Part shown: positions 1 to 49,169 of the stretch, piece by piece
Layout of the letters: the number at the start of each line of letters is the position of its first letter
How positions within the stretch are numbered: position 1 is the stretch's first letter
Source: an uncultured Microbacterium sp.
GTDB lineage: Bacteria > Actinomycetota > Actinomycetes > Actinomycetales > Microbacteriaceae
Reading direction: 5' to 3'
Length of the DNA: 49,169 nucleotides
Assembly (NCBI RefSeq): GCF_947632095.1
Contig: NZ_CANROA010000014.1
Span: forward strand, 1-49,169
Notes under the pieces: generated by a model
What the model saw: only the letters and a program-made list of their open reading frames with translations
Told to the model about the DNA's origin: nothing
Database searches by the model: none
Position numbers and translations under genes: made by a program

Positions 1-168
<168 letters not shown>

Positions 169-195
169 TTAGCACTCACAGTACGAGAGTGCTAA
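169..195. promoter_or_regulatory. CIRCE operator (HrcA site) upstream of groEL
   Basis: The inverted repeat TTAGCACTC, nine spacer bases, GAGTGCTAA is a perfect match to the CIRCE consensus. It lies 37 bases upstream of the groEL start codon, in the 5' untranslated or promoter region. CIRCE is bound by the heat-shock repressor HrcA, so groEL should be derepressed on heat stress. Confidence 0.95.
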
Positions 196-203
196 CGCCC
201 ATT

Positions 204-230
204 CTGGCACTCGACCCCAGCGAGTGCAAG
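204..230. promoter_or_regulatory. Second, degenerate CIRCE-like operator
   Basis: CTGGCACTC, nine spacer bases, GAGTGCAAG keeps the GCACTC/GAGTGC core and the exact N9 spacing of CIRCE but loses the outer bases. It starts 35 bases from the start of the perfect copy. Tandem CIRCE sites occur in front of groEL genes in actinobacteria, so a second HrcA site is likely, probably of lower affinity. Confidence 0.7.
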
Positions 231-243
231 CCGCGGAGGGAGA

Positions 244-819
244 CTATTCGACGGTTTCCTCATCGGACTGCGGAGCGCTGCTCGCGCGGTCGAGGCCGAC
301 GACGATGACGAGCTGCTTCAGCTCGGGATCGTTGGGGTCGGCGTAGAAGTCGCTCTGCTCGATGCGCGCGCCGCCGATCAGCTCGGCCAGGCCCAGAGCG
401 GCGAGTGCGTCATCCTCGGATACGTAGTAGACGGTCGTCTCCGGGAAGTCCTCCGCACCCGTGCTGCCCGAGCTCACGTCCTCCGCCGGCCAGCCCCCGT
501 TGATGACGGTGTCGCGCAGTTGGACCTCGAGGCCCTCCTCGGAGGTGGCGTTGAGCACGAGCACCGAATAGCTCGTGTCGACGACGCCGGTCTCCTGCGG
601 CGCGGGCGCAACGGTCGGCTCGACCTCGGGCGACAGGACGATGCGTCCCATCAGGACGAGCGAGACGAAGATGCCGACGACCACGATGACGAGCGCGGCG
701 ACGACCGACCACAGCAGAACGACCCAACCGTTCATCCCCGGGGCTTCGGCGCGGTGCGCTCCGACGCGTCCGGGCGAACGGGGAACATCATCGAAACGGT
801 CTCTGTCGGGCTTGGGCAC
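244..819 (-). CDS. LytR C-terminal domain membrane protein
   Basis: A 191-residue protein with a charged proline-rich cytoplasmic N terminus of about 30 residues, one strongly hydrophobic segment at about 31-58, a proline/acidic linker, and an extracytoplasmic domain at about 85-175. That domain starts SVLVLNAT and fits the LytR_C (LytR/CpsA/Psr C-terminal) fold. The catalytic LCP domain itself is absent. Such short actinobacterial proteins are probably accessory to cell-wall glycopolymer attachment, but no enzymatic role can be read from the sequence. It is followed on the same strand by groEL; the CIRCE sites lie between them, so groEL has its own promoter. Upstream is a DUF3263 gene on the same strand. 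Confidence 0.8.
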   Translation of the reverse strand: MPKPDRDRFDDVPRSPGRVGAHRAEAPGMNGWVVLLWSVVAALVIVVVGIFVSLVLMGRIVLSPEVEPTVAPAPQETGVVDTSYSVLVLNATSEEGLEVQLRDTVINGGWPAEDVSSGSTGAEDFPETTVYYVSEDDALAALGLAELIGGARIEQSDFYADPNDPELKQLVIVVGLDRASSAPQSDEETVE

Positions 820-879
820 CCGTCGATGTTATCCGGCAATGCCTCGGAATCCCCACACAGCGGGCCGGAGCATGCCGGA

Positions 880-1137
880 TCAGCCCGCGAAGCCGCGCAT
901 CCGCGACACGCGCTTGTCGGTGCGGTTCTCGCGCAGCCGACGCAGACGGCGAACGAGCAGCGGGTCGTACTCGAGCGCCTGCTCGGTGTCGATGAGCCTG
1001 CCGAGCAACTGGTAGTACCGCGCCGGGCTCATACCGAGGTTCGACCGGATCGCCTCCTCCTTCGCGCCGTTGTGACGCGGCCAGGCGCCTTCCAGCGTCA
1101 GGATCGCGCGATCGCGATCGGTGAGGTCTCCGAGCAT
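880..1137 (-). CDS. DUF3263 family protein
   Basis: An 85-residue soluble protein. It contains the DUF3263 signature: DRDRAILTLEGAWPRHNGAK near the N terminus, then a helical NLGMSPARYYQLLGRLID segment that resembles a helix-turn-helix. The C terminus is arginine-rich (LRRLRENR...KRVSRMRG). Members are small actinobacterial proteins of unknown function; the shape suggests nucleic-acid binding, but this is inference. It lies 60 bases upstream of the LytR_C gene on the same strand, and a two-gene unit is plausible. The start ATG at 1137 is the only sensible one. Confidence 0.85.
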   Translation of the reverse strand: MLGDLTDRDRAILTLEGAWPRHNGAKEEAIRSNLGMSPARYYQLLGRLIDTEQALEYDPLLVRRLRRLRENRTDKRVSRMRGFAG

Positions 1138-1146
1138 GTCTTCAGG

Positions 1147-2139
1147 CTAAGCGTCCGTCGTGCCGCCGGCGGCACGCCACTCCCACCACCGGCCCAACGG
1201 GTCCGCTGCGGCGCGCACGCATCCGTCGAGGGCGACGACGGATCCGCGCCAATTCTGCGCGTCCACAGGCGGATTCCATCCGTCGTGAAGGGCCGGGGCG
1301 TCGATCGTGATCCAGCGCGCGGGCAGACGGCGGATGCCATCGATGAGCTGTTCGCGCCGCGAGCGCGGAATGTGCACGAGGACGCCCGGCGTGGTGATCA
1401 CGAGCGTCGCATCGGCGGGTGCGGATGCTGCGAGCGCACCGATCCCGTCGACGGCATCCCCGCCCACCATCAGCGGCGGATCCTCGGCGACGATATCCAG
1501 CGCCGCCGTGATCCGCTCCTCGCGCCCGGTCTCCCCGGGCCAGACGAGGCCGCGCAGCCAGGCGCGGTCGCGGGCGTCGCGGGCGTCGAGCGGGTCGAGG
1601 TCGATTCCCGCGCGCCAGACGATCTCCGGCATGCGCAGCGGCGGGAGCTCTCCGCGCACGGTGCTGGTGAGGACGACGGGGCTCGGCCCGTCCTCGGGGT
1701 CGAGGGCGGCGCGCACCGTTCGAGCGTCGTCCACGAAGCGGTAGGAGTAGCGGTCCGGGTACAGGCACAGGCCTCCCGACGCGCCGACCTCGAGCAGGGC
1801 GATCGGTCCGTCGATCTCGGACAGCACCGGAAGCAGGGCCGCCAGACGCAGGGGCTCGTTGGTCTGCACCCGGCGCGCGCTGCTCTCGGCGACGACGTCA
1901 TCGGCATTGTCGATCACGAACCGGCGCCAGCCGTCGTATCCGACAAGGGGAGCGCCGAGCATGCGGGTCACGGCGAACACGAGCGGAGGCTGGCGATGGA
2001 TGGCCGGAATCCGTGCGAGCACTGCTTGCACGACCGGATCGGATGCCACGCCGCGGGCCCATTCCGCGTAGAGGTCGGAGCGCCCGGGCGCCTCGTCCTC
2101 GGCGAAGCGGGCGTAGCGTTCACGAACAGCATCCGTCAT
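1147..2139 (-). CDS. DUF2332 domain-containing protein
   Basis: A 330-residue protein beginning MTDAVRERYARFAEDEAPGR. The length, the opening RYARFAE motif, the LLEVGASGGLCLYPDRY stretch at about 130 and the late IVITTPGVLVHIPR-type segment match DUF2332. The GASGGL motif resembles a SAM-binding glycine loop, so a methyltransferase-like fold is possible; no activity is established for the family. An in-frame ATG at 2163 would add eight residues, but conservation normally begins at the chosen ATG. The gene ends 9 bases before the DUF3263 gene and diverges from msrB. Confidence 0.82.
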   Translation of the reverse strand: MTDAVRERYARFAEDEAPGRSDLYAEWARGVASDPVVQAVLARIPAIHRQPPLVFAVTRMLGAPLVGYDGWRRFVIDNADDVVAESSARRVQTNEPLRLAALLPVLSEIDGPIALLEVGASGGLCLYPDRYSYRFVDDARTVRAALDPEDGPSPVVLTSTVRGELPPLRMPEIVWRAGIDLDPLDARDARDRAWLRGLVWPGETGREERITAALDIVAEDPPLMVGGDAVDGIGALAASAPADATLVITTPGVLVHIPRSRREQLIDGIRRLPARWITIDAPALHDGWNPPVDAQNWRGSVVALDGCVRAAADPLGRWWEWRAAGGTTDA

Positions 2140-2219
2140 GCATCCATTGTCACGCGTCGTCATGGATGACCCGCGCACACGTTCCCGGGGGCACAATGGA
2201 AGAGACCTCAGGAGGCGTG

Positions 2220-2633
2220 ATGACGGATTACACCGTGAAGAAGACCGACGACGAGTGGCGCGAAGAGCTCGGCGATGAGCAGTTCGCCGTTCTCCGTCAG
2301 GCGGCGACCGAACGCGCCTGGACAGGCGAGCTGCTCGATGAGAGCCGTGCGGGCCTCTACACGTGCGGCGCCTGCAACGCGGAGCTCTTCAAGAGCGGCA
2401 CGAAGTTCGACTCCGGATGCGGGTGGCCCAGCTTCTACGAATCGATCCGCCCCGATGCGGTCCAGCTCCTCGAGGACACCACCCTGGGCATGCAGCGCAC
2501 CGAGGTGCGCTGCGCGAACTGCGGCTCCCACCTCGGCCATGTCTTCCCCGACGGTTTCGGCACGCCGACCGGCGACCGCTACTGCATGAACTCGCTGGCT
2601 CTGAACTTCACGCCCGGGTCCGATTCGGAGTGA
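2220..2633 (+). CDS. msrB: Peptide-methionine (R)-S-oxide reductase MsrB
   Basis: A 137-residue single-domain MsrB, which reduces methionine-R-sulfoxide in oxidised proteins at the expense of thioredoxin. Zinc-binding CxxC pairs are visible at C49/C52 and C98/C101. The substrate motif GCGWPSF carries C67, a likely resolving cysteine, and the catalytic cysteine is C122 in RYCMNS. The histidines of HLGHVF at 104-109 complete the active site. The ATG at 2220 is chosen because AGGAGG at 2210-2215 sits just ahead of it; upstream in-frame codons belong to the opposite-strand gene. Its stop overlaps the GTG of the next gene (GTGA), suggesting translational coupling. Confidence 0.96.
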   Translation: MTDYTVKKTDDEWREELGDEQFAVLRQAATERAWTGELLDESRAGLYTCGACNAELFKSGTKFDSGCGWPSFYESIRPDAVQLLEDTTLGMQRTEVRCANCGSHLGHVFPDGFGTPTGDRYCMNSLALNFTPGSDSE

Positions 2634-3172
2634 GCGCGCTCGACGCTGTGCGTGCGCGGCAGTCGTGGTCCAAGGTCACCGAGCAGGCCCCGACCCGCGA
2701 GGAGCTGCTGCCGCTGGTCGCCGCCGCGGGCCGCGTCGCCGACCATTCATCCCTGCAGCCCTGGCGACTCATCGAGTTGCGCGGCGCCGACCGTGAACGG
2801 TTGGGTGCGGCGATCGCGAAGGCGCAGGGCGACAAGAAGCCGTCGACGAAGCCGCTGCGCGCATCCCTGCTGATCGCCGTGGTCGCCAGCTTTCGCAAGA
2901 GCGACAAAGTTCCGCACTGGGAGCAGGAGGCTGTCGCCTCCGGCGTCGCTCACACGCTCAGCCTGCTGCTGGACGATGCCGGCTGGGGCGTGATCTGGCG
3001 AACCGGGTCGCACACCCGCACCAAGCCACTGCGCAAGGCGCACGGGCTGAAGAAGAACGAGGAGCTGCTGGGTTGGCTCTACGTCGGCGGCAAACCCGAG
3101 GGCAAGACCCCCGGACGCCGCAAACCCATCGATGCGGAGAGCATGCTCACCCGCATGCCCGAATCCGGCTGA
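2630..3172 (+). CDS. Nitroreductase-fold family protein
   Basis: A 180-residue protein read from a GTG at 2630 that overlaps the msrB stop. It shows the nitroreductase-like pattern: an early helix followed by AAAGRVADHSSLQPWRLIEL (compare the RRSxR...PSxxNxQPW FMN pocket of the family), a central hydrophobic helix with GVAHTLSLLLDDAGWGVIWRTG, and a C-terminal LGWLYVGGKPEG strand. It therefore probably binds FMN and reduces a small substrate with NAD(P)H, although the usual N-terminal arginine cluster is weak (VRARQSWSK). It is likely co-transcribed with msrB. Its stop abuts the stop of the convergent transporter gene. Confidence 0.78.
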   Translation: MSALDAVRARQSWSKVTEQAPTREELLPLVAAAGRVADHSSLQPWRLIELRGADRERLGAAIAKAQGDKKPSTKPLRASLLIAVVASFRKSDKVPHWEQEAVASGVAHTLSLLLDDAGWGVIWRTGSHTRTKPLRKAHGLKKNEELLGWLYVGGKPEGKTPGRRKPIDAESMLTRMPESG

Positions 3173-4117
3173 TCAGTTCCGGCGACGTCGCCAGGGCAGA
3201 GCCACGAGGACGGAAGCCACCGCGACGACGATCATCGCGAGAAGCTGCCAGAGCGCGGGGCCGGATGCCGCGGGCCACAGCACATCGATGACGACCGAGG
3301 CCGTCAGCTGGCCCAGTACCGACCCGAGCCCGAGCAGGAGCACCCCGGTGTGCGCGACGATCGCCGCGCCGAGCAGGATGTAGACGAAGCCGAGGAATCC
3401 GCCCACATAGAGCCAGGGCTCGGTCGGCAGCGCCTGCGGCGCACCGCGCAGCAGGACGCTGACCGTCGCCGCCGCCAGCAGGACGGTCGTTCCGGCGATG
3501 AAGCTCGTGAGCGTCGCGACCATGGGCGACTGCACGCGCTGCGCGAGGCGCCCGTTGGTCGCCGCCTGCCAGGCGATGCCGACTCCGGCGGCGAAGGGCA
3601 GCAGGAGCATCCACAGCGGTGCGTTGTCGAGCACGTCGCCGCTGAGCGAGATGCCGACCGCGGCGAGGGCGAAGACGCCGCCGAGCACACGGCCCGGTGT
3701 GACGGCCACGACGCCGGCCGGCCCGAACCCGATCCGGTCGAGCACGAGACCATGGATCGTCTGACCCGCCACGACGCCGACCGTGAACAGAGAGACGCCG
3801 AGCACCCCGGCGGTGAGCCCCTGCGTGGAGACCGTGAGCGCCCCGCAGGCACCGCCCACGAGCATCCAGGGAGGAATCGTGCGCGTGCGCACGCCGGTGC
3901 GCAGACGCGCGAAGGCCGCGCGGTGCCGCGCCCGAAGCGAGACGACGACGATGAGGATCGCGAGCCCGACGGCGAAGGAGATGAGCCCGGCGACGATTCC
4001 GTCGTCCAGGCGCACCCCGAGCACGCCGTTGATGCGGGCCTGGATCGCGGTCATGGCCCCGATCGACACCGCTGCGGCGATCGCGAGCGGCGCGGGGATT
4101 CTGCGGGTCTCGGACAC
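3173..4117 (-). CDS. DMT-family (DUF606/YdcZ-like) membrane transporter
   Basis: A 314-residue integral membrane protein with about ten hydrophobic segments arranged as two similar halves. Glycine-rich starts recur (AIAAAVSIGAMTAIQARINGVLG and, in the second half, AGVGIAWQAATNGRLAQ), which is the duplicated pattern of the YdcZ/DUF606 branch of the drug/metabolite transporter superfamily. The substrate cannot be read from the sequence. The C terminus is arginine-rich (WRRRRN) and cytoplasmic. It converges with the nitroreductase-like gene with no gap between stops and diverges from the SRAP gene at 4198. Confidence 0.85.
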   Translation of the reverse strand: MSETRRIPAPLAIAAAVSIGAMTAIQARINGVLGVRLDDGIVAGLISFAVGLAILIVVVSLRARHRAAFARLRTGVRTRTIPPWMLVGGACGALTVSTQGLTAGVLGVSLFTVGVVAGQTIHGLVLDRIGFGPAGVVAVTPGRVLGGVFALAAVGISLSGDVLDNAPLWMLLLPFAAGVGIAWQAATNGRLAQRVQSPMVATLTSFIAGTTVLLAAATVSVLLRGAPQALPTEPWLYVGGFLGFVYILLGAAIVAHTGVLLLGLGSVLGQLTASVVIDVLWPAASGPALWQLLAMIVVAVASVLVALPWRRRRN

Positions 4118-4197
4118 TACAGAACCCTATCGAAATGCGCAGGCCACCCGGACACGGCGGCGTGCACAGTGTCCGTGGCCGGGGATACGCTGACGAC

Positions 4198-4851
4198 ATG
4201 TGCGCGAGCTACGGGTTGGATCCGCGATTCACCGATGTTGAGCTGCTGGCCGAGCAGGATGCCGCGATGCTCGAGGGTCTGCGCGAGTGGGCCGAGCACA
4301 ACGCCGGTGAGACGTTGCGGCCGACCGGCCGCAACCGGCGCAACCTGAATCCGCTGATCGCCCCGGGGCCGCCGCCCGTGCTGCAGCCCGGTTGGTGGGG
4401 GCACCTCGTCGATGGCGCCCCGGCACCGTACCCATCCATCAACACGCGCTCAGAAAGACTGCAGCAACGGCCCGGGGCGCTCCGTCACCGGGCGATCGTT
4501 CCGGCGTCGGGATGGTTGGAGATGCGCAAGCCGGAACGGGTCTGGCACGAGTTCGGGCTCGGCCCGGGCATCGTCTTCGGCATGGCGGCCGTCACCCAGC
4601 ACGGGCGCACCGCCGACGGAGAGGAGTACACCTGCTATTCCCTCGTGATGCGCCCCTCTCCCCCGCACCTGGCGGATGTGCATGACCGGATGCCTGTTCT
4701 CATCCCGACGTCGTTCGCCGACGAGTGGCTTCGAGCGGGTGCCGGGCGCGGTGTCATCGACGATGCGCTCGTGGCTGCAGCATCCCTTGACGAACGTGTG
4801 CGTGCGACCGCGCGTGCCGATGACCGCGGCGCGGCAGAACGCCTCTTCTGA
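4198..4851 (+). CDS. SRAP (HMCES/YedK-type) DNA-protein crosslink protein
   Basis: A 217-residue SOS-response-associated peptidase. SRAP proteins use the cysteine at position 2, after removal of the initiator Met, to form a thiazolidine crosslink with abasic sites in single-stranded DNA. The key residues are present: C2 (MCASYG), N82 and R84 (NTRSE), E108 in PASGWLEMR, and H162 in VHDRMPVLIP. The ATG at 4198 is certain because Cys must follow Met directly; the longer upstream reading frame is not coding. It diverges from the transporter gene and converges with the phosphatase gene 4 bases away. Confidence 0.94.
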   Translation: MCASYGLDPRFTDVELLAEQDAAMLEGLREWAEHNAGETLRPTGRNRRNLNPLIAPGPPPVLQPGWWGHLVDGAPAPYPSINTRSERLQQRPGALRHRAIVPASGWLEMRKPERVWHEFGLGPGIVFGMAAVTQHGRTADGEEYTCYSLVMRPSPPHLADVHDRMPVLIPTSFADEWLRAGAGRGVIDDALVAAASLDERVRATARADDRGAAERLF

Positions 4852-4855
4852 CGTT

Positions 4856-5575
4856 TCAGCCCGCCAGAAGTCGTGTGCGGAGACGGCTCTTCACACCATC
4901 ATCGACGCCGGCGCGGGAGAGATACCCGTCGATCCCGCCGTCTCGAGCATCCAGCTCTGCGAGTGTCCGCGTCATGAGATCCGGCGGCGACCCCGCGAGC
5001 ACCTCGATGAGCTCGTCCGTGACGGGCACCCGGAAGCGGCGGATCTTGCGCAGCATCCGCTCCGTCCACTCGCCCGACAGGTTCGCGGCGGTCGCCGCGT
5101 AGTCCGCGACGATGACGTCCCTGTCGATGCCGAGAGCCGTGAGCAGGAGGGCAACGACCAGCCCCGTGCGGTCCTTGCCCGCGGTGCAGTGCACGACCGC
5201 CCCGCCCTCGGCATCGGCGATCGTTCGGATCACCGTGCCGATGTCCTGCTGGTGGCGATCGAGCACGACGGCGTAGACCACCGGCAGGGTGAGCGTGCGC
5301 GGATCGACGCCGTGCGGGGCGCCGTCCATCGGCACGCGCAACAGCTCGATGCCGGTACCGCGCAGACGATCACGACCGCCGATGCGCCGGTCGAAACCCG
5401 AACGCAGATCGATCGCCTCCCGGATCCCGAGATCCACGAGGCTGCGGCGTCCGTCACGGGTGAGCCGGTTCAGAGCGTCCGAGCGGAAGAGAAGGCCCGG
5501 GGTCAGCACGCCCGGCGCGACCTCCCGGAAGTTGAAGGTGCCCGGAACGTCCAAACGGGTGACCACATCGTCCAT
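4856..5575 (-). CDS. Protein-tyrosine phosphatase (MptpB-like family)
   Basis: A 239-residue phosphatase of the Y_phosphatase3 type. The N terminus has the family FNFREV motif (residues 14-19) and the RSDALNRLT segment. The P-loop is HCTAGKDRTG with catalytic C130 and R136. This family, known from M. tuberculosis PtpB, dephosphorylates phosphotyrosine and in some members phosphoinositides. No signal peptide is visible, so export would need a non-classical route. The gene stands alone between the convergent SRAP gene and a divergent small gene. Confidence 0.93.
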   Translation of the reverse strand: MDDVVTRLDVPGTFNFREVAPGVLTPGLLFRSDALNRLTRDGRRSLVDLGIREAIDLRSGFDRRIGGRDRLRGTGIELLRVPMDGAPHGVDPRTLTLPVVYAVVLDRHQQDIGTVIRTIADAEGGAVVHCTAGKDRTGLVVALLLTALGIDRDVIVADYAATAANLSGEWTERMLRKIRRFRVPVTDELIEVLAGSPPDLMTRTLAELDARDGGIDGYLSRAGVDDGVKSRLRTRLLAG

Positions 5576-5650
5576 GCCGACATGCTAGCCACGACTCACC
5601 CCTGCCCGGCTATCGTGAGGGGCACAGCCGCAGACAGCGAGGAGAACTCG

Positions 5651-5950
5651 ATGACCGAGGACAAGCCACGACCGCGTGCTCTGCGCGACGCCACCGCCGA
5701 GCCGCGCTTCGCAGCCCGCTACGCGACGATCGACGAAGTCGCCGAAATCCTCGGCGTCACACCCGTATCGCTTCGCCAGACGATGCGCCGCCGTGACGCC
5801 GGTGAAGCGTCCTCGGCCAGCGACGCGTTCATCGACCCGATCGGCAACGTCTCCGGCTACCTCTGGGACCGCGATGATCTGACCCCCGAAGCGGTCGAGG
5901 CCTGGCACAACCGCCCCCGCCGCGGCCGCAAGCCGAACAGCGCTCAGTAG
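5651..5950 (+). CDS. Small helix-turn-helix protein
   Basis: A 99-residue basic/acidic protein. Residues about 24-50 (ATIDEVAEILGVTPVSLRQT) read as a helix-turn-helix of the kind found in small DNA-binding proteins; the C terminus is basic (RPRRGRK). GAGGAG at 5639-5644 precedes the ATG at 5651 with good spacing. There is no obvious partner gene: the next element is the convergent tRNA-Thr. No function can be named beyond probable DNA binding. The lack of phage or mobile neighbours argues against an excisionase role. Confidence 0.65.
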   Translation: MTEDKPRPRALRDATAEPRFAARYATIDEVAEILGVTPVSLRQTMRRRDAGEASSASDAFIDPIGNVSGYLWDRDDLTPEAVEAWHNRPRRGRKPNSAQ

Positions 5951-6012
5951 CGTCCGGCTGCGACGATCGTGCTCCCACCATCGGCATGAAATGGAAGTGC
6001 CGCGAGAGCAAT

Positions 6013-6088
6013 TGGAGCCGACTACGGGATTCGAACCCGTGACATCCTGTTTACAAGACAGGTGCTCTACCAGCTGAGCTAAGTCGGC
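6013..6088 (-). tRNA. tRNA-Thr(TGT)
   Basis: A full cloverleaf on the minus strand: acceptor GCCGACT paired with AGTCGGC, D arm GCTC...GAGC, anticodon loop CTTGTAA giving anticodon TGT, T arm ACGGG TTCGAAT CCCGT. The 3' CCA is encoded. It reads ACA codons and, by wobble, others of the Thr box. Confidence 0.97.
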
Positions 6089-6128
6089 GAACCCCTCCAG
6101 CTTAGCGATACGCCGGAGGGTCCTGAGT

Positions 6129-7052
6129 TCAGGGGGTCGCGGTCGGCGTGGGAGCCGGCGTGATCTCGGTGTAGCCGGCGACCGTCAGCACGAAGTGCGA
6201 GAACTCGGCCGGATCCTTGAGCGAGCCCACATAGGCCTCGCCGTTGACGACGACCATCGGCGCACTGGTCAGAACCAGATCCTTCGATCCCTCGAGCGGG
6301 CCGGCGAGCGCCCGCGAGGTCGCCTCCTTGGCCCAGGAGGTGAAGTCGCCGTCTTCGATGCAGTCGCGCAGGACGTCGGAGTTCTCCGCTCCCACGGCGA
6401 CCGCGAGATCGGCGAGCTCAACGTCGGTGCGGCCATTGCTGTCGACCGCGGGCTGGTCGATGAGCAGCTCGTGGTTGTAGGCGTAGAAGTACTCCGGCGC
6501 GTGCGTCACGACGCAGGCGGCGGCTGCGGCGGAGCGCAGGGAGTACTTCGTTCCGTTCGAGCTCGCCGTCAGCATCGACACTGGGTGGTAGGTCACCGAG
6601 ACGACGCCCTCATTGATCCACCCAGCCAGCTGAGGGGTGTTCGCGCGCTCGAATTCTCCGGCACCGGGCGAGAGGTAGTCGACGTAGATGTGCACGTCGA
6701 CGGCCGCGGTGGACTCTGCGGGCTCGGGCGTCGACTCGGCGCCCTCCGCCTCGCCTTCCTCGCCCTCGGCGACCTCATCGGCGCCGTCATCGGCGACGGC
6801 GACGCTGCGCACGACGATTCCGTCGCCGCTCATGCCGCTCGGGTTCAGCGTGGGCTGGGAAACCGACGACGACACGGTGAGCGTCACCGCCGTTCCGATC
6901 GCGGCAACCGCGACCACCACGATCGCACCGATCGTGAACCGTCGGATCAGACGCGCACGCGACTGCTGTGCACTCACTTGCTGGGCCTTCTCCCGAACCG
7001 CCTCACGAGTATTGCGAGGGGCGGGGACGTTCGGCGTTTCGTCGCTCGACAT
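6129..7052 (-). CDS. DsbA-fold membrane-anchored protein lacking the CxxC motif
   Basis: A 307-residue protein with a cytoplasmic N terminus, one transmembrane segment at about 39-60, an acidic alanine/glutamate/proline linker (about 85-116) and an extracytoplasmic thioredoxin/DsbA-like domain at about 117-290. The strand VDVHIYVDYL leads straight into SPGA at 128-131, where active family members carry CPxC, so both catalytic cysteines are replaced. The cis-proline loop (SAPMVVVNG) and the helical insert are kept. It therefore cannot act as a classical thiol oxidoreductase; a binding or scaffold role is possible. The start is the ATG at 7052 with AGAGGA ahead; the longer upstream frame is non-coding. 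Confidence 0.85.
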   Translation of the reverse strand: MSSDETPNVPAPRNTREAVREKAQQVSAQQSRARLIRRFTIGAIVVVAVAAIGTAVTLTVSSSVSQPTLNPSGMSGDGIVVRSVAVADDGADEVAEGEEGEAEGAESTPEPAESTAAVDVHIYVDYLSPGAGEFERANTPQLAGWINEGVVSVTYHPVSMLTASSNGTKYSLRSAAAAACVVTHAPEYFYAYNHELLIDQPAVDSNGRTDVELADLAVAVGAENSDVLRDCIEDGDFTSWAKEATSRALAGPLEGSKDLVLTSAPMVVVNGEAYVGSLKDPAEFSHFVLTVAGYTEITPAPTPTATP

Positions 7053-7267
7053 CGTTCCTCTTGAAAGTCTGGTGGGGACGGGCTCCCCATGACCCCGAAC
7101 AGAAGCAGGGCCGCCTTCGATGTTAACCAGCACAGCTGGGAAATACCCAGGTACCGCGGTTCGTGCCATACTGATTCCGACCCGATGGCGGGTCACGGCG
7201 GGCCTCGCACCGCCGCATCCATCACAACGGATCGTCCGGCACGTACCTGCCGGTGAAGGAGAAAACA

Positions 7268-8371
<1,104 letters not shown>

Positions 8372-8381
8372 CCTCTCTCCC

Positions 8382-8420
8382 ACGCGGCGCGGGCCGGCCT
8401 TCGGGCCGCCCGCGCCGCGT
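8382..8420 (+). terminator. GC-rich hairpin terminator after ugpC
   Basis: ACGCGGCGCGGG...CCCGCGCCGCGT flank an inner GGCC-TTCG-GGCC stem, giving about 17 base pairs with one bulged C. It begins 10 bases after the ugpC stop. There is no U-tract, as is common in high-GC actinobacteria. It separates ugpC from the DUF4032 gene. Confidence 0.75.
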
Positions 8421-8438
8421 CGTCATCCCAGGAGCATC

Positions 8439-9743
8439 ATGCCGGAATCCCTGCGCATCACCGCCAGCCAGATCGATCCGGGCCTGCTCGCGCTTCCCTG
8501 GTCGACCCCGCTCGCGAAGTGGCCGTCGGAGCGGATCGTCTCGCTGCCGAAGGGCCTCTCCCGCCACCTCGTCCGTTTCGCCGACCTGTCGGGTCGTGTG
8601 GTGGCCGTGAAGGAGACCACCGGGGAGATGGCCCAGCGCGAGTACGACATGCTCGGCAACCTCGCCCGCCTGGATGTGCCCTGCGTCGAACGTGTCGCCG
8701 TCATCGCCGGTCGCAGCAACGAGCGCGGCGACGCCCTCGCCGCTGCCCTGGTCACCTCGCACCTGCGCTTCTCGATGCCCTACCGCGCCCTGTTCACGCG
8801 GGTTCTCCGCCCCGACACGGCGACGCGCCTGGTGGATGCGCTCGCGCTGCTGCTCGTGCGTCTGCACAATGTCGGCTTCTACTGGGGCGACGTGTCGCTG
8901 TCGAACACGCTCTTCCGACGGGACGCCGGCGCTTTCGCCGCCTATCTCGTGGATGCCGAGACCGGCGAGCTGCACGAGGAGGGTCTCACCGAGGGGCAGC
9001 GCCTCTATGACCTGGATCTGGCGCGCACCAACATCGCCGGCGAGATCATGGATCTCGCCGCGGGCGGTCGCCTGGAGCACGGAGTGGATGCTGTCGCCAT
9101 CGCCGACGGCATCGTCTCCTCATACCATTCGCTGTGGGCGGCGCTGACCGCCGAGGAATCGTTCTCCGCGGGCGAGACCTGGCGCATCACCGAGCGCGTC
9201 GAGCGCCTCAACGCGCTCGGCTTCGACATCGATGAGATGTCGATGACGGCCGCCGCCGATGGCACGCGTGTCGAGATCCAGCCGAAGGTCGTGGATGCCG
9301 GACACCACCAGCGTCGCCTGATCCGTCTCACGGGCCTCGATGTGGAGGAGAATCAGGCACGGCGCCTGCTCAACGATCTCGACGAGTTCCGCGCACGTTC
9401 GAAGAAGGACTGGGCGGATGAGGAGATGTACGCCCACGAGTGGCTGACCCGGGTCTTCGAGCCCGTGGTTCGAGCGATCCCCTACGACCTGCGCGCCAAG
9501 CTCGAACCCGCCGAAGTCTTCCACCAGGTCCTCGAGCACCGCTGGTACCTTTCGCAGGCGGGCAGACGATCCGTTCCGTTGGCCGAAGTGCTCACCTCGT
9601 ACATCAACGACGTGCTCCGCCACCGCCGCGATGAGGCGACAATCATGGGGCCGCCGACCGAGACGATGTCGCTCCCCGTCGTCACCGGCGCGATGCTCCT
9701 GCCGGATGACGACGAGGAGATCGACTGGCGCGACCTCGTCTGA
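8439..9743 (+). CDS. DUF4032 protein with a kinase-like fold
   Basis: A 434-residue cytoplasmic protein. The N-terminal about 200 residues resemble the lipopolysaccharide-kinase/RIO-like fold: a lysine strand VAVKET at about 50, a catalytic-loop-like GDVSLSNTLF at about 150, and a metal-site-like YLVDAETGEL strand after it. The C-terminal half (about 210-420) is the DUF4032 domain, which is helical and contains no recognised motif. Family members are actinobacterial and uncharacterised. AGGAG at 8430-8434 precedes the ATG. It lies downstream of ugpC but behind a strong hairpin, so it may have its own promoter. It converges with the next gene with 3 bases between stops. Confidence 0.85.
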   Translation: MPESLRITASQIDPGLLALPWSTPLAKWPSERIVSLPKGLSRHLVRFADLSGRVVAVKETTGEMAQREYDMLGNLARLDVPCVERVAVIAGRSNERGDALAAALVTSHLRFSMPYRALFTRVLRPDTATRLVDALALLLVRLHNVGFYWGDVSLSNTLFRRDAGAFAAYLVDAETGELHEEGLTEGQRLYDLDLARTNIAGEIMDLAAGGRLEHGVDAVAIADGIVSSYHSLWAALTAEESFSAGETWRITERVERLNALGFDIDEMSMTAAADGTRVEIQPKVVDAGHHQRRLIRLTGLDVEENQARRLLNDLDEFRARSKKDWADEEMYAHEWLTRVFEPVVRAIPYDLRAKLEPAEVFHQVLEHRWYLSQAGRRSVPLAEVLTSYINDVLRHRRDEATIMGPPTETMSLPVVTGAMLLPDDDEEIDWRDLV

Positions 9744-9746
9744 GGG

Positions 9747-10385
9747 TCAGTAGCCGACGGCGAAGTTGTCGCGGCTGTGCTTCGGGTTCTCGATCTCGTC
9801 GACGACCGCGACCGCGAGGTCGGGGCCGGAGATGAAGGATTCACCCGCAGCATCCGTGACGAGCACCTTGCCGCCATCGCGATACTCTCCGGTGCGCTCA
9901 CCGACGTTCCAGGCGCCGAAGCCGCCGGCGGGGTGGATGAGGAACCAGTCCGCTCCCCCGGCATCCGTCTGCAGGTCTTCGAGGACACCGGCCATCTCCA
10001 GCGCCTCGGCCTTGTAGTCCTCGGGGAAGTCGGTGTCGACGAGGCGCGGTCCGCCCTCGGCGACGAGGCTACCGCCGGCGCCACCGACGACCGCGAGACG
10101 CACGTTCTCAGGCATCGCAGCACGCAGCTCCGAAATAGCGGGGCGTACCTGGCCGGCCATCACGCCGCGCGGCGACAGCGCGGCGACCACGACATCGGCC
10201 TCCCCGATCTGCGTGAGGAGCGTGGGTACGTCGAGGATCGTCCCCTCGACATACACGGCGCCCTCGACACGATCGGCCGGAACGCTTCGGGCGACGGAGA
10301 CGACCGAGTGCCCGCGCGACACCGCCTCGTTCACGATGTGCGATCCGGCGTAACCGGTTCCTCCGATGACAGCGATGCGGGACAT
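9747..10385 (-). CDS. NAD(P)-binding epimerase/reductase-like protein
   Basis: A 212-residue Rossmann protein starting MSRIAVIGGTGYAGSHIVNE, with the GGTGYAG dinucleotide loop at about 8-14. An acidic or serine-bearing strand VVSVARS follows, then DVVVAALSPRG. It resembles the NmrA/YwnB-like atypical short-chain dehydrogenases annotated as NAD(H)-binding proteins. The usual YxxxK catalytic pair is not evident (DYKAEALEM is the nearest), so it may be a redox sensor or an isomerase rather than a dehydrogenase. The ATG at 10385 is the true start; the open frame upstream overlaps rlmB only as a shadow. Confidence 0.85.
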   Translation of the reverse strand: MSRIAVIGGTGYAGSHIVNEAVSRGHSVVSVARSVPADRVEGAVYVEGTILDVPTLLTQIGEADVVVAALSPRGVMAGQVRPAISELRAAMPENVRLAVVGGAGGSLVAEGGPRLVDTDFPEDYKAEALEMAGVLEDLQTDAGGADWFLIHPAGGFGAWNVGERTGEYRDGGKVLVTDAAGESFISGPDLAVAVVDEIENPKHSRDNFAVGY

Positions 10386-10450
10386 GCTCTTCCTTCCGAC
10401 GATGGGTCTTACTGAGCATCCAATCGCCGGAAGGGCGCGTTTATTCCCGC

Positions 10451-11458
10451 TCAGATGCCCTTCGCGGCGCGAGCCGTGGCCACCTGGTACAGCGCGACCG
10501 AGGTCGCGATACCGGCGTTGAGCGACTCGGTCGCCGCCGAGATCGGGATCGAGACGATCTGATCGCAGTGCTCGGTCACCAGGCGCGAGAGGCCCTTGCC
10601 CTCGGAACCGACGACGATCACCACGGGGCGATCCGACAGCTGCAGCTCGGGAAGCTGAACGTCGCCGCCGCCATCGAGGCCGATGACGAAGACGCCCTGC
10701 TTCTTGAATTCCTTGAGCTGGGTGGTCAGGTTCGTGGCCATCGCGACGGGCAGGCGTGCAGCGGCGCCGGCGCTGGTCTTCCACGCCGCCGAGTTGACGC
10801 TCGCGGAACGACGCTGCGGCAGGATGATGCCGTGGCCGCCGAACGCCGCGGTCGAGCGGATGATCGCACCGAGGTTGCGGGGGTCGGTGATGCCGTCGAG
10901 CGCGACGAAGAGCGGTGTCTCACCGCGATCGATGACCTGCTCGAGCAGGTCCTGCGGATGCGCGTACTCGTAGGCGGGAACCTTGATGGCCACGCCCTGG
11001 TGCACGCCGTCGAAGCCGGCCATGCGGTCGAGCTCCTGTCGCGTCACCTCGAGCACGGGGATGCCCCGGCCGGTAGCGATCGAGAGCATCTCCTTGACGC
11101 GGTCGTCCATCTCGACGCGCTGCGCGATGTAGAACGCCGTCGCGGGGATCTTCGTGCGCAGGGCCTCGAGCACCGAGTTGCGGCCGGTGACCGTCTCGAT
11201 GTCGTCGTTCGCCTTGGCTCGGGAAGTGCGGTTGGGGTTGCCGCCCTGAGTGCGCGTGCCGCTGGGGCGCACCTTGCCTCCCGCCGCCGCGAAGCGCTCC
11301 TGGGCCGCCTTGCGCTTGCCGGCGACGTGCCAGGCGCGGTCCTCCGCCTTCGGGGTCGGGCCGCGGCCCTCGAGCGACTTGCGCCCGTTTCCTCCGGTGC
11401 CCTTCTGAGCACCCTTCTTCTTGCTGTTGCCCGCTCCGGGGCGACTCGGCTTAGCCAT
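10451..11458 (-). CDS. rlmB: 23S rRNA (guanosine-2'-O)-methyltransferase RlmB
   Basis: A 335-residue SPOUT (TrmH-class) methyltransferase that 2'-O-methylates 23S rRNA at the position equivalent to G2251. Residues 1-90 are a basic, glycine/lysine-rich tail typical of actinobacteria. A substrate-binding domain starting [14 protein letters not shown] follows, then the SPOUT knot with [20 protein letters not shown] (motif 1), [13 protein letters not shown] (motif 2) and [20 protein letters not shown] (motif 3). The ATG at 11458 has GGAGT ahead and overlaps the cysS stop by 8 bases, indicating coupled translation. Confidence 0.95.
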
Positions 11459-12860
11459 CGATACTCCAATGAGTTCCGGCCGGAGTGTCCTCCAGCGTGA
11501 TTCCTGCAGCGGCGATCGCATCACGGATGCGATCGGCCGCTGCCCAGTCCTTGTCAGCGCGCGCCTGCGCACGCTGCGTGATCATCGCCTGCACGAGGGC
11601 GTCGAGGGCGGATGCTTCGACACCGCTCCCCTCGCCCGTCGCAGCGGTCGCGGTGTCGAGTCCGAGCACCGCGAGCATCGCCTGGACCGCGCCCGCGGCC
11701 CCCGTCGCGGCGACCGCGTCTCCGGCATCGAGCGCGGTGTTGCCGGCGCGCACCGTCTCATGCACGACCGCGAGGGCCTGCGGCACGCCGAGGTCGTCGT
11801 CCATCGCGATGGCGAATGCTGCGGGGATCTCGCCGGCGGCGACCGCGGCGGGCGCGGCATCCGTCTGGCGGAGCACCCGCTGGCGGAACGTCTCGATGCG
11901 ATCGAGAGCAGCCTCGGCCTCGGTCCACGAGGACTCGCTGAGGTCGAGGCTCGAGCGGTAGTGCGCGGCGGCGAGCGCGTAGCGCACGACGAGGGGGTCG
12001 CGCTCGGCGAGCACATCGGCGGCGAGGGTGAAGTTGCCCAGCGACTTCGACATCTTCTGCCCGTTCACTGTGACCAGGCCGTTGTGCACCCAGTAGCGCG
12101 CGAAGGCGTCGCCCGCGGCGGTCGACTGGGCGAGCTCGTTCTCGTGGTGCGGGAAGCGGAGGTCGAGGCCACCGCCGTGGATGTCGAACTCTGCTCCGAG
12201 GTAGCGCCGCGACATCGCCGAGCACTCGATGTGCCAGCCGGGACGCCCTGCGCCCCAGGGGGACTGCCACGTGGCATCCGCCGGCTCACCGGGCTTGGCG
12301 CCCTTCCACAGCGCGAAGTCCTGCGGGCTGCGCTTGGCACGGGGGTCCGCGTCGGCGGCAGCCTCCATGTCCTCGGGACGCTGATGGGTGAGCGATCCGT
12401 AATCGGACCAGGAGCGCACGTCGAAGTAGACGTCGCCGGAGCCGTCGGATGCCGGGTACGCGTGCCCACGCTCGATGAGGGTCGCGATGAGCTCCTGCAT
12501 CTGCGGGATGGATGCCGTCGCCCGCGGCTCGTACGTCGGCGACAGGATGCCGACACCGGCGTACGCCGCGGTGAACTCCTGCTCCATGCGGTACGCGAGC
12601 GCCCACCACGGCTCGGTGGCGGTGGCGTTGTCGATGACCTTGTCGTCGATGTCGGTGACGTTGCGCACGAAGGTGACTCGTCCGTAGCGGTGCGTCAACC
12701 AACGGCGCAGAATGTCGAAGCCCAGAGCCGCCCTGACATGACCGATGTGGGGGCCGGACTGCACGGTGGGTCCGCAGACGTACATCGTGATGTTCTCGGG
12801 GTCGAGAGGCACGAAGTCCCGCAGCGAGGCTGCACGGGTGTCATAGAGGCGGAGAGTCAC
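11451..12860 (-). CDS. cysS: Cysteine--tRNA ligase
   Basis: A 469-residue class I aminoacyl-tRNA synthetase that charges tRNA-Cys. The N terminus reads [10 protein letters not shown] and is followed by [17 protein letters not shown], which carries the HIGH signature and a zinc-ligand cysteine. The zinc site continues at [10 protein letters not shown] and [11 protein letters not shown]. The KMSKS loop is KMSKSLGNF. The C-terminal helical anticodon-binding domain ends [11 protein letters not shown]...TLEDT. The length is usual for the family. It is the first gene of a cysS-rlmB pair and lies 34 bases downstream of ispDF on the same strand, so a longer ispDF-cysS-rlmB operon is likely. Confidence 0.97.
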
Positions 12861-12894
12861 CGCTCAAGGATACCGGTGCCCCGCTGGGCGTTTC

Positions 12895-14076
12895 CTACCC
12901 GATGCGGTGCACGAGGGCGATCGCGGTCGCGGAGATGCCCTCGCCACGGCCCGTGAAGCCCAGGCCGTCGGTCGTCGTCGCGGTCACCGCCACCGGCGCT
13001 CCGCCCAGGGCGGCCGACAGCTCGCGCTCCGCCTCGAGCCGGCGCGCGCTGAACCGGGGCCGGTTGCCCTGGAACTGCACGGACACGTTGCCGATCGCGA
13101 ATCCGGCCTCGGCGAGGATCTCGCGGGTGCGGGCGAGGAAGACCGCGCCGTGCGCGCCGGCGTACTCCGGATGCGCGGTGCCGAAGTGCTCGCCGATATC
13201 GCCGAGCCCGGCGGCGCCCAGCAGCGCGTCGACGATGGCGTGGGCGACGGCATCCCCGTCGGAGTGCCCGGACAGCGCGGGCTCCCCCGGCCATTCGAGA
13301 CCGGCGAGCCACAGCGGGCCCTCACCCCCGAAGGCGTGCACGTCGGTGCCGATCCCGACCCGGCCGATGCCCTGTGGCACGGCGGGCTCGAGCAGCTGCC
13401 GTGCGCGGGCGAGGTCGGCGGGGGTGGTGATCTTGAAGGCCCGCTCGCTTCCGGCGATCCGGCGCACGGCGCCGCCGGCCGCCGCGAACAGGGCGGCATC
13501 ATCGGTGTACTCGACACCGGATGCCGCGGCTGTGCGGTATGCGTCGTCGAGCGCCCGGCGCGGGAAGCCCTGCGGGGTCTGAGCCGCCGCGAGCACCTCC
13601 CTGTCGACGGCGGCGACGACATCATCGCCGTCGACCCGCTTGAGCGTGTCGACCACCGGGAGCGCGGGGATGATGCCGGAGTCCGTCACGGCGCCGGCGA
13701 CGGCGTCGATCTGCGCCGACGGCGTCAGGGCGCGCGCCGCATCGTGGATGAGCACGCGGGTCACATCGCCCCACAGCGCGGCGAGGCCGGCCGCGACGGA
13801 CTGCTGACGAGTGGCGCCGCCGCCAACGACGCTGCCGAGCTCGGCACGATCGCCTGCCGCGGCGAGCAGCTCCGCCTGCGCGACGCCGACATGGGTGTCG
13901 GGTGCGACGACGACGACCTGCATCGGTTGCGCGGCGAACACGCCGTCGAGCGCATGGCGCAGAACACTACGGTCATCGATGCCGACGAAGGCCTTGGGCG
14001 CATCGGCGCCCAGACGGGCGCCGGAACCGGCGGCGACGACGATGATCGCGGTCGTGGGAACGGGAATCAGGCTCAC
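12895..14076 (-). CDS. ispDF: Bifunctional IspD/IspF (MEP pathway)
   Basis: A 393-residue fusion of two isoprenoid enzymes. Residues about 1-225 are 2-C-methyl-D-erythritol 4-phosphate cytidylyltransferase: [20 protein letters not shown] is the nucleotide loop with its lysine, and HDAARALT is the second motif. Residues about 235-393 are 2-C-methyl-D-erythritol 2,4-cyclodiphosphate synthase: [12 protein letters not shown] holds metal ligands D and [22 protein letters not shown] holds the family signature. The fusion is common in actinobacteria and some proteobacteria. It sits between carD, from which it is separated by a hairpin, and cysS. Confidence 0.96.
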
Positions 14077-14122
14077 GTGCTCACGTTACCGCCCGGGCTC
14101 TGCCGGATGAGCCCGGATACGA

Positions 14123-14154
14123 CGAAGGGCGGATGCCGCAGCATCCGCCCTTCG
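14123..14154 (-). terminator. Perfect 14-bp hairpin between carD and ispDF
   Basis: CGAAGGGCGGATGC, loop CGCA, GCATCCGCCCTTCG: a perfect stem starting 15 bases past the carD stop. It should terminate or attenuate carD transcription before ispDF. No U-tract follows on the minus strand. Confidence 0.75.
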
Positions 14155-14168
14155 TGAGAATCTTCAGA

Positions 14169-14651
14169 TCAGGAGGCGAGCACCTTGTCGAGCAGCTCGC
14201 CGGCCTTCTCCTCATCACACTTCTCTGCGAGCGCGAGCTCGGAGATGAGGATCTGACGGGCCTTCGCGAGCATGCGCTTCTCACCCGCCGACAGTCCGCG
14301 GTCCTGATCGCGGCGCCACAGGTCGCGCACGACCTCGCTGACCTTGATGACATCACCGGAGGCGAGCTTCTCAAGGTTCGCCTTGTACCGGCGCGACCAG
14401 TTCGTGGGCTCCTCGGTGAACGGTGCGCGGAGCACCTCGAACACGTGGTCGAGACCCTCCTGGCCGATCACATCGCGGACGCCGACCAGGTCGACGTTCT
14501 CGGCCGGAACCTCGATGATCAGATCGCCCTGCGTCACGTTGAGCTTGAGGTACTTCTTGGTCTCGCCCTTGATGACGCGATCCTTGACCTCGATGATCGT
14601 CGCTGCGCCATGGTGCGGGTAGACGACCGTCTCGCCAACTTCAAAAAGCAT
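14169..14651 (-). CDS. carD: CarD-family RNA polymerase-binding regulator
   Basis: A 160-residue transcription factor. The N-terminal domain ([19 protein letters not shown], about 1-60) is the Tudor-like RNA-polymerase-interaction domain that contacts the beta subunit. The helical C-terminal domain (about 70-160, including [19 protein letters not shown] and ending ELLDKVLAS) binds upstream-fork DNA; a tryptophan in the first part of that domain (W of NWSRRY) corresponds to the fork-wedge residue. CarD stabilises open complexes, notably at rRNA promoters, and is essential in mycobacteria. AAAGGA precedes the ATG at 14651; the longer frame upstream is discarded because conservation begins at MLFEVG. 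Confidence 0.96.
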
Positions 14652-14677
14652 AAAATCGTGTCCTTTCGGCAACCTCC

Positions 14678-14683
14678 AGAATA
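14678..14683 (-). promoter_or_regulatory. Probable extended -10 element of the carD promoter
   Basis: On the minus strand the hexamer TATTCT is preceded by TGG, giving an extended -10 (TGnTATTCT). It lies 27 bases upstream of the carD ATG, leaving a short leader that contains the AAAGGA ribosome site. No convincing -35 is seen at the expected distance, which suits an extended -10 promoter. Confidence 0.45.
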
Positions 14684-14786
14684 CCACAGGCGACATGCGC
14701 TAAGGTTTGCCCCCTCGTCGATACCGGAGCACCCCTCGGATGCGCCTAGAATGGATGCGGATATCCCCAAGCTCCCAGGAGGACTC

Positions 14787-15284
14787 GTGAAATCGCGCCT
14801 TGTAGCGTCTGCCGCCATCAGCGCCCTCGTTCTGCTCGGCGCGACGGGATGCACGTTCATCACCCCGCAGTCGACGACGATCGAATACGCCGCCTCCGAC
14901 GGCGTCAACGTCAACACCGGCGGGCCCCTCGAGGTGCGCAACGCCCTCATCGTGGCGAACGAAGACGGCTCGACCGGCAACCTCGTCGCGGCCATCGTTA
15001 ACCCGGGCGCCGCTGACGCCACCCTCACGTTCGAGATCGACGGACTCGAGCCGTTCACCGTGCGCGTCGGCGGCAATGAGGTCCTCAGCCTCGGCACGAA
15101 CGCCGAGCCCATCCGCATCGATGACCTCGACTCGATCCCGGGTTCGACCATCGAGGTCTACTTCCAGTCCGGCGACGAGACGGGCGAGGTCATCGCCGTC
15201 CCCGTGCTCGACGGCACGACTCCTTACTACAGCGACCTCGTTCCGGCACCCCTGGACGACGAGGAAGACGAGGGCGACGCCTGA
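14787..15284 (+). CDS. Small secreted lipoprotein of unknown function
   Basis: A 165-residue protein from GTG at 14787 with AGGAGG at 14777-14782. A lipoprotein signal peptide is clear: basic KSR, hydrophobic core, then LGATGC with the lipidated cysteine at about 23. The mature part is a single beta-rich domain (about 30-140) with alternating hydrophobic strands and an acidic C-terminal tail (DDEEDEGDA). No catalytic motif is visible. It is divergent from carD and converges on regX3, with a strong bidirectional hairpin between. Its place beside regX3-senX3 hints at an envelope role, but that is only context. Confidence 0.75.
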   Translation: MKSRLVASAAISALVLLGATGCTFITPQSTTIEYAASDGVNVNTGGPLEVRNALIVANEDGSTGNLVAAIVNPGAADATLTFEIDGLEPFTVRVGGNEVLSLGTNAEPIRIDDLDSIPGSTIEVYFQSGDETGEVIAVPVLDGTTPYYSDLVPAPLDDEEDEGDA

Positions 15285-15300
15285 TCGCGTCCCGCAGACA

Positions 15301-15342
15301 ACGAGAGAGGCCGTCACCCCGCGGGGTGACGGCCTCTCTCGT
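15301..15342. terminator. Bidirectional terminator between the lipoprotein gene and regX3
   Basis: A 42-base perfect palindrome with 20-base arms (ACGAGAGAGG... and ...CCTCTCTCGT) around GC. It starts 16 bases after the lipoprotein stop and ends 11 bases before the regX3 stop, so it can serve both converging genes. The plus-strand side is followed by CCTTCTC. Confidence 0.9.
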
Positions 15343-15353
15343 CCTTCTCGCTC

Positions 15354-16037
15354 TCACCCCTCGAAGCGATACCCCAGACCACGGACGGTGACGAGCATCA
15401 CCGGCTCTCCGGGGTTCTCCTCGATCCGGGAGCGGATCCGCTTGATGTGCACATCGAGCGTCTTCGTGTCGCCGAAGTAGTCGCTCCCCCACACCCGGTC
15501 GATCAGCTGGCCGCGCGTGAGAACGCGGCCGGCATTGCGCATGAGGACCTCGAGCAGCTCGAACTCCTTCAGAGGCATGTTGATCTCCTCGCCCGCCACC
15601 TCGACCGTGTGCCGGTCGATATCCAGCGCCACCCGGCCGCCCTCGAGGATGCGCTCATCGACGTCATCCTCACCGGGAACGATGCGACGCAGAACGGCCC
15701 GCATGCGCGCGAGCAGCTCGCGAGAGGAATAGGGCTTGGTGATGTAATCATCAGCCCCGAGCTCGAGACCCACCACGATATCGACCTCGGAGTCCTTGGC
15801 GGTGAGCATGATGATCGGCACCGACGACGTCGTGCGGATCTGCCGGCACACCTCGGTCCCCGGCATCCCGGGGAGCATGAGATCCAGTAGAACGATATCC
15901 GCGCCACCGGTGCGGAATGCGGCGAGCGCCCCGGGCCCGTCCTCGGCGATCTCGACCTCGTACCCCTCGCGGCGCAGCAGATACGCCAGCGGGTCGGCGA
16001 GGTCGGGCTCGTCTTCGACGAGAAGGATTCGAGTCAT
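15354..16037 (-). CDS. regX3: Response regulator RegX3 (phosphate)
   Basis: A 227-residue OmpR/PhoB-type regulator. The receiver domain (1-120) has the acidic pocket E8/D9/E10, phosphoacceptor D52 in VLLDLMLPG, the conserved threonine of LTAK and K101 in ITKPYS. The winged-helix DNA-binding domain (about 130-227) includes LKEFELLEVLMRNAGRVLTR and the recognition helix TLDVHIKRIRSRIE. It overlaps the 3' end of senX3 by 4 bases (ATGA) and so is its cognate partner. By family and by the divergent phoU, it is the phosphate-starvation regulator. The PHO-box-like repeats at 17324 and 26106 are its likely targets. Confidence 0.94.
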   Translation of the reverse strand: MTRILLVEDEPDLADPLAYLLRREGYEVEIAEDGPGALAAFRTGGADIVLLDLMLPGMPGTEVCRQIRTTSSVPIIMLTAKDSEVDIVVGLELGADDYITKPYSSRELLARMRAVLRRIVPGEDDVDERILEGGRVALDIDRHTVEVAGEEINMPLKEFELLEVLMRNAGRVLTRGQLIDRVWGSDYFGDTKTLDVHIKRIRSRIEENPGEPVMLVTVRGLGYRFEG

Positions 16038-17251
16038 GCTTTCTCTCCGTTCCGGATGCGCACCGGTGCGGTCAGGGGCGCTTTGCGCGCGCGCTTCTTC
16101 TTCTTGCGTTCGTTCTCATCCACAGCCGGCGCCTCGATGCGCGGGAGGACCATGGTGAAGGTGGAGCCGTGGCCAGGGCGCGACCATACCCGCACCTCGC
16201 CGCCATGGCGCTGGGTCGCGTGCTTGACGATCGAGAGGCCGAGTCCTGTGCCGCCCGTTCGACGGGATCGGGCTTCATCGGCTCGGTAAAAGCGTTCGAA
16301 GATGCGCTCGCGGTCGGATTCGGTGATGCCGATGCCCTGATCCGAGACGGCGATCTCCACGGTATCGCCGACCACACGGACGCCGATTCCCACGCTCGAG
16401 TTCTGCGACGAGTAGACGATCGCATTCGCGATCAGGTTGCTGACGGCCTCGACCAGGATCTGCGCGTCACCGCGCACGAACGCTCCCCGATCGCCGCCGC
16501 GCACCAGGGATACGCCGGCGGAGTCGGCCTGCACGCCGTGCGCCTCGATGGATGTCGCGATGACCTCATCGATCGGGACCGGATCGAAATCGGCCACGCC
16601 ATCCGCCGCCTGCAGTCGTGACAGGCTCATGATGCGACCGGTCAGGTTCCCCAGCCTCTCGGCCTCGGCGGAGATCCGCGAGGCGAAGATGCGCACCTGG
16701 GCCGGATCGTCCGCAGCCGATTCGATCGCCTCGGCGAGCAGGCTCACCGCCCCCACCGGCGTCTTCAGCTCGTGGCTGGTGTTCGCGACGAAGTCCCGGC
16801 GCACCTGCTCGAGGCGCTCCTGCTCGGTGACGTCGCGGATGATGAGGAGGGTCAGACGCGCCCCGAGCGCGCTCGCCCGTGCCGAGACCGATCGCGGATC
16901 GAGGCTGACGCCCGGCCGGGTGATGCGCATCGTCTCGGTGATGGATGCCGAGGTCGTGCGCACCGTGCGCACCAGCTGCCGCAGCTCCGTGTTGTCGATC
17001 GTCGATCCCGGTTCGATTCCGAAGCGCGCCGCCGCATGCGAGATGGCCAGGACCAGACCGGATGCATCGATGACGCAGGCCGCGTCATCCATGCTGTCGA
17101 GCACATCGACCGTGCCCTGGGGCACCTGCGTCGAGGACTGCTCGGCGGCCTGCGCCCGGGCGCGGAAGGCCCACAGGATCAGCACCACGAGGCCGATGCC
17201 GATCACCAGTCCGATGGCGAGGCCCAGGAGCCCGATCTGCGGCGAGGTCAT
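16034..17251 (-). CDS. senX3: Sensor histidine kinase SenX3
   Basis: A 405-residue membrane kinase. One N-terminal hydrophobic segment (about 6-29) is followed by a PAS-like domain (about 48-145), the dimerisation/phosphoacceptor helix with H160 in NTSHELKTPVG, and the HATPase domain with N-box NLIANAIVYS, G1 SDQGIGI and G2 GGTGLGLSIVK. The lysine-rich tail ends NGEKA. Having only a short periplasmic portion matches SenX3 kinases, whose activity is controlled by the Pst transporter through PhoU. An alternative GTG at 17275 has a better ribosome site (GGAGG) and would add eight residues. It is divergent from phoU across a PHO-box-bearing intergenic region. Confidence 0.92.
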   Translation of the reverse strand: MTSPQIGLLGLAIGLVIGIGLVVLILWAFRARAQAAEQSSTQVPQGTVDVLDSMDDAACVIDASGLVLAISHAAARFGIEPGSTIDNTELRQLVRTVRTTSASITETMRITRPGVSLDPRSVSARASALGARLTLLIIRDVTEQERLEQVRRDFVANTSHELKTPVGAVSLLAEAIESAADDPAQVRIFASRISAEAERLGNLTGRIMSLSRLQAADGVADFDPVPIDEVIATSIEAHGVQADSAGVSLVRGGDRGAFVRGDAQILVEAVSNLIANAIVYSSQNSSVGIGVRVVGDTVEIAVSDQGIGITESDRERIFERFYRADEARSRRTGGTGLGLSIVKHATQRHGGEVRVWSRPGHGSTFTMVLPRIEAPAVDENERKKKKRARKAPLTAPVRIRNGEKA

Positions 17252-17323
17252 GCCTACAGCGTAGGCCGCGTTCACCTCGCCTCCGGCGGGTTTCCGCGCC
17301 AGAACGCGAAGCGGAGAACTACT

Positions 17324-17356
17324 ATTCACCTAACAGGCACCATTCGTTAACCTTCG
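17324..17356. promoter_or_regulatory. Triple PHO-box-like repeat between senX3 and phoU
   Basis: Three contiguous 11-base units begin at 17324, 17335 and 17346. Each carries the heptamer-like core TTCACC, GGCACC and TTAACC in the same register. This is the direct-repeat architecture described for PhoP/RegX3-type regulators in actinobacteria (GTTCACC-like cores every 11 bp). It lies 89 bases upstream of the phoU ATG and 72 bases from the senX3 ATG, so it could control phoU and autoregulate senX3-regX3. Confidence 0.75.
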
Positions 17357-17445
17357 CCGCAGAGAATCGACGCGGGCGCGAATCGCCGTAAGTCCTGCGT
17401 CTGATGCCACGGAGCATCCACGATCGAATGAAAGGTTGAGTCGCT

Positions 17446-18144
17446 ATGCGCGAAGTCTTCCACCAGTCCCTCGAGGACCTCCAGTCCCGCCTCGTGGAGA
17501 TCGCCGATCTCGTCACGGTCTCCATCGACAAGGCCACCCGAGCCTTCGCCCAGAGCGACGTCTCACTCGCCGAAGAGGTCATCGCCGACGACAGCCTCAT
17601 CGACGAGAAGGCCGTCGCCCTCGACGAGCAGGCGATCGAGATCCTCGCCCGTCAGCAGCCGGTCGCCCGCGACCTGCGGATCGTCGTCTTCGCCCTGCGG
17701 GTGAGCGCCTCGCTCGAGCGCATGGGCGACATGTCCGAGCACATCGCCCAGCTCGCCCGCCTGCGCTTCCCCGAGCGCGCCATCCCGAAGGGCCTCAAGA
17801 GCACCTTCACGAAGATGGGCGAGCAGGATGTCGAGATCGCCCGTACTCTGTCCGAACTGCTGCGCACGCAAGATCTGCGTCTGGCCGACCACATCCGCAA
17901 CGCGGACGATGACGTCGACGAACTGCACGCGCGCGTCTTCGAGAAGGTCCTCAGCGACAGTTGGAAGGGCGAGGCGGAGGCGACCGTCGACGCCACCCTG
18001 GCCAGCCGCTACCACGAGCGCTTCGCGGACCACGCGGTCGCGATCGCCAAGAAGGTCGTCTATCTCGCAACCGGCGACTGGGCCGTCGAAGAGGAGGACA
18101 TCCCCCTCGCGGTCGAAGCGCACGCCGCGACGCTCGAGGACTGA
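17446..18144 (+). CDS. phoU: Phosphate-signalling regulator PhoU
   Basis: A 232-residue all-helical protein made of two PhoU repeats (about 1-110 and 115-220). The metal-cluster motif ExxxD appears in helix ERMGDMSEHIA of the first repeat and RYHERFADHAVAIAKKVV of the second. PhoU links the Pst transporter to the sensor kinase and holds it in a phosphatase state when phosphate is plentiful. AAAGG at 17431-17435 precedes the ATG. It is transcribed away from senX3 with a PHO-box-like triple repeat upstream, and its 5' leader shares a 14-base block with that of pstS. A long palindrome follows the stop. Confidence 0.96.
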   Translation: MREVFHQSLEDLQSRLVEIADLVTVSIDKATRAFAQSDVSLAEEVIADDSLIDEKAVALDEQAIEILARQQPVARDLRIVVFALRVSASLERMGDMSEHIAQLARLRFPERAIPKGLKSTFTKMGEQDVEIARTLSELLRTQDLRLADHIRNADDDVDELHARVFEKVLSDSWKGEAEATVDATLASRYHERFADHAVAIAKKVVYLATGDWAVEEEDIPLAVEAHAATLED

Positions 18145-18200
18145 TCCGCGGCATCCGGTCATCGCCGGAGTCTGCTGCCCTCGCCGAGCACCGGCTTATA

Positions 18201-18246
18201 CGTCGAGCTCCCGCCGTACCTGCGCAGGTACGGCGGGAGCTCGACG
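18201..18246. terminator. Bidirectional terminator between phoU and gpmA
   Basis: A perfect 46-base palindrome: 23-base arms beginning CGTCGAGCTCCC and ending GGGAGCTCGACG with no unpaired centre. It lies in the 120-base gap between the convergent phoU and gpmA stops. The symmetry makes it usable from either side. Confidence 0.9.
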
Positions 18247-18264
18247 GTAAGACGGGGCTCGCTG

Positions 18265-19011
18265 TTACTTGTTGCCCTGCGAAGCGACCGCGGCAGCACC
18301 GGCGGCAGCGGCCTCGGGGTCGAGGTAACGGCCCGGGCCCGTGGGAACGTTGTTCTCGTCGAGCTCGTAGACCAGCGGGATGCCGGTGGGGATGTTGAGG
18401 GATGCGATGTCATCATCGCTGATGCCCTCGAGGTGCTTGACCAGGCCTCGCAGCGAGTTGCCGTGCGCCGCGACGAGAACCGTCTTGCCGGCCTCGAGGT
18501 CGGGAACGATCGACTCGTGCCAGTACGGCAGCATGCGGTCGATGACGATCTTCAGCGACTCCGTGCCGGGAACCTCGCCGTCGATGCCGGCGTAGCGCGG
18601 GTCGTTCACCTGGCTGAACTCGCTGTCGGCGTCGAGGACGGGCGGCGGCACGTCGAACGAACGGCGCCACAGCTGGAACTGCTCGGGGCCGAATTCCTCG
18701 AGCGTCTGCGCCTTGTCCTTGCCCTGCAGCGCGCCGTAGTGGCGCTCGTTGAGGCGCCAGGTGCGGGTCAACGGGATCCACAGGCGGTCGGCGGCGTCGA
18801 GCGCGATGTTCGCGGTCTGGATGGCGCGGCTCAGCAGCGACGTGTGCAGCACATCGGGCAGGATGCCGGTCTCGGCGAGCAGCTCGCCGCCGCGCTGGGC
18901 CTCGGCCTTGCCCTGCTCGGTCAGGCGGACATCCACCCATCCGGTGAAGAGGTTCAGTTCATTCCATTCGCTCTGGCCGTGGCGGAGCAGGATCAGGGTG
19001 CGCGTCGTCAT
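18265..19011 (-). CDS. gpmA: 2,3-bisphosphoglycerate-dependent phosphoglycerate mutase
   Basis: A 248-residue glycolytic enzyme interconverting 3- and 2-phosphoglycerate in the cytoplasm. The phosphohistidine motif LRHGQSEWN is at about 8-16. The substrate loop [15 protein letters not shown], the ERHYGALQG segment and the second catalytic histidine in [10 protein letters not shown] are all present. The C-terminal tail is alanine-rich. The length fits the dPGM family. The start at 19011 is divergent from the methyltransferase gene at 19059; its 3' end faces the phoU terminator. Confidence 0.96.
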
Positions 19012-19058
19012 GGCACCAGTCTATCCAGCGGGCTCCGCCGCGATGGCAGGATGGAAGC

Positions 19059-19880
19059 ATGGCGTCATCTCCCCTCGGACACCCCACCCGAGGCACCACG
19101 GGAACAAATCGGCTTCGCCGCAACGACCGGTGGATCGCCGCATCCGACGCTTTCCTCCGGGCCGCTGACCCACTCGTGATCGACCTCGGGTACGGGGCCA
19201 GCGGCGTCACCGCGTTCGAGCTGGCGACGCGCCTTTCGAAGGTGCGGACGGACGCCGAGGTGATCGGCTTCGAACTCGACCCGGCACGCGTCGCGACCGC
19301 GTCCGCGCAGCTCGAGGACATCCGCGCGGGCCGAACCCCGTTCTCCCCCGACCTGCGGGTCGCCTTCTCCCGTGGTGGTTTCGAGGTGCCTCTCACCGCA
19401 GATCGCCGGCCGGCCGCGATCCGCGCGATGAACGTTCTCCGCCAGTACGACGAGTCCGACGTCGCCGACGCCTGGCGGTCGATGAGCGCGCGCCTCGCCC
19501 CCGGCGGGATGCTGTTCGAGGGCACGTGCGACGAGATCGGCCGCATCGCCAGTTGGGTCGACGTCTCCTCCGCCGCCGAGCCTCTGCGGTTCACGATCTC
19601 CTTGCGCCTCGCCGAGCTCGAGCATCCGGGGATCGTCGCCGAACGCCTCCCGAAGGCACTCATCCACCGCAACGTGCCGGGTGAGCGCATCCACGATCTG
19701 CTCACGGCTCTCGACCGCGAGTGGGACCGCTCCGCCGCGCTGTCTGCCTTCGGGGCGACCCAGCGCTTCCTCGCGACGGTCCGCGCGGTGCGCGATGCCG
19801 GGTGGCCGGTTCTCGGTGGTCCGCGCCGCTGGCGCCTCGGCGAGCTCACCGTGCCGTGGGATGCCGTCCGCCCTCTTTGA
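19059..19880 (+). CDS. Class I SAM-dependent methyltransferase
   Basis: A 273-residue protein. The SAM-binding motif I is VIDLGYGASGVTAFELA at about 40-56, followed by the acidic strand VIGFELDPARV, where the glutamate should bind the ribose hydroxyls, and a motif III-like LAPGGMLFEGTCDEIG. The N terminus has RRNDRWIAAS, also found in actinobacterial members next to gpmA. No substrate can be assigned. It converges with ygfZ, with 34 bases between the stops. Confidence 0.85.
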   Translation: MASSPLGHPTRGTTGTNRLRRNDRWIAASDAFLRAADPLVIDLGYGASGVTAFELATRLSKVRTDAEVIGFELDPARVATASAQLEDIRAGRTPFSPDLRVAFSRGGFEVPLTADRRPAAIRAMNVLRQYDESDVADAWRSMSARLAPGGMLFEGTCDEIGRIASWVDVSSAAEPLRFTISLRLAELEHPGIVAERLPKALIHRNVPGERIHDLLTALDREWDRSAALSAFGATQRFLATVRAVRDAGWPVLGGPRRWRLGELTVPWDAVRPL

Positions 19881-19914
19881 GCGGATTCCCACCGACCCGA
19901 GCGATGCGAGCAGC

Positions 19915-21033
19915 TCAGGCCTTGCGGGGGTCCTGGCCCTCCGGGCGACGCGAGAGACGCGTCAGACGCGGCACGTCGGCGACGGCTCCCGCATCAGCCG
20001 GGACGATGACCTGCTGCGCTGCGGAGATCTCGACGCCGTCGATACGCACCGTCAGATCGCCGGTCGGCGCACGTCGCGACAGGATCGCCAAAGCGATCGG
20101 GCCGTCCTCGTAATGGCGTGCCACCGATGTGATGCTGCCGACCTCGGATTCGCCGGCGAACACCGGCGCACCCCGCTCGGGCAGCACGGCATCGCTGCCA
20201 TCGAGGTGCAGAGCCGCCAGACGGCGCGGCGGATGCCCGAGGTTGTGCACCTTCGCGACCGTCTCCTGCCCGCGGTAGCAGCCCTTGTTCAGGTGCACCG
20301 CGCTGCGGATCCAATCGGCCTCGTGCGGCAACGACCGCTCATCGACCTCGGCCGACCAGCGCGGACGCCACGCGGCGACGCGCAGCGCCTCGGCGGCGAG
20401 CAGTCCGGCGACGGGGAGATCAGACACAGCGGATGCCTCGGCCTCCGCGCCGACGATCGCCACACGCCACGCGTACTCGGCAGCCGGATGGTCGGCGGCG
20501 GCGGAATACTGATGACCTCCGGCCTGGACGGCAACCCAGGGGTCGGCCCACACCAGCGGCGTGCCGTTCGGCGACGCGGCGGCCCCTCTCACAACAGGCT
20601 CGGCGTCGCCTCCGGAGAAGAAGCCGAGGAGCTCGAGATCGGGGCGCGGCGTCACCGTCACCCGCGAGCGGAACACCATGCGGCCGAGCCAGGTGCTCAG
20701 CCCCGGGGCATCCTCAGCGTCGGCGATGAGCCAGACAGAGGCTCCGTCTTCGAGCACGCCGGCGGCGTGCTCGACGCGCCCCTGCGGATCGAGCACGAGG
20801 AGCTCCGTGCTGTCGCCGGCGCGCAGGCGCGCGACGGACTGAGAGGTGACCGAGTCCAACCAGCTGAGACGATCCTCGCCGGAGACCTCGATGACCGCGC
20901 GATCGCCCAGCAGTGCCACCGCGGATCCGCGCGCGAGATCGCGCTGTTCGCGCAGGGGATCGCCGAGATGGGCGAGGACGCCGTCGGCGACCACGGCCGC
21001 CGGACGTGCGGCGAAGGAATCGAGAAGAGTCAT
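19915..21033 (-). CDS. ygfZ: YgfZ/GcvT folate-binding protein
   Basis: A 372-residue protein of the GcvT-like superfamily. YgfZ-type proteins bind tetrahydrofolate and support repair or assembly of iron-sulfur clusters. The diagnostic motif KGCYRGQE with its cysteine is at about 244-251, followed by the typical NLGHPPRRLAALHLDG segment. The N-terminal folate domain includes VIEVSGEDRLSWLDSVTSQ. The ATG at 21033 follows the preceding gene's stop by one base, so it is translated as part of a three-gene unit with the nitrobindin-like gene and the small membrane peptide. Confidence 0.93.
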   Translation of the reverse strand: MTLLDSFAARPAAVVADGVLAHLGDPLREQRDLARGSAVALLGDRAVIEVSGEDRLSWLDSVTSQSVARLRAGDSTELLVLDPQGRVEHAAGVLEDGASVWLIADAEDAPGLSTWLGRMVFRSRVTVTPRPDLELLGFFSGGDAEPVVRGAAASPNGTPLVWADPWVAVQAGGHQYSAAADHPAAEYAWRVAIVGAEAEASAVSDLPVAGLLAAEALRVAAWRPRWSAEVDERSLPHEADWIRSAVHLNKGCYRGQETVAKVHNLGHPPRRLAALHLDGSDAVLPERGAPVFAGESEVGSITSVARHYEDGPIALAILSRRAPTGDLTVRIDGVEISAAQQVIVPADAGAVADVPRLTRLSRRPEGQDPRKA

Positions 21034-21034
21034 G

Positions 21035-21652
21035 TCAGACCCGGGCCAGGCGCGCAGAGGCGTGCGAAGACATCGCTCCGCCGACCGCCGCGATGTCCCA
21101 GGCCCACAGGAGGTGCCCGTCGACCAGTCCGTACATGCGGCTGGCTGCGCCATAGGCCTTGCCCGCGGGCGGGCTGACGATGGCGTCGCTGCCGATGTCG
21201 ATGCGCGGGCCGTTGATCTCGCCGATGTACAGCTCGAGCACGCCGTCGGAATGCGCGATCGAGACTTCGATCGGGAACCCGCCGGATGCTGCGCGCAGCG
21301 CCTCGACGTCGTCGACGGTCCGCGCCGCCGCGGACTCCACGGCGGGAAGCAGCGCCGGTCCGGCATCCGTCGCCTCGGCCGGACGTGCCAGGCGCCAGAA
21401 CCCCGTCTCGGCTACGAGGGGGATCGACACCTCGACGGCCTCATCCGGAGCACCGGAGGAGGTCTGCGTCGCCGTGGCCGAATAGTTCAGATAGCCCGCA
21501 CCGTCATGGCTGAAGCTCACGCGATGCGTGAACTCGCCCTGATACCGCTGGTCGCCGGCGGTGTAGTCGATCACACCGGAGCCCTCCCAGACGCCGATGA
21601 GCCAGCTCAGCGGAGCGAGATCAGCGGGGAGATCGGTGGGGATTTCGAGCAC
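21035..21652 (-). CDS. Nitrobindin-like FABP-family heme-binding protein
   Basis: A 205-residue all-beta protein of the THAP4/nitrobindin family, a 10-stranded barrel that binds ferric heme. The family start [13 protein letters not shown] (GxWxGxG, residues 20-26) is clear. The C terminus has SSHASARL, a plausible site of the axial histidine. Related actinobacterial proteins isomerise peroxynitrite to nitrate. Compared with the usual size of about 165 residues it has an alanine-rich insertion at about 95-115 ([20 protein letters not shown]). It lies directly upstream of ygfZ; an iron-sulfur repair protein next to a peroxynitrite-handling protein is functionally sensible. Confidence 0.87.
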
Positions 21653-21664
21653 GGCAGACTCGGA

Positions 21665-21778
21665 TCAGCGCTGGCCGCGGAACAGGTTGCGCAGCACGAC
21701 ACCGGCCACGAAAACGATCGCGAGACTTGCAAGACCGAGCAGGCCGATGAAGAAGAATTCGAGAGCGACGAGGTCCAT
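21665..21778 (-). CDS. Small single-pass membrane peptide
   Basis: A 37-residue open reading frame: [20 protein letters not shown], then [17 protein letters not shown]. It has one hydrophobic segment of about 24 residues with a positively charged C terminus, so it should sit with the C terminus in the cytoplasm. It ends 12 bases before the nitrobindin-like gene and points the same way. Codon choice is GC-rich at third positions like its neighbours. A GTG two codons earlier is an alternative start. No family is recognised. Confidence 0.5.
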
Positions 21779-21812
21779 GGCCACCACTCTACCCCTCTCG
21801 GCCGTGCGCGTC

Positions 21813-22103
21813 TCAGACCGGGATCAGAGCGACGAGCCCGAAGGCCGCGGAGACGATGCCGAGCAGGAGGAGGGAGCCGGTCACGCTCGCCGCCGTCCGG
21901 AAGATGAAGCCCGACGTCTGCCCGTGCGCGAGCTGCACCACGAAGGACAACAGCACGGCTCCGCCGAAGCCGACGATCAGCCACTGCATGCGCCATGTCT
22001 CAGGCACGAAGACCCCGATGGCGATCGCAGCGATGAGCGCCGCACCCCAGACGGCGACCACGCCGATGAGAGGGTTGCGCGGCGCGAGTGCGGGTTCGGA
22101 CAT
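21813..22103 (-). CDS. Small integral membrane protein
   Basis: A 96-residue protein with about three to four hydrophobic segments ([57 protein letters not shown]) separated by short loops. The N terminus is [11 protein letters not shown]; an ATG at 22121 would add six residues. No motif or family is recognised. It lies upstream of the nitrobindin-ygfZ unit with 34 bases in between and is divergent from glnR. Membership in the same transcript is possible. Confidence 0.65.
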
Positions 22104-22241
22104 GACTCCATTGTTACTCATCCGACGCAGAACCAGCCCCAGCGACGTCGAGTCGGGTTCTCGGGATCGATATCATGGGCCCACGGCGCCGTACCCGAAC
22201 GCCGCTCAGGGCGCCGGATCCGTCGCCGGGAAGGAGTGCGC

Positions 22242-22925
22242 ATGGCACTGATCCTGGTTCTGACACCCGCGCCCGCGAAACGGGTGCTTCCCGCGCTCGA
22301 GCTGCTCAGCCATCACGTGCGCCAGATCCCCGCAGAACCGGCTCAGCTCGTCAGCGCGCCCGAGAGCGACATCGTCATCGTCGACGGATGCACAGATCTC
22401 GCCGCAGCGAAGTCCTTGTGCAAGCTGCTGCGCACGACAGGGCAGGACGCGCCTCTGATCCTCGCGGTCACGGAGGGCGGTATGAGCGCGGTCTCCGGGG
22501 ACTGGGGCATCGACGATGTGCTGCTCGCCGATGCGGGCCCCGCCGAGACCGATGCGCGCATCCGCCTCGCCCTGGCACGCAGCGCCGAGAGCTCCGCTCC
22601 GGCCCGGGTGCAGGCATCCGGCGTCACGATCGACGAGCAGTCCTATTCGGCGAAGCTTCACGGCAAACCTCTCGACCTCACCTACAAGGAGTTCCAGCTC
22701 CTGCACTTCCTCGCCACCCACCCTTCTCGGGTGTTCACCCGGGAACAGCTGCTCAGCGAGGTATGGGGCTACGACTACTTCGGCGGCACCCGCACGGTCG
22801 ACGTCCACGTGCGCCGTCTGCGCGCCAAACTCGGCGATCAGGAGCAGATCATCGGCACGGTCCGCAACGTCGGCTACCGTTTCAACGTCTACGACGACGA
22901 GCAGACGCCCGCGCCGGTGCGCTGA
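22242..22925 (+). CDS. glnR: Nitrogen regulator GlnR (orphan OmpR-type)
   Basis: A 227-residue regulator. The N-terminal receiver-like domain carries the GlnR hallmarks [20 protein letters not shown] and [20 protein letters not shown], but it lacks the usual acidic pocket, so it is not expected to be phosphorylated in the classical way. The C-terminal winged helix is [20 protein letters not shown] followed by the recognition region [19 protein letters not shown]. GlnR governs nitrogen assimilation genes such as glnA and amtB in actinobacteria. AAGGAG at 22231-22236 sets the ATG. It lies next to the phosphate genes, as in several actinobacteria. Confidence 0.88.
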
Positions 22926-22978
22926 ACCGTCGCATCTCATTCACCCGCTCGTCGCGCTCCGGTGACAAGATGTAGTGC

Positions 22979-25144
22979 ATGATCGATCCCGCTTTCCCTG
23001 ACGCCGGACTCGGCGACGCCGAGGATGATGACTTCGATGCCGTCGAGAAGCCGGATTCGATGCTGCCGGATCACCGCTACCACGACCGCGAGGTGAGCTG
23101 GCTGGCGTTCAACCAGCGGGTTCTCGAGCTCGCCGAGGACCCCTCGCTCCCCGAGCTGGAGAGGGCGAACTTCCTGGCGATCTTCGCCAGCAACCTCGAC
23201 GAGTTCTTCATGGTGCGCGTCGCGGGCCTCAAGCGCCGCATCCTCACCGGCCTCGCAGTGCCGACCAACGTCGGCCGCTCCCCCTCGGACGTGCTCGCCG
23301 ATATCTCCCGCGAGGCGCACGCTCTGCAGCTGCGCCATGCCGCCGCGTGGACCGATCTCGTCCGCCCGGCACTCGCGGATGCCGGGATCGAGATCTCCGA
23401 ATGGGATGCGCTCAGCGACAGCGAGCGCAGCGCCCTGACCGAGTACTTCCAGCTGCACGTCTTCCCCGTGCTCATGCCGCTGGCGGTCGACCCCGCGCAC
23501 CCCTTCCCCTACATCTCCGGGCTGTCGCTGAACCTCGCCATCCGCATCCGCAACGCCCGCACCGGGCGCCAGGAGTTCGCGCGACTCAAGGTGCCCGCGA
23601 TGCTGCCGCGCCTCGTCGAGGTTCCCGGCACCAGCGAGATCAAGCGCTTCCTCCCGCTGGAAGATCTGCTCTCCAACCATCTCGACGACCTGTTCCCCGG
23701 CATGGAGGTGCTCGACCACCACGCGTTCCGCCTCACCCGCAACGAAGATGTGGAGATCGAGGAGGATGAAAGCGAGAACCTCATCCAGGCCCTCGAAGCC
23801 GAGCTCCTCCGGCGCCGTTTCGGTCCGCCGATCCGCCTCGAGATCACCGACGACATGGATGATGTCACGCTCGATCTGCTGATCACCGAGCTCGACATCA
23901 CGGATCAGGAGGTCTACCGCCTCCCCGGACCGCTCGATCTTCGCGCCCTGTTCTCCCTGTCGAAGGTCGATCGCCCCGATCTGCGCTATCCCCCGCACCT
24001 GCCCACGACGGCCCTGCCGTTCCAGCCGGCGGGATCAAGCACCCGCGCAGACATCTTCGCCGCGATCCGCAAGAGCGACGTGCTCGTGCACCACCCGTAC
24101 GAGTCGTTCGCGACGAGCGTGCAGGCCTTCCTCGAACAGGCAGCGCGCGACCCGCACGTCCTCGCCATCAAGCAGACCCTGTACCGCACCTCCGGAGACA
24201 GCCCCGTCGTGCAGGCGCTGATCGACGCCGCTGAGGCCGGCAAGCAGGTCCTCGCGCTCGTCGAGGTCAAGGCCCGCTTCGACGAGGCGAACAACATCGT
24301 CTGGGCGCGCAAGCTCGAAAAGGCCGGAGTCCACGTCGTCTACGGGCTCGTCGGCCTCAAGACCCACTGCAAGCTCGCCCTCGTCATCCGCGAGGAGGAG
24401 GGCATGCTGCGCCACTATTCCCACGTCGGGACAGGAAACTACAACCCCAAGACCAGCCGGGTCTACGAGGACTTCGGCCTGTTCACCGCCGATGCGCAGG
24501 TCGGCAAGGACCTCACCCGTCTGTTCAACGAGCTCAGCGGCTATGCGATCGAGAAGAAGTTCAAGCGTCTCCTCGTCGCACCGCTGCACCTGCGCAAGGG
24601 CCTGCTGCGCCTCATCAACGCCGAGCGCAAGATCGCCGAGGCCGGCAAGCCCGCGCGCATCCGCATCAAGGTCAACTCGATGGTCGATGAGGAGATCATC
24701 GACGCGCTGTACCGGGCCAGCCAGGCCGGGGTGAAGGTCGATGTGTGGGTGCGCGGCATCTGCAGCCTGCGCGTGGACCTGCCCGGTGTGAGCGACAACA
24801 TCACCGTGCGCAGCATCCTGGGGCGCTACCTCGAGCACTCGCGCATCTTCGCCTTCGGCGGCGACGGCGACCCGCAGGCCTACATCGGCAGTGCCGACAT
24901 GATGCACCGCAACCTCGATCGACGGGTTGAGGCTCTGGTACGCGTCACCGACCCCGCGCACATCGCCGAACTGCTGGCGTTCTTCGACCTCGCCATGGAC
25001 GACCGCACCGATTCGTGGCATCTCGGCGAGGGCGGCGTCTGGACGCGCCACTCGGAGGACTCCGAAGGAAACCCGCTCATCGACCTGCAGGACAAGACCA
25101 TGAATCAGATCCGGCGCCGGCGCCGATCCCGCTCGGTGCGATGA
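22979..25144 (+). CDS. ppk: Polyphosphate kinase 1
   Basis: A 721-residue PPK1, which reversibly polymerises the gamma-phosphate of ATP into polyphosphate. Domain order is the N-terminal helical domain ([20 protein letters not shown]), a head domain (about 130-330), and C1/C2 catalytic domains. The phosphohistidine is H463 in [11 protein letters not shown]. The ATP loop [17 protein letters not shown] is conserved. No strong ribosome site precedes the ATG at 22979, and a downstream start is possible because the first 25 residues are acidic and poorly conserved. It overlaps the Nudix-phosphatase gene by 4 bases and precedes pst, so polyphosphate and phosphate uptake are clustered. Confidence 0.96.
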
Positions 25145-26103
25145 CGGCCACGACCCTGAAGATGAACGACGACAAGGCCGTCTACGCCGCCGGCGCCGTG
25201 GTGTGGCGCCTGGTCGAGGGAAAACTGCGGATCCTGCTGATCCACCGGACGAAGTACCGCGATGTGACCCTCCCGAAAGGCAAGGTCGACCCGGGCGAGA
25301 TGCTCGCGCAGACCGCGGTGCGCGAGGTGCTCGAAGAAACCGGCATCCGGGTGAACCTCGGAGTTCCCGTCGGTGTGAGCCGCTACTTCATGCGCCCGAA
25401 GCGACAGAAGGTCGTTCACTATTGGGCCGCCGAAGCCACGGAGAAGGCCATCCGGGCGTCGAGCTTCGTTCCCAACAGCGAGATCGCCGCATTGGAGTGG
25501 GTCGGGCTGAAGAAGGCCCGAAAGCTCTTGAGCTATCCGGTCGACCTCGAGATCCTCGACGAGTTCGAGCGGCTCGTCGACGACGGTGTGCTGCACACGT
25601 TCCCCCTGATCGCGCTGCGCCATGCGAAGGCTGTGTCCCGCTCGGAGTGGGATCGGTCGGATGCGTCGCGTCCGCTCATCGAACGCGGACAGAAGCAGGC
25701 GCGCGCCATCGTGGCGCCCCTGCGTGCATTCGGCGTTCGTCGGATCATCACCAGCGACGCCGAACGCTGCCAGCAGACGATCGCTCCGCTCGCGAAAGCG
25801 CTAAAGCGGGAACCCGTGCTGACGGAGAACATCAGCCAGGACGCCTGGGAGGACGGCGTCGCCGACATCCGCAGCGTCATCGGCAAGCGCGTACGATCCC
25901 GCAAGCCCGCCGTTCTGTGCAGTCACGGACCGGTGCTCCCCGGCATCCTCTCCGAGATCGCCCTGGCGACCGGCACGATGCACGGCTCCTACCTCGGCAG
26001 CGCCTCAGCCCTGGATCTGGCCGCATTCTCGGTCGTCCACCTGTCATCGACCAACCCGGGCTCCGGCATCATCTCCATCGAAACGCACGTTCCCAAGATC
26101 TGA
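25141..26103 (+). CDS. Nudix hydrolase fused to a histidine phosphatase (MutT1-like)
   Basis: A 320-residue two-domain protein. The Nudix box lies at 47-69, with the sequence [12 protein letters not shown] at its start and REVLEETGI at its end. The second domain (about 155-320) is a phosphohistidine phosphatase with LRHAKA (R160, H161) and a late CSHGPVLPG. The same fusion is found in mycobacterial MutT1, which hydrolyses 8-oxo-(d)GTP and diadenosine polyphosphates. The ATG overlaps the ppk stop (ATGA), so the two are co-translated. The PHO box of pstS begins 3 bases after its stop. Confidence 0.92.
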
Positions 26104-26105
26104 CG

Positions 26106-26138
26106 GTTCGCTCCCCGTTCACCTTCCGTTTACCTGCA
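26106..26138 (+). promoter_or_regulatory. Triple PHO-box-like repeat upstream of pstS
   Basis: Three contiguous 11-base units start at 26106, 26117 and 26128, with cores GTTCGCT, GTTCACC and GTTTACC. A further GTTAACC core at 26151 is out of phase by one base (12 bases after the third unit). This matches the 11-bp direct-repeat operator of actinobacterial phosphate regulators. A TAGCGT hexamer at 26166-26171 is a possible -10. The operator lies 83 bases upstream of the pstS start. Confidence 0.82.
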
Positions 26139-26221
26139 CGGGAGAGTCTCGTTAACCGTCGCGCTTAGCGTCACTGTGTGCCCTGCACCGGGCCCAACCA
26201 TCCACGATCGAAGGATCCACA

Positions 26222-27328
26222 GTGAAGATCTCCCGAATCGCACGTATCGGCGCCATCGGCGCCGTCGCCGCTCTCGCGCTCGCCGGCTGCGCCGCGAACG
26301 AAGGCGGCTCGACCGGTGGCTCGACCGACGAGGGCAACGGCTCGACGCTCTCCGGCACCATCGACGCGACCGGCGCCTCCTCGCAGGCCGCCGCCCAGGA
26401 GGCCTGGGTCGCCGCATTCCAGACCGCCCACACGGGTGTCACCGTCAACTACGAACCCACCGGATCCGGCACCGGCCGCGAGAACTTCCTCGAGGGCGGC
26501 AGCGACTTCATCGGCTCCGACCGCGCGTTCAACGACGACGAGATCGCCGCCGGCGGCTTCGGCGCCTGCACCACCGACGACATCGTCGAGATCCCCGCCT
26601 ACATCTCCCCCGTAGCCCTCGCGTTCAACATCGACGGAGTCGACACGCTCAACCTCGACGCGAACACCATCGCGAGCATCTTCGCCGGCACGATCGCCAA
26701 TTGGAACGACAGCGCCATCGCGGAGCAGAACCCCGACGCGACGCTCCCCGATCTGGCGATCTCGCCCGTGCACCGCTCCGACCCCTCGGGCACGCAGGAG
26801 ACGTTCACCACCTACCTCGCCTCCGCCGCACCCGAGGTCTGGACCTATGAGGTCTCCGACGAGTGGCCCATCTCCGGCGGCGAAGCCGCCCAGGGCACCT
26901 CCGGGGTCGTCCAGGCCATCACCGCCGGCAACGGTGCGATCGGCTTCGCGGACGCCTCGCAGGTCGGCGACCTCGGCCAGGTCCACGTCGAGGTCGACGG
27001 CGAGTACGTCGCCTACTCCGCCGATGCGGCATCCAAGCTGGTGGAGAACTCCCCGCTCGCAGAAGGCCGCGGCGCCGGCGACCTCGTGTTCGACGTCGAC
27101 CCCGCAGCAGCGACCGGCGGCGCCTACCCGATCGCACTCGTCAGCTACCTGATCGCCTGCGAGCAGTACGACGATGCGAACACCGGAGAGCTCGTCAAGG
27201 AGTACTTCAGCTACGTCGTCAGCGCCGAGGGACAGGCCGCAGCCGAGGAGAACGCCGGCAACGCCCCGATCTCCGATGGTCTGCGCGAGCAGGTCATCGC
27301 CGCGGTCGACCTGATCCAGGCAGGTTGA
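26222..27328 (+). CDS. pstS: Phosphate-binding lipoprotein PstS
   Basis: A 368-residue periplasmic-side substrate-binding protein of the Pst phosphate importer. The lipoprotein signal is MKISRIAR plus a hydrophobic core and LALAGC (lipidated C23). A serine/threonine/glycine linker follows, then the two-lobed PBP domain. Phosphate ligands are recognisable in GASSQAAAQ, in PTGSGTGRENF, and in the SDPSGTQETF segment. Translation starts at GTG 26222 with AAGGA at 26211-26215. It is headed by a triple PHO box and followed by a strong hairpin, so most transcripts probably stop after pstS, giving an excess of binding protein over PstCAB. Confidence 0.96.
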   Translation: MKISRIARIGAIGAVAALALAGCAANEGGSTGGSTDEGNGSTLSGTIDATGASSQAAAQEAWVAAFQTAHTGVTVNYEPTGSGTGRENFLEGGSDFIGSDRAFNDDEIAAGGFGACTTDDIVEIPAYISPVALAFNIDGVDTLNLDANTIASIFAGTIANWNDSAIAEQNPDATLPDLAISPVHRSDPSGTQETFTTYLASAAPEVWTYEVSDEWPISGGEAAQGTSGVVQAITAGNGAIGFADASQVGDLGQVHVEVDGEYVAYSADAASKLVENSPLAEGRGAGDLVFDVDPAAATGGAYPIALVSYLIACEQYDDANTGELVKEYFSYVVSAEGQAAAEENAGNAPISDGLREQVIAAVDLIQAG

Positions 27329-27342
27329 TGACCGTCCTCTGA

Positions 27343-27384
27343 CGTGAATGCCCCCGCGTCCACCGTGACGCGGGGGCATTCACG
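27343..27384 (+). terminator. Hairpin (attenuator) between pstS and pstC
   Basis: A perfect 17-bp stem (CGTGAATGCCCCCGCGT and its complement) around an 8-base loop, starting 15 bases after the pstS stop. It lies inside the presumed pstSCAB operon with 60 bases still to go to pstC, so it likely acts as a partial terminator or an mRNA-stabilising 3' end for pstS. Confidence 0.85.
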
Positions 27385-27444
27385 AGCACGGCCGCTACAC
27401 CCGATCCGATCCATCCGCACTCTTCCGCCCGAGACAGGGAGACC

Positions 27445-28416
27445 ATGAGCACGACCGAGCAGGCGCCGCCCGCGCTGACAGATCCACCCGCGCCGATCCA
27501 GGCCAAGAAGCGCCTCGGCGACCGCGTGTTCTCCGGCACCGCTCTGGGGGCCGGGATCGTCATCCTCATCGTGCTCGCCGCCGTTGCGACGTTCCTGATC
27601 ATCCAGAGCCTGCCGGCATTCCAGATCGACACGAGCGACAACCACATCCTGCGGGGCGAGTCGTTCCTCAGCTATGTGTGGCCGCTCGTATTCGGAACGC
27701 TGTGGGCCTCGTTCATGGCGATCCTCATCGCAGCGCCGATCTCGATCGGCATCGCGCTGTTCATCTCGCACTACGCGCCGCGCCGCCTCGCCTCGCTGCT
27801 GGGCTACATCATCGACCTGCTCGCCGCGGTGCCCTCCGTCGTCTTCGGCCTGTGGGGCGGGCTCGTCCTGGCGCCGATGCTGCAGCCCGTCTACGCGTGG
27901 CTCAACAAGAACGCCGATTGGATCCCCTTCTTCCAGGGGCAGGTCTCCTCCACCGGGAAGACGATCATGACCGCGGCGCTCGTCCTCGCCGTCATGTGCA
28001 TCCCGATCATGACCGCCATCTGCCGTGAGGTCTTCCTGCAGACCCCGACGCTGCACGAGGAAGCCGCCCTCGCCCTCGGCGCGACACGCTGGGAGATGAT
28101 CCGCATGGCCGTGCTCCCCTTCGCCCGCGGCGGAATGGTCTCCGCCGCCATGCTCGCCCTCGGCCGCGCTCTCGGCGAGACGATGGCCGTGACGATGGTG
28201 CTCTCGCCCTCGGCCGTGGTCAGTTTCCTCGTCCTCACCGCCACGAACCCCACGCCGATCCCCGCGAACATCGCGCTCGCCTTCCCCGAAGCGCACGGCA
28301 CCGGCGTCAACACGCTGATCGCCACCGGCCTCATCCTGTTCATCGTGACCTTCGCGGTCAACGCCCTCGCACGCTGGATCGTCGCCCGCCGTGCCGAGTT
28401 CTCCGGAGCGAACTGA
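27445..28416 (+). CDS. pstC: Phosphate ABC transporter permease PstC
   Basis: A 323-residue inner-membrane permease of the high-affinity phosphate importer. A proline-rich cytoplasmic N terminus is followed by six hydrophobic segments. The EAA-type loop that contacts PstB is HEEAALALGATRWEMIRMAVLPF, and GRALGETMAVTMV is the typical PstC helix. GGGAG lies just ahead of the ATG at 27445. It is separated from pstA by one base. Confidence 0.95.
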   Translation: MSTTEQAPPALTDPPAPIQAKKRLGDRVFSGTALGAGIVILIVLAAVATFLIIQSLPAFQIDTSDNHILRGESFLSYVWPLVFGTLWASFMAILIAAPISIGIALFISHYAPRRLASLLGYIIDLLAAVPSVVFGLWGGLVLAPMLQPVYAWLNKNADWIPFFQGQVSSTGKTIMTAALVLAVMCIPIMTAICREVFLQTPTLHEEAALALGATRWEMIRMAVLPFARGGMVSAAMLALGRALGETMAVTMVLSPSAVVSFLVLTATNPTPIPANIALAFPEAHGTGVNTLIATGLILFIVTFAVNALARWIVARRAEFSGAN

Positions 28417-28417
28417 C

Positions 28418-29497
28418 ATGACCGTCATCACCGTCCCCGCCTCCGCATCCCTCACCTCCGGCCGCCTGCCGAAGTGGGCCCCGTGGGCCCTGCTGCTGGC
28501 ATCCTTCGTCATCTCCTTCGCCGTCTTCGGCGTCGCGAGCATCGGCGAAGACCTCGCCGATTTCAACATCGTCGGCGCCTCGATCGTCGGCATCCTCATC
28601 TACATGGTGCTCGTCACCGTCACCTCGGCGATCGCCGAGAGCCGTCGCAAGGCCGTCGACCGGCTGATGACGGCGCTCGTCGCCACCGCCTTCCTCATCG
28701 CCCTGCTGCCGCTGGTCTCGCTGCTGTGGACCGTGGTCACGAACGGCCTGCACCGCTTCGACGCCGAGTTCTTCTCCTTCTCCATGCGCAACGTCGTCGG
28801 CGAGGGCGGCGGCATCGTGCACGCCATCTGGGGCACCGTGCTCATCACCCTCACCGCCGCCGTCATCTCGGTGCCGGTCGGGCTCATGACCTCGATCTAC
28901 CTCGTCGAGTACGGCCGCGGCAAGCTCGCCCGCGGCATCACGTTCTTCGTCGATGTGATGACCGGCATCCCCTCGATCGTGGCGGGCCTGTTCATCTACG
29001 CCGTCTTCTCGCTGCTCTTCCGCCCCGGCATCTCCATGGGCATCATGGGCGCCCTCTCCCTCGCCGTGCTCATGACCCCGGTGGTCGTCCGCGGTAGCGA
29101 AGAGCTTCTGAAGATCGTTCCGAACGAGCTGCGCGAAGCATCCTATGCACTCGGCGTGCCGAAGTGGCTGACGATCCTCAAGGTCGTCCTGCCCACGTCG
29201 ATCGCCGGCATCATGACCTCCGTCATGCTCTCGATCTCCCGCGTCATCGGCGAGACCGCACCCCTGCTGCTCACCGCCGGATTCACCATGAGCATGAACA
29301 CCAACATCTTCAACGGGCAGATGATGACGCTGCCGGTGTTCGCCTACAACCAGTACATGAACCAGGGCACGAACCCCGGGGCCGCGCTCGACCGCGCCTG
29401 GGCGTCCGCCCTCACCCTGATCCTGATCGTCATGGTGCTGAACCTCGCCGCGCGTCTGATCGCCAAGTGGTTCGCCCCGAAGACCTCCGGCCGCTGA
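28418..29497 (+). CDS. pstA: Phosphate ABC transporter permease PstA
   Basis: A 359-residue permease that pairs with PstC. It is longer than many PstA proteins (about 300) because of an N-terminal extension with two additional hydrophobic segments ([39 protein letters not shown]). The core carries [20 protein letters not shown] and the EAA loop [32 protein letters not shown] is typical of PstA. The ATG at 28418 begins one base after the pstC stop. Confidence 0.95.
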
Positions 29498-29525
29498 GCC
29501 GTTCCGACCCGAAAAGAGACCGCAC

Positions 29526-30305
<780 letters not shown>

Positions 30306-30314
30306 GCCCGGCGG

Positions 30315-31199
30315 TCAGTCGCGCGGCGAGAGCAGATATCCGTTGAGCTCGGCCGTGAGAGCGGCATCGACCGGGAGCGGATGGCCGTCGATGGCGGTCA
30401 CCGCGACAGCGAGGCGGACGCTGGAGACGAGCCAGGCGGCATCGGCTTCGCCGAGCGCGGATGCCGGGATCCTCTCATAGCCGGTTTCGACGCCCCGCTC
30501 GGTCAGGAATTCGAAAGCACTGAGCTGCGTCGTCCCATGCAGGATGCCGCCGCTCGGCGCCGGCGTCACGAAGCGGTCCCCGTACCGCAGGATCAATGAC
30601 GCCGTCGGCGCCTCCAGGACGAATCCGTCGCTGGAGAGGAAGATCGCGTCATCGGCGGCGCGGCGGCGCGCTTCACGCAGTGCCGCCATGTTGACGGCGT
30701 ACGACAGCGTCTTCGCACCGAGCAGGAGCCAGGGCGCACGTTCGGCGACATCGAGCGAATACCCTCGGTCGAGAGTGACGACACGCACGCCGGCGGCGCG
30801 CACGGCAGAGAAGTCCGAGGCCGGCCCCGTGGTGACCCAGGCGGTCGGGGTCGGACCGTGCTCCACACCTCGGCTGAGGATGAGCTTGATCGTGGCTTCC
30901 CCCGGCGGGCACTGGGCGGCGGCCATGGCGATCGCCTGCCGCCACTGCTCACGATTCGGCAGGGGAAGGTCGCACAGCCGCGCCGAGTTCGCCAGCCGCT
31001 CCAGGTGCGGGACGACCTCCTGCGGGTGCGCATCGATCACGCCGATCGTCTCGAACACCCCATCGCCGCGCTGCGTGCTCAACTCACCCACGCTGAGGGC
31101 CGGAGCTTCCGGATCGATGACCGAGAACGTCTCGGAGAAATCATCGCGCGGATCAGCGGCGTCGACGGGCGCGATGATGAGGGCGAAGCGCTGTGCCAT
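30315..31199 (-). CDS. pabC: Aminodeoxychorismate lyase-like class IV aminotransferase
   Basis: A 294-residue PLP enzyme of fold-type IV. The substrate segment QRGDGVFETIGV is typical of PabC/ADC lyase. The catalytic lysine is in LLLGAKTLSYAVNMAALREA. The phosphate-cup motif is DAIFLSSDGFVLEAPTASLIL, and SGGILHGTTQ is the C-terminal PLP-phosphate loop. ADC lyase converts 4-amino-4-deoxychorismate to 4-aminobenzoate and pyruvate in folate synthesis; a branched-chain or D-amino-acid transaminase role cannot be excluded from sequence alone. It stands alone; its upstream region also holds the promoter of the structured RNA on the other strand. Confidence 0.88.
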   Translation of the reverse strand: MAQRFALIIAPVDAADPRDDFSETFSVIDPEAPALSVGELSTQRGDGVFETIGVIDAHPQEVVPHLERLANSARLCDLPLPNREQWRQAIAMAAAQCPPGEATIKLILSRGVEHGPTPTAWVTTGPASDFSAVRAAGVRVVTLDRGYSLDVAERAPWLLLGAKTLSYAVNMAALREARRRAADDAIFLSSDGFVLEAPTASLILRYGDRFVTPAPSGGILHGTTQLSAFEFLTERGVETGYERIPASALGEADAAWLVSSVRLAVAVTAIDGHPLPVDAALTAELNGYLLSPRD

Positions 31200-31229
31200 G
31201 CGCCCGACTCTACGGGGAAGCCGGGCGGT

Positions 31230-31260
31230 GGGAATAGCGCGTGCCGCAGCACGTTACAAT
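31230..31260 (+). promoter_or_regulatory. Promoter of the candidate small RNA
   Basis: A strong -10 hexamer TACAAT lies at 31255-31260, placing the start point near 31266-31267. Alternatively, GGAATA at 31231-31236, a 16-base spacer and GTT at 31253-31255 match the GGAAYA-N16/17-GTT pattern of the actinobacterial oxidative/heat-stress sigma factors SigH/SigR. Both readings predict nearly the same start. A small inverted repeat CGTGC-CGCA-GCACG (31240-31253) lies between the two elements. Confidence 0.6.
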
Positions 31261-31265
31261 TGAGT

Positions 31266-31350
31266 GGCCGGGCCGCATAACCCCGGGCTCCAAATTCTGC
31301 CGCTGCGAGCGGCCTTCCGCCGAGAGGCGTTTATTGCGGCCCGGTCTTTC
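31266..31350 (+). ncRNA. Candidate free-standing structured small RNA, class unknown
   Basis: About 80-85 nt, starting 6 bases after TACAAT. A closing stem pairs 31266-31280 with 31331-31346: ten consecutive pairs (CCGGGCCGCA with its complement), a G-U and a G-C pair at the base, and three A/U pairs beyond one bulged U. Immediately after the stem comes TTTCCCTCTCC, so the closing stem doubles as an intrinsic terminator. Inside are hairpins 31299-31313 (GCCGCT-GCG-AGCGGC) and 31318-31329 (CGCC-GAGA-GGCG, a GNRA tetraloop), plus a single-stranded CCCCGGGCTCCAAATTCTG stretch. No plus-strand gene follows before 35290, so it is not a leader. It has no SRP, 6S, tmRNA or RNase P signature. Confidence 0.65.
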
Positions 31351-31383
31351 CCTCTCCGGGCGCGGATGCTGCGGAGGCCTCGC

Positions 31384-32013
31384 TCAGGCGAGATCGCCGA
31401 CGCGCCAGAGGCCCGCGGCCGCCGCGAGATCGCCGGAATAGCTGTGCAGCCGTCGCGCCCGTGCAGTCAGCTCACTCGCACGCTCGGGCTCCGTCATCTC
31501 GTAGTCGTCGGCGATGTGCGTGGCGCCCGACACCTGCACGCGGCAGAATGCCGCGGCGCGTTCGAGCGCGACCGCGAAGTCCCCCTGGAAGACGCCGCGC
31601 AGGATCGTGTCGATCAGGGCGACGATCTCCTCGGGAGACGCGGGCATCGGCGCTCCGGCGATGACGGCATCGGCCGAGGCGAGCTCGTTGCGCCCGCGCT
31701 CGTAAAGCAGCGCTGAGGTGGCGGGGTCGTTGTGGATCGACAGCTGCAGCAGATACAGCCGCCACAACGCACCCGGAAGCGAGATGCCCGGGGCGCTCGC
31801 CCAGAGCTCGGCGATGTCGTCGATCCCGTGCTCGGCGGTGAAGGCGATCAGTCGCCGGGTGCTCTCCCCGCTCTCGTCGGCGCGAGCACGGGCGAGCAGA
31901 GCGGATGCTGTGGCATGAGCGACCCGTGCCGTCTCCGCCGAGTCGCGCGCGCCGACGAGCTTGTCGAAGGACGCCGAGGGGCGGCGGACGGGGCGATGGA
32001 ACTGCTCGGGCAT
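31384..32013 (-). CDS. Hypothetical protein, helical
   Basis: A 209-residue soluble protein, alanine/arginine/glutamate-rich and predicted mostly helical, without a signal peptide or membrane segment. It starts MPEQFHRPVRRPSASFDKLV. The middle has ELWASAPGISLPGALWRLYLLQL and the C-terminal third DYEMTEPERASELTARARRL. No catalytic motif is recognised; homologues in related actinobacteria are expected to be annotated only as hypothetical. It lies 20 bases from rskA on the same strand, so it may belong downstream of sigK-rskA, and it converges with the small RNA. Confidence 0.7.
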   Translation of the reverse strand: MPEQFHRPVRRPSASFDKLVGARDSAETARVAHATASALLARARADESGESTRRLIAFTAEHGIDDIAELWASAPGISLPGALWRLYLLQLSIHNDPATSALLYERGRNELASADAVIAGAPMPASPEEIVALIDTILRGVFQGDFAVALERAAAFCRVQVSGATHIADDYEMTEPERASELTARARRLHSYSGDLAAAAGLWRVGDLA

Positions 32014-32033
32014 CCGTCCAGGCTACTCGCCGA

Positions 32034-32789
32034 TCAGGCGGTCGGGATGACGATCACCGGATCGGTCGTGGGCTGTCCGTCGGGAGACCCGCCGTCCTGT
32101 TCGACCGTCACGGCAATGACGTCGCCTGCGTGCATCTCGCCTTCCAGCAGCGCGGTCGCGCTCCCGGCGTCGGGATCGAACACGCCCGCGGCGATCGGCT
32201 GCTCGCCGCGCACGAACCAGAGCTCGTAGGTCAGGCCTTCGTCGAGGTCGTCGAGGCCGTCGGTGACGAGCACCGCATTGCCCACCGTCGTGGACCAGTG
32301 CGCGGTCGCCCGGGCGCCGGATTCGAGCTCGACCGTGACCTGCTGCGCATCGGATGCCGCTTCGATCTCCTGCAGCGCGACGACGGATGCCGGGGCGGTG
32401 AGCTGTGGGAGGAGCACCGCGCTGCCGATCCCGATACCGGCGATGAGAACCACGGCTGCGGCGAGCGCGAAGAGCGCACGGTTGCGGCGCTTCGGTCGGC
32501 CGGTGGAAGAAGCGGTCTTCGAGACGGGTGCGGCGGGAGCGCCCTCCGGTTCCGCCTCCCCCTGAGCCGTCGACGCGATTTCGGCAAGAAGCGCTGCGCG
32601 CAAAGCCGGCGGCGGTGTCTCTGCGGCGGCGCTCGAGGCAAGAGCTGCAGCAGTCTCGCGGTCGTGCTCGAGCATCGCCGACCACTCGGGGTGCGCACGG
32701 AGGGCGTCCGTGAAGCGCTGATGATCAGCATCCGACAGCGCGTTCAGCGCGCGGCCGGCGGCCAACTCGGAGAATTCCTTCTCGTTCAT
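32034..32789 (-). CDS. rskA: Anti-sigma-K factor RskA
   Basis: A 251-residue single-pass membrane anti-sigma factor. The cytoplasmic N-terminal domain (about 1-95, starting [19 protein letters not shown]) binds the sigma factor; it lacks the HxxxCxxC zinc motif, as in the RskA branch. A transmembrane segment is at about 105-125 (LFALAAAVVLIAGIGIGSAV). The extracytoplasmic domain (about 130-251) has the RskA signature YELWFVRGEQPIAAGVF. It should release SigK on regulated intramembrane proteolysis. Its ATG overlaps the sigK stop by 4 bases. Confidence 0.93.
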   Translation of the reverse strand: MNEKEFSELAAGRALNALSDADHQRFTDALRAHPEWSAMLEHDRETAAALASSAAAETPPPALRAALLAEIASTAQGEAEPEGAPAAPVSKTASSTGRPKRRNRALFALAAAVVLIAGIGIGSAVLLPQLTAPASVVALQEIEAASDAQQVTVELESGARATAHWSTTVGNAVLVTDGLDDLDEGLTYELWFVRGEQPIAAGVFDPDAGSATALLEGEMHAGDVIAVTVEQDGGSPDGQPTTDPVIVIPTA

Positions 32790-33385
32790 GCGTTCACCCC
32801 CATTTCGTTGCGAAGTCTCGAGAGTCCGTCTCTCATGCGTGTCTTGATGGTTCCCAGCGGAGCGCCCGTGAGGACGGCGATCTCGCTCTGACTGTAACCG
32901 CCGTAGTAGGCGAGCACGATCGCTTCGCGCTGGGCCTCGGGCAGGGCCCCCAATGCCGCGACGACCCGTTCGCCCTCGAGGCTGAGCTCCACCTGCTCGG
33001 CGACGCTGTCATGGGCGACGCCGACATCGCGGATGCCGATGCGGATGTCGCGGTCGGTGCTCGACTGAGATGCCCGCACACGGTCCACGGCCCGCCGGTG
33101 TGCGATGGTGAGGACCCAGGTGCGTCCCTGTCCTCTGTTCGGAGCGAAGCGCCCGGCGGATTGCCAGATCTCGAGGAAGACCTCCTGCAGCACTTCTTCG
33201 CTCTGGGAGCGGTTGACGAGCACGCGCAGGATGAGCCCGAAGACACGGGCGGAGAGCAGATCGTAGAGTTCGGCGAAGGCCGTCTGATCGCCGGTGGCGA
33301 CACGGATGAGGAGGTCGGCGACGGGGTCTCCCGCTGTGCCGTCCTCCGGCATCTCCACGCCGTCGATCACCATCTCCACAAGCAT
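32786..33385 (-). CDS. sigK: ECF sigma factor SigK
   Basis: A 199-residue ECF (group 19-like) sigma factor. Region 2 reads [20 protein letters not shown] and [32 protein letters not shown]; region 4 reads [23 protein letters not shown] followed by [16 protein letters not shown]. The sequence and the neighbours rskA, dipZ and an MPT83-like gene identify it as the SigK orthologue. In M. tuberculosis SigK drives mpt70, mpt83 and dipZ. The start is uncertain: ATG at 33385 is used, and an internal ATG four codons on is possible. It follows dipZ by 44 bases and is probably in the same transcript. Confidence 0.93.
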
Positions 33386-33429
33386 GCCGCATCATCTCCC
33401 TCGGGCGCGCGCACGCGCCGGTTCGTGGA

Positions 33430-35136
33430 TCATCCGAACGTGAACGAGTAGGCCTGGATGCCGGCGGGCACCTCGACGGTGATCGTTCCGTCGCCGAGGG
33501 AGTCCTGGGAGAGGAGTTCATAGGACCGCGGTGCTCCGTCGACGGCGATCCTCCGTGTCTCGCCGTCGTCGCCCGTGACGACGATCTCGCCGCTTCCCGC
33601 CAGCACCATCCGCACCTCCGCGGCACGGTAGTTCAGCTGGATTCGGCCGGATGCCGCGGTCGGTTCCGCGTACTGGGTGGCGATCTCCCATCGCCCCTCC
33701 AGCGCGAAGGCATCAATGGCGAGCTCATCGGGGAAGCCGAAGTCGCCCGTGCCGGCACGGTATCCGTCGTCGCCGCCGTAGTTGACGTCCTTCGACGAGC
33801 CGAGGAAGGTCTCGCGGGTCAGCGTTCCCCTCTCGGGTGTCTCATCGACGACATCGGTGGAGGAAGGAAGGTCGACCGTCGCGTCGGCATCCTGCAGGAG
33901 CTCCCGGATCATCTTCTCGGTCGCTGCGTAATTGCCCTCTCCGAAGGAGATGTGGCGCACGACTCCTTCGGCGTCGATCAGGTAGTGGGCGGGCCAGTAG
34001 CGGTTGCGGTAATTGGTCCAGGTCGAGAGCTGATTGTCGAGCGCGACGGGGTATTCGATGCCAAAGTCCCGGATGCCGGATGCGACGTTTCCGGCGTCCT
34101 TCTCGAAGGCGTACTCGGGCGAGTGGATGCCGATGACCTGGAGCCCCGCGTCGCGATAGGCCTCATCCCAGGCGACGACGTGCGGGATGGAGCGCTGACA
34201 GTTGATGCACGAGTACGCCCAGAAGTCGATGAGCACCACCTGTCCGCGCAGCTCGTCGAGATCGATGCCCGCGCCATCGGATGTATTCAGCCACTGCTCG
34301 ATCCCCCGGATGCTCGGGGCCGTGCCGCAGGCTTCGAGCTCCTCGGCACCATTCGTGCAATTCGACAGTTCACGGTTCTCATCCGTGACGAGGCCACCGA
34401 GATCCAGCGCATCCGCCTGCTTGTCGGCGAGATCTTCCTGAATACCCGCGGTGTAGTCCGGGAGAAGCCTTTGCAGCATCTGCGGAACGTTGAAGACGAG
34501 CCCCACGGCGAGCAGGATCATCGCGATGCCCGCCGTGATGCGCAGACCCCGCTCACGACTGCGGAAGGCACGGATGCGCTCGACGAGACCGCGTCCGGCG
34601 AGCGCGAAGACGAGCAAGGGGATCGCGACGCCGATCGCGAACGACACCGTCAGAAGGACGGTGCCGACGCCGATCTGACCTGTCGCCCCCGCCACGATGA
34701 TCGCGGCCAGTACGGGGCCGGCGCAGGGCACGAATACGGCTCCGAGGGCGAGGCCGACGCCGAAGCCCGTCCCGCGGTTCTGCACCTCTCTCCGCGGCAA
34801 CCACTGGAACGGCTTCTCCAGCAACTGCTCGAACCGCGGGATGAGAAGGCCGACGCCGATCACGATCAGCACGATGATCCCCGCCCAGCGGAGGATGTCC
34901 TGCGGCAGATTGAGCAGGCCCAGCACGATCGATCCGAGCAGCGTCACCAGCGTGAAGCTGAACACCAGGCCCGCGATCACCAGATAGGGGCGGCTGCGCC
35001 GGGCTGGCAATGCCTCGCCGTCGAAGCGCGCGGACTGCGCGCCTCCCGTGAGGAAGATGACCGGGAGCACCGGCAGGATGCACGGCGAGATTCCCGTGAT
35101 GAGACCGCCGAGCAGTCCGATGATGATGAGGTCCAT
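33430..35136 (-). CDS. dipZ: DipZ: CcdA-type membrane domain fused to thioredoxin-like domain
   Basis: A 568-residue protein. Residues 1-215 form the six-helix CcdA/DsbD-beta electron-transfer domain, with redox cysteines C19 (ISPCILP) and C138 (VPCAGP). A linker and a TlpA-like extracytoplasmic thioredoxin domain (about 278-430) follow, with CINC at C310-C313 in [14 protein letters not shown]-terminal beta-rich carbohydrate-binding-like domain (about 450-568) completes the mycobacterial DipZ architecture. It should pass electrons from the cytosol to secreted proteins. ATG 35136 is preferred (AAGGCGAGG ahead); a GTG at 35154 would add six residues. It heads a dipZ-sigK-rskA unit and diverges from the fasciclin gene. 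Confidence 0.93.
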
Positions 35137-35212
35137 GTCCTCGCCTTCCGTCACACGGTCATTCGCTCCCGGAGGTCGAATCGGATTGCCGAGAAGTTTT
35201 TTCGTCGAGTTC

Positions 35213-35239
35213 CCATCCGATCGATCGGGGGTTCCGAAG
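35213..35239 (+). promoter_or_regulatory. SigK-like promoter of the MPT83-like gene
   Basis: CCATCC at 35213-35218 and CCGAAG at 35234-35239, 15 bases apart, resemble the CCATCC (-35) and CCGAAT (-10) elements described for mycobacterial SigK. The predicted start near 35246 leaves a leader of about 44 bases, which contains a GCCGCGG-GAATT-CCGCGGC hairpin at 35250-35268. The last base of the -10 deviates and the spacing needs checking against mapped SigK promoters. Confidence 0.6.
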
Positions 35240-35289
35240 AATCATCGACGCCGCGGGAATTCCGCGGCTGCAAGCATCCGGAGGTAGAC

Positions 35290-35946
35290 ATGTTCAGCAC
35301 CAAGAAGAAGATCACCGCAGCTCTGTCGCTCGGCTTCGCGAGCGTTCTCGTGCTGTCGGGTTGTTCCATGAGCGGCGACACCGCCGAGGAGCCGATGGAC
35401 TCCACGATGCCGGAGGCCTCGGAAGAGGCCACCGACATGATGGACCCGGCGGCGAACCTCGTCGGCCCCGGCTGTGAGGCGTACGCCGAGACCGTCCCGG
35501 AGGGCGACGGATCGATCATGGGGATGTCCCAGGACCCGGTCGCCGTCGCGGCATCCAACAACCCGCTGCTCACCACGCTCGTCGCGGCCGTCAGCGGCCA
35601 GCTCAACCCCGACGTCAACCTCGTCGACACGCTCAACGGTGACGAGTTCACCGTCTTCGCCCCCGTCGATGACGCCTTCGGGAAGATCGACGCAGCCACG
35701 ATCGAGTCGCTGAAGACCGACACCGAGACGCTGTCGTCGATCCTCACCTACCACGTCGTTCCCGGCCAGATCGAGCCCGCCGACATCGCCGGCACGCACA
35801 CCACCGTGCAGGGTGCAGATGTCGAGGTCACCGGTTCGGGCGAGGAGTGGATGGTCAACGACTCGATGGTCATCTGCGGCGGCGTCCAGACCGCCAACGC
35901 CACCGTTTACCTCATCGACACGGTCCTGATGCCGCCGGCAGAGTAA
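35290..35946 (+). CDS. mpt83: MPT83-like fasciclin-domain lipoprotein
   Basis: A 218-residue secreted lipoprotein. The signal peptide [17 protein letters not shown] ends in LVLSGC with lipidated C25, followed by a Met/Asp/Glu/Ser-rich linker. The fasciclin (FAS1) domain at about 75-215 has the H1 motif [16 protein letters not shown] and the H2 motif [11 protein letters not shown]. Long stretches such as [14 protein letters not shown] and [18 protein letters not shown] closely match M. tuberculosis MPT83/MPT70 from memory of those proteins. It is likely surface-exposed and adhesive. GGAGG at 35280-35284 precedes the ATG. It is divergent from dipZ and probably SigK-controlled. Confidence 0.94.
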
Positions 35947-35962
35947 ACACGCAGGCTCCCAT

Positions 35963-35997
35963 ACGGGACGCCACGGCTTCGGCCGGCGGCGTCCCGT
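35963..35997 (+). terminator. Terminator after the MPT83-like gene
   Basis: ACGGGACGCC pairs with GGCGTCCCGT, and the apex CGGC-TTCG-GCCG forms a stable tetraloop hairpin. It begins 16 bases past the stop and is followed by TCTGC. Confidence 0.8.
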
Positions 35998-36025
35998 TCT
36001 GCGTTGCCATGACTAGGCTGTGCGC

Positions 36026-36667
36026 ATGACCTGGGCGCTGGCACTCGACCTGCTGGGAACGTTCTTCTTCGCCATCTCCGGCAGCCTGCTGGCGGCCCAC
36101 CGCGGCTATGACATCGTCGGATCGCTGCTGCTCGGCAGCCTCACGGGGCTCGGCGGCGGAGTCATCCGCGACCTCATCATCGGCACACCGCCCGTCGCGT
36201 TCGACAAGCCGATCCACCTCATCGCCCCCGTCGCCGCGGCCATCCTCGTCTTCTTCTTCGCGCACCGCAGCGAACGCTACTCCCGGCCGCTGCTGATCTT
36301 CGACGCCGGCGGGCTGGCGCTGTTCTGCACCACCGGCACGATCAAAGCCCTCGAGAGCGGAATGAACCCCGTCGCCGCTGTGCTGCTCGGGGTCACCACC
36401 GGTGTGGGCGGCGGCCTGCTGCGGGATGTCGTCGCCAACCGCGACCCGCAGCTGTTCACCTCCGACGACCTCTACGCCGTCCCCGCGTTCCTCGGGGCGA
36501 TCATCGTCGCAACCATCTGGCTCACCCCGCTCGCCAACGTGTTCTCAGCGCTCATCGGGGCCGTCGTCGTCTTCGTGTTCCGCGTGCTGTCGCTGCGCTT
36601 CCGCTGGCACATCCCCCACGCCCACGGCCGGGCGGGCGCGAGCGGGCATGATCTCCGGCTAGACTGA
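36026..36667 (+). CDS. TRIC-type (UPF0126/YvgT-like) cation channel family membrane protein
   Basis: A 213-residue protein with seven hydrophobic segments. It has the duplicated glycine-rich motif of the prokaryotic TRIC/UPF0126 family: GGGVIRDLIIGTPPVAF in the first half and GGGLLRDVVANRDPQLF in the second. Structures of this family form trimeric monovalent-cation channels; a glycine-transport role has also been proposed for some members. An alternative GTG at 36020 adds two residues. The stop is only 6 bases before the intron-bearing tRNA-Lys gene, so the tRNA may be read through from this promoter. Confidence 0.9.
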   Translation: MTWALALDLLGTFFFAISGSLLAAHRGYDIVGSLLLGSLTGLGGGVIRDLIIGTPPVAFDKPIHLIAPVAAAILVFFFAHRSERYSRPLLIFDAGGLALFCTTGTIKALESGMNPVAAVLLGVTTGVGGGLLRDVVANRDPQLFTSDDLYAVPAFLGAIIVATIWLTPLANVFSALIGAVVVFVFRVLSLRFRWHIPHAHGRAGASGHDLRLD

Positions 36668-36673
36668 ACGTGC

Positions 36674-36963
36674 GGGCCTCTAGCTCAGTTGGCAGAGCAT
36701 CGGACTTCAACAAAATAGGAGCGCCCCGGGGGAAACCTCGGGGATGACACCACTCAAAGTCGGGGAACCCTTCCTGGTAAACCAGATGGCAATCCCGAGC
36801 CAAGCCGGACGCGAGTCCGGAAGGTGTAGAGACTGGACGGGTGGCACCTAAAGCGAAAGCTACGGTGAAGGGACAGTCCAGACCACGAACGTCTCCGGAC
36901 GGCGGTGAAAACCGAAGTGGTATGTTAATCCGCGGGTCATGGGTTCGAGCCCCATGGGGCCCA
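36674..36963 (+). tRNA. tRNA-Lys(TTT) interrupted by a group I intron
   Basis: Exon 1 is 36674-36707 (34 nt) and exon 2 is 36925-36963 (39 nt). Joined, they give a 73-nt tRNA: acceptor GGGCCTC with GGGGCCC (one G-U), D arm GCTC/GAGC, anticodon stem TCGGA/TCCGC, loop CTTTTAA with anticodon TTT, T arm ATGGG TTCGAGC CCCAT, discriminator A. Only CC of CCA follows, so CCA must be completed by the nucleotidyltransferase. The U27-C43 mismatch also occurs in the matching mycobacterial tRNA-Lys as I recall it. The intron separates nucleotide 34 from 35, so the anticodon itself is split and splicing is required for function. Standard tRNA finders may miss or truncate it. Confidence 0.95.
36708..36924 (+). 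other. Group I intron (IC3-like) in the tRNA-Lys anticodon
   Basis: A 217-nt intron without an internal ORF. The 5' exon ends in U and the intron ends in G, as group I splicing needs. P1: exon CUU plus C36708 pair with GGAG at 36718-36721 (with the U-G wobble at the splice site). P2: CCCCGGGG/CCTCGGGG with GAAA loop (36724-36743). P3: ACACC (36747-36751) with GGTGT (36823-36827). P4: CGGGG near 36761 with CCCGA (36794-36798); Q region AATCCCGAGCC, 36791-36801. R: GTGTAGAGACTG (36824-36835). S: AAGGGACAGTCC (36868-36879). P7: GACTG with CAGTC. P9: ACCAC (36882-36886) with GTGGT (36917-36921), enclosing CGGT-GAAA-ACCG. Core segments read almost identically to the cyanobacterial tRNA-Leu(UAA) intron. 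Confidence 0.95.
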
Positions 36964-37001
36964 CCGCATAAGACGTCAGTGCTTGGCGTTACGGTGCTCG
37001 C

Positions 37002-37478
37002 ATGAAGATGTGCGGCACCTGTTCTCAGAAAAAATCCTTCTCCGAATTCAATCGGCAAACCTCGCGCCCTGATGGCTTGCAAGAGGTTTGCCGTAGTTGC
37101 AACAGGGCCTCTTCCCGTGCCTATCATCAGCAGAATCGTGAGCACCATCTGCGCGTAATTCGCGCTCGAACGTCAGCGCAGCGCCGGCGGAACCTGGACT
37201 ACGTCTTTACGCATCTCCAATCACATTCCTGCGTCGACTGCAGTAACGCAGACATACGCGTGCTCGATTTCGATCACCGCCCCGGACAGACGAAACGTGC
37301 CGCAGTCATGACACTTGTCCACGACGGATACAGTCTGCAGGCTGTATCCGCAGAGATAGAAAAATGCGATGTGCGATGCCGCAACTGTCACGCGATCATC
37401 ACCTATGAGCGAGCAGGCTCGACCTGGCGACTCACCGCTGTTTCTTCATCTGCTGCAGCTGCGCGCATCGAGCTATAG
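37002..37478 (+). CDS. Free-standing HNH homing-type endonuclease
   Basis: A 158-residue zinc-ribbon HNH protein. The N-terminal ribbon has C4-x2-C7 and C30-x2-C33 with the family FSEFNRQTSRPDGLQEVC spacing. A basic helix (RARTSAQRRRN, about 54-64) precedes the HNH core: C77-x2-C80, VLDFDH with H92, and CRNCH with C126, C129 and H130. This kind of protein is typical of phage- and intron-associated homing endonucleases. The DNA is visibly less GC-rich than its neighbours (many A/T third positions), which suggests transfer. It lies 38 bases behind the split tRNA-Lys. A second ATG at 37008 is possible; no strong ribosome site is seen. TACGGT at 36990-36995 could be a -10 of a nearly leaderless transcript. 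Confidence 0.85.
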   Translation: MKMCGTCSQKKSFSEFNRQTSRPDGLQEVCRSCNRASSRAYHQQNREHHLRVIRARTSAQRRRNLDYVFTHLQSHSCVDCSNADIRVLDFDHRPGQTKRAAVMTLVHDGYSLQAVSAEIEKCDVRCRNCHAIITYERAGSTWRLTAVSSSAAAARIEL

Positions 37479-37487
37479 CAGTTTCCG

Positions 37488-38135
37488 TCACCGCGGAACG
37501 TCGAGCAGACGCTCTTCCCCGGTCGGGACGGCTTCGACGGCGCCGGCGGATGCCGCGGCGATATCCGTGCGTAGAAGCGGCACCGATTCCGGTGACGCCC
37601 ACACCGCGAACGATGCGCGTGCCGCGTAGTCGGGCTCTCCGAGCACGGCGTCGTTGTTGCGAACCCAGTCGCGCAGCAGGTTGTCGAAACGGCCCGCATC
37701 CGCATGATCGACCGAGACGATGACCTCGGCGAGAACACGGCGATCCACGAGGCGCGCCAGATCCAGCGTCTCGGAGACCGCCGAGGAGTAGGCGCGAACG
37801 AGCCCGCCCGCGCCGAGCTTGATGCCTCCGAAGTAGCGCGTGACGACCGCCACGACATCCGTCAGCTCGCGGCGCCGCAGCACCTCCAGCATCGGCACCC
37901 CGGCCGTTCCCGAGGGTTCGCCGTCATCCGAGGAGCGCGCCCGGTCGCCGAGCGCCCCCGTCACCTGCGCAGAGCAGTTGTGCCGGGCATCCCAGTACTG
38001 CTTCTTGATCGCCGCGATCACCGCATCCGCGTCCTCCGGCGAGGACACCGGCGCGACGTGGGTGATGAAACGGGACTTCTTGATGACGAGCTCATGATCA
38101 ACGGCTGCGGCGATCGTCGCCGGATGCACCCTCAT
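37488..38135 (-). CDS. yigZ: YigZ/IMPACT family protein
   Basis: A 215-residue protein with the UPF0029 (IMPACT) N-terminal domain: VIKKSRFITHVAPVSS, then HNCSAQV and SDDGEPSGTAGVPMLEVL, and VAVVTRYFGGIKLGAGGLVRAYSSA, which is the family signature. The C-terminal domain (about 140-200) is a ferredoxin-like DUF1949 region. In eukaryotes IMPACT modulates Gcn2; bacterial function is unsettled and possibly ribosome- or RNA-linked. The ATG at 38135 overlaps the stop of the DUF1697 gene by 4 bases, so the two are co-translated. Confidence 0.92.
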   Translation of the reverse strand: MRVHPATIAAAVDHELVIKKSRFITHVAPVSSPEDADAVIAAIKKQYWDARHNCSAQVTGALGDRARSSDDGEPSGTAGVPMLEVLRRRELTDVVAVVTRYFGGIKLGAGGLVRAYSSAVSETLDLARLVDRRVLAEVIVSVDHADAGRFDNLLRDWVRNNDAVLGEPDYAARASFAVWASPESVPLLRTDIAAASAGAVEAVPTGEERLLDVPR

Positions 38136-38665
38136 GCCGTCAGCTCGATCAGCGTGCGCACGGTGCGCAGATTGCGAGCCGTCCCCGGTGTGCGCAGAGC
38201 ACCATCGAGCACGGCCTTCGTGAGCTTGGTGCGCCCGACTCCACCATCGCCGTAGTCGATCCACAGATCCCGCCCGATCAACGCGATCCTCTCCCCCGCG
38301 AGCAGCCGACCCTCGAGCGCACCCGAAGCCCCCTCGGCGGCGACGGACTCGAGGAACATCGCGTGCACGGACTTCTCCCCGCCGTCGCGGAACGGCGATG
38401 TCGACTCAGAAGCGACGAGCTCCTCATGCGTACGCGCGATGACCGGAGTGTCGACATCGAACTCCCGTTCGATGACTTCGCGCACGCGTGCACAGGCCGC
38501 CGTGGCATCCGCCGGCGAATCACAGATGATGTTCCCGCTGGCGATGTACGTCGAGACACCCGTCAAGCCGCTTTCGACCCCCAGAACCGCGCGGAGCTTC
38601 GCCATCGGCACGAGGTTGCGTCCGGAGACGTTCACGGCGCGCAGCAGCAGGACGCTCCGGCTCAT
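38132..38665 (-). CDS. DUF1697 family protein
   Basis: A 177-residue protein with the DUF1697 start VLLLRAVNVSGRNLVPMAKLR, the following THVSTYIASGN-type segment (here GVSTYIASGNIICDS) and a C-terminal VLDGALRTPGTARNLRTVRTL, all diagnostic. The family adopts a double ferredoxin-like fold; its activity is unknown. A tiny upstream reading frame overlaps its ATG (see findings). It is upstream of and coupled to yigZ. Confidence 0.9.
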   Translation of the reverse strand: MSRSVLLLRAVNVSGRNLVPMAKLRAVLGVESGLTGVSTYIASGNIICDSPADATAACARVREVIEREFDVDTPVIARTHEELVASESTSPFRDGGEKSVHAMFLESVAAEGASGALEGRLLAGERIALIGRDLWIDYGDGGVGRTKLTKAVLDGALRTPGTARNLRTVRTLIELTA

Positions 38666-38752
38666 GACGATTCCTCGATGGATTCGTCATGCAGATCGAC
38701 GAGGAGAAGAGCGCTGGTCATGCTTCGAGCGTACGCCGTGCGCGGGAACGAC

Positions 38753-38782
38753 GAAGGGGATCCGGTTTCCCGGATCCCCTTC
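38753..38782 (-). terminator. Terminator after tRNA-Thr(CGT)
   Basis: A perfect 13-bp stem (GAAGGGGATCCGG with CCGGATCCCCTTC) and TTTC loop, 5 bases beyond the 3' end of the minus-strand tRNA-Thr. It separates the tRNA from the DUF1697 gene. Confidence 0.85.
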
Positions 38783-38787
38783 TCATG

Positions 38788-38860
38788 AGCCGCTTGTCAG
38801 AATCGAACTGACGACCTTTTCATTACGAGTGAAATGCTCTGCCGACTGAGCTAAAGCGGC
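38788..38860 (-). tRNA. tRNA-Thr(CGT)
   Basis: A 73-nt cloverleaf on the minus strand: acceptor GCCGCTT with AAGCGGC, D arm GCTC/GAGC, anticodon stem TTTCA/TGAAA, loop CTCGTAA with anticodon CGT, T arm GTCAG TTCGATT CTGAC, discriminator T. CCA is not encoded. It reads ACG codons. Confidence 0.97.
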
Positions 38861-38918
38861 GTGCGACGCGTTAGCGGCACGATCAATAATATTACCCTGT
38901 CGACGCCGTAATGCGAAA

Positions 38919-40484
38919 TCAGTCGCACATGAGGTCACCATCGGGACTGATGCCGTCGATGAGATACCTCTCCACGGCCTCGTCGACGCAGACGTTCCCC
39001 TTGTTGTAACCGGTGTGCCCCTCTCCCACGCGGGTGATGAGGATGCCGCCCTCCAGCTGCTCGGCGAGCGCCACCGACCACTCGTAGGGAGTCGCCGGGT
39101 CATTGGTCGTGCCGATGACGAGAATCTCGCCGGCTCCGGCCGCATGGATCTCATCGCGGGTTCCCGTCGGCGGAGTCGACCAGACCGCGCAGGTGTCGGG
39201 GCCGCTCCAATACGGAGCGATCGTCGGCGCGCCCTCTTCGATCCTCTTCATCGCCGCATCTTCGGCCGCGGTGTCATCCTCCAACGGATAGTCCACGCAG
39301 TTGTAGGCGAGGAACGCCTCCGTCGAGTTGTCGAGGTACACGCCGTCCTCACGCCCGTTATAGGCATCGGCGAGGTAGAAGGCGATGTACGGGTCGCCCT
39401 GCAGCACGCCCTCGAGCCCCTGCGTGAGGATCGTCCAGTTGTCCTGCGAGTACAGCGTCACGATGATCGCCGTCATGAGCGAGTCCGCGCCGAGCATCCG
39501 GCCGTCGCCGTTCTTCAAGGGGCTGCGCTCCACACTCGCCAGCAGCGCGCCGAGATCGGCCATGGCCTCATCGACCGTGCCATTGAACGGGCACGCGCCG
39601 GAATCGAGGCAGTCCTCCATATACGCGCGCAGCGCCGACTCGAAGCCGAGAGCCTGCGTCGTGCCGACCTCGAGACCGGGAACGGAAGGATCGATCGCGC
39701 CATCGAGCACGAGGCGCCCGGCCTTCTCGGGGTACAGGTTCGCGTAGGTGGCGCCGAGGAATGTGCCGTAGGAGAACCCGAGGTAGTTCAGCTCATCATC
39801 GCCCAGGACCGCACGCAGCAGATCCATATCGCGGGCGGAGTTCACCGTTGTGATGAACGGCAGAATGCCGTCGCTGTTCGCCTCGCAGGCCTCAGCGAAC
39901 GCCTGATTGCGCTCCGTGAGCTCGGCCTCCCACTCGTCGCTGCCCCGCGGAGCCTCCGGGATGTCGTAGAGGTGCACATCCATCTCGGCGGCAACGAAGC
40001 AGCGCACGGCCGTCGACGACCCCACACCGCGCGGATCGAAGCCGATCACGTCGTAGTTGTCGATCAGATCCTGCCCGACGGCGTAGCCGAGGCTGTCGAG
40101 GATGAAATCTCGTCCGCTGCCGCCCGGGCCACCGGGGTTGGTCAGCAGTGACCCGATGGGAGACCCCGTCGCCTGGTGCCTGACGACGGCCAGTTCGATC
40201 TCGCCGTCGGCGGGGTTCTCCCAATCCAGTGGCGCCGTCACCATCGTGCAGTCGAAGCCGACCCCGCCGCCATCACAGCTCGTCCACTCGAGCGTCTGGG
40301 AGTAGAACGGCAAGAGATCAGCCGCGACCCCCGCGGTGTCGGGCGCCTTCGTCGTGGAGGGCGCGGGCTGCGCCTGCTCGGGGATCGCCGCGTAAAGGCA
40401 ACCGCTGAGGGTGACCGTGGCCACCGCCAGACCGGCGATCATGGGGATGAGGCGTCGTCCGCGGGACGTCTTTCGCATGGTCAC
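38919..40484 (-). CDS. Secreted alpha/beta-hydrolase (tripeptidyl aminopeptidase-like)
   Basis: A 521-residue exported enzyme. A lipoprotein-type signal (RGRRLIPMIAGLAVATVTLSGC) is followed by a proline/alanine linker. The alpha/beta-hydrolase core has the oxyanion segment NPGGPGGSGRDFILDSL, the nucleophile elbow GFSYGTFLG, and a C-terminal TAP-like domain (VIGTTNDPATPYEWSVALAEQL) with the acid, then GEGHTGYNKGN carrying the histidine. This resembles S33-family aminopeptidases such as the Streptomyces tripeptidyl aminopeptidases and mycobacterial CaeA-like proteases. The GTG at 40484 overlaps the holB stop (GTGA) and has GGAGG at the right distance; ATG 40478 is the alternative. Confidence 0.9.
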   Translation of the reverse strand: MTMRKTSRGRRLIPMIAGLAVATVTLSGCLYAAIPEQAQPAPSTTKAPDTAGVAADLLPFYSQTLEWTSCDGGGVGFDCTMVTAPLDWENPADGEIELAVVRHQATGSPIGSLLTNPGGPGGSGRDFILDSLGYAVGQDLIDNYDVIGFDPRGVGSSTAVRCFVAAEMDVHLYDIPEAPRGSDEWEAELTERNQAFAEACEANSDGILPFITTVNSARDMDLLRAVLGDDELNYLGFSYGTFLGATYANLYPEKAGRLVLDGAIDPSVPGLEVGTTQALGFESALRAYMEDCLDSGACPFNGTVDEAMADLGALLASVERSPLKNGDGRMLGADSLMTAIIVTLYSQDNWTILTQGLEGVLQGDPYIAFYLADAYNGREDGVYLDNSTEAFLAYNCVDYPLEDDTAAEDAAMKRIEEGAPTIAPYWSGPDTCAVWSTPPTGTRDEIHAAGAGEILVIGTTNDPATPYEWSVALAEQLEGGILITRVGEGHTGYNKGNVCVDEAVERYLIDGISPDGDLMCD

Positions 40485-41635
40485 GGTTTCCTCCCGCTCG
40501 CGACGGTCACGAGCAAACTCTCGAGCGCGAGCGTCGGAGCGACGTTGCGCTCCAGGGACTCGCGGGTATCGGCCAGATGATCGAGCACGATCAGCGTTCG
40601 ATCGACGGGCCAGGCTGCGGCCAACGCCGCAAGGTCGGTGTTCAGCTCACGGTTGATCAGATCGTCTCCGCGGCCGTACTGCAGCATCATGACGTCGCGG
40701 AACAGCGACTGCAGATCGGTGAGCACACGGTCGATCCCGTCCCGAAGGCTGCGCGTCGCGCGCTTCTTCTGGTCGTCTTCCAACGCTGAGATCTGTGAGC
40801 GGACGGCCGGGGGCACGGCCTGTCCCTCGGCGATGCCCACCGTGCGCAGCAGTGACGCGCGTTCGGCGGCATCTCGCTCGGCGGTCAGGGCCTTCGCGTC
40901 ATCGGTCGCCGCCTGGATGATCTCCCCCGCCGTCTCCACCGCGGTGCCGACGCCGCGGACATCGAGCACTGCGCGCAGGGTCGTCGCCCGGCGGCGGCGC
41001 GCCGCCTCATCCGTCGCCAAGCGCTGCGCCATACCGATGTGCCGCTGAGCGTGGCGCGCCGCCTGCTCGGCGATCCCCGGTTCGGCGCCCGTGCGCTGCA
41101 CGATGAGCCGTGCGACATCGTCGACGTCGGGCTCGCGCAGGCGCAGCGGCCGCACGCGGGAGCGGATCGTCGGGAGGAGATCTGCTTCGCTCGGCGCGCA
41201 CAGCACCCACACCGTGCGCTCCGGCGGCTCCTCCAGCGCCTTGAGCAGCACGTTCGACGTGCGCTCGACCATGCGATCGGCGTCTTCGACGACGATCACG
41301 CGGTACCGGCCCGCCGAAGGGGCGAAATACGATCGCTCGACCAGCGCACGGGCCTCTTTGATCGTGATGATGACCTTATCGGTGCGCAGAGCCGTGACAT
41401 CGGGGTGCGTACCTGCGAGGACCTGGCGCATGGTGTGCTCGTCATCGGGCCCGGAGGCGATGAGAGCCGCCGCGAAGGCATGCGCGAGCGTCGAACGCCC
41501 CGATCCGGGCGGCCCGGTGATCAACCATGCGTGCGACAGCGCCGCAGGATCAGCGGCCGCATCGCGCAGCGTCTCGACCGCGGCATCCTGCCCCCAGACA
41601 TCCGTCCACGGGAAGGGGGCGAGCGTGACGGTCAT
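40481..41635 (-). CDS. holB: DNA polymerase III subunit delta'
   Basis: A 384-residue AAA+ clamp-loader subunit. The N terminus WTDVWGQDAAVETLRDA is followed by the P-loop-like ITGPPGSGRSTLAHAFA, the VEDADRMVERTSNVLLKALEEPP Walker B/sensor region, and the SRC-like PTIRSRVRPLRL arginine-finger segment. It forms part of the complex that loads the beta sliding clamp. It lies 45 bases downstream of tmk, the classic tmk-holB pairing. Confidence 0.94.
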   Translation of the reverse strand: MTVTLAPFPWTDVWGQDAAVETLRDAAADPAALSHAWLITGPPGSGRSTLAHAFAAALIASGPDDEHTMRQVLAGTHPDVTALRTDKVIITIKEARALVERSYFAPSAGRYRVIVVEDADRMVERTSNVLLKALEEPPERTVWVLCAPSEADLLPTIRSRVRPLRLREPDVDDVARLIVQRTGAEPGIAEQAARHAQRHIGMAQRLATDEAARRRRATTLRAVLDVRGVGTAVETAGEIIQAATDDAKALTAERDAAERASLLRTVGIAEGQAVPPAVRSQISALEDDQKKRATRSLRDGIDRVLTDLQSLFRDVMMLQYGRGDDLINRELNTDLAALAAAWPVDRTLIVLDHLADTRESLERNVAPTLALESLLVTVASGRKP

Positions 41636-41680
41636 GTACTCAGCCTAACCGGCGCCGCCGACAGCGCCCGTGCCCACTCG

Positions 41681-42307
41681 TCAGATCAGGTCGGCGACCC
41701 GGGACCGGATCGCCGCGGAGATATCCTCGACGGATGCCGCGGCATCCAGAACCAGGAACCGCTCCGGCTCCGCATCCGCCAGCTTCCGGAAGGCATCCCG
41801 GACCCGCACGTGGAAGTCGAGCTTCTCCGCCTCGAGCCGGTCGAAGGGCTTGTCGGCCGCGTCCAGGCGCAACCGCGCCGCCGCGGGATCCAAGTCCAGC
41901 AGCACCGTCAGATCCGGCAGAGCCCCCTCGGCCGCCCACAGCGACAGGGCGCGGACCTCGTCCGCGTCCAGCACCCGTCCAGCGCCCTGATAGGCCACGG
42001 AGGAATCGAGGTAGCGATCCTGCAGCACGACCTCCCCGCGCTCCAGCGCCGGCATCACGACCGTCGCGACGTGGTGCGCACGGTCCGCGGCGTACAGCAA
42101 CGCCTCGGCGCGCGGCGCGATGTCCCCCCGGTGATGCAGGACGATGTCGCGGATCAGCTGACCGACCTCGCTGCCGCCCGGCTCGCGCGTGCGCACGACC
42201 GTTCGGCCCGTCTCGCCGAGCCATGCTTCCAGCAGCTGAGCCTGCGTCGTCTTCCCCGAGCCATCGCCGCCCTCGAGCGTGATCCAGAGTCCCGGGCGCT
42301 CGGTCAC
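41681..42307 (-). CDS. tmk: Thymidylate kinase
   Basis: A 208-residue dTMP kinase that makes dTDP. The P-loop is LEGGDGSGKTTQ, the DR(Y/H) motif is VLQDRYLDSSVAYQG, and TREPGGSEVGQ is the substrate loop. The lid region is short and lacks extra arginines. Translation starts at a GTG (42305-42307) overlapping the topA stop, so it is coupled to topA. Confidence 0.95.
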   Translation of the reverse strand: MTERPGLWITLEGGDGSGKTTQAQLLEAWLGETGRTVVRTREPGGSEVGQLIRDIVLHHRGDIAPRAEALLYAADRAHHVATVVMPALERGEVVLQDRYLDSSVAYQGAGRVLDADEVRALSLWAAEGALPDLTVLLDLDPAAARLRLDAADKPFDRLEAEKLDFHVRVRDAFRKLADAEPERFLVLDAAASVEDISAAIRSRVADLI

Positions 42308-45129
42308 GAAGCGGCTGCCTTCTTCGCCGCAGCATTGGCCGCACGCGTCGCCGCAGCCTTCTTCGCCGCAGCCGACCGCGCTGCAGCCTTCTCCTCGTCG
42401 GTCTTGGGCGCCGCCTTCTTCGCGGGAGCCTTCTTCGCCGCGGGCTTCTTCGCCGCCGTCTTCTTGGCAGGAGCCTTCTTCGCGCCGCGCTTGGGGGCGG
42501 GCCCCTTGGCTCGCTTATCGGCGAGCATTTGAACGGCGATCTCGAACGTGATGTCCTCGGGCTTCTGGCCGCGCGGAATCGTGACGTTCGTCTCACCGTC
42601 GGTGACATACGCACCGAAGCGGCCATCGCGAATGCGGATCGGCTTGCCGCTGACCGGATCGGCCTCGAACTCCGCGAGCGCGCTGGAGGCCCGACGCGAA
42701 CCGGCACCGTACTTCGGCTGCTTGTAGATCTCCAGCGCCTGTTCGAGGGTGACGTCGAAGATCTGCTGCTCGCTCTCCAGCGAACGCGAATCCGTGCCCT
42801 TCTTCAGGTACGGACCGTACCGGCCGTTCTGCGCCGTGATCTCGTCATTCGTCTCCGGATCCGTGCCGACGACGCGCGGCAGGCTCAGCAGCTGCAGCGC
42901 CGTTTCGAGGTCGACAGTCTCGACGGACATCGAACGGAACAGCGATCCGGTGCGCGGCTTGGGCGCGTCCTTCTTCGCCGTCTTCTTCTTCGGCTTCTCG
43001 ATGACCTCACCGGTCGCCGCGTCGACGTCGACCGGCTCCTCCGGCAGGTTCTCCTGCACATAGGGTCCGTAACGGCCGTCCTTCACGACGATCTCCCGGC
43101 CGTTCTCCGGGTTCGTGCCGAGGACACGATCACCGGCGACCGGCGCGTCGATCAGTTCGAGGGCCTTCTCCGGCGTGAGCTCATCGGGCGCGAGCTCTTC
43201 CGGGACGTTGACGATGCGGCCGCGCTCATCGGGCTTGGCCGGGTCGATGACCTCGAGGTAGGGACCGTACTTGCCGAACCGGAGCGTTGCGTTGTCGGTG
43301 ATCTTCGTCGAGTTCAGCGCGCGCGCATCGATCTCGCCGAGGTTGTCGACGATCTGACGCAGACCGGTGTGCTCATCGGAGCCGAAGTAGAACGACGTCA
43401 ACCATTCGACGCGCTTCTGCTCCCCCGTGGCGATCGCATCGAGGTCGTCCTCGAGCGCCGCGGTGAAGTCGTAGTCGATCAGGTCGGTGAAGTGCTCCTC
43501 GAGCAGACGCACGACGCTGAACGCCATCCACGTCGGCACGAGCGCCTGACCGCGCTTGGTCGCATAGCCGCGATCGATCACGGTGCCGATGATGCTGGCG
43601 AACGTCGAGGGACGGCCGATCCCCCGCTCCTCCAGAGCCTTCACGAGCGAGGCCTCGGTGAAGCGCGGCTTCGGGCTGGTCTTATGGCCCTTCGGCTCAG
43701 CATCCGACATCGTGAGCTCATCGCCGACGGCGACAGCCGGCAGCGACTGGTTGGAGTCGGCATCGGCATCGGCGCGCTTCTCATCGCGCCCCTCTTCATA
43801 GGCTTCGAGGAAGCCCTTGAAGGTGTAGACGGTTCCGGATGCTGTGAACTCGGCGTTCTGCCCTGCGGCATCCACCGACAGCGTCACGGTCGTCGTCTCG
43901 TATTTGGCATCGGACATCTGGCTCGCGACCGTGCGCTTCCAGATGAGGTCGTACAGGCGCAGCTCTTCACGATCGAGCTCGCCCGACACCGATGCGGGCT
44001 TGCGGAAGTTGTCGCCCGAGGGACGGATCGCCTCGTGCGCCTCCTGCGCGTTCTTGCTCTTGGATTTGTATACCCGGGGCTTCAGCGGAACCGCGTTGTC
44101 GCCGTAGAGCGCCACGGCCTGACTGCGCGCGGCCTGAACGGCCTGGGTGCTCAGCGCGACCGAGTCGGTACGCATATACGTGATGAAACCCTTTTCGTAC
44201 AGACGCTGAGCGACGCTCATGGCCTGCTTGGCACTCATCGACAGCTTGCGCCCGGCTTCCTGCTGCATCGTCGACGTTGTGAAGGGCGCGTAGGGACTGC
44301 GTGTTCCCGGCTTGGCCTCGACCTTGGTGACGGTGCCGGCGCCGACGGCGTCGACGGCATGCGCAAGAGCTGTGGCCTTCCCCTCGTCGAGGACGACGAC
44401 GGCCTTCTTGAGCTTTCCGGTGTCATCGAAGTCGGTCCCTCGAGCGAGCTGTCCGCCGTCGACGCGGACGAGACGCACGCCGAAGGCACTGCCTGCCGCT
44501 GCGGACGCGGTGACGTCCCAGTAGTCGGCTGAGACGAACGCCATGCGCTCGCGCTCGCGCTCCACGATCATGCGGGTGGCTGCGGACTGCACACGCCCGG
44601 CCGAAAGCCCCGTCTTGACCTTGTACCAGAGCACCGGCGAGACGTCCCAGCCGTAGAGGCGGTCGAGGATGCGTCGTGTCTCCTGCGCGTCGACGAGCGC
44701 GAGATCGAGCTCACGCGTATTGCCGATCGCCGCTTGGATGGCGTCCTTCGTGATCTCGTGGAAGACCATCCGCTTGACCGGGACCTTCGGCTTCAGCGTC
44801 TCGAGCAGATGCCAGGCGATCGCCTCGCCCTCGCGGTCACCATCAGTGGCGAGCAGGACTTCGTCGGCGGTCTTCAGCGCACGCTTGAGCTCGGCCACCG
44901 TCTTCGTCTTGCGATCGGAGACGACGTAGTACGGGTCGAAGCCGTTGTCGATGTCGATCGAGTACTTCCCGTACGCGGCTTTGTCAGCCGCGGGGATGTC
45001 CTTCTTGTCTGCGAGGTCACGGATATGACCGACAGAGCTGAGCACCTCGTAGCCATCGCCGAGGTACCCCTGAATCGACCGCATCTTCGTCGGCGACTCG
45101 ACGATGACGAGCTTCTTGCCTTCAGTCAA
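42304..45129 (-). CDS. topA: DNA topoisomerase I
   Basis: A 941-residue type IA topoisomerase that relaxes negative supercoils. The TOPRIM domain begins KKLVIVESPTKMRSIQGYLG and has the acidic DGDREGEAIAWHLL. The catalytic tyrosine is in GFITYMRTDSVALS. Four zinc-less C-terminal repeats (for example RFGKYGPYLEV and DGRYGPYVQEN) and a lysine/alanine-rich tail, an actinobacterial trait that aids processivity, follow. The start is a TTG at 45129 with AAAGGA seven bases ahead; the reading frame upstream (to 45162) is not conserved. It heads the topA-tmk-holB-hydrolase operon. Confidence 0.96.
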   Translation of the reverse strand: MTEGKKLVIVESPTKMRSIQGYLGDGYEVLSSVGHIRDLADKKDIPAADKAAYGKYSIDIDNGFDPYYVVSDRKTKTVAELKRALKTADEVLLATDGDREGEAIAWHLLETLKPKVPVKRMVFHEITKDAIQAAIGNTRELDLALVDAQETRRILDRLYGWDVSPVLWYKVKTGLSAGRVQSAATRMIVERERERMAFVSADYWDVTASAAAGSAFGVRLVRVDGGQLARGTDFDDTGKLKKAVVVLDEGKATALAHAVDAVGAGTVTKVEAKPGTRSPYAPFTTSTMQQEAGRKLSMSAKQAMSVAQRLYEKGFITYMRTDSVALSTQAVQAARSQAVALYGDNAVPLKPRVYKSKSKNAQEAHEAIRPSGDNFRKPASVSGELDREELRLYDLIWKRTVASQMSDAKYETTTVTLSVDAAGQNAEFTASGTVYTFKGFLEAYEEGRDEKRADADADSNQSLPAVAVGDELTMSDAEPKGHKTSPKPRFTEASLVKALEERGIGRPSTFASIIGTVIDRGYATKRGQALVPTWMAFSVVRLLEEHFTDLIDYDFTAALEDDLDAIATGEQKRVEWLTSFYFGSDEHTGLRQIVDNLGEIDARALNSTKITDNATLRFGKYGPYLEVIDPAKPDERGRIVNVPEELAPDELTPEKALELIDAPVAGDRVLGTNPENGREIVVKDGRYGPYVQENLPEEPVDVDAATGEVIEKPKKKTAKKDAPKPRTGSLFRSMSVETVDLETALQLLSLPRVVGTDPETNDEITAQNGRYGPYLKKGTDSRSLESEQQIFDVTLEQALEIYKQPKYGAGSRRASSALAEFEADPVSGKPIRIRDGRFGAYVTDGETNVTIPRGQKPEDITFEIAVQMLADKRAKGPAPKRGAKKAPAKKTAAKKPAAKKAPAKKAAPKTDEEKAAARSAAAKKAAATRAANAAAKKAAAS

Positions 45130-45161
45130 GGGTGCGTCCTTTCTTCGAAGCACACCATACA

Positions 45162-45196
45162 CACCACGGTGGTGGTGAGCTCACAGCGGAGCTGTG
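45162..45196. repeat. Two small inverted repeats in the topA upstream region
   Basis: CACCAC-G-GTGGTG at 45162-45174 and CACAGC-GGA-GCTGTG at 45182-45196. Both are perfect and lie 33-67 bases upstream of the topA TTG. They could be operator sites or leader hairpins. The remainder of the 170-base gap to the YceI gene holds nothing else recognisable. Confidence 0.35.
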
Positions 45197-45299
45197 CGTG
45201 CAGTCTCGGGTATATGCCGTCAGAATCCCTCGGGTGGCCCCTGAAGGGCGCGGGAGACGGCTACAAGACCAGCGTACGCCGAATGAACCCGAGAGGCGG

Positions 45300-45926
45300 T
45301 CAGTCGCTCTCGGGAGCGGATTCGTCAGCCTCGGCGGCGGGTTCGTCGCTCTCCGCGACGTCGCTCGCGACGGCCGAGGCGTCGCTCTTGATCGCAGAGA
45401 TCTCGAACTCGAGCGTGATCCGATCGGAGATCAGCACACCGCCGGTGTCGAGCGGCATGTTCCACTCGAGGCCGTAGTCGCGGCGCTCCAGACGACGCGT
45501 TCCCTCGAAGCCGGCACGGAGAATCCCGAAGGAGTCTTCCTGCACACCGGTGACGGCCAGAGGGATCATGATCTGACGGGTGACGTCGCGGATGGTGAGG
45601 TCGCCGATCACGGCGATCGCGTTCTCGTCGACCTCTTCGATGCTCGTGCTGACGAACGTGATCGACGGCCACTTCTCTGCGTTGAAGAAGTCTGCGCTGC
45701 ACAGGTGCTCGTCACGCTTGGTGTTACGCGTGTCGATGCTGGCGACGCTCAGGCTGACGACCGCGGAGGAAGCGGTGGGGTCATCGACGTCGACCTTCAG
45801 CTTTCCCTTGATCTCGTTGAACGAGCCGCGCACCGATGTGATCATCGCGTGGCGCGCAGAGAAACCGATCCGCGTGTGGTCCGGGTCGATTTCCCAATGC
45901 CCGTTTACTTTTTCCCGATCAACCAT
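45300..45926 (-). CDS. YceI-family lipid-binding protein
   Basis: A 208-residue protein of the YceI fold, an extended lipocalin-like barrel that binds isoprenoids. Family landmarks are WEIDPDHTRIGFSARHAM, the strand ASIDTRNTKRDEHLCSADFFNAEKWP and LTIRDVTRQIMIPLAVTG. No signal peptide is present, so it is predicted to be cytoplasmic. The C-terminal about 30 residues are acidic and low-complexity (SDEPAAEADESAPESD). The ATG at 45926 has GGGGAG ahead. It stands between topA and the Tad cluster. Confidence 0.92.
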   Translation of the reverse strand: MVDREKVNGHWEIDPDHTRIGFSARHAMITSVRGSFNEIKGKLKVDVDDPTASSAVVSLSVASIDTRNTKRDEHLCSADFFNAEKWPSITFVSTSIEEVDENAIAVIGDLTIRDVTRQIMIPLAVTGVQEDSFGILRAGFEGTRRLERRDYGLEWNMPLDTGGVLISDRITLEFEISAIKSDASAVASDVAESDEPAAEADESAPESD

Positions 45927-46020
45927 CAGAACTCCCCGTATGAAAACGACACGGCGATACTGGCATCGCACGTGTCCGCAACCGTGTAAGTCTACCAAGT
46001 CCGTCGGGCGCTTCCCTCCG

Positions 46021-46347
46021 TCACCCGGGAGCAGGCGCCGCCCGAGCCCGGGAGCCGGCAGCGAGGACCCCGAAAGCGACACGCACCTCGACCGTTGCGG
46101 TGACCCCCACGAGCACGCAGGAGGTGAGCCGGGCGGCGGATGCCGCTGCCACCCGCGCGGCAAGCGCACACGGTTCCTCCGCAGTGATGACGGCTCCGGA
46201 GGCGGCATCCGCCGCGGCCAGCGCCGCCGCATCCGCCGCCCCCGCTGCGCGCTGAGCGGTCACAGCCGCCCCGCCGAAGCCGGCGAGGCCCATCGTCAGC
46301 GTCGCGGAGACCGCCAGCACGCCTGCGGCGAGCGCCGTCCCCGCCAT
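46021..46347 (-). CDS. TadE-like/Rv3654c-type helicase/secretion neighbourhood protein
   Basis: A 108-residue alanine-rich protein with an N-terminal hydrophobic segment (GTALAAGVLAVSATLTMGLAGFGGAAVTA) preceded by almost no charged residues, and a short extracytoplasmic part (ADAAALAAADAASG, then a cysteine in EEPCALAARVAAA). It is the last gene of the Tad-type cluster and starts inside the stop of the preceding TadE-like gene (TGATG). Actinobacterial clusters of this type regularly end in such a protein (Rv3654c type). Confidence 0.8.
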   Translation of the reverse strand: MAGTALAAGVLAVSATLTMGLAGFGGAAVTAQRAAGAADAAALAAADAASGAVITAEEPCALAARVAAASAARLTSCVLVGVTATVEVRVAFGVLAAGSRARAAPAPG

Positions 46348-46691
46348 CAGAGCCCGCCGGACAACGCGCAGCTCGACGCCGACAGCGGGATTCTGATCAG
46401 CGCGCCGATGCGAGCATCGACCTGCGCGCTCGCGCAGATGAGTTCGCCGCGGGTGTGGCCCGACATGTGCGCGGAGGGCACGGCCGCGGCGACGACGGCC
46501 TGGGCTGAGGCCGCGCTCTCCCCGCGCCCCAGCAGCCGGGCGGCATCCGCCACCGCATCCTGCAACGCCACCTGCTGGGCCGCCGCACCGAGCACGCTCG
46601 CCCCCAGGAGCAGAGTGATCACAACCGCCGGCAGCGCGAGCGCGAGCTCCGCGGCGACGGAACCGCGCTCATCCGCGCAGAGCCGACGCAT
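46347..46691 (-). CDS. TadE-like pilus assembly protein
   Basis: A 114-residue protein. The N terminus MRRLCADERGSVAAELALAL is a TadE prepilin-like signal with a glutamate five residues into the hydrophobic stretch, followed by VVITLLLGASVLGAAAQQVALQ. The extracytoplasmic portion contains two cysteines (ICASAQ; SSCALSGG) that may form a disulfide. It is a minor pseudopilin of a Tad/Flp-type system. It starts one base after the DUF4244 stop and overlaps the next gene. Confidence 0.83.
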   Translation of the reverse strand: MRRLCADERGSVAAELALALPAVVITLLLGASVLGAAAQQVALQDAVADAARLLGRGESAASAQAVVAAAVPSAHMSGHTRGELICASAQVDARIGALIRIPLSASSCALSGGL

Positions 46692-46692
46692 A

Positions 46693-46890
46693 TCAGGAGA
46701 CGGTCAGTGCGCGACGCACGAGATCGGTGAGGATCCCGCGCACCTCATCGGACCGCATGATGACGACGAGGAGGCCCGCGAAGGCGACTGCCGCCATCGT
46801 GGTTATCGCATACTCTGCGGTCGCCGCGCCTGCCTCATCGGAGAAGAGCGTGATGGCCCGGCGCCGGGTCAGCGGTGGGAGCGTGTTCAT
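46693..46890 (-). CDS. DUF4244 Flp-pilin-like protein
   Basis: A 65-residue protein. After a basic start (MNTLPPLTRRRAITLFSDEA) comes the class-III prepilin-like site GAATAEYAITTMAAVAFAGL, with glycine/alanine, the conserved E and Y, and a single hydrophobic helix, then a short cytoplasm-distal tail. It fits the DUF4244 major pilin candidate of actinobacterial Tad clusters (Rv3656c type). AAGGAA precedes the ATG at 46890. Processing would need a prepilin peptidase elsewhere in the genome. Confidence 0.85.
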   Translation of the reverse strand: MNTLPPLTRRRAITLFSDEAGAATAEYAITTMAAVAFAGLLVVIMRSDEVRGILTDLVRRALTVS

Positions 46891-46916
46891 GTGTTCCTTC
46901 TTTCTTCTGGCCGCCG

Positions 46917-47807
46917 TCAGACCGGCAGCGGGGTCGAGGTGAGCACGGAGATCATGAGTGGGGCGACGCCCAGCAGCAGGAACGCGGGCAGCGTGCACAC
47001 GCCCAGCGGGATGAGCAGCTGGGATGAGAGCTTCGCGGCGCGAAGCCGGCCGGCGACGCGGGACTCGTGGCGCTCGAGTGCGGCCGCGGCGCGCAGCAGC
47101 TCTCCGGCCGGAACACCGGCTGCGCGCGAGAGCCGCAGTACGTCGTCGGTACGGTCGCCGCAGAGCCGATCAGCCGCTGCACTGTCGCCGATGAGCCGGA
47201 GCGTGCGCTCGATGGATGCACCGCCGGAGACTCCGACGGCGACGAGCTCGGCGTGCATTCCGGGGGTCCCGGGATCGGGCTGCGCTCGACGCAGCAGACG
47301 ACGGGTCCACAGCCGCGCCGCGAGGACGAGGAGCAGACCCGCGACCAGGCAGGCTGTGCCGATGGGCTGTGTGACGAGCACACCGAGCGTGTCGAATCCG
47401 AGGGCGAATCCGAGCAGGAGCCCGGCCAACGGCATCCAGAGCAGCAGCCGTGCCGTACCGGCGGGCTCGGCGAGCGCGATGCGCACATCGTCGGCGGCGC
47501 TGGCTGTGTCGCGCATCGTCTCGGCGAGCGAGCGCAGCACCTCGGCGAGCGGCGCCCCGACCGTCGTGGCGATCTCCCAGGCAGCCGCGACATCGCACCA
47601 CGCACCGCCCTCCTCCTCGATCGCCAGAGAAAGGGGTGCACCGGCATCGCACCGCGAGACCACGCGCTCGGCGTGCGGGTCTCCCGACTCAGCGAGGTGC
47701 CTCCAGGCCGCCGCAGGCGCCGCACCTGCTTGCAGCAGCACAGCGAGGGTGCGCACGGCCACCGCCGCGGCCTCGGCTGTGGCGGGCAGTTCGCGCTGAT
47801 TCACCAT
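46917..47807 (-). CDS. Type II secretion system F-domain protein (TadB/TadC-like)
   Basis: A 296-residue membrane protein of the pilus assembly platform. Hydrophobic segments occur at about 130-150 and 160-180 in the middle and one near the C terminus (LLIPLGVCTLPAFLLLGVAPL). The cytoplasmic T2SSF domain with ALERHESRVAGRLRAAKLS follows the middle segments. An N-terminal alanine-rich region (EAAAVAVRTLAVLLQAGAAPAAAW) is typical of the second platform protein. Only one platform gene is present instead of the usual tadB plus tadC pair. The ATG overlaps the TadA-like stop by 7 bases. Confidence 0.82.
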   Translation of the reverse strand: MVNQRELPATAEAAAVAVRTLAVLLQAGAAPAAAWRHLAESGDPHAERVVSRCDAGAPLSLAIEEEGGAWCDVAAAWEIATTVGAPLAEVLRSLAETMRDTASAADDVRIALAEPAGTARLLLWMPLAGLLLGFALGFDTLGVLVTQPIGTACLVAGLLLVLAARLWTRRLLRRAQPDPGTPGMHAELVAVGVSGGASIERTLRLIGDSAAADRLCGDRTDDVLRLSRAAGVPAGELLRAAAALERHESRVAGRLRAAKLSSQLLIPLGVCTLPAFLLLGVAPLMISVLTSTPLPV

Positions 47808-48802
47808 GGCTGAACGTCCTCGATCGCCAGACGGTCATCGCGCAGGACGAGACGACCGGCCTGGGCGATGCGGCGCACGCCATCGGCCCCGCGAGCCAAG
47901 TGGACCACGATCGTGAAAGCGCTCACCGCCTGACGGGCGAGCGCCGTGGCATCCATACCCGCTAACGCCCCGAGCGCCTCCAGACGCGCGGGGACATCCA
48001 CAAGACCGCTGGCATGCAGTGTGCCGGCGCCGCCGTCATGACCGGTGTTCAGCGCCGAGAGCAGCTCGCGCACCTCTTCACCGCGGCATTCCCCGACGAC
48101 GAGCCGGTCAGGGCGCATTCTCAATGATTCGCGCACCAGACGGGCGAGGGTGATCGATCCTGCCCCTTCGAGATTCGCCTGACGCGCTTCGAGGGCGACG
48201 TGATGAGGATGCCCGGGGCGGAGCTCCGCGACATCCTCGATCGTGACGATGCGCTCCGTGGGAGGCACCGTTCGCAGGAGCGCCGCGAGAAGAGTCGTCT
48301 TGCCGGTGCCCGTCCCTCCGGTGAGCAGGATGTTCGCGCGCTCGGCGACGAGCGTCTCCAGCCAGATGCGCTGGCGGGCGTCGAAGGTGCCGAGCGCGGC
48401 GAGAGCTTCGAGATCATCGGCATCGACCCGCGGGATGCGCACGGAGATGGCGGTGCCGGCGGTGGACACCGGAGCGAGCACGGCATGGACCCGAACCCCG
48501 GAAGCGAGACGCACATCGACGCACGGCGACTGGTCATCGAGGTGCCGACCCCCGGCACCGATCAGCGCGACGGCCAAGTCGCGCACCTCCCTCTCGGATG
48601 CCGTCCATCCGTGGATGCGCTCGACGCCCTCTCCGCGATCGACGAAAAGCCCCTCGGAACCGTTGACGAAGACGTCGGTGACCATCGGATCGGCGCAGTG
48701 CTCGGCGATCGGCCCGAACGCCGGGTCGAGATCCGCGGTGCGCGCACCGCCGGGCGCGATGCGGATGCTCTCGCGGGGCTGGATGATGAAGGGCGTCGTC
48801 AT
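47801..48802 (-). CDS. tadA: TadA-type secretion ATPase
   Basis: A 333-residue hexameric GspE/VirB11-family ATPase that energises Tad/Flp pilus assembly. The N-terminal domain includes DVFVNGSEGLFVDRGEG. Walker A is GGTGTGKTT at 162-170, the Asp box IVTIEDVAELRPGHPH, Walker B ESLRMRPDRLVVGECRGEE, and the His box LHASG follows GHDGGAG. The ATG at 48802 is the conserved start; the longer frame upstream covers the 6C RNA and is not coding. It heads the minus-strand cluster tadA, T2SSF, DUF4244, TadE-like, TadE-like. Confidence 0.92.
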   Translation of the reverse strand: MTTPFIIQPRESIRIAPGGARTADLDPAFGPIAEHCADPMVTDVFVNGSEGLFVDRGEGVERIHGWTASEREVRDLAVALIGAGGRHLDDQSPCVDVRLASGVRVHAVLAPVSTAGTAISVRIPRVDADDLEALAALGTFDARQRIWLETLVAERANILLTGGTGTGKTTLLAALLRTVPPTERIVTIEDVAELRPGHPHHVALEARQANLEGAGSITLARLVRESLRMRPDRLVVGECRGEEVRELLSALNTGHDGGAGTLHASGLVDVPARLEALGALAGMDATALARQAVSAFTIVVHLARGADGVRRIAQAGRLVLRDDRLAIEDVQPW

Positions 48803-48919
48803 GCCACGAAAGTAGGCGCCGCAGCATCCGCGGTCAGATCGGATCCGTGCGCCCTGTGAGCAACTCCATGCGCGAGCGAGACGTGCAGAAAGACTCGCGG
48901 CGGTCCTCGTCGAAGACGA

Positions 48920-49017
48920 TGAAGGCGGCACCTCACGGGGGGAATGAGGTGCCGCCATAGGCACGCCCCGTCCGGGGGAGGATGAGCGTGCCCAGGCCGG
49001 AAAGAGAATTTCGGCTG
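48920..49017 (-). ncRNA. 6C small RNA
   Basis: Read on the minus strand, two hairpins with C-rich loops follow each other. The 5' hairpin (48960-48992) pairs GGCACGC with GCGTGCC around a loop with CCTCCCCC. The 3' hairpin (48924-48956) is a perfect 12-bp stem around TTCCCCCCG, with six Cs. This is the 6C RNA of actinobacteria (B11 in M. tuberculosis), which can pair C-rich loops with G-rich mRNA sites. The 3' stem is followed by TTCATCGTCTTCG and can terminate. Its position next to a Tad cluster matches the mycobacterial neighbourhood. The rest of the 364-base gap (48803-49166) contains nothing else I recognise. Confidence 0.9.
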
Positions 49018-49023
49018 TCGTCG

Positions 49024-49051
49024 AGTGTACGCAAGCCGCCCCGCCCTGCAA
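49024..49051 (-). promoter_or_regulatory. Promoter of the 6C RNA
   Basis: On the minus strand TTGCAG (49051-49046), a 16-base spacer and TACACT (49029-49024) form a good housekeeping-type -35/-10 pair. The predicted start near 49017 sits about 25 bases ahead of the first hairpin. Confidence 0.7.
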
Positions 49052-49166
49052 AACCCATCCGACTACCGACTTTCGGCAGTATTGACGAAAACGCCCGAAG
49101 GCTAGATTCGCCCTCACGGTCGTGTTCCCTGCGCGACCATGTCCCGCCGCAAAGGAGCGCGTGCCA

Positions 49167-49169
49167 ATG
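49167..49169 (+). CDS. Start codon of a gene running off the right edge
   Basis: The window ends in ATG, preceded by AAAGGAG at 49151-49157 with about nine bases of spacing. This is a very good ribosome-binding arrangement. Only the initiator is visible, so the product cannot be named. Confidence 0.6.

What the first reader, a model, noticed from the sequence alone, without database searches (positions are those of the whole stretch)
36674..36963. Group I intron splitting the anticodon of tRNA-Lys(UUU) in an actinobacterium
The tRNA can only be completed by removing 36708-36924. The join restores the loop CUUUUAA. The 217-nt insert has a full group I core: P1 with a U-G at the splice site, P2, P3, P4, P7, P9, recognisable Q/R/S segments and a terminal G. 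Its position, after nucleotide 34, is the same as in the cyanobacterial tRNA-Leu(UAA) intron, and the Q-R segments (AATCCCGAGCC, GGAAGGTG-AGAGACT) read almost identically to that intron as I remember it. That argues for descent of an IC3 intron with transfer to a different tRNA by recognition of the anticodon loop. I know of bacterial tRNA introns in Leu, Arg, Ile and fMet genes but not of one in tRNA-Lys; a search is needed. If this is the only tRNA-Lys(UUU) gene, lysine AAA decoding depends on splicing.
Basis: partly seen in the sequence, partly recalled or inferred. Interest (0 to 1): 0.95.

Follow-up and report, generated by a model that had tools for sequence, protein, structure and literature searches.

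The report
Ribozyme intron splits lysine tRNA anticodon
In this actinobacterium a lysine tRNA gene is interrupted inside its three-letter anticodon by a group I intron that is predicted to splice itself out, so reading AAA codons would depend on a ribozyme, and a nuclease gene beside it, seen next to split copies but not next to the intact copies examined, likely helps the intron spread.

Summary
The finding is real. Window 36674-36965 is a tRNA-Lys(UUU) gene whose anticodon is split after U34 by a 217-nt group I intron (36708-36924). Joined exons read as tRNA-Lys(UUU), and 28 base pairs co-vary across 42 related genes. Pattern scans found such introns in 42 tRNA-Lys genes of public genomes (Microbacterium, Nesterenkonia, Tsukamurella, Prauserella and others) and in 18 viral contigs, one of them Gordonia phage Daredevil. 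In a sample of 198 genomes of the genus, 16 carry it and none of the 16 matches the intact anticodon arm; 13 others carry a second, different group I intron at the same place in a different tRNA-Lys(UUU) gene. A free-standing HNH endonuclease gene, or a piece of one, lies beside 21 of these 29 genes and beside 0 of 30 loci with the intact arm; the HNHs beside both introns are one family. Best explanation: a self-splicing intron that also breaks the target of a linked HNH ('collaborative homing', known from cyanophage psbA). Splicing and cleavage are predicted, not shown. My literature searches listed no full-size group I intron in a bacterial tRNA-Lys; a 2014 review says phage introns known then were all in protein genes.

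The parts
36674..36707 (+). 5' exon of tRNA-Lys(UUU), nucleotides 1-34, ends C32-U33-U34
   Evidence: exon join gives tRNA-Lys(ttt); nucleotide count 7+2+4+8+4+1+5+3 = 34
36708..36924 (+). group I intron, 217 nt, ends in the terminal G (36924)
   Evidence: Rfam RF00028 36.7 bits, E 4.1e-7; covariation in 42 rows
36925..36965 (+). 3' exon of tRNA-Lys(UUU), begins UUAAUCC (U35, U36, A37, A38 ...)
36705..36721 (+). P1: C32-U33-U34-C(intron 1) at 36705-36708 pairs G-G-A-G at 36718-36721; U34.G is the splice-site wobble pair
   Evidence: structure; 99.4% of cells paired
36724..36743 (+). P2 with GAAA loop (36724-36731 / 36736-36743)
   Evidence: 5 of 8 pairs change on both sides
36750..36844 (+). 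P3 (36750-36755 / 36839-36844)
   Evidence: 99.2% paired, 2 of 6 pairs change on both sides
36760..36798 (+). P4 (36760-36764 / 36794-36798), enclosing P5
   Evidence: P4 invariant, 100% paired; inner P5 helix 4 of 4 pairs change on both sides
36805..36820 (+). P6 extension (36805-36810 / 36815-36820)
   Evidence: 4 of 6 pairs change on both sides
36831..36878 (+). P7, the expected guanosine-binding helix (36831-36834 / 36875-36878)
   Evidence: invariant in 42 of 42 rows, so it says nothing for or against by covariation; guanosine-binding role is established knowledge of group I introns
36845..36867 (+). P8 (36845-36848 / 36864-36867)
   Evidence: outer helix 100% paired; of the inner three pairs one fails in 30 of 42 rows
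36883..36920 (+). P9 with two inner hairpins P9a and P9b (GAAA loop)
   Evidence: 1 pair of P9, 3 of P9a and 2 of P9b change on both sides
37002..37478 (+). free-standing HNH endonuclease gene, 158 aa, 36 bp after the tRNA, same strand
   Evidence: phrog_2255 HNH endonuclease E 5.4e-30; no Pfam hit at 0.01, no usable NCBIfam or PDB match; linked to introns

Best explanation
This is a tRNA-Lys(UUU) gene split after U34 by a group I intron that is predicted to splice itself out with guanosine, and the HNH gene beside it is likely a homing endonuclease whose target the intron would destroy, so that the two would spread together. Splicing (inferred from structure): the intron pairs C32-U33-U34 with its guide GAG (P1, U.G at the cut), an outside guanosine bound in P7 attacks after U34, then U34 attacks after the terminal G36924, which joins the loop CUUUUAA. 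Spread (inferred from linkage): the HNH would cut uninterrupted tRNA-Lys genes near the anticodon; repair from an intron-bearing copy would carry exons, intron and HNH together; the intron would protect the donor gene. Because the guide needs only C-U-U before the cut, other tRNAs with C32-U33-U34 (Leu UAA, Arg UCU) would offer the same 5' site.
For: Structure: (28 co-varying pairs, 0 of 500 shuffles). In 60 of 60 rebuilt loci (42 host, 18 viral) the 5' exon ends GACTT (the search itself asked for TT and for GTTAAT). Dependence: in one sample of 198 genus genomes the 16 with the intron pattern and the 155 with the intact-arm pattern do not overlap; of 31 intron-bearing genomes searched for the intact arm 6 matched and none of their 7 places is a tRNA for ARAGORN. 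HNH linkage: 13 of 16 type-1 and 8 of 13 type-2 genes, pieces counted, versus 0 of the 30 loci given for the 155 (one of the 30, L151, is a half gene); Fisher p 8e-10 without correction for kinship. The HNHs of both introns are one family; the six full-length type-2 HNHs are one clade (99/99) among the type-1 HNHs. Whole-gene replacement: 4 of 16 intron genes have 5' exons GGGCCTTTAGCTCAATTGG.., seen in 0 of 30 loci with the intact arm; 2 of these 4 (G258, G693) and public loci with the same exons (L057, L063, L067, L068, L083) lie beside the fasciclin gene that also stands beside 16 of the 30. Of three phage HNH relatives opened, two sit in tRNA arrays.
Against: No splicing or cleavage data. 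The Rfam score is below its cut-off, the single-sequence fold is only moderately stable (z -2.22), and one inner P8 pair fails in 30 of 42 rows. HNH is absent from 3 of 16 type-1 and 5 of 13 type-2 genes, from 24 of the 42 public host Lys loci including all 6 Nesterenkonia loci (four of the 24 have under 400 bp of downstream DNA), and from 17 of 18 viral Lys loci. Some HNHs are pieces (L190, L192, L239) or broken in two (L184, L245). The HNH lies outside the intron, so hitchhiking is possible. Only 30 of the 155 intact-pattern genomes were opened, and not at random; HNH elsewhere in those genomes was not searched for.
Confidence: 0.78

Rival explanations
1. The intron arrives with whole replacement tRNA-Lys genes on integrating elements and phages that use the anticodon arm of tRNA-Lys(UUU) as attachment site; the intron would hide that site in the replacement gene, and the HNH is secondary cargo.
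For: Half-gene relics of an intronless tRNA-Lys lie on the same contig and strand as the intact intron gene in G782, G778 and G774. In G436 and G496 a three-gene recombinase module lies between the type-2 intron gene and a 3' half relic of the native gene. Phage Daredevil carries an intron-bearing tRNA-Lys next to an integrase.
Against: Fourteen of 21 public Microbacterium intron loci and 10 of 13 type-2 genes stand near the fasciclin gene of the native place, and 15 of 17 intron-bearing 20-kb regions searched show no clear second half gene (L380 has a weak 22-nt hit). In Prauserella G774 the relic 5' half does not match the 3' half of the intron gene, so a simple half-swap does not explain it. 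No excision or integration was observed.
Confidence: 0.3
2. An ordinary immobile group I tRNA intron, spread by rare reverse splicing or whole-gene recombination; the HNH gene is a chance neighbour kept by linkage.
For: Many intron genes lack an HNH; the guide needs only C-U-U, and the same core occurs in Leu, Lys and Arg tRNAs of viral contigs.
Against: HNH or a piece of it beside 21 of 29 intron genes of two different intron types and beside 0 of 30 loci with the intact arm; in type 2 the HNH is upstream and divergent in 6 and downstream in 2, so it was not inherited in one arrangement.
Confidence: 0.22
3. The locus is a decaying tRNA, or encodes tRNA-Asn(GUU) as ARAGORN's intron mode prints.
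For: ARAGORN intron mode calls Asn(gtt) in the window and in many relatives.
Against: The Asn call shifts both ends by one base and would break the P1 U.G and terminal-G rules; the rule-conforming join gives Lys(ttt), ARAGORN itself gives Lys(ttt) in G258, an intact tRNA-Asn(gtt) exists elsewhere, and exon stems co-vary.
Confidence: 0.02

Closest known systems
[quoted passage not shown] Paquin 1997, Rudi 2002, seen as references in papers read)
   Same: A tRNA-Leu(UAA) intron found here on plasmids sits after U34 and is 77% identical to the window intron; it joins the actinobacterial introns in the tree.
   Different: Different tRNA (Lys), different phylum, linked HNH gene. No cyanobacterial sequence was compared here; its position after U34 and its motifs are recalled (PMC4033280, speaks of position 37/38 for most bacterial tRNA introns).
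Azoarcus tRNA-Ile(CAU) and proteobacterial tRNA-Arg(CCU) introns
   Same: Small tRNA group I introns; overall layout recalled as alike (GAAA loops in P2 and P9, P8).
   Different: Other tRNAs and, as recalled, a different position in the loop. Not compared by sequence here.
F-CphI and the psbA intron of cyanophage S-PM2 ('collaborative homing', PMC6083498, passages read)
   Same: Free-standing endonuclease gene beside an intron-bearing gene; there the intron blocks cutting of its own gene.
   Different: There: phage protein gene, Endo VII motif enzyme, biochemistry done. Here: cellular tRNA gene, HNH family, two introns sharing one HNH family, no biochemistry.
T4 SegB (free-standing homing endonuclease of the T4 tRNA region; seen in a reference list and an abstract start only)
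   Same: Nuclease gene in a tRNA region.
   Different: No intron named there; family not compared.
[quoted passage not shown]
   Same: Names tRNA-Lys and group I.
   Different: Those inserts are 22-49 nt, too short for a group I core (my judgement), and in Lys(CTT).

Membership tests
Group I introns | Conserved core with P3, P4, P6, P7, P8 kept across relatives, with covariation | tested here: met
   P2, P3, P5, P6, P9 co-vary, P4 and P7 are invariant (no covariation evidence for those two)
Group I introns | Recognised by the general Rfam group I model | tested here: inconclusive
   E 4.1e-7 but 36.7 bits against a cut-off of 50 for the window; the type-2 intron passes with 58.8 and 54.9 bits
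Group I introns | P1 with U.G at the 5' splice site and a G at the 3' end | tested here: met
   P1 pairs counted; ends in 60 of 60 rebuilt loci, though the search rule itself asked for TT and G
Group I introns | Guanosine-dependent self-splicing | not testable with these tools
   no RNA or biochemical data
Subgroup IC3 | Subgroup-specific core features | not tested
   no subgroup model on hand; only kinship to a tRNA-Leu(UAA) intron shown
tRNA-Lys(UUU) gene | Joined exons read as tRNA with anticodon UUU | tested here: met
Collaborative homing | Endonuclease gene outside but next to the intron-bearing gene | tested here: met
   36 bp in the window; 13 of 16 and 8 of 13 in the genus sample, pieces counted
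Collaborative homing | Absent beside uninterrupted alleles | tested here: met
   0 of the 30 loci opened, of 155 genomes with the intact-arm pattern
Collaborative homing | Endonuclease cuts the uninterrupted allele near the insertion site but not the interrupted one | not testable with these tools
   needs purified protein
HNH endonucleases | HNH-type motif and family match | tested here: met
   phrog_2255 E 5.4e-30; F90 D91 H92 K98 and C126 N128 C129 H130 kept in 25 or 26 of 26; no Pfam hit at 0.01

The most novel reading that the evidence does not exclude
Collaborative homing in cellular tRNA genes: two different group I introns took the same slot after U34 of tRNA-Lys(UUU), each teamed with one lineage of phage-type HNH endonuclease; the intron shields the gene from the HNH and from integrases that use the anticodon arm as attachment site, and the whole split gene moves between bacteria and phages as a replacement tRNA.
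Probability: 0.45. Interest if true: 0.88.

Novelty: new variant of a known kind. Interest (0 to 1): 0.75.

Why it matters
It would make reading of AAA codons in a number of actinobacteria depend on a ribozyme, with no second UUU-reading lysine tRNA seen. It extends bacterial tRNA group I introns beyond the groups named in a 2014 review (cyanobacteria, alpha- and beta-proteobacteria; PMC4033280, passages read) and puts them in phage tRNA genes, against the statement in PMC3984707 (passages read) that all phage introns then known were in protein genes. Two introns at one site with one HNH family give a natural system to test how introns jump between tRNAs. Annotation tools can miss or misname these genes.

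Tried and rejected
Two scans with a wrong second gap returned zero even for the known loci and mean nothing; the pattern was corrected, tested on the window and loci and rerun. The family-wide RF00028 search gave 2 of 398 genomes, but that sample lists only nine genomes of the genus, so it gives no genus frequency. A model in which an element's attP carries a 5' half plus intron was dropped: in N. alba the 3' half relic shows an intronless core and in Prauserella the halves do not match. The Asn(GUU) register was rejected. Phylum-wide RF00028 hits (62 of 396) were not traced to genes. The partial type-2 hits in G164 and G442 are 3' parts of tRNA-Lys(CTT).

Rows dropped: L053 (divergent) and L065 (no Lys join) were left out of alignment A1. 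Of 27 sample genomes with neither the intact-arm nor the type-1 pattern, 18 were searched further: 11 hold the type-2 intron, 7 stayed unresolved; the other 9 are 44-88% complete and were seen only in the type-2 search, without a hit. HNH rows under 110 aa and identical rows were left out of the tree (33 to 26).

Full report
Observation. The window holds GGGCCTCT..GGACTT at 36674-36707 and TTAATCCGC..GGGCCCACC at 36925-36965, separated by 217 nt. Plain ARAGORN finds only two Thr tRNAs in the window. Joined, the halves are called tRNA-Lys(ttt). Counting 7+2+4+8+4+1+5+3 nucleotides puts the insertion after nucleotide 34, inside the anticodon. Rfam Intron_gpI matches with E 4.1e-7 but 36.7 bits, below its cut-off of 50. 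ARAGORN's intron mode shifts the join by one base and prints Asn(gtt).

Structure test. Forty-two genes (window plus 41 relatives; L053 and L065 left out) were aligned with exons. A structure written from the window sequence (the anticodon-stem columns were corrected by one before counting) was counted: 78 pairs, 98.5% of cells standard, 28 pairs with changes on both sides, 0 of 500 shuffles as high on any measure; slid controls reach 31-47% paired. P4 and P7 never vary; P2, P3, P5, P6, P9, P9a, P9b and the tRNA acceptor and T stems co-vary. One inner P8 pair fails in 30 of 42 rows. Caution: the rows are related and the structure came from one of them. A plain fold gives z -2.22.

Distribution. 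The corrected pattern hit 43 loci in one scan of GTDB genomes; 42 of 43 rebuild to tRNA-Lys(ttt): 21 Microbacterium loci, 6 Nesterenkonia, 2 Tsukamurella, 2 Prauserella, 1 Phytoactinopolyspora, 1 Actinomyces, 4 Frankiales or Frankiaceae MAGs, 3 other Actinomycetota MAGs and 2 proteobacterial MAGs; the Chloroflexi MAG does not rebuild. The window's genus is inferred as Microbacterium because G258, told to be the same genus, has the contig length (54411) and the intron of Microbacterium sp. K24. In viral contigs 25 loci matched and 18 of 25 rebuild to Lys(ttt); one is Gordonia phage Daredevil, an isolated phage. These anticodons all start with U34, so C32-U33-U34 could serve one guide; this is inference.

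Dependence on splicing. In one sample of 198 genus genomes, 155 match the anticodon arm GGACTTTTAATCCGCGGGT with up to 2 mismatches and 16 match the intron pattern; the two sets do not overlap. At least 2 of the 155 (G436, G496) are half-gene relics; only the 30 loci given for the 155 were opened, of which 29 are called tRNA-Lys(ttt). In 31 intron-bearing genomes searched for the intact arm with up to 1 mismatch, 6 matched and none of the 7 places is a tRNA for ARAGORN. In 34 long, mechanically chosen reading frames of the window AAA stands 27 times and AAG 218 times in 13637 codons. That tRNA-Lys(CUU) cannot read AAA is established knowledge. So AAA reading would depend on the spliced gene, unless another UUU-reading gene was missed.

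Second intron. Of the 27 sample genomes with neither pattern, 18 of high quality were searched further; none holds GACTTTTAATC. A DNA search matched 11 of 18, and all 11 hold a different intron of 247-269 nt at the same position of a tRNA-Lys(UUU) with quite different exons. A search of all 198 found it in full in 13 (245-269 nt). Rfam scores two of them 58.8 and 54.9 bits, over the cut-off. Its 5' end resembles type 1 (mostly 81-85% over the first 52 query bases) while the rest differs; whether that is mosaicism or convergence is open. Seven of the 18 remain unexplained.

The HNH gene. 37002-37478, 36 bp after the tRNA, encodes 158 aa that match phrog_2255 HNH endonuclease (E 5.4e-30), no Pfam family at 0.01 and no usable NCBIfam or PDB entry. 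Homologues lie 37-152 bp downstream in 18 of 42 public host Lys loci. In the genus sample: 13 of 16 type-1 genes (L190 and L192 partial, L184 in two pieces), 8 of 13 type-2 genes (L239 a 24-aa piece, L245 in two pieces), and 0 of 30 loci with the intact arm and about 1.5 kb on each side (best E 0.84). Fisher p 8e-10 ignores kinship. In type 2 it is upstream and divergent in 6, downstream in 2. In a tree of 26 HNHs the six full-length type-2 ones are one clade (99/99) among the type-1 set, rooted at the midpoint only. Daredevil has a relative 453 bp from its split tRNA, on the other strand. Phage relatives number 194 records; of three opened, two lie among tRNA genes and one does not.

Whole-gene replacement. 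A fasciclin-domain gene (named by eye from its frame) stands near 14 of 21 public Microbacterium intron loci, 16 of 30 loci with the intact arm (loci of limited length) and 10 of 13 type-2 genes, so this is the native place. Yet 4 of 16 type-1 genes have 5' exons (GGGCCTTTAGCTCAATTGG..) that none of 30 loci with the intact arm has and that are the same as in Phytoactinopolyspora L070. Repair-driven conversion from a donor with a flanking nuclease would leave this; plain recombination could too.

Mobile elements. Intronless 5' half genes lie in four Nesterenkonia genomes and one Prauserella genome that also carry the intact intron gene (G760, G772, G778, G782 and G774), on the same contig and strand in three of them, with an integrase-family protein near the half gene in G782 and a near-identical frame in G778. 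In G436 and G496 a three-gene module separates the type-2 gene from a 3' half relic; two integrase-family proteins and a DUF6262 protein were identified in G436 and one integrase in G496. So the anticodon arm looks like an attachment hotspot, and replacement copies there carry introns. This may be a second reason why a split gene survives; it is an idea, not shown.

Kinship. The intron tree (60 rows, bootstrap not settled, long branches) joins the actinobacterial introns, the alphaproteobacterial MAG L053 and Daredevil (96/96), next to the plasmid tRNA-Leu(UAA) intron (98/94); the other viral Lys introns fall outside, as does the Rhizobiales MAG.

Literature. The listings of searches showed no paper on a full-size group I intron in a bacterial tRNA-Lys or in Actinobacteria tRNAs. 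Passages read: PMC3984707 (phage introns to date all in protein genes), PMC4033280 (tRNA group I introns in cyanobacteria, alpha- and beta-proteobacteria), PMC8450103 (tRNAscan-SE not designed to detect them), PMC5733544 (22-49 nt inserts), PMC6083498 (collaborative homing), PMC3073962, PMC7886860, PMC11878797; PMC7162821 has no 'intron' in its text. The library lacks most subscription papers, so priority is not proven.

Verdict. A real group I intron in tRNA-Lys(UUU), present in 16 of 198 sampled genomes of one actinobacterial genus and in phages, with a second intron and an HNH partner at the same site. New variant of a known kind.

Noticed in passing
L119, L121 (plasmids pCTX-M3 and pNCYU-24-74-2): A tRNA-Leu(UAA) gene with a group I intron (213 nt in L119) lies beside aac(3)-IId; 1272 plasmid records have a 60-80% identical match to the window query, of which two were opened. 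It may mark the donor genome of that resistance segment.
   Followed up: partly
L254-L329 and L094-L118 (viral contigs): Group I introns in viral tRNA-Leu(UAA) and tRNA-Arg(UCU) genes as well as Lys(UUU).
   Followed up: partly
L381 8880-12851 and L378: Three-gene recombinase module between the type-2 split tRNA-Lys and a 3' half relic of the native gene.
   Followed up: partly
L173 (Nesterenkonia alba): Downstream of the split tRNA-Lys stand two 3' half relics of tRNA-Lys, with reading frames between that look like toxin-antitoxin pairs (named by eye).
   Followed up: no
L166, L169, L172, L174, L171: 5' halves of an intronless tRNA-Lys(UUU) in Nesterenkonia and Prauserella genomes that also carry an intact split gene.
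   Followed up: partly
G406, G564, G475, G296, G423, G507, G492: High-quality genus genomes with no intact GACTTTTAATC and no type-1 or type-2 intron found: perhaps a third arrangement of tRNA-Lys(UUU).
   Followed up: no
phylum sample: 62 of 396 Actinomycetota genomes have RF00028 hits, some several per contig; host genes not traced.
   Followed up: no
L060, L064, L082, L378, L381: A metallophosphoesterase-like gene (named by eye) recurs upstream of split tRNA-Lys genes of both intron types.
   Followed up: no
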